Source: Chitinophagaceae bacterium LGM1
Lineage (GTDB): Bacteria > Bacteroidota > Bacteroidia > Chitinophagales > Chitinophagaceae
Assembly (NCBI GenBank): GCA_018604165.1
Contig: CP075895.1
Span: 1-64,000 of the forward strand
Direction of reading: 5' to 3'
DNA: 64,000 bases
Below are positions 1 to 64,000 of this stretch, piece after piece; the first letter of the stretch is position 1; each line of letters starts with the position of its first letter. Under the pieces are notes generated by a model that worked only from the letters and a program-made list of their open reading frames with translations, made no database searches and was not told where the DNA came from. A program made the translations under genes and the position numbers.

Positions 1-599
1 TCAGTGATGATACAGGCATGGAACGTGCCTTGCCTTTAACAGCCACCAAAGCGGCAGATGTGTTTGAAGCTATGCCTATTCCGCTAACGGTGGGCGACAG
101 GATACGCATTACCCGCAATGCCTTTGATACACAAAAGCGTAAGCTGAATAACGGACAACAACTTATAGTGTCTGCAATATGCCCGATAAACGGGCTGACC
201 GTGCAATCCAAAGCAGGTGATGCAACCTATTCCCTGCCCGTCAACTTCGGGCATATCGCCCATGCGTATTGCATGACCTCTCATGCTTCGCAAGGCGCGA
301 CTGCCGATGAAGTATTGATTGTACAACCTGCCGCCACGTTCAATGCGGCCAATGCAAAACAGTTTTATGTGTCCGTATCCAGAAGCAGGTATCAGGCCAT
401 TATCTATACCGATGATAAAGCAGGCTTATTGCAACGGGTTATGCAGGATGGCGACAGGCAGGCCGTAACGGAAAGCGAAGCCATGCGTTGCCATGAACTG
501 CATTTGGCTATCCACTTACGCAGTATTGACAGTTATCCGAATACCGGATTGCAACAGCAGGATACCCCCACACCGACAGGAGTCAACTATGCACCCTAA
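1..599 (+). CDS. C-terminal part of a conjugative relaxase/helicase (partial)
   Basis: The frame is open from the window edge (first full codon at base 3), so this is the 3' end of a longer gene; the ATG at 18 is internal. The last 199 residues contain the end of a superfamily 1 helicase: the segment AYCMTSHASQGATADE matches the UvrD/RecD C-terminal motif with its SQG loop, and FYVSVSRSR matches motif VI (the usual form is YVALSRAR). Proteins ending this way next to ArdC and methyltransferase genes are usually TraI/TraA-type relaxases that nick and unwind the element for conjugation, but the nuclease domain lies outside the window, so a plain RecD-like helicase cannot be excluded. The stop overlaps the start of the next gene. 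Confidence 0.75.
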   Translation, partial: SDDTGMERALPLTATKAADVFEAMPIPLTVGDRIRITRNAFDTQKRKLNNGQQLIVSAICPINGLTVQSKAGDATYSLPVNFGHIAHAYCMTSHASQGATADEVLIVQPAATFNAANAKQFYVSVSRSRYQAIIYTDDKAGLLQRVMQDGDRQAVTESEAMRCHELHLAIHLRSIDSYPNTGLQQQDTPTPTGVNYAP

Positions 600-969
600 G
601 CAGCAACAGACATTGTATAACGATTTGCGGGAAAACGACATGACTAAGGCAGAAAACCACCCGTATGAAACCTATCCCGACAGAAGCCATGCGCGGATGC
701 TGCTATTTGAGTTGCAAAACGGCTCATGTACCATGTTTAATTATCAATACCTGATTAGCACATGCTGTTCTGCTGATGGCGATATACTGGAACTTGATTT
801 TACCACCCATAGCGTACAGCTAACAGGTGTCAGGCTTAACCTGTTATATCACAAATTGGCTGAACACCTGCCCCGCATCATCAAATGCAGACAGGAAAGA
901 TTTAACGCGCTACTAACGGAACAGCCGATTATACATGCAATAACGATTGAGAAAAAGAATAAGCAATAG
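589..969 (+). CDS. Small conserved element protein, unknown function
   Basis: This is a 126-residue protein I do not recognise. I start it at ATG 589 rather than the upstream in-frame ATG at 493 because 589 has a good AGGAG site about six bases upstream and overlaps the relaxase stop by a few bases, the normal form of translational coupling. The protein is soluble, with no signal peptide or membrane segment; its middle has a DILELDF-type beta stretch and its C-terminal half is helical. It is co-transcribed with the relaxase and followed by a strong terminator, so a transfer or maintenance role is likely but unproven. Confidence 0.7.
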   Translation: MHPKQQQTLYNDLRENDMTKAENHPYETYPDRSHARMLLFELQNGSCTMFNYQYLISTCCSADGDILELDFTTHSVQLTGVRLNLLYHKLAEHLPRIIKCRQERFNALLTEQPIIHAITIEKKNKQ

Positions 970-1005
970 TTCCTGTTTTCAATATTTGATACTGACAAGA
1001 GAAAT

Positions 1006-1043
1006 AAAAAAGAGCGCAGGTAATCTTACCTGCGCTCTTTTTT
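1006..1043. terminator. Bidirectional intrinsic terminator
   Basis: A perfect 13-bp stem (1011-1023 with 1026-1038) with a 2-base loop is flanked by A5 on the left and T5 on the right. It sits between converging genes and can terminate both the relaxase operon and the ArdC operon. Confidence 0.9.
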
Positions 1044-1063
1044 ATGTTTAGTTATTTGCCTCG

Positions 1064-1975
1064 TTATGGCTGCAAGTGGCGCAGGTAATCCACGGCTTTG
1101 GATGCGGTGTTGGCGGCAGCGGTAACGAGGTATTTATTGTTCTTCAAAGCTGTGAGCCAGTTGGCGATATAGTTCGCATGGTCTTTGCTTGGCTGGCGGG
1201 TGATTTCCAGTTCAGAGCAAAGAAAAGCCGCGCCGAGTTCCGCTACCAGTTCCTCGGCAGCATAAGTATAATCCCCGAAGCGGTTGCCGAATGAACGGCC
1301 TAAACGGCTTGTATGCCCGGACCAGTGTACCAGCTCGTGTAGTAAGGTGCTGTAATAGTTTTCTGTTGCCGTGCAGTGTTCGGTATCAATAAAAGCTTCT
1401 TTCTTCGGCAGGTGGATTTCGTCTTTTGACGGGATAAAACAGGTTTGCTTGCCTTTGTGCCTGATAACGGCTTTGGTATTCACAACATAGTTTTCTACAT
1501 GCTCCAGTCGTGCTGCTAAAGGTTTGGATGGCAGCACCATATCGGCGTCAGGCTGATAACTGCTTAATTGGCAACGGTTGAATACAACATAGGATTTCAG
1601 GAAAGGGATTTTTCTGATTTCGCCTGCTTCCTCTTTTTCCATCATGTCGTAATAGACGACCATCGTTCCCTTTTCGCCTTTGCGGATGCTTTCATTCTGT
1701 TGTTTCCACTGGCGGAAACTGCCCCATTCATGCGATGTAAAATCCTGTGCAAAAGAAGAACACCAGAGTAACAGGATATTAATACCATTATAGTGCTTAT
1801 GTGATTGTGTGTTTTTCGGCATCCGAAACGGCATGACTTCACCGCCCAGCCAAGGCTTTTGCCATGGCGTTGTTCCCGCTTCCAGATGTTGCATGATGGT
1901 ATCGGTTACTTTCTGATAAAGGTCTGTGCGTGGTTGTGTATCGTTAGCAGGTACAGGCGTAGTTGTGTTTTGCAT
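1064..1975 (-). CDS. ArdC-like antirestriction protein with zincin domain
   Basis: The N-terminal third (about residues 15-140) matches the ArdC N-terminal single-strand-DNA-binding domain (DUF1738), including TPWQKPW and HYNGINILLLW. The C-terminal part is a zinc metallopeptidase-like domain with HELVHWSGH near residue 215 and the third-ligand region AAEELVAELGAAFLC about 25 residues on. ArdC proteins travel on conjugative plasmids and protect incoming DNA from host restriction. I prefer ATG 1975 to the ATG at 1981 because the spacing of the GAAAGG site to 1975 equals that at the methyltransferase start; a product two residues longer is possible. It is last in a minus-strand operon of HTH, primase-like protein, methyltransferase and ArdC. 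Confidence 0.9.
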   Translation of the reverse strand: MQNTTTPVPANDTQPRTDLYQKVTDTIMQHLEAGTTPWQKPWLGGEVMPFRMPKNTQSHKHYNGINILLLWCSSFAQDFTSHEWGSFRQWKQQNESIRKGEKGTMVVYYDMMEKEEAGEIRKIPFLKSYVVFNRCQLSSYQPDADMVLPSKPLAARLEHVENYVVNTKAVIRHKGKQTCFIPSKDEIHLPKKEAFIDTEHCTATENYYSTLLHELVHWSGHTSRLGRSFGNRFGDYTYAAEELVAELGAAFLCSELEITRQPSKDHANYIANWLTALKNNKYLVTAAANTASKAVDYLRHLQP

Positions 1976-2042
1976 GGACATTGCCTTTCGGTTTTGGGTA
2001 TGAATATGTGTGAGGGATGTTGGCTGTAATAAATATTCAGCT

Positions 2043-2957
2043 TTACAAGCGTTGGTATTGCTCTATCGTCTTGAACAAATGCAAGGCGATTTCCGGCACG
2101 ATGGCATTGCCGTACATTCTGATGGATTGGTTGCACCACTTTGAAACGGTAATACCGTCCAGTCTGGCGGGAATCCCATCATCTCCCCCACAAAGCGGGG
2201 GTTGAGTCGGCCAGTCCTGCCAACGATGTCCTGTATCGTAGAACCGAGGTCGTTGCCCCGCCAGTTCTTCGTCTTGCGTTTGTAGTTGCTGTCGCTGGCA
2301 ATGGGTGTCGGTAACAGCTTGTGGTGATTGTGCAGCACATAGGCTGTGAGCTTGCTGCTGTTGTCGGGTGTTTCGTCCTTGCGGAGTTTGGCTGCAAAGC
2401 TTGGCGCGTTGCCATCGAATGCGGTCGGGGTCGGCAGAAGCTTTCTTGTTCCCTGCGGTGGCAGGTTCAGATAGTCTTCCGACAATCCATACCCTGTACC
2501 TTTGGTGCGGGGCGTTGACACCTGAAGCTGGCAATACATACGCTGCGACTTCGTAGCCTTCAGTTTCCAAATCAGATTGCACCGTGTCGAATACCAGTCC
2601 CTCGTTCCAATTAAGCAGGCCGTAAACGTTTTCGCAAACGACCCATCGGGGTTTGATTTGTTGAATAACGCGATGCATTGCAGGCCAGAGGTAGCGGTCA
2701 TCTGCCGTGCCTGTACGCTTCCCGGCTGCACTAAAGGGCTGGCAGGGAAAGCCACCCGTGAGGATGTCAATTTTTTCTTTGTAGGGCGTGGCATCAAAAT
2801 CTCCGATGTCGTGGTAACAGGCCGCATCAGGCCAGTAATGTTGCAGGATGGTTTGGCAGAACATATCTTTTTCGCAATGAAAAATGTTCTGCCATCCCAT
2901 TTTTTCAGCAGCGAGGTCAAAGCCCCCGCCGCCTGAAAACAGGCTGCCGTGTCGCAT
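2043..2957 (-). CDS. DNA cytosine-C5 methyltransferase
   Basis: A 304-residue enzyme that would transfer a methyl group from S-adenosylmethionine to C5 of cytosine. It shows SLFSGGGGFDLA (motif I, about 5-16), GGFPCQPFS with the catalytic Cys near 72 (motif IV), ENV near 109 (motif VI), QRYRVW near 152 (motif VIII) and YGNAIVPEIA near the C-terminus (motif X). The start is the ATG preceded by AAAGGA with 8-base spacing; the frame runs upstream but that part overlaps the primase gene and has no motifs. The region between motifs VIII and IX is Q/R-rich and short for a target recognition domain. No restriction enzyme is adjacent, so it is probably an orphan that shields the element from host restriction. 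See the separate entry for the overlapping frame. Confidence 0.92.
   Translation of the reverse strand: MRHGSLFSGGGGFDLAAEKMGWQNIFHCEKDMFCQTILQHYWPDAACYHDIGDFDATPYKEKIDILTGGFPCQPFSAAGKRTGTADDRYLWPAMHRVIQQIKPRWVVCENVYGLLNWNEGLVFDTVQSDLETEGYEVAAYVLPASGVNAPHQRYRVWIVGRLSEPATAGNKKASADPDRIRWQRAKLCSQTPQGRNTRQQQQAHSLCAAQSPQAVTDTHCQRQQLQTQDEELAGQRPRFYDTGHRWQDWPTQPPLCGGDDGIPARLDGITVSKWCNQSIRMYGNAIVPEIALHLFKTIEQYQRL
2063..2920 (-). other. Overlapping +1 frame with conserved-looking protein inside the methyltransferase gene
   Basis: A second minus-strand frame, shifted +1 from the methyltransferase, is open for 286 codons. From about 2650 down to 2063 its translation looks like a real family and not noise: it has WYSTRCNLIWKLKATK, then YCQLQVSTP, two copies of LLPTP followed by A/I and D, and LNPRFVGEMMGFPPDWT. 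These resemble the C-terminal segments of phage-type cytosine methyltransferases as I remember them. The same bases encode motifs VI, VIII and X in the main frame. Either the gene is dual-coded or a frameshift joins the N-terminal domain to this alternative C-terminus. I see no ribosome binding site that clearly serves the frame on its own. Confidence 0.5.
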
Positions 2958-2973
2958 AGGTATATCCTTTCGG

Positions 2974-3882
2974 TTATTGTCTGGTATAAGAGGCGAATTG
3001 TTCATTCGGGTCTTTGTAACCACTATAACTGTCATTAGCGGTTTCAAAGCGCAGGTTTTCTGTTGTGCAGAATGATTGCAGTAATGCGGTGTATGTTTTG
3101 CCTTGTTCGTCATTGCCAAGCCATGCACGTAGATACACATAGCCATAGTTGCGGATATAGGCGGTCATATCCTGCATGCAGTCCATGCTATTCAGGATAA
3201 TACTATCTTCTTCAAATAACCTGCCGTTGCGCAAGCTAACGGCAGAGAGGTAATCATAGATGTCTTTGAATATTTGTACCCCGTCAGGTTTGGGTGTTTT
3301 GCCCCGGATAAAGCTGATGGCTCTAATGCCGATATGTGCTTTGATGGTGGAATTACGGATGGCATAGCCGCCGTCTTCATTTACAAAGCCGATAGCAATA
3401 AAGCTTTTGCCTGTCTGCTTGTTTCGGACACGCACCTGCTTTAGCTTATGCCTTGCTATGTGAAACGGGATGCCGCGTTGTTGTTCAAGGTAACGAATGA
3501 GTGTCGGGTCTGATACATGCGCTACATCCCTGATAACAAAACATGCATCCATGCTTTTGTAATCAGGCATGTCTTGTGGCAGTTCGATGGTGGTGTATGG
3601 ATAACCGACCATATTGCGCAGCCAGCGCATGGCATCCATCACGCTGTAGTTCAAACCCTCGCATTGCAGGTAGCGGCAGACAAGCGCAATCCCATTGCCT
3701 GTCTGTCCAGTCATCGGGTCAAACCATGTATTGGTAGCAGGGTTGACGACCAGATTAGATAGCTGTTCTTCGTTAAACGGGCAGGCATAAAGGTCTAAGC
3801 CGTTGCGGATGGGCTTAGGCTTAATGCCCCATACAGCAAATATTTTTTGCAGGGGTATTGTCTTGGCATAGGTTATATCCAT
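2974..3882 (-). CDS. Toprim/primase-like mobilization protein
   Basis: A 302-residue soluble protein resembling the CHC2/Toprim primase-like proteins of Bacteroidota mobile elements. The N-terminus (about 10-80) has the layout of the zinc-finger region (LYACPFNEEQ, then NTWFDPMTGQTGNGIALV) but lacks a full CHC2 cysteine set, which is common in these proteins. The C-terminal part (about 190-280) has the Toprim pattern, with IFKDIYDYLSAVSL and the hydrophobic strand before LNSMDCMQDM. It would act in priming or strand handling during element replication. It lies 16 bases upstream of the methyltransferase and about 37 bases downstream of the HTH gene, in one operon. Confidence 0.7.
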   Translation of the reverse strand: MDITYAKTIPLQKIFAVWGIKPKPIRNGLDLYACPFNEEQLSNLVVNPATNTWFDPMTGQTGNGIALVCRYLQCEGLNYSVMDAMRWLRNMVGYPYTTIELPQDMPDYKSMDACFVIRDVAHVSDPTLIRYLEQQRGIPFHIARHKLKQVRVRNKQTGKSFIAIGFVNEDGGYAIRNSTIKAHIGIRAISFIRGKTPKPDGVQIFKDIYDYLSAVSLRNGRLFEEDSIILNSMDCMQDMTAYIRNYGYVYLRAWLGNDEQGKTYTALLQSFCTTENLRFETANDSYSGYKDPNEQFASYTRQ

Positions 3883-3919
3883 AGCTTACTTTCAAAAATG
3901 AGGTGCAGGAATGACGGGG

Positions 3920-4117
3920 CTAAAACGCTTTCAGCGTTCGTTCTTCAAGGAACGCATCCAGTGCGGATTTTCGGTAGCGCACACTGCGCCCAATCCTTAT
4001 GGGTTGCAGGTCGTAACGTTGGGTACAATCCCAGACGGCCAATGTGCCGTAGCTGTAATTGATATAAGCTGCCGCTTGCTTACGGTTCAGTAATGGTTCT
4101 TTATCGGGTATCGTCAA
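3920..4117 (-). CDS. Excisionase-like helix-turn-helix protein
   Basis: A 65-residue MerR/excisionase-type winged HTH (HTH_17): LLNRKQAAAYINYSYGTLAVW forms the helix-turn-helix and IRIGRSVRYRKSALDAFLEER the wing and third helix. The start codon is TTG, supported by an AAAGGAG six bases upstream. Proteins like this act as recombination directionality factors or as regulators of the downstream genes. It is the first gene of the minus-strand operon. A hairpin at 4138-4157 lies just upstream. Confidence 0.85.
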   Translation of the reverse strand: MTIPDKEPLLNRKQAAAYINYSYGTLAVWDCTQRYDLQPIRIGRSVRYRKSALDAFLEERTLKAF

Positions 4118-4595
4118 AACAAACTCCTTTCTGTCAACATCAGCTCATGCGCTGATGCGTGTTATACAAATCGGGGAGCTTGATATGCGAAATGAATATG
4201 CGCTGTCAAAGAAAAAACACTTTTAATATCACAAACCATATCCATTAATGTCAGATGGATAGGGTGAGGTCGTGTATCTAAGTAGTCTTACGGATGGGTT
4301 TTAACTACTTTGGCAAGCCTGATACATACTTTGCGAATCGCCTGTTGCATGAATAAGCAGTGTTAACTATAGTTAATTATTATGCAGGATGGAGAAATAG
4401 ATTGAAATTATGACGAATCTGTAGGATAAATAACGCTGAGCAAAGAACCTACAATAATATCAGATTCAATTGAGTTTAAACCCAATCTTGCAATAATATA
4501 TTGCTATTGAAATTAATGGTATCATTTGCATACTAATGCTAACGTTTAATAAGCCGTCTATACGAATATCAGTGAAATTTTGAGAGGTGCATTAA
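4118..4595. other. Gene-free interval with hairpin and first long direct repeat
   Basis: No coding frame is supported here. It contains a hairpin with 7-bp arms (4138-4144 with 4151-4157) just upstream of the HTH gene, the first copy of the long direct repeat (4191-4345), and then an AT-rich leader for the cargo genes. Confidence 0.7.
4191..4345 (+). repeat. Direct repeat copy 1 flanking cargo genes
   Basis: The first 71 bases (4191-4261) match 5705-5775 with only two mismatches. Homology resumes at the TCTTACGGATGGGTTTTA block (about 4286-4303 versus 5800-5817) and at TTTGCGAATC before 4345. The core holds a small inverted repeat, TATCCAT and ATGGATA, around 4240-4261. It lies upstream of the cargo pair. 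Confidence 0.85.
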
Positions 4596-4847
4596 ATGGA
4601 TAGTTTTACAAAAAAACTTTTGCATGATAAAAAGAAAATAAAAGTTCTTTGGGTTACTAATATAATCTCGTTGTTAGCTCTTGGACTTGTCTTATATAAA
4701 AACAATGAAAATGAACAAATAAGGACTCAAGTTCACCAGCTTGAATTGTTGAAAGAAAACAGTATCTCAATTTCTAAAGAACAAATGAAAAATTCATTAG
4801 ATTTGTCAAGGGACACAATTTATTGCATACCGATAGTTATTAAATAA
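4596..4847 (+). CDS. Small single-pass membrane protein (cargo gene 1)
   Basis: An 83-residue protein I do not recognise. A lysine-rich N-terminus (about 1-18) is followed by one clear membrane helix, VLWVTNIISLLALGLVLY (about 18-36), and then a charged, probably coiled-coil segment containing QLELLKEN. A GAGAGG site precedes the ATG. The gene ends 9 bases before the next one, so the two form a cassette. Base composition is visibly AT-richer than the element backbone. A membrane anchor or effector role is inference only. Confidence 0.6.
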   Translation: MDSFTKKLLHDKKKIKVLWVTNIISLLALGLVLYKNNENEQIRTQVHQLELLKENSISISKEQMKNSLDLSRDTIYCIPIVIK

Positions 4848-4856
4848 TATATCACG

Positions 4857-5519
4857 ATGGACATTACAACCTGGGAAGAGATACGCAAGTTTATCTTCGG
4901 CAATTTAACAGGTTGGCTAAGTTTCTTGAAACCTGTAAGCAAAAGAGTCACAAATCTATTTAAAAAGAAAAAGCCAGGAAATGAAAAAGCAATTTCTGGC
5001 GTAGGCAACATAGCCTCGATAAATGATAAGCTGAATTTTTTATCTGAAACTATTTTTGTTACCGAGTATACTCAAGGAACTCGCGTGGACAGAGGGAAAT
5101 TAAAACTATCCCATAGTGGTCGTGATTACATATATGGAGACTATACAGTTGTATATGAGCTAAATGACAAAATGGAAACTGCTATAGAGGAACTTAATGT
5201 TAATGGTTTCTTTGCATACGACCATTTGCTGACCCTAAAATTTCAAAACAAAAGAACAGTAAGTCATAGTGGCGTATTTATGCTTGAGTTGCCACAAAAC
5301 TATATGTACGGCAGGTATCTTGTTTATTATCCCCCGTTTATCCCAACTGACAGGCGTAGCGTAATTTATAATGATGCCATGCCTGCACAAGACGTAGGAG
5401 AGATAGTATTCTGGCCTGTAGAAAAAGAAGAGATTGCAAATGAATTTATTTCTAATAAGGCCATTGCCCTAACTGCAATTCAAAGCAGAGCAAAATCTAT
5501 ATATTTTGGCAAACGTTAA
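4857..5519 (+). CDS. Beta-strand-rich protein of unknown function (cargo gene 2)
   Basis: A 220-residue protein, family not recognised. Residues about 8-45 form an amphipathic, lysine-ended segment (FIFGNLTGWLSFLKP then KKKKP) that could touch the membrane. Residues about 60-175 are rich in alternating beta-strand patterns with repeated G-Y motifs (GRDYIYGDYTVVYEL, LPQNYMYGRYLVYYPPF), suggesting a small beta-barrel or lipocalin-like fold. The C-terminus is helical. A membrane-helix protein followed by a beta-rich one, placed between direct repeats in a mobile element, resembles defence or toxin cargo in layout, but no catalytic motif supports a function. Confidence 0.6.
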   Translation: MDITTWEEIRKFIFGNLTGWLSFLKPVSKRVTNLFKKKKPGNEKAISGVGNIASINDKLNFLSETIFVTEYTQGTRVDRGKLKLSHSGRDYIYGDYTVVYELNDKMETAIEELNVNGFFAYDHLLTLKFQNKRTVSHSGVFMLELPQNYMYGRYLVYYPPFIPTDRRSVIYNDAMPAQDVGEIVFWPVEKEEIANEFISNKAIALTAIQSRAKSIYFGKR

Positions 5520-5704
5520 TCTATATCTTAATTGTATTTATGAATGTATTATAGCATGAAACAACAAAATGCAGCATAGCGAATCAATATCGCAAATGAT
5601 GCTGTACATAGAACACTCGAGAGGATAGAATAAAGCCCTGTTTAATGTTCGTTCATGCAGATTGTCCCCCTTAGGAATGACCGATAAATGATAATGCAGT
5701 CTAA

Positions 5705-5860
5705 AATGAATATGCGCCGTCAAAGAAAAAACGCTTTTAATATCACAAACCATATCCATTAATGTCAGATGGATATTGCTAAGTGTTTTTACTAAGTATT
5801 CTTACGGATGGGTTTTAAGGCTTAGAAAGAATTTTCCAATCCGGTTTGCGAATCACTTAT
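5705..5860 (+). repeat. Direct repeat copy 2 flanking cargo genes
   Basis: The second copy of the repeat at 4191-4345. Here it leads straight into the promoter of the small gene at 5887, so the ancestral function of the sequence is probably regulatory, with the cargo inserted after duplication. Confidence 0.85.
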
Positions 5861-5863
5861 AAT
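5858..5863 (+). promoter_or_regulatory. Sigma70-type -10 box for the 5887 gene
   Basis: An exact TATAAT lies 23 bases before the ATG, with an AAAGGA site in between (5874-5879). The -35 region is not a good match. This form is typical of Proteobacteria and unlike the TAnnTTTG boxes of the flanking chromosome. Confidence 0.5.
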
Positions 5864-5886
5864 CTGCGCACAGAAAGGAAACTGCC

Positions 5887-6066
5887 ATGACACAACTAAA
5901 GCGACTGACAGACGAAGATTTACAAACTGCCTATCTGCTGATTGCAGGTATTGTCAAAAAGCACGGTGATGCATACCTGCCGATATTCAAGCGGGTGCAT
6001 GAGGAAGTAGAATTGCGAAAAAAGCAAAATGATTTATTGCAATTGGCAATGAAAATTGCAGAATAG
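5887..6066 (+). CDS. 59-residue conserved-looking small protein
   Basis: A short gene with ATG at 5887, an AAAGGA ribosome binding site eight bases upstream, and stop TAG at 6064-6066. The product begins MTQLKRLTDEDLQ and is predicted to be entirely helical, with KKHGDAYLPIFKRVHEEVE in the middle and a Q/L-rich end. Charge pattern, start signals and position just after the promoter repeat support it as real. I do not recognise the family; small helical proteins in this position are often accessory or regulatory proteins of the element. Confidence 0.65.
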   Translation: MTQLKRLTDEDLQTAYLLIAGIVKKHGDAYLPIFKRVHEEVELRKKQNDLLQLAMKIAE

Positions 6067-6075
6067 GGATGCTGA

Positions 6076-6110
6076 TTTTTATTGACATTGCATACATATT
6101 GCAATAAAGT
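6076..6110 (+). promoter_or_regulatory. Promoter with palindromic spacer, copy 1
   Basis: TTGACA at 6082-6087, a 17-base spacer and TAAAGT at 6105-6110 fit a sigma70-type promoter. The spacer contains ATTGCA-N7-TGCAAT, a perfect 6-bp inverted repeat. A related copy lies at 6533-6567. It would drive the gene at 6192. Confidence 0.5.
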
Positions 6111-6191
6111 AGCTATAGGGATTGCACATGATAATAACGATGTACATTTCCTCACTTTTACCCAATTATTGGATTAGACAGGAGTTAGCCA

Positions 6192-6506
6192 ATGACTTTT
6201 TATATAGAACATGACCCCTACCCACATATCCGTTGCAAAATCACTGGCGACTGTATAATGGCAAATGACTACCTTAAGCCGGAAAATGAAAAGGCTATAA
6301 ATAAAATGTTTGAGACATACGACGAAGTTGTTGCAGCTTTGTATTTGGCTCAATCGGAATTGTTGAAAACGGGCGTACAAGTACCAAAAGAAATTACAAC
6401 AGCACTTGCAAAAACAAAAATACCACCAAAAAAAACCGAAAAACATTCAATATCGGGAATCAAACTTATGTTGGAAAAATTTAAAACGATTTGTTCTTAT
6501 CGTTAA
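6192..6506 (+). CDS. Hypothetical 104-residue element protein
   Basis: A protein I do not recognise. It begins MTFYIEHDPYPHIRC and has an acidic helical middle (ETYDEVVAALYLAQSELL) and a lysine-rich C-terminus. The ATG has a good CAGGAG site upstream. It has its own candidate promoter at 6076-6110 and stands between the 59-residue gene and the integrase, all in the same direction. Confidence 0.6.
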   Translation: MTFYIEHDPYPHIRCKITGDCIMANDYLKPENEKAINKMFETYDEVVAALYLAQSELLKTGVQVPKEITTALAKTKIPPKKTEKHSISGIKLMLEKFKTICSYR

Positions 6507-6824
6507 CACAATCGGTTAGTAAGGCAGGTGAATTTTTATTGACACGGCATACATATCGTGCTTAGATGGTAGATAGTTGTTTCACACAAATGCAGCTTTA
6601 TTTTTTCACACGGCGAAAATTAAACAAGCAGTGAAGTAGCGGAAATCACAACACAAATGCGGAATATAGGAGCTATCTAATGCGCACATCCTGTCCGCCA
6701 GTTTTACCCTTATTAACTGGCATATATCTTCTTAAAAAGAAACACAATTTTCGTTTTTATCAACGAATCGTTTTTCGCATCCTTATACATCCTCACACAT
6801 TTTATCACACAAAATAGGTGAGCC
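6507..6824. other. Gene-free leader of the integrase gene
   Basis: No supported coding frame. It contains the second palindromic promoter (6533-6567) and a degenerate copy of the sequence around 6157-6175 (at about 6702-6720, sharing TTTTACCC and TTATT-rich flanks). The attachment site of the element probably lies near the integrase, but I cannot identify its core. Confidence 0.5.
6533..6567 (+). promoter_or_regulatory. Promoter with palindromic spacer, copy 2
   Basis: TTGACA at 6539-6544, a 17-base spacer and a weak -10 (TTAGAT, 6562-6567). The spacer shares GCATACATAT with copy 1 but has CACG/CGTG arms instead, so the dyad is kept while its bases differ. It may drive the integrase. Confidence 0.45.
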
Positions 6825-8102
6825 ATGATGCGACTGATTAAAGTGCGGGATTATTATTACTATAACCGCCGTATCCCCGAAGAAATGCGTGAGTTTGATA
6901 GCCGCCATAATATCCGGGTGTCCCTCAAAACGGACAGTAAAGCTATTGCCGCTAAACGGGCAGCCGTTTTTAATGAACAGGTCGAAGCCTATTGGTATGA
7001 GCTTGTCAAAGGCCGTGTACAGCACGATAACAGGCGGTTTGCCCAAACCGTCAAAATCGCCCGGCAGTTAGGGTTTTCTTATGAGCCTATGTCGGTGGTC
7101 GCCAACCTGCCGATTATCGAACTGGTGGAGCGTATCCTTGCGTTAAAAGATGCTCCTTTACCACAGGTAGAGGCAGTATTGGGTGCAAAGCCTATCCCTG
7201 CCATGACGGTTAAAGACGCGCTCAAAAAATATTGGGAACTGTCGAAAGACAAAACCCTTAACAAGCCATTGGATAAAATAAGAAAATGGGAGAATCCACG
7301 TAAGCGGGCGGTTGCAAACTTTGTAAAAGCTGTGGGTAATAAGCAACTGACGGCAGTTACCCATGAGGACATCGTTGCATTCAGGGATTGGTGGCTGGGA
7401 CGTATTCATAAGGACAATATGAACCCTGATACCGCCAATAAAGATTTCATTCACCTGAAAGTGGTTTTTGAAACGGTATCAGACCATCTGAAATTAGGAT
7501 TGGATATTGCGCACCTGTTCAAGAAAATCAAAATCAAGGTAAGGCATAAGCAAACCCGATTGCCGCTATCAACTGAACAGATTAAAACTATCCTTGAAAG
7601 CCCGAAACTGGATTTACTGAATGAACAGGCGAAATGGTTTTTGTTTGTGGCAGCAGCAACGGGGGCAAGGCCGTCTGAACTGACAGGCTTGTTGCCATGC
7701 GATATAAACCTGCAACACGACATCCCGCATATCAGCATTAAAGACCGAAAGGAACGTGAACTGAAAACACCGCACAGCGAGCGTGAAATTCCATTAATCG
7801 GAAATGCAGTAACGGCTTTTAAGGCCCTGCCGGATGGGTTTAGTCGTTACAGGGATAAAACAGATAGCCTGACAGGGCTATTAAACAAATTCCTGCGGGA
7901 GCATGGCTTGCTGCCATCAGAAAGACATTCGTTGTATTCATTCAGGCATAGTTTTCAGGACAGGTTGTTAGCTGTGAATGCGCCAGACAAGGTACAGGCT
8001 GAATTAATGGGACATAAGTTTCAACGTCCGAAATATGGGGACGGTGCAAGCTTAAAACAAAAGCGGGACTGGATGGTAAAAGCCGATAATAAGCATGGCT
8101 GA
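6825..8102 (+). CDS. int: Tyrosine recombinase (integrase)
   Basis: A 425-residue phage-type integrase. The N-terminus (VRDYYYYNRRIP, then an arm region) resembles the DUF6538-type integrases. The catalytic set is visible: Arg in TGARPSEL (about 282), a Lys-containing strand before EREIPLI, HSLYSFRHSF giving the HxxxxxR box (about 368 and 374), His in LMGHKF (about 397) and the nucleophile Tyr in RPKYGDG (about 404). It would integrate and excise the element. An AGGTGAG site precedes tandem ATGs at 6825 and 6828. The gene lies at the right edge; from 8.2 kb on, composition and start signals change. Confidence 0.93.
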   Translation: MMRLIKVRDYYYYNRRIPEEMREFDSRHNIRVSLKTDSKAIAAKRAAVFNEQVEAYWYELVKGRVQHDNRRFAQTVKIARQLGFSYEPMSVVANLPIIELVERILALKDAPLPQVEAVLGAKPIPAMTVKDALKKYWELSKDKTLNKPLDKIRKWENPRKRAVANFVKAVGNKQLTAVTHEDIVAFRDWWLGRIHKDNMNPDTANKDFIHLKVVFETVSDHLKLGLDIAHLFKKIKIKVRHKQTRLPLSTEQIKTILESPKLDLLNEQAKWFLFVAAATGARPSELTGLLPCDINLQHDIPHISIKDRKERELKTPHSEREIPLIGNAVTAFKALPDGFSRYRDKTDSLTGLLNKFLREHGLLPSERHSLYSFRHSFQDRLLAVNAPDKVQAELMGHKFQRPKYGDGASLKQKRDWMVKADNKHG

Positions 8103-8156
8103 TTCGACTATTCACTCAAAATTGGTAGCTGATAAACAGTGTGTATTTAAACATAA

Positions 8157-8191
8157 CAAAACGGGCAGGTATATAATAACTGCCCGTTTTA
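8157..8191. terminator. Bidirectional terminator after the integrase
   Basis: A stem formed by AAACGGGCAG and CTGCCCGTTT (about 8158-8168 with 8180-8190) around an AT-rich loop, with A and T runs outside. It separates the integrase from the converging gene at 8209-8433. Confidence 0.85.
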
Positions 8192-8208
8192 CTTAAATAT
8201 TACGTATG

Positions 8209-8433
8209 CTAATCAATATCTTTATCAAGCTGCTTGTCTTTGTCTTTTGCTGCTTCAACGTCTTTCAGCTCTTCCCTGAATTTTTCGCGTTGTATTTCTT
8301 TCGCCCCCTCTCTCATGGCTTTAACGATTTCTGAATCAGGATTGCTTTTTGTGATTTGAGCCAGTAGTTCAGGCTCATCTTTGGCAAGCTGATAACCACG
8401 ATTAAAATTTTTGATGTATTCTTTTTCTTCCAT
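8209..8433 (-). CDS. Small charged protein, unknown function
   Basis: A 74-residue, highly charged, all-helical protein. It has IKNFNRGYQLAKDEPELL near the N-terminus and a Lys/Asp-rich C-terminus ending in KDKDKQLDKDID. Family not recognised; the layout is like small antitoxin or inhibitor proteins, which is only a guess. It is the last gene of a three-gene minus-strand operon, with a 2-base gap to the gene before it. Confidence 0.65.
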   Translation of the reverse strand: MEEKEYIKNFNRGYQLAKDEPELLAQITKSNPDSEIVKAMREGAKEIQREKFREELKDVEAAKDKDKQLDKDID

Positions 8434-8435
8434 TG

Positions 8436-8786
8436 TTAAGAAATTTCAGTAAGCTCAACTTTATAAGCACCAATTTTAGATGAACCCTTACACTCAATAG
8501 TTAATGTGCGTGTGTGTTCGTTGTATAAAAAGAGATTATATCCAGTTTGAAACTCCACATAAACATCTTCTGCGTTAAGCCAATCTTTTTGTATTAACGA
8601 CAACTGTGAATGTGGTTGTCTGTCAAGCGATATATGTACTTCGGTAACAATTTCAACTTCTTGATTTTGCCAGTAATATTTTATTTTAGCTGTTGCGATA
8701 ATAATAGACTTATTCCCTTTTGCATGGTCATTTTTTATTTGCTTAGCAAATTCATATAGCGATTGAAAATTGTCATGGTATATCAT
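8436..8786 (-). CDS. Hypothetical 116-residue protein
   Basis: A mixed alpha/beta protein I do not recognise. It starts with a helix (NFQSLYEFAKQIKND) followed by several strands, for example IIIATAKIKYYW and EIVTEVHISLD. It has no signal peptide, membrane helix or cysteine cluster. It is the middle gene of the 9057-8209 operon and abuts both neighbours, so the three products probably work together. Confidence 0.6.
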   Translation of the reverse strand: MIYHDNFQSLYEFAKQIKNDHAKGNKSIIIATAKIKYYWQNQEVEIVTEVHISLDRQPHSQLSLIQKDWLNAEDVYVEFQTGYNLFLYNEHTRTLTIECKGSSKIGAYKVELTEIS

Positions 8787-8787
8787 A

Positions 8788-9057
8788 CTAAAAAGTTTCT
8801 TTTGCGTGTTTTTCTAAATACTCATTAATTGAATCCCTGTCATATAGGATGTGTTTCTTTTCAGGATGCGAAAACCTGATTTTACCTTCATCACGTAGTT
8901 TTTGCAAAGTGGTTTTACTGCTGATGCGTAGCATTGCCATTGCTTCATCCCCTGAAATCCATTTATCGGGGGCTTTCGCTTTCCCTGCATTTACTCGCTC
9001 TATTACACGGTCAATCAACGTATAAAATGCTTCTTCCTCAAGGCAAATGACGTTCAT
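8788..9057 (-). CDS. Excisionase-like HTH DNA-binding protein
   Basis: An 89-residue protein whose C-terminal two thirds form an HTH_17-type domain: WISGDEAMAMLRISSKTTLQKL is the helix-turn-helix, and GKIRFSHPEKKHILYDRDSI the wing. An N-terminal helix contains EEEAFYTLIDRVIERV. This architecture is common in Bacteroidota mobile elements as a regulator. I start it at ATG 9057; the upstream extension runs through a terminator hairpin and is unlikely. It is first in its operon, so it may control the two following genes. Confidence 0.75.
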   Translation of the reverse strand: MNVICLEEEAFYTLIDRVIERVNAGKAKAPDKWISGDEAMAMLRISSKTTLQKLRDEGKIRFSHPEKKHILYDRDSINEYLEKHAKETF

Positions 9058-9076
9058 TGTTATTATTAATAAGAAA

Positions 9077-9100
9077 CCCGAGAAGCAAAAGCTTCTCGGG
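9077..9100 (-). terminator. Terminator for the lipoprotein gene at 9118
   Basis: A perfect 10-bp stem (9077-9086 with 9091-9100) with an AAAA loop. On the minus strand it is followed by a T-rich tail. It lies 17 bases past the stop of the 9118-9489 gene. Confidence 0.85.
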
Positions 9101-9117
9101 TAAATGAACAATAGATT

Positions 9118-9489
9118 TTAGTAGCGTATATAAAGCTTTCCCACGTTTACATCCTTACCCTTATCAAGACCACTTATGTAAGAAATATCGCCATAGATAC
9201 AATTATACTTACTTGGTGCTGGATAAATACTGACATGTTTATCTTTTCCTGTTGCCGTGTAGCTAATTCTAAAATAGCCATTACTATCTGTTTTGGTAGA
9301 AGCATCTTCAAATTTATACACCTCGCTTTCTTGTGATATGGCTACTTTTTTATTAGCTACAGGAATATCACCATCTGCGGAACGTGTAAGAATATACCCT
9401 TCAACAGTGTATGTTCTGCTTGTATCCCATTTGGACTTATTACAAGCAACTAACGTAATTAACAATAACCCTAATAATACCTGTTTCAT
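9118..9489 (-). CDS. Lipoprotein with carboxypeptidase-regulatory-like fold
   Basis: A 123-residue lipoprotein: the signal peptide MKQVLLGLLLITLVACNKS has the lipobox Cys at residue 16. The mature part has strands typical of a small Ig/CNA-B or carboxypeptidase-regulatory-like domain (TVEGYILTRSADG, then TKTDSNGYFRISY). It is probably anchored in the outer membrane. The substrate is unknown. It lies downstream of a similar lipoprotein gene (9510-9872) and the large T9SS lipase-fold gene, all on the minus strand. Confidence 0.8.
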   Translation of the reverse strand: MKQVLLGLLLITLVACNKSKWDTSRTYTVEGYILTRSADGDIPVANKKVAISQESEVYKFEDASTKTDSNGYFRISYTATGKDKHVSIYPAPSKYNCIYGDISYISGLDKGKDVNVGKLYIRY

Positions 9490-9509
9490 AAAATAAATTT
9501 TAAAGAAAA

Positions 9510-9872
9510 CTACTTGGCGTACACAGTGCCAAAATCATATACATTATTTGTAGTGCGATAAGAGTAACCTGGAGCACCAGCAACAGAACCAGCTACAAGC
9601 GTGGTAGGATTGTCAGGGTAACATAGCGAAACATCACCTGATTTAGGGTTCATTTTAACACTAAATGACCCGTCACTACTGGTAGTGAACGGCACTTTTT
9701 GGTTTGACAAATTGTTGCCAACAGCAGCTTCTTCATATAATATAAAGCTAGTGTTAGCATATGCCGAGGAATCACTTTTCTTAAGTATCCTACCAATAAA
9801 CGTTGTTTCCTTATCCTGCTTTTTGCAAGAAAATATAGACAACGCCAGAAAAGCAACAAGTAAATACCTCAT
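9510..9872 (-). CDS. Lipoprotein, paralogue-like neighbour of the 9118 gene
   Basis: A 120-residue lipoprotein: the signal peptide MRYLLVAFLALSIFSCKKQ has the lipobox Cys at 16. The mature domain is beta-rich with the same logic as its neighbour: FIGRILKKSDSSAYAN early, then FTTSSDGSFSVKM, where the DG-F strand matches DSNGYF in the 9118 protein. The two probably arose by duplication of a small Ig-like lipoprotein. The function is unknown. Confidence 0.78.
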   Translation of the reverse strand: MRYLLVAFLALSIFSCKKQDKETTFIGRILKKSDSSAYANTSFILYEEAAVGNNLSNQKVPFTTSSDGSFSVKMNPKSGDVSLCYPDNPTTLVAGSVAGAPGYSYRTTNNVYDFGTVYAK

Positions 9873-9944
9873 GGTTTACATTTTATATTTAAAAATACAG
9901 TAAATAGGTGAATACATTTGATTTCGGTATTCACCTACTTATTA

Positions 9945-12900
9945 TTAGTTAATCACCATTTTTCCTTTGTATTGACGTTCTCCGTTTCTAATTAATACAA
10001 AATATGTGCCATGCTGAAAATCTCCAGTCATAGAATGATGATATCTGAAAAGCTGTGTATTTTCTTTTATTACCAACTTGTTTTCAGTGATTTTCCTGCC
10101 CATTGCATCGTAAATCTGAATGATAGTGTTAGCATCCTTAACTGCACTAAACTCAAAAATAACATCAGAGCTTACAACAGGATTAGGAATAATCTTGAAA
10201 ATATTGGAAACAGTTCTTTCCGTGAAAGTGCTTAATGTAGATTTCTGCCCTGTATTCTCATTGCAACATTTCACCCAATCAATATTTTCTGTCAAAAATG
10301 TGCCTGGAGTTAGGCTCGGTGTTCCATAAGTAACGCTAGATGAGGTTGCTGCGAAATGTGATGTGCCACCAGCTATCACATAAGGGTCTTCTTTTGAAAA
10401 GAAACCTCCCATAATTAAAGTAGAGCCAGTAGCAGTTGGATAACGATAATATCTATCACGTACATTCACACCAACATGAAGTTCCGCATCATAGATACAT
10501 GTCCAATCTGTTGTTCTATTTTCAACAATCAAAGTATCTTCTCCAATCTCCCTGTTTAAAATGTACATTGGCAATCTATTGCCGTCTTCAGAGCAGCTAC
10601 CGTGTCTAAATATACTATCAACGGAATATGCCCCTGTGCGCCATGTACCTAATCCTTCATTTCTTACTGCTAAATGTTGTTGATTTCTATAAAGCGAAAA
10701 TGAGTTGTATGTGTGTACTTGCCCTGAAATAACATCGAAAGGCGTTCTTGACATGTTATTTGTAGCATTATCTGAAGCTATATCAAAATAGTAGTTATTG
10801 TTAGGCAAATCGTAATCCAAGCCAGAAAAATTAGGAATAAAGCAGAAGTGCATACCATCACTATACATGGATGCCGTTACTTGTGAACCGAAATTACCAA
10901 TGTAAGCACTGTTTTCTAAACTCCATGTATGTGTGGTGCTGTTATAGTTTGGAGTTTTAAACCCGAAAAACATACTACTTGAAAGAAATGATAAATCAGT
11001 TGTATTGCCTTTAACAATTTGTCCATTGTAATCTTGGACACCACCGGGTATCACATCATAGGGTTCAACATTCGCATTGTGGGTAACACCTACAGAACTT
11101 GATAATGAACTCGTAATTTTGGGTTTGAGGGTTATTTTAGGCGGCCAAGGCCATCTGAATTTTATTTTATAGCCGGGTTCAATTTTAGGATGATATGTAT
11201 CTCTGGTAATGGTTACAATATTACCTGTGGTGCTATTGGGGGATGTCCTTAGTGTTACATTAGTGCCTAATACTTTAAAATCATTTGCAAACATACGTGC
11301 ATACAAATCAGAATTATATTGCAGTAAATAATCATTGGCTGTTCTTTGCACTGTGTCATAAATGTGCGTTTGCCCCATACCATTCATACTACCATTCGAC
11401 ATCGCCATTAACTTTGTGTAAGCAGGGTAATTACCAATAGCGTTTAAATCAGATTTAAACGCTGTTCTATCTGAATGTTCGGAATAACTTGTACCTGATT
11501 TTGTATCAACGTGGTACAGCATCATTTGTTGTGCCGCTTTTGCGTCAAGAAACATATTCAGCATTCCACCAGTTAGAGATTGAGTTACGGTATTTGCACC
11601 TAAAAGAAACCTACCTGCATCTCTGAATACATGTTGATAAGCTAATGGAACATTAGCACCCTCATGAGGCGTATCAAATGTTATCAGAAGTCTTGTGTTA
11701 TGTATTTTTTCCGGTAAGCATCCACCTAGGGTATTATTGCTTGCTAAGTCTTCCATCTCACATAAAGCATACCTCGCAACAAGACCGCCCATACTTTCGC
11801 CAATAATAACAAATTGCTCATGTGTCCCCGTGTCGGTGCCTGTTACCCTTTGCTGACATTTATAATAATCAAGCACATCTTCAAGGAATGCTGCATTTGT
11901 TTTTATATCTAAGCGGCTATTCATCCAGTCTATTACTATTATTGTATATCCATAGTTTCTTAATTTATCTAACTGTGATTTCTTAACCATTTCATCGTAT
12001 ATTTCGCGATGCGTTCTATTTAATCCCGGTAAAAAATCACCCAAATCAATCCCCTCAAGATAAAATACAATCTTTTTTAATGGCTCACCTGATTCATCAC
12101 AAGGATTGTAAACGCCTGCTGCTATACCGGGGAAAGGAATTTCTTCATCAGCCTTTGGAAGTTTATATTGAGCACCTGAAACATAAGCAGTAGCTATTGA
12201 CGACATTTTGACGTTTAAGCTTGCATCAATGACTCGTGTTTTAATATATTTGTTTCCACCACTAGAGTAAGTGGCATTGTAGTATTGGGTTGTTGCCAAT
12301 GTTCCCGGAGAGTAGCTTTGCCAGCCAGCCCCATCACCAAAATCAATTTCAAGTGTCCAATTACTATCAATTAGGTCGTTCCACTCATCATGAAAGAAAA
12401 ATGCTGTATCTATTCTGTATGTTGGTTGTAAAGACGGTAAGACAAGTTCCACAGGACTGGCGGCATAAACTCTCTGTACAATATAAGCGTCAACTTCACA
12501 TGGGTTTTTATCAGTGATAGTCATGTTAATAGTATCAATATCGAACCAGTCAACATCAAGCATAGTATCGTTAATCCAGTTCATATTATACGCTAAGAAG
12601 TTCATATTGACTGTATCGTTCTGCCATTGTAAACTTCTTACTAGCACTGTATCTCTATGCTCAAGTATTGACGTATCATAAGCACACCGTTTTAATTCTT
12701 CATAAATTGTAAACCAATAATCTCTGACAAGCGTATCAGGGTTATTATCTGTGAAATAGATACTATCTAATGTATGTACCGCTTGTTCAAAAAGAAATTT
12801 CGGACCGAGTGTATCTCGACACATTCCCGAATACATAGAGCGCAACTGGCTATCAATTTCATGATACGGATTACCGAACTGCGCATTACTGCTAAAGTTG

Positions 12901-12974
12901 CTTGTCAGCACTAATAGCAATGCTAACAGCACGATTTTAATTTTATCCCGTAAGGGCTTTTGTAGATACTTCAT
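9945..12974 (-). CDS. Secreted alpha/beta-hydrolase (lipase-fold) protein with T9SS type A signal
   Basis: A 1009-residue exported protein. An N-terminal signal peptide (about 1-31, ending SNAQ) is followed by an Ig/PKD-like stretch (about 150-270) and an alpha/beta-hydrolase domain. This has a VIDW strand near 350 and the nucleophile elbow FVIIGESMGGLVARYAL, with Ser near 394, followed by ITFDTPHEGANVPLA, as in lipases and PGAP1-like esterases. The last 80 or so residues are a T9SS sorting domain (IIPNPVVSSDVIFEF, then IQIYDAMGRKI and GTYFVLI). It is likely exported through SprA and surface-attached or released. The substrate is unknown. Confidence 0.88.
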   Translation of the reverse strand: MKYLQKPLRDKIKIVLLALLLVLTSNFSSNAQFGNPYHEIDSQLRSMYSGMCRDTLGPKFLFEQAVHTLDSIYFTDNNPDTLVRDYWFTIYEELKRCAYDTSILEHRDTVLVRSLQWQNDTVNMNFLAYNMNWINDTMLDVDWFDIDTINMTITDKNPCEVDAYIVQRVYAASPVELVLPSLQPTYRIDTAFFFHDEWNDLIDSNWTLEIDFGDGAGWQSYSPGTLATTQYYNATYSSGGNKYIKTRVIDASLNVKMSSIATAYVSGAQYKLPKADEEIPFPGIAAGVYNPCDESGEPLKKIVFYLEGIDLGDFLPGLNRTHREIYDEMVKKSQLDKLRNYGYTIIVIDWMNSRLDIKTNAAFLEDVLDYYKCQQRVTGTDTGTHEQFVIIGESMGGLVARYALCEMEDLASNNTLGGCLPEKIHNTRLLITFDTPHEGANVPLAYQHVFRDAGRFLLGANTVTQSLTGGMLNMFLDAKAAQQMMLYHVDTKSGTSYSEHSDRTAFKSDLNAIGNYPAYTKLMAMSNGSMNGMGQTHIYDTVQRTANDYLLQYNSDLYARMFANDFKVLGTNVTLRTSPNSTTGNIVTITRDTYHPKIEPGYKIKFRWPWPPKITLKPKITSSLSSSVGVTHNANVEPYDVIPGGVQDYNGQIVKGNTTDLSFLSSSMFFGFKTPNYNSTTHTWSLENSAYIGNFGSQVTASMYSDGMHFCFIPNFSGLDYDLPNNNYYFDIASDNATNNMSRTPFDVISGQVHTYNSFSLYRNQQHLAVRNEGLGTWRTGAYSVDSIFRHGSCSEDGNRLPMYILNREIGEDTLIVENRTTDWTCIYDAELHVGVNVRDRYYRYPTATGSTLIMGGFFSKEDPYVIAGGTSHFAATSSSVTYGTPSLTPGTFLTENIDWVKCCNENTGQKSTLSTFTERTVSNIFKIIPNPVVSSDVIFEFSAVKDANTIIQIYDAMGRKITENKLVIKENTQLFRYHHSMTGDFQHGTYFVLIRNGERQYKGKMVIN

Positions 12975-13025
12975 AGCTTGTTATATTTATTTGTGAAGTT
13001 TAGATATATTATTCATTGTAACAAT

Positions 13026-13125
13026 CCGTGAAAACACGGTATTTCGTTATTGAATGATTAATAATTGTTAAACGCTACACAGTGTACCGTGTTTTCACCA
13101 TATATTTTTACCGTGAAAACACGGT
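13026..13125. promoter_or_regulatory. Three copies of a CCGTG-N4-CACGG operator-like palindrome
   Basis: Palindromes lie at 13026-13039 (perfect), 13086-13099 (one imperfect arm) and 13110-13125 (perfect, ACCGTG-AAAA-CACGGT). They sit between the divergent T9SS lipase-fold gene and the response regulator gene. The third ends at the -33 box of the regulator's promoter, the position expected for a transcription factor site. Confidence 0.65.
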
Positions 13126-13155
13126 TTGATAATACAAATCCAGTCGTTAGATTTG
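13125..13155 (+). promoter_or_regulatory. Bacteroidota-type promoter of the response regulator
   Basis: TTTG at 13125-13128 and TAGATTTG at 13148-13155 are separated by exactly 19 bases, matching the Bacteroidota -33/-7 consensus (TTTG-N19-TAnnTTTG). The gene starts at 13208, giving a leader of about 45 bases. Confidence 0.6.
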
Positions 13156-13207
13156 TCTATACCTCCCTATAGAAAAACAAGACAATCACCTTTTAAAGGT
13201 TTGGTGC

Positions 13208-13870
13208 ATGAAGACAGATAAAATTATCAGCATTGCCATAGCGGACGACTCACAATACATACGCAAAGGGCTTGTATTCACCATGAATACTTACAAAGAT
13301 ATTGCTGTAGATATTGAAGCAGAAGATGGGGTTGATTTATTAGAGAAGATAGAAACTGCTCCAAAGTTACCCGATGTATGCCTCTTAGACATCAGTATGC
13401 CACGTATGGATGGATATGATGCTTTAAAAAAAATAAAAGAAACATGGCCGCATATAAAAGTAGTCATGCTGTCTATTCACTATAACGAATTTGCTATCAT
13501 AAGAACGTTCAAAGATGGCGCAAGTGCTTTCTTACCCAAAGAAGCTGCACCGAGTGAGTTATATGCCGCTATCACTCAATCATACGAAACAGGGCTATAT
13601 CATACTGAACCTACCAGCACGTATATGAGCCTTGCCTTGCAAAACAAAAGTATCATCACTGACCTGACAGATAAAGAAATTGAATTTTTACGCTTGGCTT
13701 GTGATGATATACACTATAAGGAAATTGCTGCAAAAATGAAAGTAAGCCCTAGAACTATTGATAGTTACAGAGATAGTTTGTTTGCTAAACTAAAAGTACA
13801 CTCAAGGGCTTCTCTTGTTCTATTTGCTATCAGAACAGGCATAGTACCGACTATTGCAGGGGGTAAGTAG
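13208..13870 (+). CDS. LuxR/NarL-family response regulator
   Basis: A 220-residue two-domain regulator. The receiver domain (about 7-125) has the acidic pair IADDS, the phospho-acceptor Asp near 61 in CLLDISMP and Lys near 111 in FLPKEA. The C-terminal LuxR-type HTH (about 150-215) reads LTDKEIEFLRLACDD, then YKEIAAKMKVSPRTIDSYR. No histidine kinase is adjacent, so its partner is elsewhere. It is divergent from the T9SS lipase-fold gene across the triple palindrome, so autoregulation and control of that gene are reasonable inferences. Confidence 0.92.
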   Translation: MKTDKIISIAIADDSQYIRKGLVFTMNTYKDIAVDIEAEDGVDLLEKIETAPKLPDVCLLDISMPRMDGYDALKKIKETWPHIKVVMLSIHYNEFAIIRTFKDGASAFLPKEAAPSELYAAITQSYETGLYHTEPTSTYMSLALQNKSIITDLTDKEIEFLRLACDDIHYKEIAAKMKVSPRTIDSYRDSLFAKLKVHSRASLVLFAIRTGIVPTIAGGK

Positions 13871-13910
13871 TATCGTTTTATTAATGCATACTACACCATA
13901 TCAAGCCATA

Positions 13911-13939
13911 AAAATTGTACCTATGTTGTACCAATTTTT
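13911..13939 (+). terminator. Possible terminator after the response regulator
   Basis: AAAATTGTAC pairs with GTACCAATTTT (one bulged base) around a 7-base loop, ending in a T run. It lies about 40 bases past the stop codon. Confidence 0.5.
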
Positions 13940-14177
13940 AAAATATCTTTTTAAAATTTTGCTGAAATCATTACCAGTATTGCATTATAAAGGTTTGTGT
14001 CCACACATTAAATAAAGTGAAGAACACCAGCAAAGGCGAAGCGAGGTAGCTACCACTAGTACTGATAATGCAATTTCTGCTGTTCATTAACATTAATTAA
14101 CCACGCATTAACCTCAATTAACGATAGATTATCAATCGTTATATTTCTCATCAGTAGTTTCGGAGAAACAATATTTT
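13940..14177. other. AT-rich interval without a gene
   Basis: No supported coding frame. It contains direct repeats of the motif CATTAAC/CAATTAAC (about 14088-14120), possibly the regulatory region of the next gene. Confidence 0.5.
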
Positions 14178-15038
14178 ATGAGGAAACTATTCGCAGCAGC
14201 ATTGCTGATAATATTAGGTAATCGAGCCGCTGCACAGGTATACACTATACCATATAACAACGCTGTAGTTACTACTGATGGAATAATAAACGCGACAGAG
14301 TGGGGTAATGCAGCTAAAAATACAATTCCAGTTTCTGCCACAGACTCGGTAACCGTTTGGTATAAGCATGATTATAATGCATTATACTTTGCTTTTGCAG
14401 GCAAGTTAGAATCCGCCAATACATTATTTCCTGAAGTATTACTAGACCCTCAATTTGTAAAAGGTGCTAGCTGGGCAAGTGGGCAATGGTGGTTTCACGT
14501 ATCTGCAACAGATTGTGAAAACAATGGAGCATATGGGGTGTACACCAATTGCGCAGTAACACAACCCGGTTGGCAGGGAATACCTAACTTTTCGCCCGGC
14601 AGTCCGCTTACAGATACTGTTGAACTGAAAATACCCTTTAGTAAACTAAGCATTAACCCTTTCTTGAAAGATACCATCGGCATGTCGTTCGTGGCAACCA
14701 ATACAGCAAGTATTTTCAAACTTTTTCCTGCATCAGCAGATAGGAACAAGCCCGATACTTGGGGAAAGTTTTTGATCGGTAAATGGCCGGTAAGTGTTGA
14801 AGCAGGTGCATACAAGGAAGTACATATCTACCCCAACCCTGCATTAGATAAACTCACAATAACAAGTTGTACAGGTTGCACCAGGTACAGTATTATTGAC
14901 ATGACAGGCAGAACATTGCTTGCCGGTATATTAGATAATACAGGATTAATCAAAGTAGCACAATTATTACAGGGCATTTATACGTTACAGCTGCTGAGCA
15001 ACAATACCTGTTTGAATTATAAATTTGTTAAACAGTAA
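14178..15038 (+). CDS. Secreted protein with CBM9/DOMON-like domain and T9SS type A signal
   Basis: A 286-residue exported protein. The signal peptide runs to about residue 19 (NRAAAQ). The central domain (about 25-200) has the layout of carbohydrate-binding family 9/DOMON-like domains: TTDGIINATEWGNA, then VTVWYKHDYNALYFAF, and VELKIPFSKL further on. The C-terminus (about 210-286) is a T9SS sorting domain, with VHIYPNPALDKLTI, YSIIDMTGRTLLAG and GIYTLQLL. It is probably displayed at the cell surface. The ligand is unknown. Confidence 0.82.
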   Translation: MRKLFAAALLIILGNRAAAQVYTIPYNNAVVTTDGIINATEWGNAAKNTIPVSATDSVTVWYKHDYNALYFAFAGKLESANTLFPEVLLDPQFVKGASWASGQWWFHVSATDCENNGAYGVYTNCAVTQPGWQGIPNFSPGSPLTDTVELKIPFSKLSINPFLKDTIGMSFVATNTASIFKLFPASADRNKPDTWGKFLIGKWPVSVEAGAYKEVHIYPNPALDKLTITSCTGCTRYSIIDMTGRTLLAGILDNTGLIKVAQLLQGIYTLQLLSNNTCLNYKFVKQ

Positions 15039-15498
15039 GTAGTTGTAAGAACTTTGCTGTTTGAAAATGCGCCCTATAAAATAGTTTGATTGAGCCTTGC
15101 TGTTCAGGATGTTCCGCAGGGCATCCTGAACTAAGAATGATACGCCGTTCTCTGAACGGTATTCATCGCTATCTCAGCTACATGACAAGCTGTTCAAGAT
15201 GCCTGCGGAACAGCATACGGTATTGCTATTCATGGCTAAAGCCACATAAAAAAGCGTAATAACCCTACACTAAAGCATAGGGTTATGATATTGATTAACC
15301 TTAGCCTTCAGGCTAAGGATTGACAGATAATATTGTACAGGCTTTAGCCATAACAAATTTCTATCCTTCGTCTCCAATGAGGACGCTATAGCAAAGCGAT
15401 TGCACCGCTACACAAAGCCGTGGTAAATCCTTTAATCCTGTATAATCCCGGTTCAATTATTTATTGTATTTTTGCAGTAATAAAAAACCTAAAATACC
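15039..15498. repeat. Gene-free interval with a cluster of nested hairpins
   Basis: Perfect or near-perfect hairpins lie at 15102-15131 (10-bp arms), about 15140-15163, 15189-15214, 15259-15286 (9-bp arms) and 15299-15318 (8-bp arms, TTCA loop). The last two are enclosed by a 12-bp inverted repeat, 15232-15243 with 15340-15351. The whole resembles a REP/MITE-like element. No coding frame is supported. Confidence 0.75.
15467..15474 (+). promoter_or_regulatory. TAnnTTTG -7 box for the 15499 gene
   Basis: TATTTTTG lies 24 bases before the ATG. No clear -33 box is present. Confidence 0.4.
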
Positions 15499-16077
15499 AT
15501 GAACCTGAAACAACACCGGTTTGTAACCGAGTACCTGAAATGGGGCGATGCCGCACTGGCTTATAAAAACGCCTACAACACCCATAGCGATAATTACAGA
15601 GCTATAGAAAGTGCCGCCAACCGCCTGCTCAACCATCCGGAAATTGCAACCGCGCTACAAGAAACTGAGGCACGCCTGCGCAGCGAGGCCGAGCAGGAAG
15701 TAAAGCAACGCATCACTGCAGAATTGCTGAGCATACAGCGCAAGCGCGAGATACTGGCGCGTATAGCCGAGGGTAATATCTATATAGAGCAACAGTTCAA
15801 GGGTAAGGATTGCAAAACCTGCACACAGATGGTAAAACCCTCTATCAACCAAATGCTGAAAGCCATAGACCTTGATAGCCGCCTGGCGGGAGACTACCCC
15901 ACACCCAAACAAATGACAGTGGTGCACACCGTACAGCCATCTGCCAACAAACCCGAAAAGCAGGAAGTGGAAGTAAGTACATCGGGCAATGTTACCAATA
16001 AACACATCAGCCATGCAGGTTTGCGTAAGTTACTATCCAAACACATGAGCCAGCAAAAGGAAATTTTACACGAATAA
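15499..16077 (+). CDS. Terminase small subunit-like protein, orphan
   Basis: A 192-residue protein whose first 60 residues match the phage terminase small subunit DNA-binding region (LKQHRFVTEYLKWGDAALAY, then NRLLNHPEIATAL). The middle is a charged coiled coil; a CKTC pair near residue 110 could bind metal. The C-terminus is a linker with a basic end. No other phage genes are nearby, so this is a prophage relic or a domesticated DNA-binding protein. It has its own -7 box and terminates before the carbamoyltransferase gene. Confidence 0.7.
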   Translation: MNLKQHRFVTEYLKWGDAALAYKNAYNTHSDNYRAIESAANRLLNHPEIATALQETEARLRSEAEQEVKQRITAELLSIQRKREILARIAEGNIYIEQQFKGKDCKTCTQMVKPSINQMLKAIDLDSRLAGDYPTPKQMTVVHTVQPSANKPEKQEVEVSTSGNVTNKHISHAGLRKLLSKHMSQQKEILHE

Positions 16078-16143
16078 TTGCAACAATTTGCAACAAATTC
16101 ATTCAGTTTTTGCCTTTTTACTTTTTACTTTTGAATTTCCAAA

Positions 16144-18000
16144 ATGAATATCCTCGGTATATCATGCTATTATCACGATGCCGCTGCTGCACTGGTGGTG
16201 GACGGGCATATAGTAGCAGCCGCACAGGAAGAAAGGTTTACCCGTATCAAACACGATGAGCGTTTTCCCGTTCATGCAGTACGCTACTGTCTGGATGAAG
16301 CCGGGCTTAGCATCAACGATATAGATTATGTAGCGTTTTACGATAAGCCCCTGCTGAAGTTTGAACGCTTGCTGGAAACATACTATGCTTTTTCGCCCAA
16401 AGGCTGGTTATCGTTTATGCGTGCCATGCCTGTATGGATAAAGGAAAAAGTATTCCTGAAAGATAATGTGCGCAAGGGATTGAAAGAAGCAGACGAAAAC
16501 TGTAATGGTAAACAAAAGTTGCTTTTCCCGGAGCATCATCTCAGCCATGCCGCCAGCGCATTTTATCCATCACCCTACAACGATGCTGCTATACTAACGA
16601 TAGACGGTGTGGGCGAATGGTGTACTACATCCATTAGTAAGGGCGAGGGCAATAGTATTACAGCGTTAAAAGAATTGCACTTTCCACATTCGGTAGGTTT
16701 GCTCTATTCGGCATTTACTTATTTCCTGGGTTTCAAAGTCAATTCAGGCGAATATAAATTGATGGGGCTTGCACCCTATGGCAATCCGCAGGATGCGCAA
16801 ACCCAACAGTTCAAGCAAACGATACTTGATAATATCTGCACGGTGTACGATGATGGCTCGCTGTTTCTGCACCAGCAATATTTTACTTACGCCACAGGGT
16901 TGCGTATGGTCAACGATGGCAAGTGGGAAAAACTATTTGGCTTTCCGCGTAAAAAGGAAGATGAACCGTTGCAGCAGCACCATTGCAATCTTGCACTCGC
17001 CATCCAACAAGTAACGGAAGACATCGTGTTAAAGCTGGCACGTACCGCTAAGCAACTCACCGGCAGCAACAACCTATGTATGGCAGGCGGTGTGGCGCTC
17101 AACTGTGTAGCCAACGGCAAGCTGCAAGAAGTTGGTATTTTCGACAATATATATATACAACCCGCAGCAGGCGATGCGGGTGGCGCAGTGGGTGCTGCTT
17201 TGGCTGCGTATCATATACAGCAAGAGCAGCCGCGCATACATACAGGTACAGATGCCATGCATGCTGCTTACCTCGGTATTGCTTACGAGGACAAAGACAT
17301 CATCAAAACCATCAATAAATACAAGGCAGAAGCTACACATATTGAAGACAGTAGCTTGCTGACAGATACTGTGGCAAAAGAAATAGCCGATGGCAAAGTA
17401 GTGGGATGGTTTCAGGGGCGTATGGAGTTTGGACCGCGCGCGTTGGGGCATCGCAGCATACTGGCAGACCCCCGCAACCCCGAGATGCAAAAGAAGCTGA
17501 ACATCAAGATAAAATTCCGCGAGGGCTTTCGCCCCTTTGCACCCCTTATGTTGCAGGAAGAAGCAGCGAGGCTGTTTGGTTTACAGCAACCATCGCCCTA
17601 CATGCTGTTTGTACACCCCATCAAAGAAGCCTACCGCAAACCACTACCAAGCAACTACCACACGCTATCGCTGATGGATAAACTCTATGTACAGCGCAGC
17701 GAATTGCCTGCCATCACGCATATAGATTTCAGCGCACGCATACAGACGGTGGCAGAAAAAGATAACCCGATGATGTATCAGCTACTACATGCATTCAAAA
17801 AACTGAGTGGGTATGGTGTGTTAATCAATACATCTTTCAACGTGCGTGGCGAACCCATTGTTTGCAACCCCAACGATGCCTATGCCTGCTTTATGGAAAC
17901 GGATATGGATGTGCTGGTAATGGGGAACTTTGTTTTTTATAAGAACCTGCAACCCGATAATGATGCAACAAAATGGAGAAGACAGTTTAAGGGAGATTAA
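16144..18000 (+). CDS. NodU/CmcH/TobZ-family carbamoyltransferase
   Basis: A 618-residue enzyme that uses carbamoyl phosphate and ATP, through a carbamoyl-adenylate, to O-carbamoylate a hydroxylated acceptor. The N-terminal Kae1-like domain (about 1-360) begins NILGISCYYHDAAAAL, with the metal-binding HHLSHAASAFY near 130 and a MAGGVALNCVANG block near 310. The C-terminal domain (about 410-600) has GWFQGRMEFGPRALGHRSIL and NTSFNVRGEPIV. The acceptor is unknown. It is followed by two small membrane protein genes, the same trio as sxtI-sxtK-sxtJ-type loci, so the acceptor may be a membrane or cell-envelope molecule. A CarB fragment gene follows, but it serves pyrimidine/arginine synthesis. Confidence 0.92.
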   Translation: MNILGISCYYHDAAAALVVDGHIVAAAQEERFTRIKHDERFPVHAVRYCLDEAGLSINDIDYVAFYDKPLLKFERLLETYYAFSPKGWLSFMRAMPVWIKEKVFLKDNVRKGLKEADENCNGKQKLLFPEHHLSHAASAFYPSPYNDAAILTIDGVGEWCTTSISKGEGNSITALKELHFPHSVGLLYSAFTYFLGFKVNSGEYKLMGLAPYGNPQDAQTQQFKQTILDNICTVYDDGSLFLHQQYFTYATGLRMVNDGKWEKLFGFPRKKEDEPLQQHHCNLALAIQQVTEDIVLKLARTAKQLTGSNNLCMAGGVALNCVANGKLQEVGIFDNIYIQPAAGDAGGAVGAALAAYHIQQEQPRIHTGTDAMHAAYLGIAYEDKDIIKTINKYKAEATHIEDSSLLTDTVAKEIADGKVVGWFQGRMEFGPRALGHRSILADPRNPEMQKKLNIKIKFREGFRPFAPLMLQEEAARLFGLQQPSPYMLFVHPIKEAYRKPLPSNYHTLSLMDKLYVQRSELPAITHIDFSARIQTVAEKDNPMMYQLLHAFKKLSGYGVLINTSFNVRGEPIVCNPNDAYACFMETDMDVLVMGNFVFYKNLQPDNDATKWRRQFKGD

Positions 18001-18011
18001 TACATAAACCC

Positions 18012-18019
18012 TATTTTTG
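18012..18019 (+). promoter_or_regulatory. TAnnTTTG box 6 bases before the 18026 start
   Basis: TATTTTTG ends 6 bases before the ATG, so transcription would begin at or near the start codon (leaderless). Confidence 0.4.
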
Positions 18020-18025
18020 AAACCT

Positions 18026-18172
18026 ATGGAATTTCTGAAAGACTTATGGATGTTTCTCAAAGAGCGTAAAAAGTGGTGGCTCACCCCCATCATCATCGCG
18101 CTGCTGCTGATAGCCATATTAATAATAGCTGCCAATACGGGTTTAGCACCATTTATATATACATTGTTTTAA
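18026..18172 (+). CDS. DUF5989-like small membrane protein (SxtK-like)
   Basis: A 48-residue protein starting at ATG 18026. It has a charged N-terminal helix (EFLKDLWMFLKERKKWW), one membrane helix (PIIIALLLIAILIIA) and the ending APFIYTLF. This is the DUF5989 pattern that almost always sits next to NodU-like carbamoyltransferases. Its stop (TAA at 18170-18172) overlaps the next ATG, so the two are translationally coupled. Its role is unknown; tethering the carbamoyltransferase to the inner membrane is a reasonable inference. Confidence 0.85.
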   Translation: MEFLKDLWMFLKERKKWWLTPIIIALLLIAILIIAANTGLAPFIYTLF

Positions 18173-18534
18173 TGAAAGAAGCGGTAAAAATAAAGGAGTC
18201 GTTACTTGCCATTGTATTGGTAGGGGTACTGCTTTATTTCATTTTCCGCCGCATAGAGGTATTGTATGTGGTGTTTGCCATTGGTATACTGGGGCTGGCA
18301 TCGGCAGGGTTCGCAGGCTTTGTGCACAAGTGGTTCGGCAAGCTGACGGGTATCATTGGGTATATCAACAATGCTATATTACTGAGTTTGATATATTGGG
18401 TAGTCCTTACACCCATTGCTTTTTTGATGCGCCTTTTCGGCAAAACGGGAGTGGTACTGAAACGCCCCGTTGGTAGCAATTTCATAAACAGGGGGCATCT
18501 TTTTACAAAAAACGACTTAAATAATCCCTGGTAG
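18172..18534 (+). CDS. SxtJ-family membrane protein
   Basis: A 120-residue inner-membrane protein with two pairs of hydrophobic helices (about 9-24, 26-44, 61-82 and a short one), reading LLAIVLVGVLLYFIF and VLYVVFAIGILGLASAG. It matches the SxtJ-family pattern (WFGKLTGIIGYINNAILLSLIYW). I start it at ATG 18172, which overlaps the upstream stop. It is third in the carbamoyltransferase cassette. The molecular role is unknown. Confidence 0.8.
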   Translation: MKEAVKIKESLLAIVLVGVLLYFIFRRIEVLYVVFAIGILGLASAGFAGFVHKWFGKLTGIIGYINNAILLSLIYWVVLTPIAFLMRLFGKTGVVLKRPVGSNFINRGHLFTKNDLNNPW

Positions 18535-18537
18535 CAT

Positions 18538-18545
18538 TAACTTTG
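18538..18545 (+). promoter_or_regulatory. TAnnTTTG box 6 bases before the carB-C start
   Basis: TAACTTTG ends 6 bases before ATG 18552, implying a leaderless or nearly leaderless transcript. Confidence 0.45.
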
Positions 18546-18551
18546 CAGCTC

Positions 18552-19745
18552 ATGAGTTCTTCTATCGTTTTCAACGAATCAATCCCCGGAGAAAGGAAAA
18601 AAGTAATCGTATTGGGGTCTGGCCCGAACCGCATCGGGCAAGGTATTGAGTTTGACTATTGCTGCACGCACGGGCTGATAGCCGTAAAGGAAAGTGGCTA
18701 CGAGGCTATTATGGTCAACTGCAACCCCGAAACCGTTTCTACCGACTTTGATATTGCTGATAAATTATACTTCGAACCCGTTTACTGGGAGCATCTGTGG
18801 GAAATCATAGAGCATGAGCAGCCGTACGGTGTTATCGTGCAGCTTGGCGGGCAAACAGCCCTGAAGCTGGCAAAACGTCTGCACGAAAAAGGCATCCGCA
18901 TCATCGGTACGTCTTTCGACAATATGGATATTGCCGAAGACCGTGGCCGCTTCAGCGATATGCTGAAAGAACTGAACATCCCTTACCCGCGCTATGGTAC
19001 GGCTTATACTACCGACGAGGCTATTGAAGTAGCCAATCAAGTAGGTTATCCCGTGTTGGTACGCCCATCTTATGTATTGGGTGGCCAGCGTATGCGTATC
19101 GTTATCAACGACGATGAACTCGAGAAAAGTGTACTCAGCCTGCTAAAACATCTGCCAGGTAATAAGATATTGATAGACCATTTCCTCGACCGTTGTCAGG
19201 AAGCGGAAGTAGATGCTATATGCGATGGCGAAGAAGTACACATAATGGGCATTATGGAGCATATAGAGCCTGCAGGCATACATAGCGGCGATAGCCACGC
19301 CTTGCTGCCCTGCTTCAACCTAGGCCCCATGATAGTGGATGAGATGGCAGATATAGCCAAAAAAATAGCCTTGAAGCTGAATGTAAAAGGCCTTATCAAC
19401 ATACAATTTGCAATAAAGGACGGCAAGGTATATGTTATAGAAGCCAACCCGCGTGCCAGCCGCACTACGCCGTTTATTGCTAAAGCTTATGGTATTCCGT
19501 ATCTGAACATTGCTACCAAAGTAATGCTGGGCGAGAAGAAGCTGAAAGACTTTAAGATGGAGAAAAAGCTGGATGGCTTCGCGGTGAAAGAACCTGTATT
19601 CAGCTTCAACAAATTCCCGAATGTAAATAAAGAACTGGGGCCAGAGATGAAGAGTACTGGTGAGGCTATCCGCTTCATCAAAGACCTGCGCGACCCTTGG
19701 TTCCGCCAGTTGTACAAAGAAAGGAGTATGCACCTCAGCAAGTAG
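18552..19745 (+). CDS. carB: C-terminal half of carbamoyl phosphate synthase large subunit (split CarB)
   Basis: A 397-residue protein equal to the second synthetase half of CarB (roughly residues 550-940 of the usual protein). This half phosphorylates carbamate to carbamoyl phosphate. It starts exactly at the half junction (KKVIVLGSGPNRIGQGIEFDY), has the ATP-grasp domain (YPVLVRPSYVLGGQRM; FAIKDGKVYVIEANPRASRT) and ends at DLRDPWFRQLYKERSMHLSK. There is no N-terminal carboxyphosphate half and no MGS-like allosteric domain; many Bacteroidota CarB also lack the latter. The N-terminal half must be elsewhere. I prefer ATG 18552 to TTG 18543 because the promoter box overlaps the latter. No frameshift remnant is visible upstream. 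Confidence 0.88.
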   Translation: MSSSIVFNESIPGERKKVIVLGSGPNRIGQGIEFDYCCTHGLIAVKESGYEAIMVNCNPETVSTDFDIADKLYFEPVYWEHLWEIIEHEQPYGVIVQLGGQTALKLAKRLHEKGIRIIGTSFDNMDIAEDRGRFSDMLKELNIPYPRYGTAYTTDEAIEVANQVGYPVLVRPSYVLGGQRMRIVINDDELEKSVLSLLKHLPGNKILIDHFLDRCQEAEVDAICDGEEVHIMGIMEHIEPAGIHSGDSHALLPCFNLGPMIVDEMADIAKKIALKLNVKGLINIQFAIKDGKVYVIEANPRASRTTPFIAKAYGIPYLNIATKVMLGEKKLKDFKMEKKLDGFAVKEPVFSFNKFPNVNKELGPEMKSTGEAIRFIKDLRDPWFRQLYKERSMHLSK

Positions 19746-19778
19746 TGCATCTGCACACATAAAACCCTATCTTTCCGT

Positions 19779-21197
19779 ATGCAGGAAAATAAGACCACCC
19801 GTATAGCTGCATATATATCCCTCTCGGGATTGTTGGTATTATGCATAGCAGCCCTTTGGTATTACAAAGAGCGGATGCTGTTTACAGATGCTGCATACAT
19901 TGTATTCAATATCATTACAGAGGGTACGCTACGAATACAGGAAAACAGGTTTGGCGCGTTCATCACACAAATGGTGCCACTCATAGGCAGCAAACTACAC
20001 CTGCCGCTGAAAACCATCTTACTATCTTATTCACTTTCTTTCAACCTGTTTTACCTGCTTGTTGGTGTTATACTGGTGTTTATTCTTAAACAATACCGCA
20101 TAGCAGTACTACTTGGTTTTTACTATCTGCTGTTTGTATCACAATCATATTTCTGGACAAACAACGAAATATATCAGGCAACTGCATGGATGATGCTGGC
20201 ATTTGGTGTATTAGAGTGGAGAGACAGTAATAAGCTGCGCCCCTTACGTTGGGTATTGTTTATTGTGCTTATCGTTACAGCAGTATTTACACATACAGGT
20301 GTAACAATGGTGATGTGTTTTCTGGGAGTTTACTATCTGCTTATTCAGAAGCAACATCTTAATTTTTCTTCGAGGATAGCAGCTGGTGGTGTAATCGCTT
20401 TTGCTGTTATAGTAAAACTGATAATGAGCAGCAGGCAGTCTTACGATGGGTTTAAAATGCAAAACGTACTGAAAAGCAATATTTATGATGTAAAAGAAAC
20501 CCTGTTCAGCAATTTTACTATTTCATTTCTGCAACGATGTATTAATAATTACTGGGCAGTAACACTGTTATTTGTATGTGGTATCGTTTATTTGCTATGG
20601 CATAAAAAATACAAATTGGTTGTATTATGTGGCGGAGCAACTGCTGTTTACTATTCTTTGATATGTTTAGTGTTTTCTGAAATCCATAACATCAAGCTGT
20701 TCTATTTAGAAAGCGAGATTATGGGCATGGCAATCATCATGTCGCTGCCGTTTGTGTACTACATCTTACCCAATATAAAACCCGCATACGGAATAGCACT
20801 GTTATCAATAATAATTAGTAGCCGGTTGATGTACATCTACCAGTCAGCCGATAGATACACGAAACGCATTGAGCTGACAGCACATATTCTGCAATGGATG
20901 GATAAAGAAAAGATAAGTAAGCTGGGTATTATGGAAACAGCAACTGCAAAGGAAACCATGATAGAAATATGGGCGGCACCTACAGAAAGCATCATATTAT
21001 CTGCTATCAATGGCAAGCCCTATGCTTCGTTTTATTTTGTGAAAGACAGTGCGGCTATCGCCAACTTGCCAAGAACTAAAGATGTATTTGCAGATGTGTT
21101 TTACCCTTACAAGCCTGAAGACATGAATACTCGCTACTTCACAATTGATACCACATCCTATTACACTATCAGGCATTTTAACGAAATTGTACCATAG
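19779..21197 (+). CDS. Polytopic membrane protein, unknown function
   Basis: A 472-residue inner-membrane protein with about ten hydrophobic helices in the first 370 residues (for example AYISLSGLLVLCIAALWYY and LFYLLVGVILVFILKQY). A soluble C-terminal segment of about 100 residues follows, probably outside the membrane. An acidic pair in the first loop (FTDAAY, about 35) recalls GT-C glycosyltransferases, but the typical DxD/DE motif is not convincing. A TATCTTTC box ends 3 bases before the ATG. Confidence 0.6.
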   Translation: MQENKTTRIAAYISLSGLLVLCIAALWYYKERMLFTDAAYIVFNIITEGTLRIQENRFGAFITQMVPLIGSKLHLPLKTILLSYSLSFNLFYLLVGVILVFILKQYRIAVLLGFYYLLFVSQSYFWTNNEIYQATAWMMLAFGVLEWRDSNKLRPLRWVLFIVLIVTAVFTHTGVTMVMCFLGVYYLLIQKQHLNFSSRIAAGGVIAFAVIVKLIMSSRQSYDGFKMQNVLKSNIYDVKETLFSNFTISFLQRCINNYWAVTLLFVCGIVYLLWHKKYKLVVLCGGATAVYYSLICLVFSEIHNIKLFYLESEIMGMAIIMSLPFVYYILPNIKPAYGIALLSIIISSRLMYIYQSADRYTKRIELTAHILQWMDKEKISKLGIMETATAKETMIEIWAAPTESIILSAINGKPYASFYFVKDSAAIANLPRTKDVFADVFYPYKPEDMNTRYFTIDTTSYYTIRHFNEIVP

Positions 21198-21200
21198 GCT

Positions 21201-21650
21201 ATGCAACTCAACTGGCGGCTGAAAGCATTTAACGAACTAAGCAATTACGAGCTGTATGAAATACTGAAGCTGCGTAGCAAAGTGTTTGTGGTGGAGCAGA
21301 ACTGCGTCTTTCAGGATATGGACGATAAAGACACCAAGTGCCTGCACCTGATGGGCTTTACAGATAATGTATTAGTAGCCTATAGCCGTATAGTACCTGC
21401 AGGGGTGTCTTATGCAGAGGCTTCTATAGGCAGGGTGGTAACAGACCCCGATTATCGGAGCAAAGGATTGGGCAAGGAACTGATGCGCCTGTCTGTTGAA
21501 AAAACTATTGAGGCTTACGGCAACCTGCCCATACGCATAGGCGCACAACTATACCTGAAAGCTTTTTATGAAAGCATGGGCTTTGCACAAGTGAGCGATA
21601 CCTATATGGAAGACGGCATACCGCATATCGAAATGGTTAAAAACAATTAA
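21201..21650 (+). CDS. elaA: ElaA-family GNAT acetyltransferase
   Basis: A 149-residue GNAT-fold N-acetyltransferase that would use acetyl-CoA; the natural acceptor of ElaA is not established. It shows the ElaA signature ELYEILKLRSKVFVVEQNC near the N-terminus, IGRVVTDPDYRSKGLGKELM (motif A, CoA-pyrophosphate loop; about 75-94) and FYESMGFAQVSDTYMEDGIP near the end. It starts 3 bases after the membrane protein gene, so it is probably co-transcribed. Confidence 0.88.
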   Translation: MQLNWRLKAFNELSNYELYEILKLRSKVFVVEQNCVFQDMDDKDTKCLHLMGFTDNVLVAYSRIVPAGVSYAEASIGRVVTDPDYRSKGLGKELMRLSVEKTIEAYGNLPIRIGAQLYLKAFYESMGFAQVSDTYMEDGIPHIEMVKNN

Positions 21651-21705
21651 CGGGTGCTTGCTTTTTGCTATAGTTCCCTGTCTTAGTAGTAACAAACAAT
21701 CTGTT

Positions 21706-22911
21706 ATGCCATATAAAACATTACCCGCCATACTGTTGTGTTTAGTTGCTGCAATAACTGTAACAGCACAAAACCTGAAATGGAACAACTCATGCGCACC
21801 ATTCAAAAAAGAAACCTATGCCGTTTCGTTTTCTGCAGATGGTAACAAGGTGTTCAGCGGCTCGGAGTGTACACCCTCTTGGTTGCGGATATTTGATACC
21901 CACAGCGGTAATATGTTGTGGGACTATCAGGTAGATAGCAGTATGCTGTGCATACAGGGTGTGAAGCTAAGCAGCAACGGCACAAAAGCAGCAGCAATAG
22001 AAGAGATGGGCAACCTCTTGATTTTTGACTATACCACCACGCCACCAACGCTCATCAATAATTTAGACCTTAACGTAAATTTTTCATTCTCTGTCAACTT
22101 TTCGCCCGATGGCAATAAACTGGCAGTGGGCAGTTCGGCGAAAAAACTGTTTATATACAATGCCATCAACGGTGCACAACTGTATAGTATTGACGCGCAT
22201 AATAACTGGGTGATGTGCAGCGACTGGACACCACAGGAAAAAATAGTAACAGGTGGCGACGATAACATGATAAAACTATGGGACACATCTGGCGCGTTGA
22301 TACGAAGTTTTACAGGGCACAGCAATTGGGTATATGGTGTCAAGATGTCACCCGATGGCAATTACATTGTATCGTGCAGCAAAGACAAGAGCATCAAAAT
22401 ATGGAATGCCGCAACAGGCTCGTTGGTACGCACACTGAACGGACATACAGACGAGGTAAGGTTTATTGACGTGTGGGACGATGGCAGCAAAATAGTATCG
22501 GGCAGTAAAGACGGCACCGTCAGGATATGGGATTTTAATACGGGCAACCAGCTAAAGAGTTTCAGCAAAGCTGGCAGCGGCACCGTATTTTCGGTTGATG
22601 TATCGCCCAATGGCAGATACATAGCTGCAGGCACAGCCAATGGCGATGTACAGTTATGGGATTTGCTCTTTAATACCAGTGTAAGCAGTATTGAAGATGA
22701 AGACGTAAACATATATCCCAACCCATGTACGCACAGCTTGCACATTGGCATACCTGTAAAAGATGCACGTGTATATGATATGACAGGCAAAGTGTATGAA
22801 CTGCCTTTTGATGAAACTACCATACATACAGCATCGCTACCTGCCGGAACATACCTGCTGAAAATGCAAACTGCCAACGGCGAAACAAATACTACCTTTG
22901 TAAAAAATTAA
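21706..22911 (+). CDS. Secreted WD40-repeat protein with T9SS type A signal
   Basis: A 401-residue exported protein. I start it at ATG 21706, which gives a clean signal peptide (YKTLPAILLCLVAAITVTAQ); the upstream ATG at 21658 does not. Residues about 25-320 form a beta-propeller of WD40 repeats, for example SPDGNYIVSCSKDKSIKIW and DGSKIVSGSKDGTVRIWD. The last 70 residues are a T9SS sorting domain (VNIYPNPCTHSLHI, then ARVYDMTGKVYEL and AGTYLLKM). It is likely a surface-exposed scaffold or binding protein, with ligand unknown. Confidence 0.88.
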   Translation: MPYKTLPAILLCLVAAITVTAQNLKWNNSCAPFKKETYAVSFSADGNKVFSGSECTPSWLRIFDTHSGNMLWDYQVDSSMLCIQGVKLSSNGTKAAAIEEMGNLLIFDYTTTPPTLINNLDLNVNFSFSVNFSPDGNKLAVGSSAKKLFIYNAINGAQLYSIDAHNNWVMCSDWTPQEKIVTGGDDNMIKLWDTSGALIRSFTGHSNWVYGVKMSPDGNYIVSCSKDKSIKIWNAATGSLVRTLNGHTDEVRFIDVWDDGSKIVSGSKDGTVRIWDFNTGNQLKSFSKAGSGTVFSVDVSPNGRYIAAGTANGDVQLWDLLFNTSVSSIEDEDVNIYPNPCTHSLHIGIPVKDARVYDMTGKVYELPFDETTIHTASLPAGTYLLKMQTANGETNTTFVKN

Positions 22912-22915
22912 AAGC

Positions 22916-23200
22916 ATGAAACGTTTTGCGTTGATACTCTTTGCGTCTGTTGCTATGGCAGCTTGCGGTAATGCACCCGAAAATAATGCTGCTACTGAAA
23001 CACCAGCAGCTACGGAACAAGTGATAAGCGAAGAAGCAAAGAAACTGGCAGGCCCGATAGACCCTGTGTGCGATATGGAGAAAGAAAGTACATGGACTGA
23101 ATACACGGTGCACAATAACGACACCGTATGGTTTTGCAGCGAAACCTGCAAGACGGCTTTCAACGGCAACCCCGATAAATACGCATCTAAACTGCATTGA
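22916..23200 (+). CDS. YHS-domain lipoprotein
   Basis: A 94-residue lipoprotein: the signal peptide MKRFALILFASVAMAACGN has its lipobox Cys at 17. An Ala/Thr-rich linker follows, then a YHS domain (about 48-92): DPVCDMEKE, then WFCSETCKTAFNGNPDKYA. YHS domains bind metal or occur in copper and heavy-metal handling proteins. It starts 4 bases after the WD40 gene and has its own terminator at 23207. Confidence 0.85.
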   Translation: MKRFALILFASVAMAACGNAPENNAATETPAATEQVISEEAKKLAGPIDPVCDMEKESTWTEYTVHNNDTVWFCSETCKTAFNGNPDKYASKLH

Positions 23201-23206
23201 TATGCT

Positions 23207-23235
23207 AAAGAGAGGTAATACCTCTCTTTTTTCTT
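23207..23235 (+). terminator. Terminator after the YHS gene
   Basis: A 9-bp stem (23207-23215 with 23221-23229) with a 5-base loop, followed by a T-rich run. Confidence 0.88.
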
Positions 23236-23301
23236 ATACATCCATAGGGTGTGCCTTGCAGCATTTACCCTAACTTTACCGCGTTTTAAAATATTGATGA
23301 G

Positions 23302-23820
23302 ATGACAAAAGAAAAGCATCCGCAAGACACCTACGTTGTCATGTCGGAACTGGTACTGCCGAACGATACGAACACACTGGGCAATCTGATGGGTGGTCGC
23401 CTTATGCACTGGATGGATATTGCCGCTGCCATAGCCGCGCAAAAACATTGCAACTGCCCGGTAGTAACTGCATCGGTTGACAATGTATCTTTCAATAACC
23501 CCATCAAACTGGGCAACCTGCTGACAATAGAAGCCAAGCTGACAAGAGCCTTCAACACATCTATGGAAGTGTACCTGAAAGTATGGGGCGAAGACCTGTC
23601 GGCACAATACAAATACCTGTCGAACGAGGCATATCTTACATTCGTAGCGTTAGACCCAAACGGCCGCCCGCGCAAAGTACAAGACATAATACCACAAACG
23701 GAAGAAGAACAAAAAATGTATGACGGTGCACTACGCCGCCGCCAGCTTCGCCTTGTATTGGGTGGCAGAATGAAAGCACAGGATGCGGACGAGTTGCGCG
23801 CTTTGTTTATAAAAGACTAA
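23302..23820 (+). CDS. Acyl-CoA thioesterase, hotdog fold (YciA/BACH-like)
   Basis: A 172-residue hotdog-fold enzyme that would hydrolyse acyl-CoA to free acid and CoA. The signature LPNDTNTLGNLMGGRLMHWMD (about 19-39) contains the catalytic Asn/Asp region of the YciA/cytosolic acyl-CoA thioesterase family, followed by VTASVDNVSFNNPIKLGNLL. The chain length preferred cannot be told from sequence. A TAACTTTA box lies at 23271-23278. The peptidase gene follows within 9 bases. Confidence 0.9.
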   Translation: MTKEKHPQDTYVVMSELVLPNDTNTLGNLMGGRLMHWMDIAAAIAAQKHCNCPVVTASVDNVSFNNPIKLGNLLTIEAKLTRAFNTSMEVYLKVWGEDLSAQYKYLSNEAYLTFVALDPNGRPRKVQDIIPQTEEEQKMYDGALRRRQLRLVLGGRMKAQDADELRALFIKD

Positions 23821-23828
23821 TATTGAAC

Positions 23829-25112
23829 ATGACTTTAGACAGAAAGACACCACCTGCCATACACGATGCTGTAGCGTTTGATTATGTGTTACCTGCCATC
23901 AATGAGCAGAAGCTGAGCAACGGCATACCATTCTATTGGCTGCAAGCTGGTGTGCAGGATGTGGTAGAGATAAGCTGGGTGTTCCCTGCGGGGGTATGGT
24001 ATGAAGAGAAGCAGGCCACATCGCAAGCGGTAGCAGGGCTGTTGAAAAACGGCACGAGCAAACGCACAGCGCACGAGATAAATGAGGCATTAGAGTTTTA
24101 CGGTGCCAGCCTGAAAGTATTGCCGGGCAACGACCATGGCAGCGTATCACTACACACGCTCACCAAGCACCTGCCGCACTTATTACCTATTGTGCATGAG
24201 GTGCTGACAGATGCCATCTTTCCGCAAACGGAACTGGATATATACAAACAAAACAGCTTGCAACGCCTGATGGTAAGCCTGCGCCAGTGCGACTTTGTAG
24301 CCAACCAGCGCATAGATGCAGCCCTCTTTGGCAACGAGCATCCGTACGGAAGATATACTAAGAAAGAAACCATCGAAAACCTGACGCGTGAAGACTTGCT
24401 GGCTTTTTACAAAAAGCATTTCGACTTGGGTGGTGTACGCATCTTTATGGCAGGCAAGTTTGGAGATGACACACTGAAACATATTGATAATGTATTTGGC
24501 AAAGCAGCTGTAACGGTTACTAATCACGATGCCAAGACATTTGATATTGTACAATCTACCGAAAGGAAACAACACATCATCAACGATACGGATGGTGTGC
24601 AGGGTGCTATACGGATAGGGCGGCTGTTCCTCAACCGACACCACGAAGACTTTGCCCCCATGGTGGTGCTTAATACTTTATTCGGTGGTTACTTCGGCTC
24701 TCGGCTGATGAGTAATATACGTGAAGAGAAAGGCTATACATACGGCATCTATAGCGGCTTGTCGCCCTACGCGCATGGTGGCGAAATGACGATACAAACA
24801 GAGGTAGGCAGAGATGTGGTAGAACCAGCCATCAAAGAGATATATCATGAGATGGAAATACTGCGCAACGAATTGGCTGACGATGAAGAACTGCTGCTGG
24901 TTAAGAATTATTTACTTGGCAATCTGCTCGGCGACCTTGATGGGCCATTCTCTATACTGCAACGCTGGCGTACACTGATACTGAACGGTATGACGATAGA
25001 ACACTTCAACCGCAACATACGCATCTACAAAACCATTACTGCAAGTGATTTGCAGGTACTGGCGCAGAAGTATTTAGACGCTAAGGATTTTCATGAAGTA
25101 GTAGTAATATAA
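23829..25112 (+). CDS. M16 peptidase-family protein without zinc site
   Basis: A 427-residue insulinase-family (M16) protein with both half domains: the N-terminal half (KLSNGIPFYWLQAGVQDVV) and the C-terminal one (LFGGYFGSRLMSNIREEKGYTYGIY). The inverted zinc motif HxxEH expected near residue 65-70 is replaced by SQAVAGLL, so the protein should be inactive. Such proteins normally pair with an active M16 subunit, as in the PqqL/mitochondrial-processing-peptidase style, but no partner is next to it. I start at ATG 23829 rather than TTG 23823. Confidence 0.85.
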   Translation: MTLDRKTPPAIHDAVAFDYVLPAINEQKLSNGIPFYWLQAGVQDVVEISWVFPAGVWYEEKQATSQAVAGLLKNGTSKRTAHEINEALEFYGASLKVLPGNDHGSVSLHTLTKHLPHLLPIVHEVLTDAIFPQTELDIYKQNSLQRLMVSLRQCDFVANQRIDAALFGNEHPYGRYTKKETIENLTREDLLAFYKKHFDLGGVRIFMAGKFGDDTLKHIDNVFGKAAVTVTNHDAKTFDIVQSTERKQHIINDTDGVQGAIRIGRLFLNRHHEDFAPMVVLNTLFGGYFGSRLMSNIREEKGYTYGIYSGLSPYAHGGEMTIQTEVGRDVVEPAIKEIYHEMEILRNELADDEELLLVKNYLLGNLLGDLDGPFSILQRWRTLILNGMTIEHFNRNIRIYKTITASDLQVLAQKYLDAKDFHEVVVI

Positions 25113-25119
25113 TATTGTT

Positions 25120-25144
25120 AAAGGCTGCTACTGCAGCCTTTTTT
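25120..25144 (+). terminator. Terminator after the M16 gene
   Basis: A 9-bp stem (25120-25128 with 25133-25141) with a TACT loop and a T run. Confidence 0.9.
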
Positions 25145-25245
25145 GTTAGCTACACGACAGTTTATGTATCACCATTCAGTGAACTTTGCAGTAGTTTAAC
25201 TGTTTAATAAAACCGTTATGGTATGCATATCGTTAATAAACAGGA

Positions 25246-25782
25246 ATGAAACATAATTGTATGCGATATTTGAACCTGGTACTGACTGTTTGTACACTGC
25301 TGATTGCAAGCTGTACCAACGCGCAAAAAAATAATGCTATGAGCGAAGAACATAAAAACAATCCGCACTACTCCCGCACTGCTACTAATAAGCTAAACGT
25401 GAGCAATGCCGAATGGAAAAAGATATTATCCAAAGAAGTGTATGCCATAGGCAGAGAAGCCGAAACGGAATGGGCTTTCACAGGCAAGTACTGGAATACG
25501 GATGAAAAAGGTACATATTACTGTGCTGTCTGTGGCAACCCGTTATTTCGTTCGGGGGCAAAGTTTGCAAGCAGTTGTGGATGGCCAAGTTTTTATGAGT
25601 CGTTGGGGGATAAGAGTGTAACGTATAAGGAAGACAATACACACGGTATGGTACGCACAGAGGTCAACTGCTGGCGTTGTGATTCTCATTTGGGGCATAT
25701 ATTTGATGATGGTCCTGCACCAACCTACAAGCGTTTTTGTATGAACTCGGCTGTACTTGAGTTTGAGCCGGATGGGAAGTAG
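25246..25782 (+). CDS. msrB: Peptide methionine-R-sulfoxide reductase, lipoprotein form
   Basis: A 178-residue MsrB that reduces methionine-R-sulfoxide in proteins. The N-terminus is a lipoprotein signal (LVLTVCTLLIASCTN), so it works in the periplasm or at a membrane. The MsrB domain (about 55-175) has the zinc pairs CAVC and CWRC, the SCGWPSFYE block and the catalytic Cys in RFCMNSAVLEF. An alternative start at the second ATG (25261) would shorten the signal by 5 residues and is equally possible. Confidence 0.93.
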   Translation: MKHNCMRYLNLVLTVCTLLIASCTNAQKNNAMSEEHKNNPHYSRTATNKLNVSNAEWKKILSKEVYAIGREAETEWAFTGKYWNTDEKGTYYCAVCGNPLFRSGAKFASSCGWPSFYESLGDKSVTYKEDNTHGMVRTEVNCWRCDSHLGHIFDDGPAPTYKRFCMNSAVLEFEPDGK

Positions 25783-25801
25783 TAGAAAGTCGTTAGCTTT
25801 T

Positions 25802-25833
25802 TTAACCGCTAAGGCGCAAAGACGCTAAGTTTA
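25802..25833 (+). repeat. Left inverted repeat of the GxxExxY unit
   Basis: A 32-base sequence that pairs, imperfectly, with 26321-26352. Its core has the form CGCTAAGGCGCAAAGACGC. It is one of four related copies in the window (also 25887-25912, 26321-26352 and 50839-50867). Confidence 0.85.
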
Positions 25834-25886
25834 TTTTTTTAACTGATAAGAAAAGAGGTGCGAAGAATTACACGTATCAATAATTC

Positions 25887-25912
25887 TTGCGACTTAGTGC
25901 CTCTACGGTTAA
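25887..25912 (-). repeat. Internal degenerate copy of the same repeat
   Basis: A 26-base copy in the same orientation as the right repeat (inverted relative to the left one). With 25855-25880 it can form a long interrupted stem just upstream of the GxxExxY start codon. Confidence 0.7.
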
Positions 25913-25921
25913 TTTTATATC

Positions 25922-26323
25922 ATGGCGTATGGTATTCATAATAGAGAACAACTAAATAAACTTAGCACACAGATACTGGATGCCTGTATTACTGTGCATA
26001 AAGAACTTGGACCAGGTTTACTTGAATCTGTTTATGAATATGCACTCTTAAAAGAATTTGAATTAAGAGGAATAAATGCCGTCAACAGAGTTGCGCTGGA
26101 ATTATTTTATAAAGGACACTCAACAGGCAAGTATTATGAAATAGATATGCTGGTTGAGAATGAAATTGTAATTGAGTTGAAAGCAGTAGAAGCTATGCAT
26201 CCGGTTTATGACGCACAAATCATATCTTATCTAAAACTTGCTAATAAACGGCTTGGTTTTCTTGTCAATTTTAATGTGCCTATGTTGAAAGACGGTTTTA
26301 AAAGGTTTGTAAATAATTTCTAA
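25922..26323 (+). CDS. GxxExxY family protein
   Basis: A 133-residue protein of the GxxExxY family, named for the motif seen here as GPGLLESVYEYAL (about 37-49). Further blocks are KEFELRGINAV, a YYEIDMLVENEIVIELKA strand pair with an E-x-K-like element as in PD-(D/E)XK nucleases, and NFNVPMLKDGFKRFV. The biochemical role is not established. The gene is enclosed by inverted repeats, and its stop codon is the first three bases of the right repeat, so gene and repeats look like one mobile unit. Confidence 0.9.
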   Translation: MAYGIHNREQLNKLSTQILDACITVHKELGPGLLESVYEYALLKEFELRGINAVNRVALELFYKGHSTGKYYEIDMLVENEIVIELKAVEAMHPVYDAQIISYLKLANKRLGFLVNFNVPMLKDGFKRFVNNF

Positions 26324-26352
26324 ACTTTGCGTCTTAGCGCCTTAGCGGTTAA
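26321..26352 (-). repeat. Right inverted repeat of the GxxExxY unit
   Basis: The reverse-complement partner of 25802-25833. It begins at the stop codon of the GxxExxY gene and ends 19 bases before nth. Confidence 0.85.
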
Positions 26353-26371
26353 ATAATATTGCTCCAATACA

Positions 26372-27034
26372 ATGACCAAGAAAGAACGGTATGCTTTTAT
26401 TATAGACTGGTTTCAGCAGAATATGCCGGAGGCGGAAACGGAATTGCATTATGAAAATCCGTATCAGCTTTTGGTAGCCGTGATACTCTCCGCACAGTGT
26501 ACCGATAAGCGGGTGAATATTGTAACGCCTGCATTATTTAAAGCATTCCCCACCCCCGAAACGCTGGCACAGGCGAGCTTTGAAGACATAGAGCCTTTTA
26601 TACGCAGCGTAACGTTTGCCAATAACAAAACCAAACACCTGATGGGCATGGCAAAGATGCTGGTAGAAAACTACAACGGCGAAGTACCCGATACGGTACA
26701 GGAATTGGTGAAGCTGCCAGGGGTGGGCAGAAAAACTGCCAACGTCATTACATCCGTCATTTATGAGCAACCCAATATGGCAGTAGATACACATGTGTTT
26801 CGTGTATCGGCAAGGATAGGGCTAACGACCAATGCCAAAAATGTATTGCAAAGCGAAAAACAATTGGTAGCTAACATACCACAAGAACTGATACACAAAG
26901 CACATCACTGGCTGATACTGCATGGACGCTACACTTGCATTGCCCGCAGACCAAAATGCGAACGCTGCGGGTTGACGGCTATCTGCAAATACTATAAAAG
27001 CGATATGCAGCACATCATTGCTAAAAAAGATTAG
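26372..27034 (+). CDS. nth: Endonuclease III
   Basis: A 220-residue DNA glycosylase/AP lyase that removes oxidised pyrimidines in base excision repair. It has the helix-hairpin-helix LPGVGRKTAN with the catalytic Lys (near 121), the Asp of AVDTHVFRV (near 139) and the four-cysteine 4Fe-4S cluster at the C-terminus (CIARRPKCERCGLTAIC). The length fits the family. It ends convergently, overlapping the next gene by 4 bases. Confidence 0.96.
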   Translation: MTKKERYAFIIDWFQQNMPEAETELHYENPYQLLVAVILSAQCTDKRVNIVTPALFKAFPTPETLAQASFEDIEPFIRSVTFANNKTKHLMGMAKMLVENYNGEVPDTVQELVKLPGVGRKTANVITSVIYEQPNMAVDTHVFRVSARIGLTTNAKNVLQSEKQLVANIPQELIHKAHHWLILHGRYTCIARRPKCERCGLTAICKYYKSDMQHIIAKKD

Positions 27035-27618
27035 TGCGCGTTAGGTGCAAGGGGTGCTAATATTTCTTTCCATGTGGGTGTAAAGGTCTTGTTGTAATCT
27101 TCGAACTTGGTTGTTTTGTAGGTGTCTTCACCCAAGTATTTCAATATACCCTCTATCTGCGGCACAGCTATATAGCCGGGTATGGGCGACGGGCTTTGAA
27201 AATTCTCCATCATCACAATACTTGTAGGGTAAGACATTTGCCCGTTCATTAATTGTACTGCCAGCGCGTTGGCTTTATACTCAGGCATGAACCCCCATTT
27301 TTTGCCGCCGAATGAAATACTGTCCAAACGCTCTGCATCAAACTTGATGGCGTAGTACTTGGTGTTCATGTATTTGATAACCTCCGGGTGAGAGAATGTT
27401 TTTTTGTCTAACACTTTGCACCATCCGCACCAGTCTGTATAAACATCTATCCATACTTTGCGGGGTTCTTTCTGCATGCGTTTTTCGGCCTCATCAAAGC
27501 TTATCCATTCTATCTCGTTTTTAGCGGCAGGCGTGGTAGCTTTTTTATTTTTATCGGTTGCATTTGCCACTGTGCCAGCCATCACCAAAGCGATAAATAA
27601 TAACAATACACGTTTCAT
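27031..27618 (-). CDS. Secreted thioredoxin-fold protein
   Basis: A 195-residue exported protein. I start it at ATG 27618, which gives a good signal peptide (RVLLLFIALVMAGTVANA); the frame runs further upstream but would overlap the ubiX start. The thioredoxin domain (about 45-150) has the active site DWCGWCKVLD and the cis-Pro region MSYPTSIVMM. The family DUF255/thioredoxin_7 resembles periplasmic disulfide or thiol proteins of Bacteroidota. It is convergent with nth. Confidence 0.87.
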   Translation of the reverse strand: MKRVLLLFIALVMAGTVANATDKNKKATTPAAKNEIEWISFDEAEKRMQKEPRKVWIDVYTDWCGWCKVLDKKTFSHPEVIKYMNTKYYAIKFDAERLDSISFGGKKWGFMPEYKANALAVQLMNGQMSYPTSIVMMENFQSPSPIPGYIAVPQIEGILKYLGEDTYKTTKFEDYNKTFTPTWKEILAPLAPNAH

Positions 27619-27660
27619 TACATGGTATTTTAAGAAAGCTAATTTACGACTATTTCTAGG

Positions 27661-27668
27661 TAGCTTTG
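27661..27668 (+). promoter_or_regulatory. TAnnTTTG -7 box for ubiX
   Basis: TAGCTTTG lies 36 bases before the ubiX ATG. The -33 box is not clear. Confidence 0.4.
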
Positions 27669-27704
27669 TTAATATCTTGTGATAGTTATATATAAAGGCT
27701 TTAT

Positions 27705-28259
27705 ATGAAAATAGCAGTGGCGGTAACGGGTGCAAGCGGTTCGGTTTATACAAAGGTTTTGCTGGATAGCTTGGTGAACTTGCAACAGCAAGTTAAAGAA
27801 ATAGGTATTGTATGGAGCGATAACGCACGTACTGTATGGCAGCACGAGTTGGGTAACGAGGATTATACAAACTATCCATTTAAAGTGTGGGATAAGAACG
27901 ATTTTATGGCGCCATTTGCGTCAGGCAGTGCTGGTTACGATGCGCTCATCATATGCCCGTGCAGTATGGGTACAGCAGGGCGCATAGCCACCGGCATCAG
28001 CAACGACTTAATAACACGTGCAGCCGATGTAATGCTGAAAGAACGCCGTAAGCTGATATGCGTAGTGCGCGAAACACCCTACAACCTGGTACACCTGCGC
28101 AATATGACGACTATTACAGAAGCCGGGGGCATCATCTGCCCTGCCACACCATCGTTTTACAGCAACCCAGCAACTATTGAAGAAGCAGCCTATACAGTAA
28201 TACACCGTGTATTGCAATTAGCGGGTATCAATGCAGATGGCTATCGTTGGGGCAGTTAG
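27705..28259 (+). CDS. ubiX: Flavin prenyltransferase UbiX
   Basis: A 184-residue enzyme that prenylates FMN with dimethylallyl phosphate to make the cofactor of UbiD decarboxylases. It has the N-terminal Rossmann-like VAVTGASGSVYTKVLL, the CPCSMGTAGRIATGISNDLI block and the C-terminal signature RRKLICVVRETPYNLVHLRN. The usual length is near 190. No ubiD gene is in the window. Confidence 0.95.
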   Translation: MKIAVAVTGASGSVYTKVLLDSLVNLQQQVKEIGIVWSDNARTVWQHELGNEDYTNYPFKVWDKNDFMAPFASGSAGYDALIICPCSMGTAGRIATGISNDLITRAADVMLKERRKLICVVRETPYNLVHLRNMTTITEAGGIICPATPSFYSNPATIEEAAYTVIHRVLQLAGINADGYRWGS

Positions 28260-28306
28260 TTGATTTGTTGAATAGTTGATTAGTTTTAATAAGAATTTCT
28301 TGGTGC

Positions 28307-29077
28307 ATGGAATACGCTCAATCATTAGAAAGGCTGCGAACCATTATGGACGAACTGCGGGCAAACTGCCCATGGGATAAGAAGCAGACGATACAAAGCC
28401 TGCGCCCGCAAACCATAGAGGAAACCTATGAGTTGGCAGACGCGATTGACAGCGAAGACTGGCAAGGACTGAAAGAAGAACTGGGCGATTTGCTGCTGCA
28501 TATCGTATTCTACAGCAAGATAGGTGCAGAGCAAAAAGAATTTACACTCGATGATGTGATTGAAGGCGTGTGCAATAAATTAGTGAGCCGCCATCCGCAT
28601 ATATATAGCAGTACAGTGGTGAACGATGAGGAAGAAGTAAAACAAAACTGGGAAAAGCTGAAACTGAAAGAAGGGAAGAAATCGATACTCAGCGGGCTAC
28701 CACAATCTATACCGGCCATGATGAAGGCCCTGCAACTGCAAAACAAAACCAAGCAGGTAGGCTTTGAGTGGGACACGATAGAACAGGTAAAAGAAAAAGT
28801 GGATGAAGAAATAGGCGAACTGTATGAAGCTGTAGCAGAGGGTGTGCAGGAAAAAGTAGAAGAAGAACTGGGCGATGTATTGTTTGCCCTGATAAACTAC
28901 GCACGCTTTGCTAAAGTGGACCCTGAGATGGCGCTGGAGAAAACAAACAAAAAATTCATACGCCGTTTTCAGCAGATAGAAAGCATGGCGGCTGCCGATG
29001 GCAAAGTGCTGCACGATATGACACTGGCAGAAATGGATGCATTGTGGAACAAAGTAAAACTACAGGAAAGACAATAA
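28307..29077 (+). CDS. mazG: Nucleoside triphosphate pyrophosphohydrolase MazG
   Basis: A 256-residue enzyme that hydrolyses (d)NTPs to the monophosphate and pyrophosphate. It has two MazG domains: the first holds ETYELADAI and ELGDLLLHIVFY (EEXX...EXXD metal-binding pattern); the second holds DEEIGELYEAV and EELGDVLFALINY. Its stop is one base before the GTG of the histidine kinase gene, so the two are tightly coupled. Confidence 0.95.
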   Translation: MEYAQSLERLRTIMDELRANCPWDKKQTIQSLRPQTIEETYELADAIDSEDWQGLKEELGDLLLHIVFYSKIGAEQKEFTLDDVIEGVCNKLVSRHPHIYSSTVVNDEEEVKQNWEKLKLKEGKKSILSGLPQSIPAMMKALQLQNKTKQVGFEWDTIEQVKEKVDEEIGELYEAVAEGVQEKVEEELGDVLFALINYARFAKVDPEMALEKTNKKFIRRFQQIESMAAADGKVLHDMTLAEMDALWNKVKLQERQ

Positions 29078-29078
29078 G

Positions 29079-32000
29079 GTGTTCAAACGGTATCCATACT
29101 GGGGATGGCTGATAGCGGGCATAGCACTATGGTGTATGGCGGGCATACGCTATTACAACCATAGCCAGCGCATAACACCTGCGGGTATGGCGGCTACCGT
29201 GCAGGAAGATGTACGCATGAAGCAGGAACTCTTTCGCCTGCTGCTGGAAGAAAAAGACCTGACTGACAGGATATTTACCGAAACACTGACGGACGATGAT
29301 GTAGAGAAGTTGGGCATACAACCCTACTATCTGTACGCTTACAAAAACAATACGCTCTGCTTTTGGAATACGAATAAGATACTGGCAGATTGCATTGGTA
29401 AAAATGGTAATGAAAAAGAAAGATTACTCTTTAACGAGAAAGGTGTATTCATTATTAAATGCCACAAGATAGCAGGCACAGACAGGCATATCGTTGCCTT
29501 GTTTCCTGTGATGTACCAATACCCTTTTGAAAATAAATACCTTACCAACGAATTTGCGGCAGGCAGCTACATACCTGCTAATACACGCATACACAGCACG
29601 GCCGTAAAGGGGGGCTATGCCATTAAAAGCACAACGGACGGGGGTGTACTGTTTTACCTGAAGTTCAACCCCAATAGCTTGCCACAATGGATACCAGATT
29701 GGGTGATGCTGCTATTGCTGTCTGGCGCATTGATTGCCAGCATTGCGTGGCTGCAGTTAGTAAGTATCAATATATCGCGCAAGCGGTCGAACATACTGGG
29801 GCTTGCTATTACGGTAATAGTGATTGCTGTTTGCAGGTTGCTTACATATAAGTTTGGTATGCCATTCAACCTCGGCAACCTGCCCATCTTTTCGCCACTG
29901 ATATATGCCACCAGCGATATACACCCATCATTGGGCGACTTGTTGCTGAACTCGCTTTGCATATTGTGGATTGTAGCCTATATAGTGGGCAATGTTTCTA
30001 CAGCTGATATAAGCTTTTCAAAGTTCAATAAGTTCATTCGCTACACACTCACATTCTTAATTTGTTTGTTGATAATCATTGCAGCATTTACGTTTATCAA
30101 TCTTATCAACAGCTTGGTAGTTGACTCTGCCATATCTTTTGATGTGAGTAGTTTTTACAGCATCAATAAGTTTACCATCTACGGGCTTATTACCATTGGC
30201 GTTATCACCATCGGTAGTTGTTTGCTAATATATTTTCTGAACCTGTTGCTGAAAAAACTAACAAGCAACCAATGGATAAAATACTTGCTGATTGGTGCGA
30301 CTGGTATATTGGTGATTGTTATTAGCGATGTGAGCCGCACAGGCAATCTTTCATATCTATTATTGGGATGGCTGTTGTTATTTATAGTATTACTTGATAT
30401 AAAAAAGCTGACATACAGTAATGATGTGCTGGCACCACACATGATATTCTGGGCATTTTTTGTCTGCTTATTTTGTACGGGGGTGCTACAGTACTTTAAC
30501 AACATCAAAGAAAAAGAAGCAAGGCTGCGATTTGCAGATGCAGTAGCACAACAAAGAGATTATCCACTTGAAGATTTTTTGTTCACCAGCCTGAAGCAGA
30601 CAATACAGAACGACCATACGCTGAAAGCCTTTATCCAAAAACCTGATAACGATACGCGCAAGCAACTGAATGAACGATTTGAGATGCTGTACTTCGGCTC
30701 TCAACTGAATAAATACCAAACAAGGGTATTGCTGTACGATGCTGTTGGTAACAGTCTATATAATAATGATACCCTTAGCTATAATGCTATTCGCAAACAG
30801 ATACGCCGTGCAGAGCCTACCAGCGATAGCGACTTGTATTACAAAGAGTATGCACAAGACGGGCACTATTATTTGGGCATGATACCTGTGCATCTGCAAG
30901 ACAGTGCTGTGGTGGGTTATTTGTTTCTTGACCTTGCTGTAAAAGAATCAACAGGTGAAACGGTGTACCCTGAACTATTGCAGCCACGTACCCTGAAAAC
31001 AAATCTTGATAATGCAAGTTATTCTTATGCCGTCTATGCCAATAAAAAGCTGCAAACACAAACCAACGATTATACATTCCCTGTTTTTCTGAACGAGCAG
31101 ATACAAGGCGACCATAAGTTTGTAACAAGAAATGAAAAAAGCGAGCTATGGTATCAGGCAGATAAAAACAAAGTAGTGGTAGTGGTGCAAAACCAAAAGC
31201 TGTGGTTAGAAAGTATCACATTATTCTCTTACCTCTTTGGCATACAGGTATTAGTGGCTATCCTGATAGTGTTGTATAAATCGTCCATCTCTTATTTTGC
31301 CAAACCCAAGCTGAATGGTAAAATCATCAACTTCACCCTACGCCGTCGCATACACTTATCCATGTTGAGCATTGTACTGATTTCGTTTCTCATCATCGGT
31401 ATCATCACCATTGTTTACTTCACTTTTCAGTACAAACAAAACACGCGCGAAAAACTGCTAAGTGTAATGCAGGTGGTGGAACGTTCCGTAAATCAATACC
31501 TGGAACAAGAAAACGCATTTTCAAAACCTGCACAATTCAATCAAGTGACGAATACGGCAGCGTTTAAATACTTCATCACCAACCTTGCCAACGCGCAGAA
31601 AACAGACATCAATATCTTCAACGCCAGTGGTATATTGAATGTAACATCGCAAGACAATATTTACGACCGCGCCTTGCTGGCACGCATTATGCGGCAAGAT
31701 GCTTATCATCAGTTGTGGGTGAATAAAAAATCGCTACTTACACAAGACGAGAATATCGGCAAGCTATCGCACCTATCCAGCTATGTACCCGTGCGAGATG
31801 AGGCAGGTGTGGTGATGGGTTATATCAACATACCTTACTTCGCTTCACAAAAAGAACTGAACTATCAGATATCAAATATTTTAGTTGCACTCATTAATCT
31901 ATACGCGTTTGTATTTCTGCTGTCGGGTATACTGACGGTGTTCATTACACGCTGGATAACAAGGAGCTTCAACATCGTTATCAGCCAGTTTGAGAAACTG

Positions 32001-32798
32001 AACCTGAGTAAAAATGAATTGATAGAATGGCCGTATGAAGATGAGATAGGGCTACTGGTAGATGAGTATAACAAGATGGTGAAGAAAGTAGAAGCCAATG
32101 CCATGATGATGGCGCGCAACGAGCGTGAAAGTGCATGGCGCGAAATGGCGAAGCAGGTGGCACATGAAATAAAGAACCCACTTACACCCATGAAGCTAAA
32201 CATACAGTATCTGCAACAGGCATTGCGCAATGATTATGATAATGTACGTGAGCTAACGGTAAAAGTATCAGAGTCATTGATAGAGCAGATAGACAATCTG
32301 TCGTACATAGCCAGCGAGTTTTCCAACTTTGCAAAGATGCCCGAGGCAGTGCCAGAAAATATAGAAGTAAACGAACTGACAGAACGTGTGGCAGAGCTAT
32401 ACTTGAACGAAAGCGAAGTGAAGGTTGAGATAGTAAAGTCGGTAACACCGCTATACATAAATGCAGACCGCAGCCAGTTGCTGCGGGTGTTTACCAACTT
32501 GTTGCAAAACGCTGTACAGTCTATACCACAAGGCAGGGATGGATTCGTGAACATCAGCATCAAAGCTGACAAGGATGATGTAGTTATAGCATTTGCAGAT
32601 AATGGTACAGGCATTAGCAGCGATATTGTAGACAAAATATTTCAGCCTTACTTTACTACCAAAACATCCGGCACCGGTCTTGGCCTTGCCATGACGAGAA
32701 AGATTATTGAATTCTGGAAAGGTAAAATATGGTTTGATACTATTGATGATAAGGGTACTACTTTCTATGTGCGTATGCCAATGACTAATGAAGATTAA
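29079..32798 (+). CDS. Large membrane sensor histidine kinase (NtrY-like)
   Basis: A 1239-residue kinase starting at GTG 29079. It has an N-terminal membrane helix (about 5-22), an outer segment to about 200, a block of six or seven membrane helices (about 208-470), a second periplasmic domain (about 490-720), two more helices bounding a third outer domain (about 765-970), then a HAMP-like linker. The HisKA domain has the phospho-acceptor VAHEIKNPLTP (His near 1029), and the ATPase domain has NLLQNAVQSIP, FADNGTGIS and TSGTGLGLAM. The layout is like NtrY-type kinases but longer. No response regulator gene is adjacent. It ends flush against murB (convergent). Confidence 0.9.
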   Translation: MFKRYPYWGWLIAGIALWCMAGIRYYNHSQRITPAGMAATVQEDVRMKQELFRLLLEEKDLTDRIFTETLTDDDVEKLGIQPYYLYAYKNNTLCFWNTNKILADCIGKNGNEKERLLFNEKGVFIIKCHKIAGTDRHIVALFPVMYQYPFENKYLTNEFAAGSYIPANTRIHSTAVKGGYAIKSTTDGGVLFYLKFNPNSLPQWIPDWVMLLLLSGALIASIAWLQLVSINISRKRSNILGLAITVIVIAVCRLLTYKFGMPFNLGNLPIFSPLIYATSDIHPSLGDLLLNSLCILWIVAYIVGNVSTADISFSKFNKFIRYTLTFLICLLIIIAAFTFINLINSLVVDSAISFDVSSFYSINKFTIYGLITIGVITIGSCLLIYFLNLLLKKLTSNQWIKYLLIGATGILVIVISDVSRTGNLSYLLLGWLLLFIVLLDIKKLTYSNDVLAPHMIFWAFFVCLFCTGVLQYFNNIKEKEARLRFADAVAQQRDYPLEDFLFTSLKQTIQNDHTLKAFIQKPDNDTRKQLNERFEMLYFGSQLNKYQTRVLLYDAVGNSLYNNDTLSYNAIRKQIRRAEPTSDSDLYYKEYAQDGHYYLGMIPVHLQDSAVVGYLFLDLAVKESTGETVYPELLQPRTLKTNLDNASYSYAVYANKKLQTQTNDYTFPVFLNEQIQGDHKFVTRNEKSELWYQADKNKVVVVVQNQKLWLESITLFSYLFGIQVLVAILIVLYKSSISYFAKPKLNGKIINFTLRRRIHLSMLSIVLISFLIIGIITIVYFTFQYKQNTREKLLSVMQVVERSVNQYLEQENAFSKPAQFNQVTNTAAFKYFITNLANAQKTDINIFNASGILNVTSQDNIYDRALLARIMRQDAYHQLWVNKKSLLTQDENIGKLSHLSSYVPVRDEAGVVMGYINIPYFASQKELNYQISNILVALINLYAFVFLLSGILTVFITRWITRSFNIVISQFEKLNLSKNELIEWPYEDEIGLLVDEYNKMVKKVEANAMMMARNERESAWREMAKQVAHEIKNPLTPMKLNIQYLQQALRNDYDNVRELTVKVSESLIEQIDNLSYIASEFSNFAKMPEAVPENIEVNELTERVAELYLNESEVKVEIVKSVTPLYINADRSQLLRVFTNLLQNAVQSIPQGRDGFVNISIKADKDDVVIAFADNGTGISSDIVDKIFQPYFTTKTSGTGLGLAMTRKIIEFWKGKIWFDTIDDKGTTFYVRMPMTNED

Positions 32799-33812
32799 TT
32801 ACCACACCTGCACCTCGCGCTCCAACTCAATGTGAAATTTATCGTGTACAGTTTTTAGGATATTATCAGACAAATCCCAGACTGCACCACCTGTAGCATG
32901 GCCATAGTTAACAAGCACTAATGCTTGCTTTTCATGCACACCGGCATCACCCGCACGAAAACCTTTCCAGCCGCATTGTTCTATCAGCCAGCCCGCAGGT
33001 ACTTTTACATTTTCTTCGCTTACAGGGTAAGATGGTATAGTTGGGAATGTTTCTTTCAGTGTGTTGTATTGCTCTACGAGTATAGTTGGATTTTTGAAAA
33101 AGCTGCCCGCATTGCCTATCTCTCGCGGGTTGGGTAGTTTGCTGCTGCGGATGGCTATAACCGCATCGGCAATGGCAGCTATGGATGGTTCGTTAATACC
33201 CATCTTTTGTAATTCCTGCTCTATAGCACCGTAAGATGTATTGTAATTGGGCTTTTTATTAAGCCTGAATGTAACAGATGTAATGAATACTTTGTCTTTC
33301 AACTGATGCTTAAAGATGCTATCGCGGTAGCCGAAAGCACACTCGCTGTTGTAGAAAGGCAATAGCTGTTTCATTTCCCAATGCCAGCCTGTTACACAGT
33401 CTATTACTTCTTTCACCTCTACACCATAAGCACCTATGTTCTGTATCGGAGCAGCACCCACTGTGCCGGGTATCAATGCCAGGTTTTCGATACCTGCCCA
33501 ATAATTGGCGATGGCATACATCACAAAGTCGTGCCACACCTCGCCTGCGCCTACCGTTACCCATACATGGTCGGCATTTTCCTTTACTTTTTCAATGCCT
33601 TTTATTTTATTATGCAATACAACGCCATGCAGATTGTGTGTAAGCAAAACATTGCTGCCACCGCCCAGCACAAAACGCTTTGCAGGCAGTGAGGCATCAA
33701 CAGTTATGGTTGCCAGTTCTTCTGGCCGGGTGATAGGTGCATAATAATCGGCGTATACATCCATGCCGAACGTATTAAAAGGCTTGAGCGAAATGTTTTG
33801 CAGTATTTGCAT
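32799..33812 (-). CDS. murB: UDP-N-acetylenolpyruvoylglucosamine reductase
   Basis: A 337-residue FAD/NADPH enzyme that makes UDP-MurNAc for peptidoglycan. It has the FAD-binding RFVLGGGSNVLL, then LIPGTVGAAPIQNIGAYGVE, the catalytic Ser block IGNAGSFFKNP and the C-terminal AGVHEKQALVLVN. I start at ATG 33812 instead of GTG 33818. A TATTTTTG box (33818-33825) lies 5 bases upstream of this ATG. Confidence 0.96.
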   Translation of the reverse strand: MQILQNISLKPFNTFGMDVYADYYAPITRPEELATITVDASLPAKRFVLGGGSNVLLTHNLHGVVLHNKIKGIEKVKENADHVWVTVGAGEVWHDFVMYAIANYWAGIENLALIPGTVGAAPIQNIGAYGVEVKEVIDCVTGWHWEMKQLLPFYNSECAFGYRDSIFKHQLKDKVFITSVTFRLNKKPNYNTSYGAIEQELQKMGINEPSIAAIADAVIAIRSSKLPNPREIGNAGSFFKNPTILVEQYNTLKETFPTIPSYPVSEENVKVPAGWLIEQCGWKGFRAGDAGVHEKQALVLVNYGHATGGAVWDLSDNILKTVHDKFHIELEREVQVW

Positions 33813-33817
33813 CGGCA

Positions 33818-33825
33818 CAAAAATA
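33818..33825 (-). promoter_or_regulatory. TAnnTTTG box 5 bases before murB
   Basis: On the minus strand this reads TATTTTTG and ends 5 bases before the ATG, consistent with a leaderless murB transcript. Confidence 0.4.
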
Positions 33826-33830
33826 GAATG

Positions 33831-34868
33831 CTAAACGGACTTCTTTTCAAATTTCTCACCACGGAAGCGCACACCTAAGCCGGGCATATTACTGATGCGG
33901 ATAATGCCATTATCATATTGTAAGCCATCAGCCACATCTTCTTTCAGCAATAACGGGCCGTCTGCATCTACCTCATCAAGCAAGGGCAGCAGGTGTGCCA
34001 TTGCAGCTGTGCCGATAGTGCTTTCGTTCATAGAGCCAAGCATTACCTTCATGCCCATTTTGCGGCCTTCGGTTATCATACGCAGTGCAGGTGTAATGCC
34101 GCCACATTTTGTAAGCTTGATATTGATGCCGTCAAAAGCATCGGCGCATTTAGCCACATCGCTCTCCTCTACGCAGCTTTCATCTGCAAACAGTGGTAGC
34201 GGGCTGATGGCTTTCAGTTCTTTCATTTCATCCCAAGCGGTTTTGGCAAGGGGTTGTTCTACCATATCAACACCAAGTTGTTGCAAGTCGGGCAATATGC
34301 GTTTGGCATCTTCAAAGCTAAAAGCCTCATTAGCATCTACCCGAAAACGTGCATTGCTATTAGCACGTAGTGCGCGTATCAAATCCACATCATCAGTGGA
34401 GCGCATTTTTATTTTATAGATAGGCCAGGGATGTGCCTGCATTTTAGCCAGCATATTTTCGGCGTTGTCCACCCCAAGCGTATAGTCTGTTAAAGGTGCT
34501 TTCCACGGCAGGCGTAGTAACTGATACAAGGGCTGCCTGCGTAGTTGTGCAAACAAATCCCAGCCTGCTATGTCAAGTGCCGCTATCAGAAAATTTTGCC
34601 CGGGCATCAGGTGATGCAGAAAATGCCAGAAACGTTGCGGGTCTGTGAGTGCATAGCGTTCTATGTCGCGACGTTTCTCTTCCAGCATGGCAGCCATAGC
34701 CTCTACCGACACATTATAATAATGTATGGCAGGTGCCTCGCCATGCCCGCGGAGCTGCCCCAGGCCAAGCTGTACCACCAATGTTGGCTGGTGTGTTTTG
34801 GTGCCTTTGTTGGTAGTAAACGGGTATTGAAATGCTAATTCAAACGGATAATGGCGCAAATGCAACAT
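33831..34868 (-). CDS. Dipeptide (L-Ala-D/L-Glu) epimerase, enolase superfamily
   Basis: A 345-residue enzyme that epimerises murein-derived or other dipeptides. It shows the catalytic Lys pair in IYKIKMRST (KxK), metal ligands in RFRVDANEAF, DMVEQPLA and PLFADESC, and the second Lys in GINIKLTKCGG. These fit the muconate-lactonizing/epimerase subgroup. Its place beside murB agrees with a cell-wall recycling role. Exact dipeptide specificity cannot be told. Confidence 0.9.
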   Translation of the reverse strand: MLHLRHYPFELAFQYPFTTNKGTKTHQPTLVVQLGLGQLRGHGEAPAIHYYNVSVEAMAAMLEEKRRDIERYALTDPQRFWHFLHHLMPGQNFLIAALDIAGWDLFAQLRRQPLYQLLRLPWKAPLTDYTLGVDNAENMLAKMQAHPWPIYKIKMRSTDDVDLIRALRANSNARFRVDANEAFSFEDAKRILPDLQQLGVDMVEQPLAKTAWDEMKELKAISPLPLFADESCVEESDVAKCADAFDGINIKLTKCGGITPALRMITEGRKMGMKVMLGSMNESTIGTAAMAHLLPLLDEVDADGPLLLKEDVADGLQYDNGIIRISNMPGLGVRFRGEKFEKKSV

Positions 34869-34884
34869 TGGATAAAATTGCGAC

Positions 34885-34892
34885 TATTTTTG
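34885..34892 (+). promoter_or_regulatory. TAnnTTTG -7 box for the GT39 gene
   Basis: TATTTTTG lies 19 bases before ATG 34912, in the 43-base gap between divergent genes. Confidence 0.45.
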
Positions 34893-34911
34893 CATACGGG
34901 AAAACATCGTT

Positions 34912-36567
34912 ATGCCAAAGATTCCGAATTGGGTATTTGTACTGCTTGCCATATTGCACCTGAGTGCTTTTCGTGTTGACATGATGGATATTGATGCAAC
35001 GCAATATGCAGAGATGAGCCGCGAAATGGCTGAAAGCGGCAGCTACCTGCAACTGTACGACAGGGGTGTTGACTATCTGGATAAACCACCCATGCTATTT
35101 TGGGTAAGCTCGCTGAGCATCAAAATATTTGGTGTAAATAATTTCGGATACAAGCTACCGTCAATACTCTTTGCGCTATGGGCGCTATATGCCGTGTACA
35201 GGCTGGCGCGATTGCTGTATGATGATAAGACAGCACGTATGGCAGCGTTGATACTCGGCACTTGTCAGGGTATGTACCTGATGACCAACGACGTGCGTAC
35301 AGATACGATACTGATGAGCTGCGTCATCACATCGCTATGGATGATAAAAGAAGCTGAGCTGCAACGTAAATGGTATTGGGTGCTGGGCGGCACGCTAGCC
35401 ATTGCCTGTGGTATGATGACCAAAGGGCCCATCGCATTAATGGTACCTATATTTTGCTTTGGCAGCGATTGGGTGCTGAAGCGTAAGTGGAAACAACTCT
35501 TTAGTCCGTATCATTTGCTGGATGCTGCACTCGTTGGCATTTTTCTCATACCTATGAGCATCGGGCTATATCAGCAATTTGATATGCACCCCGAAAAAAC
35601 GGTGAATGGTTTGCAAAGCGTAAGCGGGTTGCGATTTTTCTATTGGTCGCAGAGCTTTGGCAGGATAACGGGTGAAAGCCCATGGGATAATAACGCCCCG
35701 TTTGAGTTTTTATTTGTGGGCATGTTCTGGGCGTTCCTGCCGTGGATGTTTTTGTTTGTGCCTGCATTGGCGATGCGATTGACGGAAGTGGTGAAACAAA
35801 AATTCAAACTGCTACCTGAGCAGGAATTTATTACAACAGGTGGTTTTGTACTGGCGTACATCGCACTTGGTTCTTCCAAATATCAGTTGCCTCATTATAT
35901 ATTCGTCGTGTTTCCGTTGGCTGCTATGATGGTTGCGAAACTGATAGCCGATATGGCAGATGGCAAATATGCAGGGCTTTACAAAGTGATGAAGCATGCA
36001 CAATGGGTAGCATCTGTACTGATAATGGTTGCTGCATTGCTGACGCTGACGGTTGTTTTCCCTGCGGGTGTGGGGGGTATTGTTGCGTGGGTGCTGGCAT
36101 TTAGTATTTGGTTGCTAGTAGCACTGCATAAAAAAATACACGCCAAAATGTTTTGGGTAAGCGCGGCTGCTATTATGTTGGGTAATGTGTTTATCACCCA
36201 TCATTTTTATTATCAGCTATTGCAATACCAGCTTGGCAGCAGCGTAGGCAAATACATGAAAGCAAACAACATCAATACTGATAAGCTAACCTTGTACGAG
36301 TTAGACCATCCGCTAAACGCCTTGCATTTTTATGCAGACAGGTTGATAAAGCTCGATACCAATATGCAGGCAGGCAGTTATGTGCTGGCATCTTACACCG
36401 GCATTAAGAACCTGCAAGCAAAGCAAACCGCTTATGAATTGCTAAAAGAGGGAGAATACTTTAAAGTAACAGAACTGAAGCCCATGTTTTTGAATAATGC
36501 AACAAGACATAAGGCAACACAGAGGTATTATTTAATAAGGATGAAAGAATCTTTCGCTCATAATTAG
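34912..36567 (+). CDS. GT39/ArnT-like membrane glycosyltransferase
   Basis: A 551-residue polytopic inner-membrane enzyme of the PMT/ArnT superfamily, which transfers a sugar from a polyprenyl phosphate donor. The first outer loop has the catalytic acid region MDIDATQYAEMSREM and the typical YDRGVDYLDKPPMLFW block (about 50-65). Ten to twelve hydrophobic helices follow to about residue 430, then a soluble tail. Acceptor unknown; lipid A or a surface glycan are the usual ones. Confidence 0.88.
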   Translation: MPKIPNWVFVLLAILHLSAFRVDMMDIDATQYAEMSREMAESGSYLQLYDRGVDYLDKPPMLFWVSSLSIKIFGVNNFGYKLPSILFALWALYAVYRLARLLYDDKTARMAALILGTCQGMYLMTNDVRTDTILMSCVITSLWMIKEAELQRKWYWVLGGTLAIACGMMTKGPIALMVPIFCFGSDWVLKRKWKQLFSPYHLLDAALVGIFLIPMSIGLYQQFDMHPEKTVNGLQSVSGLRFFYWSQSFGRITGESPWDNNAPFEFLFVGMFWAFLPWMFLFVPALAMRLTEVVKQKFKLLPEQEFITTGGFVLAYIALGSSKYQLPHYIFVVFPLAAMMVAKLIADMADGKYAGLYKVMKHAQWVASVLIMVAALLTLTVVFPAGVGGIVAWVLAFSIWLLVALHKKIHAKMFWVSAAAIMLGNVFITHHFYYQLLQYQLGSSVGKYMKANNINTDKLTLYELDHPLNALHFYADRLIKLDTNMQAGSYVLASYTGIKNLQAKQTAYELLKEGEYFKVTELKPMFLNNATRHKATQRYYLIRMKESFAHN

Positions 36568-36609
36568 CTATATGTTTTTAAGAAGTTGATTGCAAGAACA
36601 AATCTTATA

Positions 36610-37593
36610 TTATTCAGGTAATATTTCCTTGTTCACATTCTTCTTTTTAAACTGTTGCAAAAACATGGCAGCGTTTTTAATACTTTGTTGGAATGTGTTG
36701 AGTCCTATTGCATGTCGCCTGGAATCGATGATGGTAGTATCTTCTGATATTCCGCTTTTAACCCATTGGTAATAAAATCTATAATCGTGTTTTTTTCTAC
36801 CATACTGAGCCATGAAATCAGCAACAATAGCATATTGCGATGCAGGCATATTACCATTGGCAATATTTTTCAACAGTTTATCTCTGATATCCTTGCGGGG
36901 ATTGCTATAGGCGTGCATCAACATAGTTTGTGCATACGTATGTTTGATACATGATGGCCCGATTTTTCTGAATAAACTATATCCTTGTGTACTATCAGTA
37001 AGCTCGTATGGTAGGCCGCATAATTTTTCGCCAGGGTAACCTATGCTGTCAACAATATTAATAAGCATGTTCAATTGTTTTTTATTGTTGCGTAACCAAC
37101 GAGGATAGTACACTAAGCGAAAAGGCAAGAAGCCATTGTTTACTTTATTAGTATGTCTTTGGTCTTTTTCTATCATTACAACCATACGCTTTGCCAGTAC
37201 TGTGTCAAGATTAGAAATATATACGCGATGCACGCTGTCGTATGATTGTATAATGGATTGTGTATAGCTGTATGCAAGTATAGGGTTTACAATGTCATTG
37301 GCGCGAATCATCCATAACGGAACGCCTTGTATAATGCACTTTTCAAGCCATTTGCAGATTCGCTTTTCGTCATTCAGCTTAGTAGCTATTTGCAATGCTT
37401 TGAAGCAGTGAACGCCATAAATAAATTGATAATTATTGAATAGTGTATCGAAACGTGTAACAGCAGTTTGTAAATCATTTACATGCACATCATCATCTAC
37501 CCTGTTGCAAATATGTTGGTAATCTATATAATTTTGACCTGTTACTTTATAGCAACAAATCAATAAAACAAATAGCAATACACGATACTTCAT
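36610..37593 (-). CDS. Secreted protein, DUF6624-like pattern
   Basis: A 327-residue exported protein with a short signal peptide (VLLFVLLICCYKVTGQ). The C-terminal half has a pattern like DUF6624: EKDQRHTNKVN, then LINIVDSIGYPGEKLCG, HTYAQTMLMHAY, ASQYAIVADFMAQYG and RHAIGLNTFQQ. No function is known for that group and the match is from memory. It converges with the GT39 gene. Confidence 0.65.
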   Translation of the reverse strand: MKYRVLLFVLLICCYKVTGQNYIDYQHICNRVDDDVHVNDLQTAVTRFDTLFNNYQFIYGVHCFKALQIATKLNDEKRICKWLEKCIIQGVPLWMIRANDIVNPILAYSYTQSIIQSYDSVHRVYISNLDTVLAKRMVVMIEKDQRHTNKVNNGFLPFRLVYYPRWLRNNKKQLNMLINIVDSIGYPGEKLCGLPYELTDSTQGYSLFRKIGPSCIKHTYAQTMLMHAYSNPRKDIRDKLLKNIANGNMPASQYAIVADFMAQYGRKKHDYRFYYQWVKSGISEDTTIIDSRRHAIGLNTFQQSIKNAAMFLQQFKKKNVNKEILPE

Positions 37594-37732
37594 ACCAAAG
37601 TAATTAATACAATATAATTAAATAATACAATTGCATATCAGGCAGGGCAGATGTAATACTTTTTTGTGTTCACAGGTATTCATTTTCTAAGAATAAGTCT
37701 CCTTTATATGATTTAGGGGTATTTTTACATCT

Positions 37733-38071
37733 ATGAACAGCAAAAACAAACCCCGCCCCGATGGGCTTGTATATAGTACCAATAACGACTACTATAACGA
37801 CTACCCCGAAGAGCCGGCTGGCGAAACGTTGCCCAAAGAAAAACAAAAGCTACGTGTAAAATTAGATACCAAACAACGTGCAGGCAAAGTAGTAACATTA
37901 GTTGAGGGCTTTGTTGGTACGGTTGAAGACTTGGAAGCACTCGGCAAGCAACTGAAAACCAAATGCGGGGCTGGCGGTAGCGCAAAAGACGGCCTCATCC
38001 TCATTCAGGGCGACTATAAAGAAAAAGTGGTAAACTGGCTGAAAGATTGGGGATATGTACAGACTAAATAG
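37733..38071 (+). CDS. SUI1/YciH translation initiation factor-like protein
   Basis: A 112-residue protein of the eIF1/SUI1 family, thought to influence start codon choice on the 30S subunit. The SUI1 domain (about 40-110) has VVTLVEGFVGTVEDLEALGK, then LKTKCGAGGSAKDGLILIQG and VVNWLKDWGY. The N-terminal 40 residues are a flexible charged region. A TATTTTTA box ends 5 bases before the ATG. Confidence 0.92.
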   Translation: MNSKNKPRPDGLVYSTNNDYYNDYPEEPAGETLPKEKQKLRVKLDTKQRAGKVVTLVEGFVGTVEDLEALGKQLKTKCGAGGSAKDGLILIQGDYKEKVVNWLKDWGYVQTK

Positions 38072-38084
38072 TTGTTGTAGTTAT

Positions 38085-38205
38085 CAGTTGGCAGTTCTCA
38101 GATTTGTGGTACAAGCAAACTGCCAATTGAAAACCGAAAATTGCAAACTAATAACTGCAAACTGATAATTGTTAACTGCAAACTGGAAACTGCCAACTGA
38201 AAAAC
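38085..38205. repeat. Low-complexity tandem repeat between genes
   Basis: Degenerate tandem units of about 12-16 bases with the core AACTGCCAACTG or AACTGCAAACTG are repeated about eight times. This kind of intergenic repeat is common in Bacteroidota. The promoter of the transketolase gene follows it. Confidence 0.75.
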
Positions 38206-38206
38206 T

Positions 38207-38214
38207 TATTTTTG
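38207..38214 (+). promoter_or_regulatory. TAnnTTTG -7 box for the transketolase subunit gene
   Basis: TATTTTTG lies 20 bases before ATG 38235. Confidence 0.45.
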
Positions 38215-38234
38215 CGCCCATATTAGCCGATATA

Positions 38235-39191
38235 ATGATACAAGACATCAACATACTGAATGAAAAAGATACCCGCTCTGGCTTTGGTGAGGGCATAGTA
38301 GAAGCTGCTCGCCGCAACCCCAATGTGGTTGCTCTCACCGCCGACCTGGCAGGCTCGCTGAAGCTGAACCAGTTTATGAAAGAGTTTCCCGAGCGTTATG
38401 TGCAGTGCGGCATTGCAGAAGCCAATATGATGGGTGTTGCAGCAGGTATGACGGTAGGTGGTAAAATACCATTCACCACTACGTTTGCCAACTTCAGCAC
38501 CAGCCGTGTGTACGACCAGATACGCCAGTCTATAGCCTATAGCGGCAAAAATGTAAAAGTATGTGCATCTCATGCAGGGCTTACTTTGGGCGAGGATGGC
38601 GCAACACACCAAGTGCTGGAAGACATCGGTATGATGAAAATGCTGCCGGGGATGACCGTTATCGTTCCTTGCGATTTCAACCAGACCAAAGCGGCAACAA
38701 TAGCTGTTGCTGAGCATGAAGGCCCTGTTTACTTGCGTTTCGGCCGCCCGAAATGGGCCAACTTTACTGCACCTGAGCAGGAGTTTGTAATAGGCAAAGC
38801 ACAAGTATTGGCAGAGGGTACGGATGTTACCATCATAGCTTGTGGCCACCTTGTATGGACGGCTGTAGAAGCCGCGAAAGAACTGACTGCTAAAGGCATA
38901 TCGGTAGAGCTTATCAATATGCACACCATCAAACCGTTGGACGAGGCAGCTATACTGAAATCGGTACAAAAGACTAAATGTGTTGTTACTGCCGAAGAAC
39001 ATCAGGCTAATGGCGGGTTGGGTGATAGCGTAGCACAAGTATTGGCACGCAACTACCCTGCACCGCAAGAGTATGTAGCCGTTAACGACACATTCGGCGA
39101 GAGTGGCACACCTACAGACCTGCTTGAAAAATACGGGCTTGGTAAAGACAACATCATAGCAGCAGTAGAGAAAGTGATGAAGCGTAAATAA
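38235..39191 (+). CDS. Transketolase C-terminal subunit
   Basis: A 318-residue subunit equal to the pyrimidine-binding and C-terminal domains of transketolase (about 4-170 and 185-310). It has RSGFGEGIVEAARRNPNV, GIAEANMMGVAAGMTVGG with the catalytic Glu of the pyrimidine domain, SHAGLTLGEDGATHQ and the C-terminal VVTAEEHQANGGLGD. It needs a separate TPP-diphosphate-binding N-terminal subunit, usually next to it; that gene is not in this window. I start at ATG 38235, after the promoter box and repeat, and not at the ATG at 38169. Confidence 0.9.
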   Translation: MIQDINILNEKDTRSGFGEGIVEAARRNPNVVALTADLAGSLKLNQFMKEFPERYVQCGIAEANMMGVAAGMTVGGKIPFTTTFANFSTSRVYDQIRQSIAYSGKNVKVCASHAGLTLGEDGATHQVLEDIGMMKMLPGMTVIVPCDFNQTKAATIAVAEHEGPVYLRFGRPKWANFTAPEQEFVIGKAQVLAEGTDVTIIACGHLVWTAVEAAKELTAKGISVELINMHTIKPLDEAAILKSVQKTKCVVTAEEHQANGGLGDSVAQVLARNYPAPQEYVAVNDTFGESGTPTDLLEKYGLGKDNIIAAVEKVMKRK

Positions 39192-39192
39192 G

Positions 39193-39666
39193 ATGTTTAC
39201 AAAACGCACAAGTATTTATACAAGAACGCTTAATGCTATCGTGGTGTTAAGCGTTGTTCTTTTAGCTGCCTGTGCCAGCCCAAAAGATTTGGTGTATCAT
39301 GATGTAAAGAATTTTAGGGTAGGTAAGATAAGTATGCGACCTGAGGTGGGTATGGATGTACAGTTTTACAACCCCAACAAATACGGTATGACGCTGAAAG
39401 ATGCCAATGTTGATTTGTACATCAACAACAAACTGGCAGGCCATGCCATGCTCGATAAGAAGTTTCATGTACCAGCATCCAGTACATTTTTATTGCCCGT
39501 AACGCTGGTAGCCGACTTGAAGAACATACTACCCAACGCACTAACGTTGCTGGCAAATGAAGAGGTAAACATACGCCTGACAGGTAATGTAAAAGCGGGC
39601 AAAGGTGTGATGGTAAACATCCCCATCAACTACGAGGGCAAGAAGAAGCTGAATGTGTTTCAGTAA
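39193..39666 (+). CDS. LEA type 2-like lipoprotein
   Basis: A 157-residue lipoprotein (VVLSVVLLAACAS, lipobox Cys near 27). The mature part is one LEA-2/WHy-type beta sandwich: RPEVGMDVQFYNPNKYGMTL, then DLYINNKLAGHA and the paired strand VNIRLTGNVKAG. The function is unknown; such domains occur in desiccation and cell-envelope proteins. It starts 1 base after the transketolase stop. Confidence 0.82.
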   Translation: MFTKRTSIYTRTLNAIVVLSVVLLAACASPKDLVYHDVKNFRVGKISMRPEVGMDVQFYNPNKYGMTLKDANVDLYINNKLAGHAMLDKKFHVPASSTFLLPVTLVADLKNILPNALTLLANEEVNIRLTGNVKAGKGVMVNIPINYEGKKKLNVFQ

Positions 39667-39890
39667 GAGTTACGCATTTTTCTTAGGCGCTTGGCACTTC
39701 TGATGATATTAACTACTGTTATAAGAATAAATACAAACCAAGCGTAAACTAGTCCTTGCCTGTTATTAGATATAGATGCATAAATGAGATAGCTATACAA
39801 CGGCAATGATATAATACCTATGACAAGTGCAAAGCGGTGAGCAAACTTTGAAAAATATATCGGGTTAGATAGTTTCTCAAAAATATTCAT
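39660..39890 (-). CDS. Small two-helix membrane protein
   Basis: A 76-residue protein starting at ATG 39890, with membrane helices about 19-38 (VIGIISLPLYSYLIYASI) and 47-65 (LVYAWFVFILITVVNIIRS) and a basic end. The function is unknown. The frame extends upstream to 39941 but would overlap the DUF6089 stop. Confidence 0.6.
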   Translation of the reverse strand: MNIFEKLSNPIYFSKFAHRFALVIGIISLPLYSYLIYASISNNRQGLVYAWFVFILITVVNIIRSAKRLRKMRNSY

Positions 39891-39901
39891 AGCAATACTG
39901 T

Positions 39902-40768
39902 TTAATACATAAAATACCCGTCTTTCAAGTAGGCAGGGCATTTGTATGTTTTGAACTGGAATGAAAGGTTGAACATGAACATCATGTACTGGTCTTTGGT
40001 AGCACTGTTGCCACGCTGCTTGCCATCGCGGCCAAGCGGGTCACCACCTTTTTCGGTAGAGCGGTCTTGCAGGTAATATGCTACTGGTGGGTTGGCAGGG
40101 TCAGCCCCTTCAAACAGTTTACGGTCAACATACGTAGTGCTTACATCATCCAGATAGTCGGTAAGCGTAAGGCGGTGGGCTATTTCAAAGCCTACATTCA
40201 CCCCCGGTACTACCCAATACTTTACACCAATACCTAATGGGAAGCAGATATTGAAGTTGCTGTATATCCTGCCCTCGTAGCCAACATATTGCCCTTCGGT
40301 GCCTACTTGTCGCAGGTTGTAGCGTACACCATTGTAGGTAGTATATGGATTGTAATAAAATGCGCCTACGCCTAATGTAATATAAGGAGTAAAGCGACTA
40401 TGCAACTCGCCCGTTGTAAAGCGCATGAAGTTGAACTCTGTCTGAAAAGCCACCTCAACAATATCACTCTGAAAGTTGAGGTTACGTTTTTTGTTATAGC
40501 TATTGGTAGAAAAAGCATCGTTGTAGCCTACTTTGGTATAGTTGGCAGTGAACCTTGTAGCCACATAAGGACTCAGGTGTATGCGGGCAAACACCCCACC
40601 TGCAGGGCGCACGAAATAAAGGCCATAGTTATCATTCAGGTCGCCGAAGTATTGAGAGCCACCTACTGCAAAGCCATACTCCTCGCCCGTAAAAAAGCTC
40701 TGTGCATGTGCGCTATGCTTGCATAGCAGCGACAGTATGAGTAATAATATGGCAGCGGTTTTTTGCAT
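39902..40768 (-). CDS. DUF6089-like outer membrane beta-barrel protein
   Basis: A 288-residue exported protein: the signal peptide ends SAHAQSF near 23. It has a series of amphipathic strands and aromatic ends (FAVGGSQYFGDLNDNYG, then YVATRFTANYTKVGYN, and ITLGVGAFYYNPYTTY), the form of a small outer-membrane barrel of the DUF6089 group. It is probably structural or a pore; its ligand is unknown. A TACATTTG box (40789-40796, minus) lies 20 bases upstream. Confidence 0.85.
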   Translation of the reverse strand: MQKTAAILLLILSLLCKHSAHAQSFFTGEEYGFAVGGSQYFGDLNDNYGLYFVRPAGGVFARIHLSPYVATRFTANYTKVGYNDAFSTNSYNKKRNLNFQSDIVEVAFQTEFNFMRFTTGELHSRFTPYITLGVGAFYYNPYTTYNGVRYNLRQVGTEGQYVGYEGRIYSNFNICFPLGIGVKYWVVPGVNVGFEIAHRLTLTDYLDDVSTTYVDRKLFEGADPANPPVAYYLQDRSTEKGGDPLGRDGKQRGNSATKDQYMMFMFNLSFQFKTYKCPAYLKDGYFMY

Positions 40769-40815
40769 ATAGCTGTATGGTATAACTACAAATGTAAAGG
40801 TTTATTGCCTTGATG

Positions 40816-41694
40816 TCAATTTCGTTTGTCAATGCCCCAATACAGCTTTTGGCGGATGGTATTGAGGAAGTTGTGCTCATCGGGGCGTACCAATGATATG
40901 GTAAAACTCTCTTTTTTAACCGCTAACTGTACATTGCTGGTAATGATTTCGGTACGCGAATCGAGGGTGCAGAGAAACTGTTCCGTACGTCCTTCCACTT
41001 CAAAAGATATGACGTTATCGTCTGGTACTACAACAGGGCGTGTGTTCAGATTGTGCGGAGCAACGGCGGTGATGATGAAGCTGGATGTTTGCGGAAACAC
41101 TACCGGACCGCCACAACTGAGCGAATAACCCGTAGAACCCGTAGGAGTTGCTACCACTAAGCCATCTGCCCAATAGGTATTCATAAACTCACCATTCAAG
41201 TAGGTGTGTATTTTAATCATAGACGATGAGTCTTTGCGGTGGATGGTAAACTCATTAAGCGCAAAAGGCGCACCATCAAACAAAGGTATGCTACTATCTA
41301 AGTGTATGAGTGTTCTTTTCTCTAATGTATAAGAACCACGTACTAATGATAGGATAGCTGCTTCTACTTCTTCCTGTGGTATGGCTGCCAGGAAACCCAG
41401 CCTACCGAGGTTGATACCTATTAAAGGTATATTGCCACCACCCACAAACGATATGGTATCGAGCAATGTACCATCGCCACCAAGGCTGAAGAGCATGTCT
41501 GTATTGGCAGGCAAATCGAGCTTGCCTGTAAAGAGGCGTGGTATGTTTTTGAGGTTCAGATGCGGGTTGATACGCTCGTAGAACTCTTTGTAGAATACTA
41601 ACTGAATACCATGCCCCTCGAGCATGGCAACAATATGCTGCAGCGTAGGTATGTCCTGCGCTTCAAATGTCCTGTTATAGAGTGCTACCAACAT
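40816..41694 (-). CDS. nadK: NAD kinase
   Basis: A 292-residue enzyme that phosphorylates NAD to NADP. It has the GGDGT motif near residue 72-76 (MLFSLGGDGTLLD), the NLGRLGFLA block, and the C-terminal ATPTGSTGYSLSCGGPVVFP that binds substrate. It lies 7 bases downstream of the outer membrane protein gene on the same strand. Confidence 0.97.
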   Translation of the reverse strand: MLVALYNRTFEAQDIPTLQHIVAMLEGHGIQLVFYKEFYERINPHLNLKNIPRLFTGKLDLPANTDMLFSLGGDGTLLDTISFVGGGNIPLIGINLGRLGFLAAIPQEEVEAAILSLVRGSYTLEKRTLIHLDSSIPLFDGAPFALNEFTIHRKDSSSMIKIHTYLNGEFMNTYWADGLVVATPTGSTGYSLSCGGPVVFPQTSSFIITAVAPHNLNTRPVVVPDDNVISFEVEGRTEQFLCTLDSRTEIITSNVQLAVKKESFTISLVRPDEHNFLNTIRQKLYWGIDKRN

Positions 41695-41701
41695 ATTGTC
41701 G

Positions 41702-43108
41702 TTATTCGCTGTTCGTGTGCAAAAATAAACCTTTTTGCCCCAAGTGGTTCCATGTATACTCCAGCCTTAGCTTGAAGTCGTATGCCGATACAATATCTAC
41801 CCCGAAGCCATAACCCGCCAGCCCTCTGTTGTTCAGGAAGCTGGTACCCGCAAGCGGATTGACGGCATAGCCCACATCAGCAAATATTTTGGGATAGATA
41901 CGGATGGGTATGACTGCCAGATAACGTATGGGGAAATTGCGAATAGCGGTATTCACCAATTCATATTTGAGGTTGGTGCGCAGCAAGGCATACTGTGTAC
42001 CATCTATTACATAGTACTCATAACCCCGTACATATTCGCTGCCATTACCCATTGCGTAGCGAAAAGTATAGGGCATATCATCGGGGGCGGTGAGCCTGCC
42101 CCGCAGTATCTCTGACCATAGCCATTTACGCCCAAACCGTTTGAAATAGCCTACCTCGCCATTTACATAACTCTGAAAACCAAAGCCCTGCAACCCCACA
42201 CGGAAGCCTGCCGTGCCTACTACCTTCAGCCCTGTGGTAGGGTAGTTCCAGTTGTCAACTTTATTCAGGTCGTAGCGGTAGGTAAACTCCATGATTTGCA
42301 ACCTGTTGCTGCCGTCTTTGTAATAATCCCTGTTCAGCTTTACGATGGTATCATCCGCCCGAAAGCTACGGTACCTTGCCTCAACGGTGTGCCTGTTGGC
42401 ATAGCCGGGACGGTGTACGTATTTGGTGGCTGCTTCGAAATGTCGGATGATATACAGTCCAGGCTTTTTTACAAACTGCCACTTATTGCCACTGGTATTA
42501 AAAAAAGTTTCTTCGTTTTGCGAAAAGAAGAATGATGCACCAATGCCATGCTGTTGTTTCTTGTCTATATAAGGTTTAAAGTACTCAAGCCCCAGTTTTT
42601 GTGTGTAGCCTATTTGCACTATAGCGCTGAGGGTTTCAAGATTGCCGCGAAAGTTGCGGTGCTTGAAGGCCACACCCAGATTGGCACGGCGAATATCGGC
42701 ATTCTGTTCCTTTACCCATGTATTGATGTTGCGGTCTGCCAGCTTCAGTGTCAGTTCAGGTATTATAAACCACTGCTCACCTACTTTTACCAACCAGTCT
42801 ACAGTAGTATCATCAACAGGCAATATATCGATAACTACTTCTGTAAACAGCGGCAGGTTGAAGATGCGTTTGCGGTTCAGCTCCGCCAGTTCATCCATCT
42901 TGGCAACAGGCAGTTTATCCCCTTCCGATACACTCATTTCGCGGAGTATGATATTGCGGCGGGTGCGCTTATTGCCCTCTATGTATATATTTCGTAAGGT
43001 TTTTTTTACGCCTGTAGCATGGCGTGCAGTATCTGTATCTTGCTGTGCCTGTACATGGCATGCACAGCACAATAAAAACAAGTATAGTAAAAAGATACGG
43101 GCTGCCAT
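41702..43108 (-). CDS. BamA/TamA-like outer membrane protein with one POTRA domain
   Basis: A 468-residue exported protein: signal peptide to about 21 (CACHVQAQ). A POTRA domain follows (about 34-115: IYIEGNKRTRRNIILREM, then IFNLPLFTEVVI), and a 16-strand-type barrel of the Omp85 family for the rest, ending in strands such as FKLRLEYTWNHLGQKGLF. It could help insert proteins in the outer membrane. It is shorter than BamA (usually five POTRA) and is co-transcribed with nadK. Confidence 0.85.
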   Translation of the reverse strand: MAARIFLLYLFLLCCACHVQAQQDTDTARHATGVKKTLRNIYIEGNKRTRRNIILREMSVSEGDKLPVAKMDELAELNRKRIFNLPLFTEVVIDILPVDDTTVDWLVKVGEQWFIIPELTLKLADRNINTWVKEQNADIRRANLGVAFKHRNFRGNLETLSAIVQIGYTQKLGLEYFKPYIDKKQQHGIGASFFFSQNEETFFNTSGNKWQFVKKPGLYIIRHFEAATKYVHRPGYANRHTVEARYRSFRADDTIVKLNRDYYKDGSNRLQIMEFTYRYDLNKVDNWNYPTTGLKVVGTAGFRVGLQGFGFQSYVNGEVGYFKRFGRKWLWSEILRGRLTAPDDMPYTFRYAMGNGSEYVRGYEYYVIDGTQYALLRTNLKYELVNTAIRNFPIRYLAVIPIRIYPKIFADVGYAVNPLAGTSFLNNRGLAGYGFGVDIVSAYDFKLRLEYTWNHLGQKGLFLHTNSE

Positions 43109-43269
43109 TAGAAAAACAGGTGCAAGATAATACTATGCTTTCAGAGCGTAGTGCTATTTCTAATGGTATTTTAATCTGCCTCATTAACCGATGGTTATTA
43201 CAAGGGCCGTTACCTATACGGCTTATTCATCAATTGTCGTATCTTTAAAACAGCAACCCTTATTATAAA

Positions 43270-44802
43270 ATGACAAAGCGTATTACTGCTATTATCATCC
43301 TGCTTGGCGCTGCTGCCGCTTTTTATGCCTGCAAGCACAAGCCATATATTTCGCCCGTAAACGAGTATGGTGGTTTCCCCGATGATGTGGGTAAAATCAT
43401 CACCAACAAATGTGCAACATCGGGCTGCCACAATGCTGCCAGCTATACGGCGGCTGGCGATTTGCGGATGGATACATGGGATGCCATATTTAACGGCGGC
43501 AGCCACGGGGCTGCGATAGTAGCCTATAGCGTAGAAAACAGCCCATTGCTTTATTACATCAATACAGATACTGCAAACGGACCAGTACCACCTGCCAGCG
43601 ACAGGATGCCACCCACCGATGCAGGCAGTGCACTAAGCAAAGATGAATATAATACCATACGCAACTGGATAGCTGCCGGCGCACCCGACCGTAATGGCAA
43701 AATACCATTTGCAGAAAACGCATCAACCAGGCAGAAGATATACCTGACACAGCAAGGCTGCGATTTGGTAGCTGTAATAGACGCCGAGCGCAAAGTGGTG
43801 ATGCGCTATGTGAAAGTAGGTAAGGACGGCACTAAAATAGAATCACCGCATGCAGTAAGGGTATCGCCAGACGGGCAACATACGTATGTATGCTTTACTG
43901 CAGGCCGCTACCTGCAACGCATCAATACCAATACGGATGCGATGGACAAAGAAGTGTTGCTGAGTTCTAACACGAGCAACCCATCATGGAATATACTGTT
44001 TGTAACCCCCGATAGTAAGAGTGTATTGGTATGCGACTACAATATTGGTGGTGGTGTGGTGAAATACAATGCATCTGCATTTTCATTGGAAAAGTATTTT
44101 GATAAGATGAACTTTCCACATGGCATTACCTCTACGCAAAGCTTTGATACATTGTATGTATCTGCGCAATTCGGCAATACCATTTATAAAATGGATACAG
44201 GCATTCAAGACTTCAACCTGATACAGAAAGTAAGCCTTGTACAAGGACAGCCTGCTGTAGCATTGACAGGTAAACAACCCGGGCAACCAGACCCGCACGA
44301 GGTGATGCTGACACCTGATGGCAGCAAACTGATAGTAACCTGCCAGGGCACTAATGAGGTGAGAGTATTAGATGCTCGTACCAATGCTATACTAAAAGTA
44401 TACAGCAACGTGGGTATACAACCACAAGAGATTGCCTTATCCAAAACATCGCCCTACGCGTATGTAACCTGTACAGATAGCTTGGGCGCAAACCTGTACA
44501 CGGGTTCGGTATTTATATTCAACTATCAAGACCTTAATGCAGGTACTTATACGATAGATGCCAATACTGGTTGGTTCAATCAGCCGCATGGCATAACAGT
44601 AGACGACCGCAATAATGTGTTGTATGTAGCCAGCATTAATAATGGTGCCAACGGACCGCCGCCACACCATGCCAGCAGTTGCACGGGTAGGAACGGTTAT
44701 TATACTATCTTCAACAGCAAGCCGCCCTTTACCCGCATAGGGGCTACCCGCAAGTACGAGGTAAGCGTGGCACCCTACTCTGCCGATGTGCGGTTTAAAT
44801 AA
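43270..44802 (+). CDS. Lipoprotein with cytochrome c-like motif and YncE-type beta-propeller
   Basis: A 510-residue exported protein (signal IIILLGAAAAFYACKHK, lipobox Cys at 21). Residues about 40-150 hold a c-type heme-like domain with the spacing CATSGCH (CX4CH, not CXXCH) and a distal MPPTDAGS block. Residues about 155-505 form a YncE/NHL-type beta-propeller: VIDAERKVVMRYVKVG, SPHAVRVSPDGQHTYVCF, PHEVMLTPDGSKLIV. It may be an electron-transfer surface protein, but the heme binding is unproven. Confidence 0.8.
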   Translation: MTKRITAIIILLGAAAAFYACKHKPYISPVNEYGGFPDDVGKIITNKCATSGCHNAASYTAAGDLRMDTWDAIFNGGSHGAAIVAYSVENSPLLYYINTDTANGPVPPASDRMPPTDAGSALSKDEYNTIRNWIAAGAPDRNGKIPFAENASTRQKIYLTQQGCDLVAVIDAERKVVMRYVKVGKDGTKIESPHAVRVSPDGQHTYVCFTAGRYLQRINTNTDAMDKEVLLSSNTSNPSWNILFVTPDSKSVLVCDYNIGGGVVKYNASAFSLEKYFDKMNFPHGITSTQSFDTLYVSAQFGNTIYKMDTGIQDFNLIQKVSLVQGQPAVALTGKQPGQPDPHEVMLTPDGSKLIVTCQGTNEVRVLDARTNAILKVYSNVGIQPQEIALSKTSPYAYVTCTDSLGANLYTGSVFIFNYQDLNAGTYTIDANTGWFNQPHGITVDDRNNVLYVASINNGANGPPPHHASSCTGRNGYYTIFNSKPPFTRIGATRKYEVSVAPYSADVRFK

Positions 44803-44817
44803 TTTGCAGGGTATGTG

Positions 44818-44825
44818 TAGCTTTA
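44818..44825 (+). promoter_or_regulatory. TAGCTTTA box 4 bases before folB
   Basis: A near-consensus -7 box ends 4 bases before ATG 44830. Confidence 0.35.
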
Positions 44826-44829
44826 TGCC

Positions 44830-45168
44830 ATGCTAACGGTTTCATTGCACGGCATCAGGGTGGTAGCACCCATTGGTATGTATGCCATAGAAAAGACTGA
44901 GCCCAATACGTTTGAAACGGATGTGGATGTATGGGTGCGTACCGAAGATGACAAAGAATGGCCGTTTATAGACTATGCCATCATCAACCAGATAGTAACA
45001 GCAGCATTTACTCCTGATAAAGAAACGCTGGAAGAACTTGTACAACAAATACACGCTGATGTAAAAGCCACTTTTACTGATGCGGAAAAAGTAAAAGTGT
45101 GCATCCGCAAATTGCAACCACGTTTAGATACACCGGCAGCATACTCGCAAGTGTGTTGGGAAGGGTGA
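44830..45168 (+). CDS. folB: Dihydroneopterin aldolase
   Basis: A 112-residue folate-pathway enzyme that cleaves dihydroneopterin to hydroxymethyl-dihydropterin. It has the family blocks VSLHGIRVVAPIGMY, FIDYAIINQIV, ETLEELVQQI and VCIRKLQPRL with the catalytic Lys. The usual length is near 120. Confidence 0.9.
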   Translation: MLTVSLHGIRVVAPIGMYAIEKTEPNTFETDVDVWVRTEDDKEWPFIDYAIINQIVTAAFTPDKETLEELVQQIHADVKATFTDAEKVKVCIRKLQPRLDTPAAYSQVCWEG

Positions 45169-45182
45169 AGTAATAATATTGC

Positions 45183-45536
45183 ATGAAGCAGATAACAGGT
45201 AAAATACTGATTGGGCTTACGATAGCGGTTATGCTTTATAGCGCCATGCAGGTACTGTTGCTTACTGCAGAGAGGGTGAGGCTGTTTACCAAAGCAGGGT
45301 ATGCAATACCTACAAGGTTGTTTGCGCTATTTGATATAATGCTGATACTGCTGTTTGCAATACCCGCAACACGTAGGGCGGGGTTTATATTATCTGCTTG
45401 CTACTATAGTGCCGGCTTGGCTACAAGAATGATAGTGCATGAAAGTATTGCAGAGCCAATGTTGATTTTGGTGTTATTATTTACCACCATGTGGTTTACT
45501 GACAGAAAGATATTTATTCCCCGTAAAGATTCTTGA
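45183..45536 (+). CDS. DoxX-like small membrane protein
   Basis: A 117-residue protein with four hydrophobic helices (about 8-28, 44-61, 66-84 and 92-107). It resembles DoxX/DUF4345-type membrane proteins in size and layout but lacks a diagnostic motif. It follows folB by 15 bases on the same strand. Confidence 0.6.
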   Translation: MKQITGKILIGLTIAVMLYSAMQVLLLTAERVRLFTKAGYAIPTRLFALFDIMLILLFAIPATRRAGFILSACYYSAGLATRMIVHESIAEPMLILVLLFTTMWFTDRKIFIPRKDS

Positions 45537-45771
45537 AACATTAACTGTTAAGAATTCACATCTCTTTTTGAAAAAATACTATTTCTAAACTGCTGATTTT
45601 TAGTGCATGGTTGTTGCCATGTTTTTACAATCGTTAAATGATGCGCGCGTGTGCATCGTTTAACATTTCCTTACCTGCAATAGCTTGTATTTTAGCGGTA
45701 CAACAAACAAGTATTTTGTATGACTACACATTTTACCAAGCGTTCATTATTCACTTTTAAAACTGTACGTT

Positions 45772-46113
45772 ATGCAAAATCAGAAAGCGAGTTTCGAAAA
45801 CATGAACACCCTCAGCAGCCTTACGCAGACTGCATTCAACAAAGGGTACACAGACAACTTCAGGGTAGAGGATGACGGGCTGTATGCACCGTCAACAGAT
45901 ATACACTACCTGCCAAACGAGGTGAAGATTGAGAACTTCTACCGTTTTGAGGGAGCATCCAACCCCGACGATAGCTCTATACTATACTGCATTGAAACGC
46001 ACGATGGCGTGAAAGGTACATTGATAGATGCCTACGGTGCCAGTGCAGATGAGCTTATAACAGAATTCATCAGAGATGTGGAAGACATACAAAAAGCAGA
46101 GGCTACAAAATAG
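45772..46113 (+). CDS. Small protein of the Bacteroidota family often labelled PRPP synthetase
   Basis: A 113-residue soluble protein. Its middle, KIENFYRFEGASNPDDSSIL, and DGVKGTLIDAYGASADEL are typical of a short conserved Bacteroidota family that databases often mislabel phosphoribosylpyrophosphate synthetase. No PRPP-binding motif is present, so I give no function. The start could also be the ATG at residue 11 (MNTLSS). A strong terminator follows at 46139. Confidence 0.75.
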   Translation: MQNQKASFENMNTLSSLTQTAFNKGYTDNFRVEDDGLYAPSTDIHYLPNEVKIENFYRFEGASNPDDSSILYCIETHDGVKGTLIDAYGASADELITEFIRDVEDIQKAEATK

Positions 46114-46138
46114 CGACGCATATAGGGGCAGATAGAAG

Positions 46139-46170
46139 AAACGGGGATGTGTTTACATCCCCGTTTCGCT
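46139..46170. terminator. Terminator between converging genes
   Basis: A perfect 10-bp stem (46140-46149 with 46156-46165) with a 6-base loop and a T-rich tail, placed between the 46113 stop and the purL stop. Confidence 0.85.
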
Positions 46171-46172
46171 TT

Positions 46173-48383
46173 TTATGCGTTCAGCAATTTTTCTATCGCT
46201 GTGTCGTATGCTTCTTTCCAGTCTTTGATGTAGCCCCAGTCTGCATTGTCTATGCGGATGTTGCCACCAGCTTTTACTGTACCTATTTTGCTGTACGGAT
46301 GGTTGCCGAGTGCAGCTTCAAATGCGGCTGCTTTATCTGCGCTTACACTTACTACCACACGGCTCTGTGCCTCACCAAACAGGAAGGCATCTTTGCGGAT
46401 GCTGGCATCTGTACTCACTTCAAAGCCCATATTTTTTTGCATGGCACTTTCTACCAATGCTACAAACAAGCCACCCTCTGCGGTATCGTGCGCGCTGTTC
46501 ACCAATTTCTCACGTACTACTTTCAGCACCACATCCTGCAGAGCATATTCTTCTTCCAAATCGAAATGCGGTGCAGGGCTGTGCGAAACACCGAGTACAT
46601 TGTACAGGTATTCAGAACAGTTGATGTCGTTTCGGTTTTGGCCTATTACATATATCACATCGCCATCGTTTTTGAAGTACATGGTCATCTTCTGGTCCAG
46701 ATTATCCAGCACACCCACCATACCGATGGTTGGCGTAGGATATACAGGGCCATCGTCGCTGCTCTGGTTGTAGAAGCTGACATTGCCACCCGTAACAGGT
46801 GTACCCAGCTTACGGCAGGCATCGCCCATACCGCGTATGGCGTGTACAAACTGATAATAGACTTCTTTGTTGTACGGGTTGCCAAAATTCAGACAGTTGG
46901 TAATAGCAACGGGTAAGCCACCACTGCACACGATGTTGCGGGCTGCTTCGCTTACGGCTATCATACCGCCTTTGTAGGGGTCTGCATATACATAGCGGCT
47001 GTTGCAGTCTGTTGTCATAGCAATGCCTTTGGCAGAACCATGTACACGTACTACTGCAGCATCACTTGGCTCGTTGGTTTGTGTATTGCCTGTGCCTACC
47101 ATGCTATCATACTGCTCGTACACCCAGCGCTTGCTGGCAATGGTAGGCAGTTGCACCAGTTCCATAGCAACGGCTGTCAGGTCGGCAGGTATAGCGATGG
47201 TATCTTGATTGAATGCTTTGATTTGCGCGAAGTATTTAGGCTCTTCATACTCACGGATATAAACAGGTGCGCCACCGCCCAGCACAAGGCTATGTGCAGG
47301 CACATCGGCTATCAATTCACCGTTCATAAAATACTTGAGGCGGCCATCGGTTGTTACATCACCTATCTGTACACAGTGTATATCCCACTTGTCAAAAATC
47401 TTTTTCACTTCCGCCTCGCGTCCTTTCTTCACCACTATCAGCATACGCTCCTGGCTTTCGCTCAGCAGCATTTCCCAGGGTTGCATATTGTGCTGTCGGG
47501 TAGGTACTTTATCCAGATGGATGTTCATACCATGTTCGCCCTTGGCACTCATCTCGCTGCAAGAGCAGGTAATGCCTGCTGCACCCATATCCTGCATACC
47601 TATCAGCGCACCTGTTGGTATCACTTCAAGGCAGGCTTCTAATAATTTCTTTTCTTCAAACGGGTCGCCCACTTGTACGGCTGGCAGGTCGTTCACACTA
47701 TCTTCGGTAATATCTGCCGATGCGAAAGATGCACCACCGATACCGTCTTTGCCCGTAGCAGCACCTACAATAAATACCGCGTTGCCTTCACCATGCGATG
47801 TAGCAGAAACCGTTTGCCCTGCTTTTACCACACCTACGCTCATGGCATTCACCAACGGATTGGTCTGGTAGCAGCCATCAAAATATATTTCGCCCGCTAC
47901 GGTGGGTACACCAAAGCAGTTGCCGTAATGACCAATACCTTTTACTACACCCTTGAGCAGCCATTTGGTTTTGGGGTTATCCAGCTTGCCGAAGCGTAGT
48001 GAGTTGAGCGAGGCAATAGGACGCGCACCCATTGTGAAAATATCCCTGTGAATACCACCAACACCCGTAGCTGCACCCTGAAAAGGCTCTATAGCCGAGG
48101 GGTGGTTGTGCGACTCTATTTTGAACACGCAACCCAGACCGTCGCCTATGTCTACCAAGCCCGCATTTTCTTCACCAGCTTTTACCAGCAGGCGCTCGCC
48201 ATCGCGGGGCAGGGTTTTGAGTTGGGTAATGGAATTTTTATAACTGCAATGCTCGCTCCACATAACGGAGTACATAGCTGTTTCGTTGAAATTGGGGGTA
48301 CGCCCAAGTATCTGCTTTATCTGTTCAAATTCTTCTTCGCGAAGGCCCAGTTTGACCGCCTGTTCGAGGGTAGCTTCTTGCAT
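46173..48383 (-). CDS. purL: Phosphoribosylformylglycinamidine synthase subunit PurL
   Basis: A 736-residue enzyme of purine synthesis that converts FGAR to FGAM using ATP and ammonia. This is the small PurL type, which needs separate PurQ and PurS. It has SVMWSEHCSYKNS, IESHNHPSAIEPFQGAATGVGG, a second half with TGKDGIGGASFASADI and the VTGGNVSFYNQS block. purQ and purS are not in the window. The start is supported by a TAAATTTG box 4 bases upstream. Confidence 0.96.
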   Translation of the reverse strand: MQEATLEQAVKLGLREEEFEQIKQILGRTPNFNETAMYSVMWSEHCSYKNSITQLKTLPRDGERLLVKAGEENAGLVDIGDGLGCVFKIESHNHPSAIEPFQGAATGVGGIHRDIFTMGARPIASLNSLRFGKLDNPKTKWLLKGVVKGIGHYGNCFGVPTVAGEIYFDGCYQTNPLVNAMSVGVVKAGQTVSATSHGEGNAVFIVGAATGKDGIGGASFASADITEDSVNDLPAVQVGDPFEEKKLLEACLEVIPTGALIGMQDMGAAGITCSCSEMSAKGEHGMNIHLDKVPTRQHNMQPWEMLLSESQERMLIVVKKGREAEVKKIFDKWDIHCVQIGDVTTDGRLKYFMNGELIADVPAHSLVLGGGAPVYIREYEEPKYFAQIKAFNQDTIAIPADLTAVAMELVQLPTIASKRWVYEQYDSMVGTGNTQTNEPSDAAVVRVHGSAKGIAMTTDCNSRYVYADPYKGGMIAVSEAARNIVCSGGLPVAITNCLNFGNPYNKEVYYQFVHAIRGMGDACRKLGTPVTGGNVSFYNQSSDDGPVYPTPTIGMVGVLDNLDQKMTMYFKNDGDVIYVIGQNRNDINCSEYLYNVLGVSHSPAPHFDLEEEYALQDVVLKVVREKLVNSAHDTAEGGLFVALVESAMQKNMGFEVSTDASIRKDAFLFGEAQSRVVVSVSADKAAAFEAALGNHPYSKIGTVKAGGNIRIDNADWGYIKDWKEAYDTAIEKLLNA

Positions 48384-48387
48384 GGCG

Positions 48388-48395
48388 CAAATTTA
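48388..48395 (-). promoter_or_regulatory. TAnnTTTG box 4 bases before purL
   Basis: Read on the minus strand it is TAAATTTG and ends 4 bases before the ATG. Confidence 0.45.
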
Positions 48396-48573
48396 GAATT
48401 TTTAGTAGTAAGTATTTAGTAGAAAGTAGAAAGTTGGTTTTATATGGATTTGATTTAATGTGAGAGGGTGGGATAACAACAGATAATTTATAATAATACT
48501 TATGCTATTTAAGATGTTTATATAACCCCAACAGTCTGTACTTATATGCCAAACTTTGCATAACTTCATTTAG

Positions 48574-49077
48574 ATGAAACTGAGATTAATACTTGCCATC
48601 ATAACACTGTCTGTAGTTACTGCTACACATGCACAGGAAGTAAAAAACGGGCTGACATGGTACACTGATGTAATGCAGGTGCAGCAACTGAGCGAGAAGA
48701 CAAAGAAACCTGTGTTTGCTTTCTTTACAGGCAGCGACTGGTGTGGCTGGTGTCACAAGCTGCAAGCGGCAGTGTTTAACAAAGCGGGCTTTAAAGACTG
48801 GGCAAAGAAAAATGTGATACTACTGGAGCTGGACTATCCGCGCAATAAACAACTACCCGACAAGTTGGCTAAGCAGAATGCAGAATTGCAACAGTTCTTC
48901 CAAGTGCAGGGTTACCCAACGGTGTGGATGTTTTATATAGTGAAAGACAAGGCATCAGGCAAGTTTAATATCAGTGCGCTTGGCTCTCTTGGCTATCCAC
49001 GTGCGGAGCAAGGTAAGGAAGCAGAAGCATTCTTAGCCAATGCGAATGAGATACTGAAGAACAAGCCTAAGAGTTAA
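48574..49077 (+). CDS. Secreted thioredoxin-fold protein
   Basis: A 167-residue exported protein with a signal peptide (LILAIITLSVVTATHAQ). The thioredoxin domain has the active site SDWCGWCHKLQ and the cis-Pro region VQGYPTVWMF. It belongs to the same general family as the protein at 27031 but is not a close copy. A role in periplasmic redox chemistry is likely. Confidence 0.85.
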   Translation: MKLRLILAIITLSVVTATHAQEVKNGLTWYTDVMQVQQLSEKTKKPVFAFFTGSDWCGWCHKLQAAVFNKAGFKDWAKKNVILLELDYPRNKQLPDKLAKQNAELQQFFQVQGYPTVWMFYIVKDKASGKFNISALGSLGYPRAEQGKEAEAFLANANEILKNKPKS

Positions 49078-49130
49078 GGGCTTGTTGGTGAGGAACATTA
49101 ACAAAGGTGCGTCTAAAGGCACCAACAACG

Positions 49131-49661
49131 TTACATTCTTCTAAGCCTTAACTCCAATTTTGCCAACCTTAATAACCGGCGGGTACATATTGTCAGTGAT
49201 TCTTTGAATGTTTTAATCTGATTTGCTTTGAAATATACATAATGGCCGTTGCTGGTCTGTTCAGCACCCATAATACGAATGCCGTTTTTGTGGTAATAGA
49301 CCATCTCAACATAGCTGTGTCCGGAACGAACATGCTCTCGCCCATCTTGCGTAATATTTGTCGGAACTACTTCTATAAGCATCTTTGAAAAAACAATTGC
49401 ATCCAGTTTCTTTTCCTTGCATGTATTAATGATGTATGCAGTATCAACTTTATTACTATAGCTAAGCGTGTCATACAAAAATGTACATTTATATCCCTTT
49501 CGGTCACATAATTCCAGCACTATCTTTTCAAAATTGCTATAAATCGCTTCTTTGTCTTCTTTGTTTGGAAAAGGTTGCCATATCATGGCAAAGCCTATTG
49601 TTTGAGCAGACGTTTTTAGAAAGAATAATACTAAAATGAATATCAGGGTTAAACGTACCAT
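49131..49661 (-). CDS. Secreted hypothetical protein
   Basis: A 176-residue protein with a clear signal peptide (LTLIFILVLFFLKTSAQT) and one mixed alpha/beta domain: IYSNFEKIVLELCDRKGYK, TAYIINTCKEKKLDAIVFSK, VEMVYYHKNGIRIMG. It may be a small sugar- or peptide-binding domain; I do not recognise the family. Confidence 0.65.
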   Translation of the reverse strand: MVRLTLIFILVLFFLKTSAQTIGFAMIWQPFPNKEDKEAIYSNFEKIVLELCDRKGYKCTFLYDTLSYSNKVDTAYIINTCKEKKLDAIVFSKMLIEVVPTNITQDGREHVRSGHSYVEMVYYHKNGIRIMGAEQTSNGHYVYFKANQIKTFKESLTICTRRLLRLAKLELRLRRM

Positions 49662-49741
49662 TTGCAGGGCTTATTCTAGACCTAATATTACAACATTTAC
49701 TAAACTTGGTAAGCTATAAAATAACTATATGTATGGGAACT

Positions 49742-50707
49742 CTACCTGTTCACCACATCAGGGTTACCCATTTTGCCTGCGTTATAGTCGTTGATGCACT
49801 GCATTATCTGTGCTTCGGTATTCATTACAAACGGGCCGTAAGAATATACTACTTCATTCAGCGGTTGCCCACCCAATAGAAAAATCTCCGCACCTTCTTC
49901 GCTGTATATATTGATGTTATCTGCACCACGCTTGTATAGCACCAACTGATTGGGCTTTACGGCGTTTTGCCCTTCTACTTCCAGCTTGCCGTTTACAGCA
50001 TAAATAAAAGCGTTGTGTTCGGGGTTTACGGGTATATTCAGCCTTGCTTGTTTGTTCAGCTTCAGGTAATAATAAAAAGCGGGTGTGTATGTTTTTACAG
50101 TTGATTTATAGCCAAACAATTCGCCTAACACCACACGCCCTGTATAGTCTTTGTGTACAATGGCAGGCATATTGGCATCGTTATACACCGTAGTGCTGGG
50201 GGCATCGTGTTTGTGTGCCGATGGTATGTTGAGCCATATCTGGAAGCCATGTATTTTGCCACCTTCTTTTTTCAACTGCTCACCGCTTTCTTCCATATGT
50301 ATAGCACCACGCCCGCTGTTGAACATCATGTACTCGCCCGTCTGTATTTGAAAATCGTAATCAAGGCTGTCTTTGTGGTGTCCGCTACCCGACAGGAAGT
50401 AGGTAGTAGGTATCACCCCTGCGTGTGGGTGAGCTGGCACTTTCAGTGCAGTGCTTCCCGGCTTGAGGTCAACCGGACCAAACTCATCAAAAAACACAAA
50501 GGGCGAAACATAGTCTGTATGGTTACCCGCAAAAGCACGCATTACGGGTAATGTACCCACCATGGTAGCATCGGCATCCAATATGCGGTGTATCTGCCTA
50601 TTGCGCTTATTGGTGTACATACCACTCTGCCCGAATATGAATGACGGTGCTGCAATAGATGCACCCAATATGGCTGACCCTTTAATGAATTTTTTTCTGC
50701 TCATCAT
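49742..50707 (-). CDS. Pirin-family cupin protein with export signal
   Basis: A 321-residue bicupin. The N-terminus SRKKFIKGSAILGASIAAP has a hydrophobic, weakly twin-basic signal, so it is probably exported. The first cupin holds the metal-binding VPAHPHAGVIPTTYFLSG (His ligands) and the pirin block SGRGAIHMEESGEQ; the second cupin is VNGKLEVEGQ. Pirins have been proposed as quercetinases or transcription cofactors; an exported one is unusual. A TAACTTTA box (50712-50719, minus) ends 4 bases before the ATG. Confidence 0.88.
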   Translation of the reverse strand: MMSRKKFIKGSAILGASIAAPSFIFGQSGMYTNKRNRQIHRILDADATMVGTLPVMRAFAGNHTDYVSPFVFFDEFGPVDLKPGSTALKVPAHPHAGVIPTTYFLSGSGHHKDSLDYDFQIQTGEYMMFNSGRGAIHMEESGEQLKKEGGKIHGFQIWLNIPSAHKHDAPSTTVYNDANMPAIVHKDYTGRVVLGELFGYKSTVKTYTPAFYYYLKLNKQARLNIPVNPEHNAFIYAVNGKLEVEGQNAVKPNQLVLYKRGADNINIYSEEGAEIFLLGGQPLNEVVYSYGPFVMNTEAQIMQCINDYNAGKMGNPDVVNR

Positions 50708-50838
50708 ACCCTAAAGTTAGGCAGATATAATATAGAAATCGTTCAATTAATGTCTATACATCAATAGGTGTAAATTATAGAGTGCAGTGATTTTTTGGGA
50801 TTGGCGTATTGCAGTAATGTATACTGGTACGAGCTATC

Positions 50839-50867
50839 AACCGCAAAGACGCTGAGGCGCAAAGTTT
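50839..50867 (+). repeat. Solo copy of the GxxExxY-unit repeat
   Basis: This 29-base sequence matches the repeat that brackets the GxxExxY gene (25802-26352) but has no such gene beside it. Confidence 0.75.
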
Positions 50868-50925
50868 TTGGGAAATGTCATATCATTCATCTTACAAATT
50901 CAACAATACCTGTCGTTCCTTTTTT

Positions 50926-53184
50926 TTAGCGAACGAGTGTAATATCCCCTCTCCATATTTGTTCTTTAGCGTCAATCCATTCTTTATAGCCAATGCGTAT
51001 CATATAATAGTAGGTTCCCGTTTCGGTGGGTTTACGGTTGATGGTACCATCCCATCCATCGCGTGGGTTGATGCTGCTGTACACCTGCTGTCCCCAGCGG
51101 TTGTATATGATGATGCGAAATGCCGTAACACCTTCTATATCTCCCACAAGTTTTGCAATATCGTTACGCCCGTCTTTGTTGGGAGAGAACGCAGATGGGA
51201 ACCATATATGGCAGTTGCGGAAACCTACCGATACTGTATCACTTACTGTGCCACATATGTTTTGCAGGGTTAGGGTATATGTACCGGATGCTATAACGCT
51301 CATACTGCTATCCGTACTCCCATCCTGCCAACGGAAGCTGTAACCTATACCTTTTACAATACTACGTGGCAGGTACAACTCCTTATTCATACATACACTT
51401 GTATCATTGCCCAGCCATACTTGTGGCTGTGGTACCAGTGCAATGTGCATAGTGTCATGTGCAATACAGTCACCGTTTCTTAGCGTCAGGTGATACAACC
51501 CTGTATCTGTTATCGTAGTTATCTCAGCAGTATCGCCTGTGCTCCACAGATACTTTGTACCTGGTGGTTGCACATTGCAGTATAGTACCAACTGTGTGTT
51601 TTTGCAGATTGCAGTATCGTTGCCTATAAACACCTCAGGGGGTGGTTTGCGGGTTACAACAATGGTATCATAAATACTGCATCCGTCGTTGGTGATGCGT
51701 AGCCAATACATGCCCGGCTGAGAGATGGTGATAGCCGGTGCAGCCTCACCGTTGCTCCAGTCAGGCGTACCTATCGTGTGCAGTTTGTTGCGCAACTCTA
51801 TGGCCTTGCCTTCGCAAATGGCTGTATCGTTGCCGAGGGCAGCATACAGTGTAGGTTTTATGAGCACATGGAATGTGTCAATATAATCGAAACAGCTATC
51901 TGTAATTTTTACAGTATACATACCCGATGCTGAAACCATTCTGTAATCAAGGGTACTGCTATCCTGCCAAAAGTATTTTTCGTGGCCTTTAGATGCCTGT
52001 ATTTTGTAAACGGGTGTGCTGCAAACAACAGTATCGTAACTATTGCCGGGGATGAATGCTTTTTCATCCAGAAAACGTACTGCCTGCGGCAGCGTCAAAA
52101 AAGCGGATGTAGTATTGCTGAGCGTAATAGCCTGCTGCACAAAACTACACCCGGGAAACATAAGGTGTGCGTTGGATACTTTACTGATATATTGCTGTCC
52201 GTATAATGGAACGTAGATATTTTCGTCTGGCCCTGCCTGTGGTGCACCTATAGCTACACTGGAACTGAATACTGTTTGTCGTGATGCAAATATGGCTGCT
52301 GGCGTAGGTTGTGTTATATCATACTGGTATAGTTTGCGAGTAGTATTGGCACTGGCAAATAGCTTTTTACTATCGAAAGAAAACTCACAGCCATAAAAAT
52401 CATCTTTGCCTATTACTGAGTCAATAATTTCTCCGCCTGATACGCTGCCCGTACTTACATCAAAATCGTGCAGGGCTACATAGCTTATTTTATTCGTGCC
52501 ATTCCAAGTAGTTAGTGCCAGCTTCTTTGTATTACGCGATAACTTCACTATAGTTAGTCCGTTGCTGCCAAGCGCATATGCTTTTTGCGATACTACCCTA
52601 TTGCCGTCAATGCCTGACGGTGTAATGCGTATCAGGTTGAATTCGTTGGTGGTTTTCTTGACTGTTACCAACCATGTCTGGCTACAAGCATTGATGGATG
52701 TCATAGCCTCGGTAAGGTTGCTGTCTATAATGATTGCTTTTTCGCCAGGCACTACATCGCCAAGCCCACCATTGAGGCTCATATCTATGACCGAATAGCG
52801 CAGATACGGCTGCACGTCGCCGAGATGCGCTGCTGTAAAAACATAATACTTGTTTGTATCTAACGGGAACGGGATAATAAGTGAGCCTTGTGCAGATGTA
52901 CCTGTTATATCTGTACCAATTCCGGAGCCGTTTGGCATAACATGGTGTAGTGCATCATATACCAGCCTGCCATCTGTATAAAAAAGCAAAGCACCTGTTT
53001 TTCTGTGAGATATAGTTGCGCAATCTTCCTCAGAAAAAATAGCAGATTTATAGTTAGTTGGCCCGGCAGGCGAAAAACGAATACCTGCTAGTTGCCCGAA
53101 GCACCAGTTGTTGTTTTGCAACTGTGCTGTGCATATTATATTGTATGCCAAGAGCAACCATATGAACCATGCTTTGCGTAGCAA
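50926..53184 (-). CDS. Surface protein with PKD-like repeats and T9SS type B (gliding-type) signal
   Basis: A 752-residue exported protein. The signal peptide ends IICTAQLQ. The N-terminal half (about 25-370) is propeller-like (LSRNTKKLALTTWNG, FDSKKLFASANTT). Three or four PKD/Ig-like repeats follow (about 430-660), each with LGNDTAIC or VFIGNDTAIC, W-S-x-G and a TG-Y strand. The C-terminus is a type B sorting domain (FPSAFSPNKDGRNDIAK, NRWGQQVYSS, GTYYYMIRIGY). It is likely an adhesin or gliding-related protein, exported by T9SS. Confidence 0.87.
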   Translation of the reverse strand: MLRKAWFIWLLLAYNIICTAQLQNNNWCFGQLAGIRFSPAGPTNYKSAIFSEEDCATISHRKTGALLFYTDGRLVYDALHHVMPNGSGIGTDITGTSAQGSLIIPFPLDTNKYYVFTAAHLGDVQPYLRYSVIDMSLNGGLGDVVPGEKAIIIDSNLTEAMTSINACSQTWLVTVKKTTNEFNLIRITPSGIDGNRVVSQKAYALGSNGLTIVKLSRNTKKLALTTWNGTNKISYVALHDFDVSTGSVSGGEIIDSVIGKDDFYGCEFSFDSKKLFASANTTRKLYQYDITQPTPAAIFASRQTVFSSSVAIGAPQAGPDENIYVPLYGQQYISKVSNAHLMFPGCSFVQQAITLSNTTSAFLTLPQAVRFLDEKAFIPGNSYDTVVCSTPVYKIQASKGHEKYFWQDSSTLDYRMVSASGMYTVKITDSCFDYIDTFHVLIKPTLYAALGNDTAICEGKAIELRNKLHTIGTPDWSNGEAAPAITISQPGMYWLRITNDGCSIYDTIVVTRKPPPEVFIGNDTAICKNTQLVLYCNVQPPGTKYLWSTGDTAEITTITDTGLYHLTLRNGDCIAHDTMHIALVPQPQVWLGNDTSVCMNKELYLPRSIVKGIGYSFRWQDGSTDSSMSVIASGTYTLTLQNICGTVSDTVSVGFRNCHIWFPSAFSPNKDGRNDIAKLVGDIEGVTAFRIIIYNRWGQQVYSSINPRDGWDGTINRKPTETGTYYYMIRIGYKEWIDAKEQIWRGDITLVR

Positions 53185-53318
53185 CTGAAAAAAGGGTTTT
53201 GATCAGTGAACTACAATTTACGCCAAATATTAGCCGATAATTAATTTGTGGAATTAAAGTTTGATTAGAATATAAATCAATACACAGTTTGATAATAACA
53301 AAAACACACTAATAATAG

Positions 53319-53346
53319 AAAGACCTCTGCCAGTGCAGAGGTCTTT
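53319..53346 (-). terminator. Terminator after the DUF2795-like gene
   Basis: A perfect 12-bp stem (53319-53330 with 53335-53346) with a CAGT loop. Confidence 0.82.
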
Positions 53347-53368
53347 GAAAAAAAGTTTGAAGATTGTT

Positions 53369-53590
53369 TTAATACTCGTCTTCGTTGAAGAAGAAGTCTT
53401 CCTGTGTAGGATAGTCGGGCCATATATCTTCTATGCCTTCGTATATTTCGCCCTCGTCGTCCAGTTCTTGCAGGTTTTCTACCACCTCAAGCGGTGCGCC
53501 CGAACGTATGGCGTAGTCAATCAATTCGTCTTTGGTAGCAGGCCATGGCGCGTCTTCTAAATGTGATGCTAATTCTAACGTCCAAAACAT
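53369..53590 (-). CDS. DUF2795-like small acidic protein
   Basis: A 73-residue protein with the DUF2795 pattern: ELASHLEDAPWPATKDELID, then AIRSGAPLEVVENLQEL. The C-terminus is strongly acidic. Proteins of this group are small, conserved in Bacteroidota and of unknown function. Confidence 0.85.
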   Translation of the reverse strand: MFWTLELASHLEDAPWPATKDELIDYAIRSGAPLEVVENLQELDDEGEIYEGIEDIWPDYPTQEDFFFNEDEY

Positions 53591-53786
53591 ATTATAAATT
53601 ATTTATTTTTATTACTTATTTCCGCAAATGTAAGTTTTCAATTCACAATAACAAATTTTCTACTCTTAAGGTTATCCTATGTTTTGTCCCCAATAGGTAA
53701 ACGTATAGCAGGTGTTTGGTATTACAATATTATTGCAGGATTTTTACAGGCATTATTCATACATATAAAAACAGTATACAACTGCC

Positions 53787-54443
53787 ATGCTCGTTGCAGA
53801 AAACCTCATAAAAAACTATGCTACCCTACGGGTGGTGAATGGCGTAAGCCTGCAGGTAGCACGTGCTGAAATAGTTTCTGTAACAGGGCCATCCGGCGCG
53901 GGCAAAAGCACACTGCTGCACTTGCTGGGTGCATTAGATAAACCAGATAGCGGCAAGGTATTGATTGATGGCACAGATGTATTTGCGTTACCTTCAAAAA
54001 AACAAGCAGCTTTCAGAAACAAGCATATAGGTTTTGTATTTCAGTTTCATCATTTGCTGCCCGAATTCAGCGCGGTAGAGAATGTAGCTGTACCGCTATG
54101 GATAGCAGGGCAGGGGCGTAAACAAGCGCTTGACAATGCTGCCTCTATGCTACAAGTAGTAGGTCTGGGTAAAAGGCTGGATAATAAACCCGGTGAGCTA
54201 TCGGGGGGTGAGCAGCAACGTGTAGCTATAGCAAGAGCATTGGTAAATAAGCCAAGCATAGTGATGGCAGATGAGCCTACTGGTAATCTTGACAGTGCCA
54301 ATGCCAATGCTATACATGAACTGTTTATAGAACTACGCAATAAGCTAAACCAGACTTTTATTATGATAACCCACAATGAGGAACTGGCCGGGATGACGGA
54401 TAGGGTAATAACTATGCGGGATGGTTCAATAATGACAGAATAA
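53787..54443 (+). CDS. lolD: LolD-like ABC transporter ATP-binding protein
   Basis: A 218-residue ATPase of the MacB/LolD group that powers lipoprotein or related transport through a FtsX-like permease. It has Walker A VTGPSGAGKSTLLHLLGALD (about 32-51), Q-loop VFQFHHLLPEFSAVENV, signature LSGGEQQRVAIARAL, and Walker B IVMADEPTGNLDS. The permease gene is not adjacent. Confidence 0.9.
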   Translation: MLVAENLIKNYATLRVVNGVSLQVARAEIVSVTGPSGAGKSTLLHLLGALDKPDSGKVLIDGTDVFALPSKKQAAFRNKHIGFVFQFHHLLPEFSAVENVAVPLWIAGQGRKQALDNAASMLQVVGLGKRLDNKPGELSGGEQQRVAIARALVNKPSIVMADEPTGNLDSANANAIHELFIELRNKLNQTFIMITHNEELAGMTDRVITMRDGSIMTE

Positions 54444-54640
54444 CTTAATTGTAAATTCTAAATACTAATTTCTAAATCCCAATTTGTGACGACCAATAAA
54501 AGACTCAATAGTTATTTTTTACTCATATTAATTCATATTTAGAGATTAGAGTTTAGATATTAGAATTTAGCATTTGTCCTCTTATACAGGTTAAGTTTTA
54601 AAGAATTTGAGGTCATACTTCGTCTTTTAGCCAAAAAGTA

Positions 54641-54648
54641 TATTTTTG
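54641..54648 (+). promoter_or_regulatory. TAnnTTTG -7 box for acpP
   Basis: TATTTTTG lies 24 bases before ATG 54673. Confidence 0.45.
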
Positions 54649-54672
54649 CAGCATAAAATAAATGCATTAGCC

Positions 54673-54909
54673 ATGTCTGAAATTGCAAATCGCGTTAAAA
54701 AGATTATCGTTGATAAATTGGGTGTTGACGAATCTGAAGTAACAAATGAGGCGAGTTTTACAAACGATCTGGGAGCAGACTCTCTGGATACTGTAGAACT
54801 GATCATGGAATTCGAAAAAGAATTCAACATCTCTATTCCTGATGAGCAGGCTGAAACCATCACTACTGTTGGTCAGGCTGTGTCTTATCTGGAAGAACAC
54901 GTAAAGTAA
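54673..54909 (+). CDS. acpP: Acyl carrier protein
   Basis: A 78-residue ACP that carries acyl chains on a phosphopantetheine arm during fatty acid synthesis. The attachment Ser is near residue 37 in [13 protein letters not shown]. The start at ATG 54673 (MSEIANRV) fits other ACPs; the TTG at 54646 lies inside the promoter box. It is followed by fabF and rnc, the usual Bacteroidota order. Confidence 0.97.
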
Positions 54910-54943
54910 TCAATCAAGCTATTCAGTAACTGAAATTGTTTCA

Positions 54944-56203
54944 ATGAATTCACCGTTCAAACGCGTTGTCGTTACGGGTATCGGCGCCCTTACGCCCATA
55001 GGTAATACCGCTCCCGCATATTGGGATGGCCTTATCAATGGTGTTTCGGGTGCCGATTTCATTACTCATTTTGATGCAACTAAGTTCAAAACAAGGTTTG
55101 CTTGCGAAATCAAAGGATTTAATCCTGAAGATTTCATGGAAAGAAAAGAAGCTCGTAAGCTCGACCGTTTTGCACAATTAGCCATTGTTGCTGCTGACGA
55201 AGCAGTGAAAAATGCAAAGCTGGATGATCCAAGCCTCAATAAAGACCGTATAGGTGTAATATGGGCGTCGGGCATTGGCGGTATGATTACCTTTATAGAA
55301 GAAATGACGGCTTTCAATGCCGGCGATGGAACACCTCGTTTCAATCCTTTCTTCATTCCTAAGCTAATACTAGATATTGCCGCCGGGCATATCTCTATGC
55401 GTTACAGCTTTCGCGGCCCCAACTTTGCTACAGTTAGTGCCTGTGCATCTGCTACCAACGGGTTGATAGACGCGCTGACATATATACGCCTTGGCAAAGC
55501 CGATGCGATTGTAACGGGTGGTTCTGAAGCTGTTGTTACACAATCGGGTATTGGTGGGTTTAATGCTATGAAAGCATTGAGCGAACGCAATGATGACCCT
55601 AAAACTGCCAGTCGTCCATTTGATGTTGACCGTGATGGATTTGTACTGGGTGAAGGGGCGGGTGCCATCATTTTGGAAGAACTGGAACATGCCAAACAAC
55701 GTGGCGCAACCATCTATGCTGAAGTAGCTGGCGGCGGCATGAGCGCAGATGCATATCACCTCACAGCCCCACACCCTGAAGGGCTTGGCGTTATAAATGT
55801 GATGCACAATACGCTAAATGATGCAGGCATGAAGCCCGAAGATATTGACTACATCAATGTACACGGTACATCTACCCCATTGGGTGACGTTGCAGAAGTA
55901 AAAGCTATACAGCATGTGTTTGGTGAACATGCATACAACCTGAATATCAGCGCAACAAAATCTATGACAGGGCACTTGTTGGGTGCTGCAGGTGGCATAG
56001 AAGCCATTGCTGCTATCATGTCTGTTGTCCACGATATTATTCCACCAACTATCAATCACCAAACAGCAGACCCTGCATTAGACCCCAAACTCAATTTTAC
56101 GTTCCACAAAGCGCAACAACGCAAAGTGCGTGCGGCTTTGAGCAATACATTTGGTTTTGGCGGACATAATGCGTCTATCATCTTCAAAAAATACGAAGAA
56201 TAG
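54944..56203 (+). CDS. fabF: Beta-ketoacyl-ACP synthase II
   Basis: A 419-residue condensing enzyme of fatty acid elongation. The catalytic Cys is near residue 167 in TVSACASATNGL, the two His are in HGTSTPLGD (near 307) and KSMTGHLLGAAGG (near 343). The N-terminal start RVVVTGIGALTPIG is standard. Confidence 0.97.
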   Translation: MNSPFKRVVVTGIGALTPIGNTAPAYWDGLINGVSGADFITHFDATKFKTRFACEIKGFNPEDFMERKEARKLDRFAQLAIVAADEAVKNAKLDDPSLNKDRIGVIWASGIGGMITFIEEMTAFNAGDGTPRFNPFFIPKLILDIAAGHISMRYSFRGPNFATVSACASATNGLIDALTYIRLGKADAIVTGGSEAVVTQSGIGGFNAMKALSERNDDPKTASRPFDVDRDGFVLGEGAGAIILEELEHAKQRGATIYAEVAGGGMSADAYHLTAPHPEGLGVINVMHNTLNDAGMKPEDIDYINVHGTSTPLGDVAEVKAIQHVFGEHAYNLNISATKSMTGHLLGAAGGIEAIAAIMSVVHDIIPPTINHQTADPALDPKLNFTFHKAQQRKVRAALSNTFGFGGHNASIIFKKYEE

Positions 56204-56206
56204 CAC

Positions 56207-56926
56207 GTGCGCAGGTTCACGTCACGAATCTTACATTTTTTTTCTCCTAACAAAGAGTTGGTGCGACAGTTGGAGCATCTGCTGGGTTATACGCCTAAGC
56301 ACTTGCCGTATTATCAACTGGCATTGATGCACCGCAGCAAGATTGAAGAACTACAGCAAAACAACGAACGCCTTGAATATTTGGGCGATGCTATGCTTGG
56401 CTCCATTGTTGCGGAATATCTTTTTAAAAAATACCCTACACAACCAGAGGGCTACCTGACCGAATTACGCAGTCGTATTGTTCGCCGAGAAACGATGAAC
56501 AACGTAGCACTACGCATGGGGCTGCATAAAATGGTGCAGTACAATCAGAACGACCGGGGGCTGAGCCGTAGCCATATATTCGGCAACGCGCTGGAAGCTT
56601 TGATAGGCGCGGTGTACCTTGACCAGGGTTTTGCTAAAACACGCACATTTATCCTGAACCAAGTAATCAAACCGTACATAGACTTAGGAGTGCTTGAGAG
56701 TACCGATACCAATTATAAAAACAAGCTGCTAAGTTGGGCACAACGCAATGGTAAAGAACTGAGCTTTGACAGTGTAGATGAAAAGCTGGAAGGCACACGC
56801 AAGATATTTACCATAGCCATTGTTGTGGATGCTCAACAAATATCTACCGGTACGGGCTTTAATAAAAAAGAAGCAGGGCAGGTAGCAGCGCAGAAAGCAC
56901 TGGAAGTACTGGGTGTAGCTCAATAA
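56207..56926 (+). CDS. rnc: Ribonuclease III
   Basis: A 239-residue dsRNA-cleaving enzyme. It starts at GTG 56207, 3 bases after the fabF stop. The RNase III signature NERLEYLGDAMLG (about 53-65) and the second acid block GNALEALIGAVYLD are present. The C-terminal dsRNA-binding domain (about 168-236) has FNKKEAGQVAAQKAL. It converges with paaD, with 4 bases between. Confidence 0.95.
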   Translation: MRRFTSRILHFFSPNKELVRQLEHLLGYTPKHLPYYQLALMHRSKIEELQQNNERLEYLGDAMLGSIVAEYLFKKYPTQPEGYLTELRSRIVRRETMNNVALRMGLHKMVQYNQNDRGLSRSHIFGNALEALIGAVYLDQGFAKTRTFILNQVIKPYIDLGVLESTDTNYKNKLLSWAQRNGKELSFDSVDEKLEGTRKIFTIAIVVDAQQISTGTGFNKKEAGQVAAQKALEVLGVAQ

Positions 56927-56930
56927 AACT

Positions 56931-57422
56931 TTAATGGCATTTAAAATGCTCGAACGGCTCTTTGCAATCGAGGCACTTGTATAAGGACTTGCAAGACGTT
57001 GGGCCAAAACGGCTTACCAGTTCGGTATGCTCGCTGTTGCATCTGGGGCAGGGTATGTTATCATCTTCAAAGAGGGCTAGCGGGTTATCTGATGTTTTGC
57101 GGACGGGTGGTGCGATACCATATTCTTTCAATTTGCGCTTCCCATCTTCGCTCATCCAGTCGGTTGTCCATGCAGGGCTTAGTTGTTGTTCTATATGTAC
57201 TTTCTTAAACCCCCGGCTCATAAGTGCCATGCGTATATTAATGCCTATTACATCCATCGCTGGGCACCCACTATAGGTAGGTGTTATTACAATCGTTACT
57301 TCATCGCCCACAACACGCACACCCCTAACGATACCTAAATCGAGTATTGTAAGCACAGGCACTTCAGGGTCTGTAACCTGCTGCAGCCATTCGTAGATTT
57401 GGGATGTAGAAAATGTACTCAT
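56931..57422 (-). CDS. paaD: Phenylacetate-CoA oxygenase subunit PaaD
   Basis: A 163-residue PaaD, a protein with a MIP18/DUF59 domain (about 8-85: DPEVPVLTILDLGIVRGV, then TPTYSGCPAMDVIG) thought to help assemble the iron cluster of the PaaABCE epoxidase. The C-terminus has a zinc-ribbon-like set (CPRCNSEH and CLDC). It is the last gene of the operon, overlapping the TonB-like gene by 4 bases. Confidence 0.92.
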   Translation of the reverse strand: MSTFSTSQIYEWLQQVTDPEVPVLTILDLGIVRGVRVVGDEVTIVITPTYSGCPAMDVIGINIRMALMSRGFKKVHIEQQLSPAWTTDWMSEDGKRKLKEYGIAPPVRKTSDNPLALFEDDNIPCPRCNSEHTELVSRFGPTSCKSLYKCLDCKEPFEHFKCH

Positions 57423-57814
57423 CTGCTTTCCGTTACACCGTATATACTATCTAACCTGAATACTACAGGCACTACATAATATGCTCTTACAGGCTTACCA
57501 TTCACCTGGGCAGGTTGCCATGAAGGCATTAATTTTGCAATACGTATTGCTTCTTCTTCAGTACCAGCGCCTATTCTTTTACCAACAACTACTGCACTGT
57601 CTATACTACCAGTTTCTGTAATCGTAAGTCGAACAGAAAGCCTACCCTCAATACCATTCTTTTTTGCTGTTTCTGGATACAGTAGATTTTTAGCAATGAA
57701 GCTATCAACATTGTAAGTAGCATAAGGCATCCTCTCAACATACGTATACACATGTTGTGCATTAGTAATGTTCAGATATAACATGATATATAATGTAGAT
57801 ACTACTTTATACAT
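57419..57814 (-). CDS. TonB-like periplasmic protein inserted in the paa operon
   Basis: A 131-residue exported protein: a hydrophobic start (VSTLYIMLYLNITNAQH) and a TonB C-terminal-type domain: LLYPETAKKNGIEGRLSVRL, SIDSAVVVGKRIGAGTEEEA and MPSWQPAQVNGKPVRAYY. These match the CTD of energy transducers, but it lacks the long proline-rich spacer. It overlaps paaD and lies 12 bases after paaC, so it is co-transcribed. TonB-CTD proteins are not a normal part of the paa pathway; the link is unexplained. Confidence 0.8.
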   Translation of the reverse strand: MYKVVSTLYIMLYLNITNAQHVYTYVERMPYATYNVDSFIAKNLLYPETAKKNGIEGRLSVRLTITETGSIDSAVVVGKRIGAGTEEEAIRIAKLMPSWQPAQVNGKPVRAYYVVPVVFRLDSIYGVTESR

Positions 57815-57826
57815 TCTAATATAGTA

Positions 57827-58642
57827 TTACCATTCCATATCAGGATAAGCACGTTGCATAAACTGCATTTCTGCCAGTATGTAGCCGAGATGTTCGCTAT
57901 GGCGGCATTCTTTGCCGCCGCTTTGCATCCATACGTTTGCAGGCAGTGTCAATGTTGCTTCGTCGAGTACAGTATTTACACGTTCTTGCCATTGTATTTT
58001 GATGGCTGCTACATCTACACCTGTACCGTCTGCCAATGCGGCATTATCAACTGTTGTTGCTTCAAACAGTTCACCAGTAAATGTCCAATAATTATTTAAT
58101 GCTTCCTGCACACGTGCTTTGCTTTCTTCTGTACCATCGCCCAAGCGTATCATCCACTCGCTGCTCCAGCGCAGGTGGTATGTTACTTCTTTTAACGATT
58201 TTTCTGCAATAGCCGCCAGCACAGTGTCTTTACTGTTTTGTAATGCGGTATAAAAATAAAAATTGAATGCATCGTACAGGAAAGAACGTACTACCGTATA
58301 CGCCCAGTCTTTATTAGATTGTTCTGTCAACAACAGATTACGAAAGTCCCACCCATCGCGCAGGTAGGCAAGGTCGTCTTCGTCCAATGCTTCGCCCTTG
58401 TTTATCTTGTTTTGCAATGCTGTAGATGAAAAGAGTGTTTTTTTCTCATCTGTAGACAGCGCATTAAACATATCGGCAGCGTGCTGGTATAGAGAGCGTG
58501 CCTGCCCCAGATGGTCGAGTGCGGTATTGGTAAGTGCAATGTCTTGCTCCAATATAGGTCCATGCCCGCACCATTCGCTGATGCGATGCCCGAGTATCAG
58601 TGCGTTATCTGCTATTTGTAGCGTGTATAGTAGTTGGTTCAT
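57827..58642 (-). CDS. paaC: Phenylacetate-CoA oxygenase subunit PaaC
   Basis: A 271-residue structural ferritin-like subunit of the 1,2-phenylacetyl-CoA epoxidase; PaaC stabilises PaaA. It has the family blocks LGHRISEWCGHGPILEQDIAL, NTALDHLGQARSLYQHA and TYHLRWSSEWMIRLGDGTEE. Metal ligands are degenerate in PaaC, as expected. Confidence 0.93.
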   Translation of the reverse strand: MNQLLYTLQIADNALILGHRISEWCGHGPILEQDIALTNTALDHLGQARSLYQHAADMFNALSTDEKKTLFSSTALQNKINKGEALDEDDLAYLRDGWDFRNLLLTEQSNKDWAYTVVRSFLYDAFNFYFYTALQNSKDTVLAAIAEKSLKEVTYHLRWSSEWMIRLGDGTEESKARVQEALNNYWTFTGELFEATTVDNAALADGTGVDVAAIKIQWQERVNTVLDEATLTLPANVWMQSGGKECRHSEHLGYILAEMQFMQRAYPDMEW

Positions 58643-58687
58643 TTGTTTGGAATTTTGTATTTGAATATTGTGTCTTTATCCAAACAA

Positions 58688-59053
58688 CTACATATGCTTT
58701 AACTCATCAGGCAGGTTATAAAAAGTAGGGTGTCGGTACACTTTATCGTTTGCCGGCTCGTACATAGATGCTGCCTCAAAAGGGTCTGAAGCATGTATGT
58801 ATTTACTTTCTACCACCCAAATACTTACACCTTCCATACGGCGTGTATATACATCGCGCGCGTTTTCTATAGCCATTTGCGCATCTGCCGCGTGCAGGCT
58901 GCCTGCGTGTTTATGGTCTAACCCCGCTTTGCTTCGGATGAACACTTCCCACAAAGGCCATTCGCCTGCTGTGTTGTGTGTACCACTTGCACCTGCTGCC
59001 TGCTCTTTATCGCCGTAGTCTCCGTAGAGGTTTTTATTTATCAATTGGTTCAT
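58688..59053 (-). CDS. paaB: Phenylacetate-CoA oxygenase subunit PaaB
   Basis: A 121-residue small subunit that bridges PaaAC units. It has WPLWEVFIRSKAGLDHKHAG, then AADAQMAIENARDVYTRR and ISIWVV-like ending GVSIWVVESKYI. Length and order are standard for the operon. Confidence 0.93.
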   Translation of the reverse strand: MNQLINKNLYGDYGDKEQAAGASGTHNTAGEWPLWEVFIRSKAGLDHKHAGSLHAADAQMAIENARDVYTRRMEGVSIWVVESKYIHASDPFEAASMYEPANDKVYRHPTFYNLPDELKHM

Positions 59054-59075
59054 TGCTTCTGTATTAATGCTAGTG

Positions 59076-60032
59076 TTACGCAGCTTTTACTACTTTGTTT
59101 TCTTTACGTGCTTTGCGCTTTTCGGCATGTGCCATCGCTGCATCGCGTACCCATGCACCATCTTCCCATGCTTTTTTGCGCGCTTCAAGGCGCTCTTTAT
59201 TGCAAGGACCGTTGCCTTTAACAACATTCCAGAATTCGTCCCAGTTGATAGGTCCGAAGTCGTAATGCCCACGCTCCTCGTTCCATTTCAGGTGGGGGTC
59301 TGGTACTGTAAGACCTATCAATCTTGCCTGTTCTACCGTTACATCTATAAACTTCTGGCGGAGCTCATCGTTGGTGAAACGCTTAATTCTCCAACGCATA
59401 CTTTGCGCTGTATGCGGACTATCGGCATCGCTTGGACCAAACATCATGATAGACGGCCACCACCAACGGTTGAGCGCGTCTTGTGCTAGTTTCTTTTGCA
59501 CCTCAGTGCCATTAGCCAGCACCATCATTATTTCAAAACCCTGACGTTGGTGAAAACTTTCTTCTTTACATACCCTTACCATAGCACGTGCATACGGCCC
59601 ATAAGATGTGCGGCATAGCGGCACTTGGTTCATAATAGCTGCACCATCAACCAACCAGCCTATGGCACCCATATCTGCCCATGTTAGCGATGGATAGTTG
59701 AATATGGAAGAATATTTTGCCTTACCGGTATGTAGTTGATCGTACATCTCATCGCGTGTGATGCCCAGCGTTTCAGCAGCACTGTACAGATACAGGCCAT
59801 GCCCGCCTTCATCTTGTACTTTTGCCAACAGCACGGCTTTGCGACGCAGGCTTGGGGCACGGGTTATCCAGTTGCCTTCCGGCAGCATACCAACTATCTC
59901 GCTGTGTGCGTGTTGCGAAATCTGGCGGATGAGTGTTTTGCGATAGTCATCTGGCATCCAGTCGCGCGGCTCTATCATCACTTCGTTATCTATCTTGGCA
60001 TCAAAATGCTCCTGAAAAGAATGCACCGTCAT
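59076..60032 (-). CDS. paaA: Phenylacetate-CoA oxygenase catalytic subunit PaaA
   Basis: A 318-residue di-iron subunit that epoxidises phenylacetyl-CoA using O2. It has [20 protein letters not shown], the ligand block [16 protein letters not shown], and [17 protein letters not shown] with further Glu/His ligands. PaaE reductase, PaaK, PaaG/Z and PaaF/H/J are not in this window. The probable promoter is at 60054-60061. Confidence 0.95.
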
Positions 60033-60053
60033 TTATTACAAAATTTAAGATTA

Positions 60054-60099
60054 CAAAGATAACAAATAGGGGGTAAAGAAGTTTATGACTTATGTCATA
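60054..60099 (-). promoter_or_regulatory. paa operon promoter box and nearby palindrome
   Basis: On the minus strand, TATCTTTG (60054-60061) lies 21 bases before the paaA ATG. A perfect palindrome TATGAC-TTAT-GTCATA (60084-60099) lies just upstream, where a repressor or activator such as a TetR-type PaaR could bind. It is also 3 bases past the sprA stop, so it could be the sprA hairpin. Confidence 0.45.
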
Positions 60100-60102
60100 G
60101 TA

Positions 60103-63100
60103 TTACTGTGCAAATATGAAACGGAGCGTAACACCTGCACGTGTAGTAGTAATTGGGAAAGACGTGGAAATATAAGGTATGCTCTGCCTGCGGTCGTAAT
60201 AAAAACGCAAGGTTAGCTTATCGCTTACTATATAGTCTATTGTTGGCGATATGGATACAACCTTTTGCCCGCGAGTGATGATAGTCTGGTTTTGGGCGAG
60301 ATAGTTATTGGTACTTTTATCATCTCTCAGCCCTATATCTACTTTTACGTTCAGGTCGTTTTTCAGTTTACGAACACCAAACACCTCGAATGGTAATACC
60401 AAACCGCGAACACGGTAGCCTGCACCGATTACATATTCTGTACTGTTTGTTTCGCTCACCTGATAGTCTATCATACTGAGGCTGACAGTGCGTGTCTTGC
60501 GATAGTTGAAACTGGCAGACATGCCATTGCGGAATGCTGCATCTACGCCAAATAAAGGATTTAACGACTCTGTAATAGTTATGTTGGGTACTTGATAGAA
60601 AGGTACAAAATTGCCTGAGTTAGAATCTATGAATGAAGGGAAGCCAACACTGAAAACATCCTGATAAAACAGCGCAGATACAAAACTATTCATAGACAAT
60701 GTGCCAGTATATGCGTGGTTCAGCACCAGTGTATTCATGCTGTTGTTAATAAACGGTATTTTAGTAAGCCCTGTGTATGCTACACGCCAGTTGGGCATAG
60801 GCACATAATTACGGAACGGATTGCTACGGATATTATTACCACTGCTATGGTCTACCAAACCTATCTTATTGGCACTTTTCCCGGTATAGGCGGCTATAAA
60901 TGATGGTACCAATACGTCTTGTGAATAGGCAGTATATCCTTTCTTGTAGTTAGGGTCGTTGGGGTCTGCAACACCATTACTATATGGGTTTTGATTGCTC
61001 AATCTTTCAGACACAATTTGCCTGTTATCTACAAACTGTTTAAACGGCCCCCTGTCAACACCCGAAGAGCCGAACATGGTTTGTAACCCAATAAATGAAG
61101 CAGTAAACGAACCTGTTTCATAAGGATTGTTGTGCGTAAACTGTCCGCTACCTGAAAGGGTAGTATCCTTGTATAACTCACTTAGTGATTTGCTGAAAGA
61201 CCTGTTTACAGTAAGGTCTATTCTGAAATCTTTAATAGGCTCTATGGTGGTAAGTATATTCAGTGTTTGCGCATACTGCTGCTGAAATTGCGCATTGAAT
61301 AAACTATCACGGCTGAGGCGGTTAGCATTTGCCTGTGCTTCCAGCCAACTGCGGTCTGGCTGCATTCCATATATGTAACCCCATCCCGGTGCACCGCTTG
61401 ATGTATTCATACCCAAGAAACGAGTACTATCCATATAGCCCGGTAAAATAGAACCGGCGTTTTCTGATAGCGATACTGTGCTGCGTTTTACCATTGTAAG
61501 CAACCTGCCGGTAAAGCGTTCCATATCCGTCACTTCCGGCATTGTGTTTTTACGCTTTTGCCTTGCTAATTTTTTTTCTTGTTTCTTTTTAGCTTTATCA
61601 GCTTTCAGCTTAGCTAAGGCTTCAGCTTTTTGTGCTTTACGCGCAGAGTCGAGCTGTGCATTCGTCATGTTTGCAGCCTTCTCCTCAATCGTATTACCCT
61701 TCAGTTTGCTGATAGTATCTTTTGCAGATGGCTTTTTAGCGAATTTATCTTGCTTGTCTTTGCCACCTCTCAGGTCTTTGATTTCGTTCTTCTTATCGTC
61801 TTTCTTACCACCAGCTACTTTTGCCTGGTTAACTGTACGCAGCCATTTGTTCTTATTATATAATTGGCTGAATTGTAACTCAAGATTTGCCTGCCTTGTG
61901 TTTGTATTACCCAAAGTGTTGCCCAACGAGCGAGCGAGCAAAGAGGCGGCTGTCCAGGAATAAGTTGCGCCGTACTGCAGGCGCAGATTTGTCCAGTCTG
62001 TTGCCGGCAGTTTTTGCAAGGGCAGGTTGTAGCTTGCCTGAAAATCCTGTGTGTATCCTGTATTACGACCAAAAGTGCCTATCTCATTCCAGAGGCTGTC
62101 TCTTTTAGCATCATTATCAATACGGCCGTACGGCTCGTCTATACGCGAATTGTTGGTGGCGCGATAACTGAAAGATAGCGAACGTGTCAACTCCCAACGC
62201 AGTTCGTACTGCCTCATCCACGTGAAATTTTTGAAGTAGGTAGGTTGTATTGCAATCGGCCCGTCAGAAATATTACGGACAAGGGTTTCGTTCATAATCT
62301 TGTTCAGATCTGTACGGAAGGTGAAGTTTGATGGCAACAAATTTACATTAAAATCTTTAATGAGAGATAACCATTTAGATTTTGATTTGATAGCATGTTT
62401 AAATGGTTCTATAGATTTTGATTTGATGTTGTAAGCGTAACCCAAACCTATTCGATGGTTTAATAATTCATCTGACTGAATAATAGGGTTTCTTTTAAAT
62501 TGCCTGTTGTATGCATAGCTGACATCGAAGTTCTTTACACTCCATGGCATTACATTCGCGCTTTGTTTTTCAGGATTGCCAAGTATACGTACGTTTGAGA
62601 AATTGACACTGGTAATAGAAGTATAATCCTGTGCTATTTTGCGCATTGAGTCACGTTCAGCAGCGTCACGTGCTGTATTTAGTTTGTCTTTGTATTTAAC
62701 ATCCAAATCGTACGGGTCGTACTGCGGGTTACTTACATTTTCTGAATATCCGACAAACACAGGCAGCTGTACACCCCACTTGCGTGGCATCATCTTACCC
62801 ATATTCAGGTTAGTAGATGCATTGTATTGATAGTAGTTATCCCTGAAACGTTGGTTCAGCTTCTGGTCTATATTACCATACCCGTTTGTATGCATACTGC
62901 CACCGAGATTTACGGAGCCGAGATCTGCCAATTGAATGGCTACTTTACCAGATGCTGCGTAGCCGGGGGTTTCATTAAGCCCTACAAGGCGCATTTCATT
63001 AAACCATATTTCACCGCATTTAGGCAGCCCGTCATCGCTTGGTGTTTGATTGCTTTTCTTAGGATTCGTAATGCCCAACAGTATGGTTTTAGCATCGCCA

Positions 63101-64000
63101 ATGTTTGGATTGCCCACAACGGTTATCAAATTGCCTTTGCTATTGGTTGTAGTATATGGAATGAATGCGGCTACACCTTTGGTATTTCGCTCTGTTTTAG
63201 CCTTAACCAAATCATCGAGTATCAAATCCATTCTGTTGCTTTCTGGCCATACTTCTCCGGCATCTGCAATACCTGGTGTAGTTATCTTCAATGGCATCTG
63301 GTATTCGTAGTAGTTGTTGGTAAAATCGCTACCAATGCGCACTACAGCCCTTACATCTCCATCTCTTAATGGTTGTTGCCCTACGCGCGACTCTGCATGT
63401 ATAAACATACGCAAGCCTTTGAACTGACGCATATCAACCCCTACTTCTTTAAACACAGCCCGGGTATCTCCGTCTTTCAGGTTACACACCTGTAATGATA
63501 GTGACTGCTCGTTTAGCTGAACACTCTGTCCTGTACCCACATTTGCTTGTTGGCGGTTTACGCCGGGTGGTATTACGTATGGTACAGGTTGCCTGTCGCT
63601 ATTTTCTTCAAAGCTTACTGACGTTACTGCAAAATCTACTGTGTTCAAGTCATCTGCCGGAATATTTTCTCCGGGATTTTGGAGAGAGAACATATAGCGA
63701 CGCCAATTATTACGTCCAAGTTCAAACCGTGCAAAACGCATGATAACACTATCCTGAAAACCATGTAGAAACATACGTATAAACCTGATAGAACGGAAGT
63801 CTGCAATGTTTCCTATTTTATTTGTGTATTCTGTAATAGGTATTTTAAACTGGTACCATGTCTCTTTGCTTATATTGCCGTTAGGCAATTTTACATCACT
63901 TTCCTGCTTGTTTACAAGATAGCCGGCACCTACTACCATATTGGGCTTAAAGTCTATCCGGTACTGATAATAATCTTCGCTTGTTGTTAGTGTATTATCC
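60103..64000 (-). CDS. sprA: SprA, T9SS outer membrane translocon, C-terminal part (partial)
   Basis: The 3' end, about 1,299 codons, of SprA (Sov), the very large outer-membrane barrel through which T9SS cargo passes; the full protein is usually over 2,000 residues. The frame is open to the right edge, so the ATG at 63939 is internal. Visible features include repeated aromatic-ended strands (RDNYYQYNASTNLNMG, SRDSLFNAQFQQQYAQ), a Lys-rich insert (about 760-860 of this fragment, with KADKAKKKQEKKLARQKRK), and the C-terminal strand RAGVTLRFIFAQ. The gene explains the several T9SS-type cargo genes in the window. Confidence 0.9.
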   Translation of the reverse strand, partial: DNTLTTSEDYYQYRIDFKPNMVVGAGYLVNKQESDVKLPNGNISKETWYQFKIPITEYTNKIGNIADFRSIRFIRMFLHGFQDSVIMRFARFELGRNNWRRYMFSLQNPGENIPADDLNTVDFAVTSVSFEENSDRQPVPYVIPPGVNRQQANVGTGQSVQLNEQSLSLQVCNLKDGDTRAVFKEVGVDMRQFKGLRMFIHAESRVGQQPLRDGDVRAVVRIGSDFTNNYYEYQMPLKITTPGIADAGEVWPESNRMDLILDDLVKAKTERNTKGVAAFIPYTTTNSKGNLITVVGNPNIGDAKTILLGITNPKKSNQTPSDDGLPKCGEIWFNEMRLVGLNETPGYAASGKVAIQLADLGSVNLGGSMHTNGYGNIDQKLNQRFRDNYYQYNASTNLNMGKMMPRKWGVQLPVFVGYSENVSNPQYDPYDLDVKYKDKLNTARDAAERDSMRKIAQDYTSITSVNFSNVRILGNPEKQSANVMPWSVKNFDVSYAYNRQFKRNPIIQSDELLNHRIGLGYAYNIKSKSIEPFKHAIKSKSKWLSLIKDFNVNLLPSNFTFRTDLNKIMNETLVRNISDGPIAIQPTYFKNFTWMRQYELRWELTRSLSFSYRATNNSRIDEPYGRIDNDAKRDSLWNEIGTFGRNTGYTQDFQASYNLPLQKLPATDWTNLRLQYGATYSWTAASLLARSLGNTLGNTNTRQANLELQFSQLYNKNKWLRTVNQAKVAGGKKDDKKNEIKDLRGGKDKQDKFAKKPSAKDTISKLKGNTIEEKAANMTNAQLDSARKAQKAEALAKLKADKAKKKQEKKLARQKRKNTMPEVTDMERFTGRLLTMVKRSTVSLSENAGSILPGYMDSTRFLGMNTSSGAPGWGYIYGMQPDRSWLEAQANANRLSRDSLFNAQFQQQYAQTLNILTTIEPIKDFRIDLTVNRSFSKSLSELYKDTTLSGSGQFTHNNPYETGSFTASFIGLQTMFGSSGVDRGPFKQFVDNRQIVSERLSNQNPYSNGVADPNDPNYKKGYTAYSQDVLVPSFIAAYTGKSANKIGLVDHSSGNNIRSNPFRNYVPMPNWRVAYTGLTKIPFINNSMNTLVLNHAYTGTLSMNSFVSALFYQDVFSVGFPSFIDSNSGNFVPFYQVPNITITESLNPLFGVDAAFRNGMSASFNYRKTRTVSLSMIDYQVSETNSTEYVIGAGYRVRGLVLPFEVFGVRKLKNDLNVKVDIGLRDDKSTNNYLAQNQTIITRGQKVVSISPTIDYIVSDKLTLRFYYDRRQSIPYISTSFPITTTRAGVTLRFIFAQ

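Follow-up and report, generated by a model that had tools for sequence, protein, structure and literature searches.

The window is a stretch of 64,000 nucleotides from Chitinophagaceae bacterium LGM1. On its minus strand, at 2957–2043, 2 reading frames overlap on the same bases (Table 1): frame 0, termed alpha, encodes a cytosine-5 DNA methyltransferase (C5-methyltransferase), and the +1 frame, termed beta, holds a nested gene. The alpha start was picked by homology; the open reading frame (ORF) listing begins at an upstream ATG (3146). Frame-0 segments that we take to be motifs I, IV, VI, VIII, and X were all found, in agreement with the original prediction. That prediction also had the +1 frame open from 2920 to 2063, with a feature at 2063–2650. 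The stop and the protein-like character of this part hold, but the frame is stop-free from at least 2998 down to the stop, position 2920 being a TTG, and, with ATG 2794–2792 as the likely start, the real gene is longer than 2063–2650 and its overlap with alpha begins before motif IV. The +1 translation contains WYSTRCNLIWKLKATK, the 2 predicted LLPTP segments (LLPTPTAFD and LLPTPIASD), and LNPRFVGEMMGFPPDWT. The two-frame observation is far above chance: 4.6 stops are expected in the 256-codon +1 stretch of the window, none of 100 shuffles with fixed frame-0 amino acids and codon usage was stop-free, and the +1 profile score is 317 bits, whereas no shuffle exceeded 128 (the window itself contributed to the 10-sequence profile).

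Table 1. Features of the alpha/beta locus in window coordinates; A5 is an alignment.
Feature	Position	Strand	Remarks
Alpha, frame-0 C5-methyltransferase	2043..2957	-	ATG 2957, stop 2043-2045, 304 codons
Alpha motif I (SLFSGGGGFDLAA)	2907..2945	-	read in frame 0
GGAG, Shine-Dalgarno-like	2801..2804	-	6 nt before beta ATG
Beta, nested +1-frame gene, proposed target-recognition subunit	2063..2794	-	ATG 2794-2792, stop 2063-2065, 243 codons
Alpha motif IV PCQ (PCQP)	2739..2747	-	catalytic Cys72; invariant in A5
Alpha motif VI ENV	2625..2633	-	E109 and N110 invariant in A5, V111 nearly so
Alpha motif VIII APHQRYR	2493..2513	-	A149, H151, R153, and R155 invariant in A5
Region C, recognition region, with both LLPTP segments	2226..2477	-	constrained as +1 (beta) sequence but not as frame 0
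Beta RLNPRFVGEMMGFPPDWT, motif IX-like	2156..2209	-	weak alignment to motif IX of ordinary enzymes (E 0.25)
Alpha motif X YGNAIVP	2094..2114	-	G283 and N284 invariant in A5

Alpha passes as a C5-methyltransferase catalytic domain, with motifs I, IV, VI, and VIII present and matches to PF00145 (1.4e-43) and phrog_363 (1e-68). The PF00145 match covers only profile positions 1–167 of 324, and the similarity to HhaI and HaeIII reaches only as far as motif VIII. No recognition region was found in the alpha chain, the PF00145 match ending at position 167 and frame 0 showing no constraint between motif VIII and WPTQ (see below), and no motif IX was seen when the frame-0 translation was inspected by eye.

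The +1 product matches phrog_1008 (“DNA methyltransferase”; 6.4e-24 for the +1 frame and 3.8e-24 for the window's beta), a family matched by all 64 beta sequences of alignment A3; judging from these matches, phrog_1008 is the beta family. Its label points to a catalytic enzyme, whereas our reading of beta shows no catalytic motif, and its listing is silent on overlap with another gene. Searches of the +1 frame against Pfam and NCBIfam gave no match up to E 1, and no PDB relative of beta was found. The only profile–profile match of beta falls on motif IX and is weak (E 0.25, probability 0.2%). The structure model of beta is poor (mean pLDDT 61.3), and no methyltransferase fold was found with it.

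The 6 scanned neighbors of the locus include genes for an ArdC-like anti-restriction protein, a helix-turn-helix protein, an integrase, and a terminase small subunit, and no restriction enzyme was recognized among them. These neighbors make a mobile element with an orphan methyltransferase likely, and the enzyme would probably protect the element from restriction. Directly upstream of alpha lies a 302-amino-acid ORF (2974–3882, minus strand) with no Pfam match up to E 0.01.

Recurrence of the overlapping gene pair

A tblastn search with the window's +1 frame matched 68 phage records and 5 plasmids, and a Fernvirus +1 ORF used as the query (E 1e-3) matched 91 phage records, including gene 58 of Escherichia phage N15 and Salmonella, Bordetella, Pseudomonas, Acinetobacter, Xanthomonas, and Gordonia phages. 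In all 8 annotated phage records that were fetched, the match lay in the +1 frame of the annotated methyltransferase. Viral contigs were then scanned with an alignment of beta sequences and with both beta and alpha of the window, yielding 170 loci, and overlaps were counted using profiles of both frames built from 10 sequences. Of 192 sequences (the window and 191 loci), 191 have beta overlapping alpha in the exact +1 relation, the single miss being the truncated locus L111. Loci L001–L111 and L202–L230 were found via the +1 frame; only L112–L191, which were chosen for their resemblance to alpha of the window, escape that bias, and for loci fetched by alpha alone the +1 relation was found in 80 of 80. 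It was also present in 33 of 33 further loci, namely 29 genome contigs fetched by beta and 4 plasmids, among them Methanomethylovorans (archaeal), Streptomyces, and Nostoc plasmids. These counts establish the constant +1 geometry, with the proviso that the loci include near-duplicates (L102 and L112 on one contig, L106 and L107, L001 and L002).

The arrangement is rare in bacterial genomes (7 of 99 relatives and 3 of 296 genomes of the phylum, with the window's own genome counted in each). Phage records matching the window's alpha number 1,539 (E 1e-5), versus the 91 matching one beta query, and most phage C5-methyltransferase records therefore showed no beta at the sensitivity used. The nearest named relatives of the window locus come from Chitinophagaceae bacterium IBVUCB1, a Bacteroidetes metagenome-assembled genome (MAG), and a Flavipsychrobacter MAG. 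One genome of the same genus (G006) carries 3 alpha/beta copies (L193, L199, and L201), with beta identities to the window of 84%, 81%, and 60%, respectively.

Both frames are already annotated as (DNA-)cytosine or DNA methyltransferase coding sequences in the Fernvirus phages Tadhana and Arcticfreeze and in Xanthomonas phage PhiXhv-28. A 48-phage study lists DNA-cytosine methyltransferases and describes gene calling in which overlaps were penalized; the passages concerned do not explain the overlap of the nested Fernvirus calls (PMC6070908).

Several loci depart from the regular layout. In L020 (279–1859), alpha residues 1–72 lie at 279–494 and residues 72–166 at 1500–1859, which suggests that an insertion of approximately 1 kb, possibly an intron or a homing element, interrupts the codons for the catalytic PCQ. 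The C-terminal part of alpha shifts frame in L224 (2814–4200; Mucilaginibacter) and L230 (2823–4200; Candidatus Bacteroides pullicola), with stops in both frames, and we read these copies as broken or as sequencing errors. In Bacteroides elements (L007, from 1982; L008, from 1994; L222; L226; and L227, from 2757), alpha contains 2 or 3 in-frame TGA codons, several of them at tryptophan positions of relatives. Beta is devoid of TGA in these elements, as is a neighboring KilAC-type ORF (L007, L008, L222, and L227), and the codons in alpha may reflect recoding, decay of alpha, or readthrough.

Conservation of the +1 frame and the switch of constraint

The conservation of the +1 frame was compared with shuffles in which synonymous codons were permuted within each gene, leaving the alpha protein and codon usage unchanged (100 per gene). 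After reduction of 159 full-length genes to 115 nonredundant ones, 8 of them among the 10 profile sequences, the real +1 score exceeded all 100 shuffles in 115 of 115 genes, with a mean of 184 bits for real genes and approximately 47 bits on average for shuffled ones. For the overlap with motifs IV–VIII, real genes exceeded all shuffles in 89 of the 91 genes that had all landmarks and lay outside the profile, and in 33 of 33 alpha-fetched genes. The full-length set has no +1 stops versus 809.7 expected in 29,786 codons, partly by construction since beta matches were defined on stop-free ORFs; the alpha-fetched genes of the motif IV–VIII test, which are the fairer test, have none versus 168.2 expected in 3,296 codons. 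Beta was found in none of 108 ordinary C5-methyltransferases, of which 28 come from the bacterial family of the window and 80 lie on viral contigs, although one of these genes has a 239-codon open +1 stretch; 2 of the 30 control loci, the window itself and L262, are of the alpha/beta type and were excluded from the 108. Beta is conserved beyond what alpha's frame would force.

The constrained frame changes along the gene. In a comparison of the window with 4 close relatives (L193, L194, L195, and L199) and the more distant L201, differences fall mainly at frame-0 third positions upstream of beta and up to motif VIII, and from motif VIII to WPTQPP mainly at frame-0 first positions, which are +1 third positions. 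In the latter segment, beta keeps 68–70 of 83 residues in the 4 close relatives versus 52–55 expected from random placement, and 47 versus 25 in L201, and alpha keeps fewer residues than expected in all 5 relatives. Between the beta start and motif VIII (region B), beta is not conserved above random in these 5 pairs (P 0.35–0.94), and constraint on its N-terminal half is visible only in deep comparisons, namely the motif IV–VIII shuffles. From WPTQ to the beta stop, alpha is better conserved than beta in the 5 relatives.

Across 36 pairs of genes, the shares of mismatches at frame-0 positions 1, 2, and 3 were.23/.10/.68 upstream of beta,.32/.16/.52 in the doubly coding part,.52/.26/.22 in the recognition region,.52/.22/.27 at the motif IX-like end, and.22/.13/.65 after beta. 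The region borders differ between the 5-relative and 36-pair comparisons; region D of the former includes motif X bases, where frame 0 is better conserved. In the recognition region (between motifs VIII and IX), position 1 exceeded position 3 in all 36 pairs, so that wobble follows the +1 frame; the pairs use each gene once but, as some come from near-identical phages, are not fully independent. Loci from the survey of 99 relatives did not enter these pairs, the same sites being taken instead from the later genome contigs. In ordinary methyltransferases, the shares in the corresponding region are.25/.19/.56, and position 1 exceeded position 3 in none of 19 pairs, formed from the 65 of 108 genes with all landmarks. 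The data thus demonstrate a switch of the constrained frame. The earlier suggestion that the +1 frame represents the C-terminal, target-recognizing part of the enzyme is supported as well. Dual coding, also put forward there, is strongly supported by phrog_1008, the 68 phage records, the conservation beyond frame 0, and the constrained frame in the recognition region; homologs of the +1 product and constraint on it are both present, contrary to the refuting condition named with that suggestion, and we regard dual coding as demonstrated.

Some pairs differ almost exclusively in one part of the gene. L157 and L166 have 1, 5, and 3 mismatches in regions A, B, and E versus 60 in region C, and L124/L173 and L135/L174 are likewise near-identical before and after the recognition region and strongly different within it. 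Such pairs look like swapped recognition modules with both frames kept open.

Probable internal initiation of beta and a proposed two-subunit enzyme

The GGAG and ATG 2794 are identical in the window and 4 same-genus relatives and absent in the fifth, more distant L201. Of 114 genes, 105 have a +1-frame ATG or GTG at a distance of 10–24 codons upstream of the catalytic PCQ, versus 58.6 ± 5.0 in shuffles, and 9 genes have neither codon in this interval. Enrichment is stronger for starts with predicted anti-Shine-Dalgarno pairing below −6 kcal/mol (74 versus 14.2 ± 3.5) and below −8 kcal/mol (45 versus 3.4 ± 1.7), which demonstrates that internal starts are enriched across the homologs. Together with the constrained N-terminal half of beta, this makes a separate internal start of translation more plausible than a frameshift near motif VIII.

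We consider it highly likely that 2 overlapping same-strand genes of the locus specify the subunits of a single cytosine-5 DNA methyltransferase, with the nested, separately initiated beta serving in recognition. Alpha would carry the cofactor-binding and catalytic motifs I–VIII plus the C-terminal motif X; translation of beta would begin separately at the internal ATG, which has a Shine-Dalgarno sequence of its own and lies shortly before the catalytic motif of alpha, and beta would supply the target-recognition region and motif IX. The 2 chains would assemble into one enzyme, in which the alpha residues between motifs VIII and X would be a spacer, mainly required to stay open. We infer that beta is made in vivo, binds alpha, and sets the DNA target. 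Counting against this two-subunit view are the weak motif IX match, the poor beta model, the Bacteroides alpha TGA codons with beta open, the lack of near-relative constraint on beta's N-terminal half, and the start missing in 9 of 114 genes and in L201.

That the +1 similarity merely reflects the conserved amino acids and the codon usage of alpha has next to no probability given the scores of the 115 real genes, the better conservation of the +1 frame in region C, and the absence of a score in the 108 ordinary enzymes, even though beta partly overlaps motifs IV–VIII, shuffles still reach approximately 47 bits, and one control gene has a long open +1 stretch; on the shuffles, the region C conservation, the 36-pair phase test, and the ordinary controls, we take it as refuted. 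The programmed frameshift or slippage that the original prediction offered as an alternative to dual coding would lead from frame 0 into +1 and yield, alternatively or obligatorily, a methyltransferase with a swapped C-terminus, maybe with a shift back for motif X. Such a there-and-back shift would join the conserved parts into one ordinary enzyme, their order in the DNA being frame 0 (I–VIII), +1 (recognition and IX), and frame 0 (X), and the window does have an A6 run after the beta start (2776–2771). However, this run is A5 in all 4 closest relatives, starts with their own Shine-Dalgarno sequences are enriched across homologs, and the +1 frame is constrained upstream of motif VIII, where it would go untranslated if the shift occurred at the border with the recognition region. 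A frameshift switch is not supported, and we rate it as improbable.

We hold it equally improbable that beta is a separate protein rather than a subunit, such as a regulator, an anti-restriction factor, or a toxin-like passenger whose gene has been overprinted on that of the methyltransferase. The alpha–beta interaction is deduced, no Pfam or PDB relative of beta was found, the motif IX match is weak, and the Bacteroides loci hold beta open despite in-frame TGA codons in alpha, all of which would suit an independent protein; yet frame 0 loses amino acid constraint, and beta gains it, exactly at the recognition region of ordinary enzymes, the conserved end of beta is located where motif IX is expected, and beta overlaps alpha in every beta-positive locus tested.

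Relation to known enzymes and implications

Two-polypeptide C5-methyltransferases are already known. M.EcoHK31I (YGGCCR) is said to have been described as one by Lee, Kam, and Shaw in 1995; its small-chain ORF is nested within the large gene in a different frame, much as beta is in the alpha gene, and both polypeptides are needed for methylation. M.EcoHK31I is part of a restriction-modification system, whereas the window locus has no restriction enzyme among the 6 neighbors scanned. According to PMC3404938, its large chain holds motifs I–VIII and X, as alpha does, and its small chain motif IX; the recognition domain is predicted in the large chain, whereas here that region is constrained in the small chain's frame, and the published placement counts against a two-subunit reading with recognition in beta. 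In M.AquI (CYCGRG), an alpha/beta C5-methyltransferase, the small chain holds the distal recognition region, motif IX, and motif X, by the same account (PMC3404938). The 2 chains and a small one with recognition and motif IX are as proposed for beta, but motif X lies in the small chain of M.AquI and in alpha here, and an overlap of genes in different frames is absent from the passage on M.AquI. Both two-polypeptide C5 enzymes and those split between motif VIII and the recognition domain function (PMC3404938 and PMC5944983). The monomeric M.HhaI and M.HaeIII, which alpha matches over motifs I–VIII, have the recognition region and motif IX in one frame, and genes of this kind are without beta (0 of 108). 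The locus is best filed as a widespread variant of the two-polypeptide C5-methyltransferases in which the recognition half is nested in another frame; the spread of the arrangement and the evidence for a recognition region in beta, with alpha's version as filler, look new.

On balance, we lean toward a deeply conserved same-strand gene pair, occurring across several bacterial phyla in phages, prophages, and plasmids and also in an archaeal plasmid, in which the recognition half lies inside the catalytic half in another frame, alpha's segment there is filler without amino acid constraint, and recognition modules are exchanged in the form of cassettes comprising both frames. Methyltransferases of the alpha/beta type in phages and prophages mostly carry the annotation of a single gene and would be cloned as such. 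Should beta be the recognition subunit, predictions of specificity based on the alpha sequence use the wrong frame, and a recoded or codon-optimized alpha would be without its specificity half. If borne out, the arrangement would represent unusually widespread and measurable dual coding in which selection clearly passes from one frame to the other, a function could be assigned to phrog_1008, and the place of the M.EcoHK31I recognition domain would deserve re-examination.
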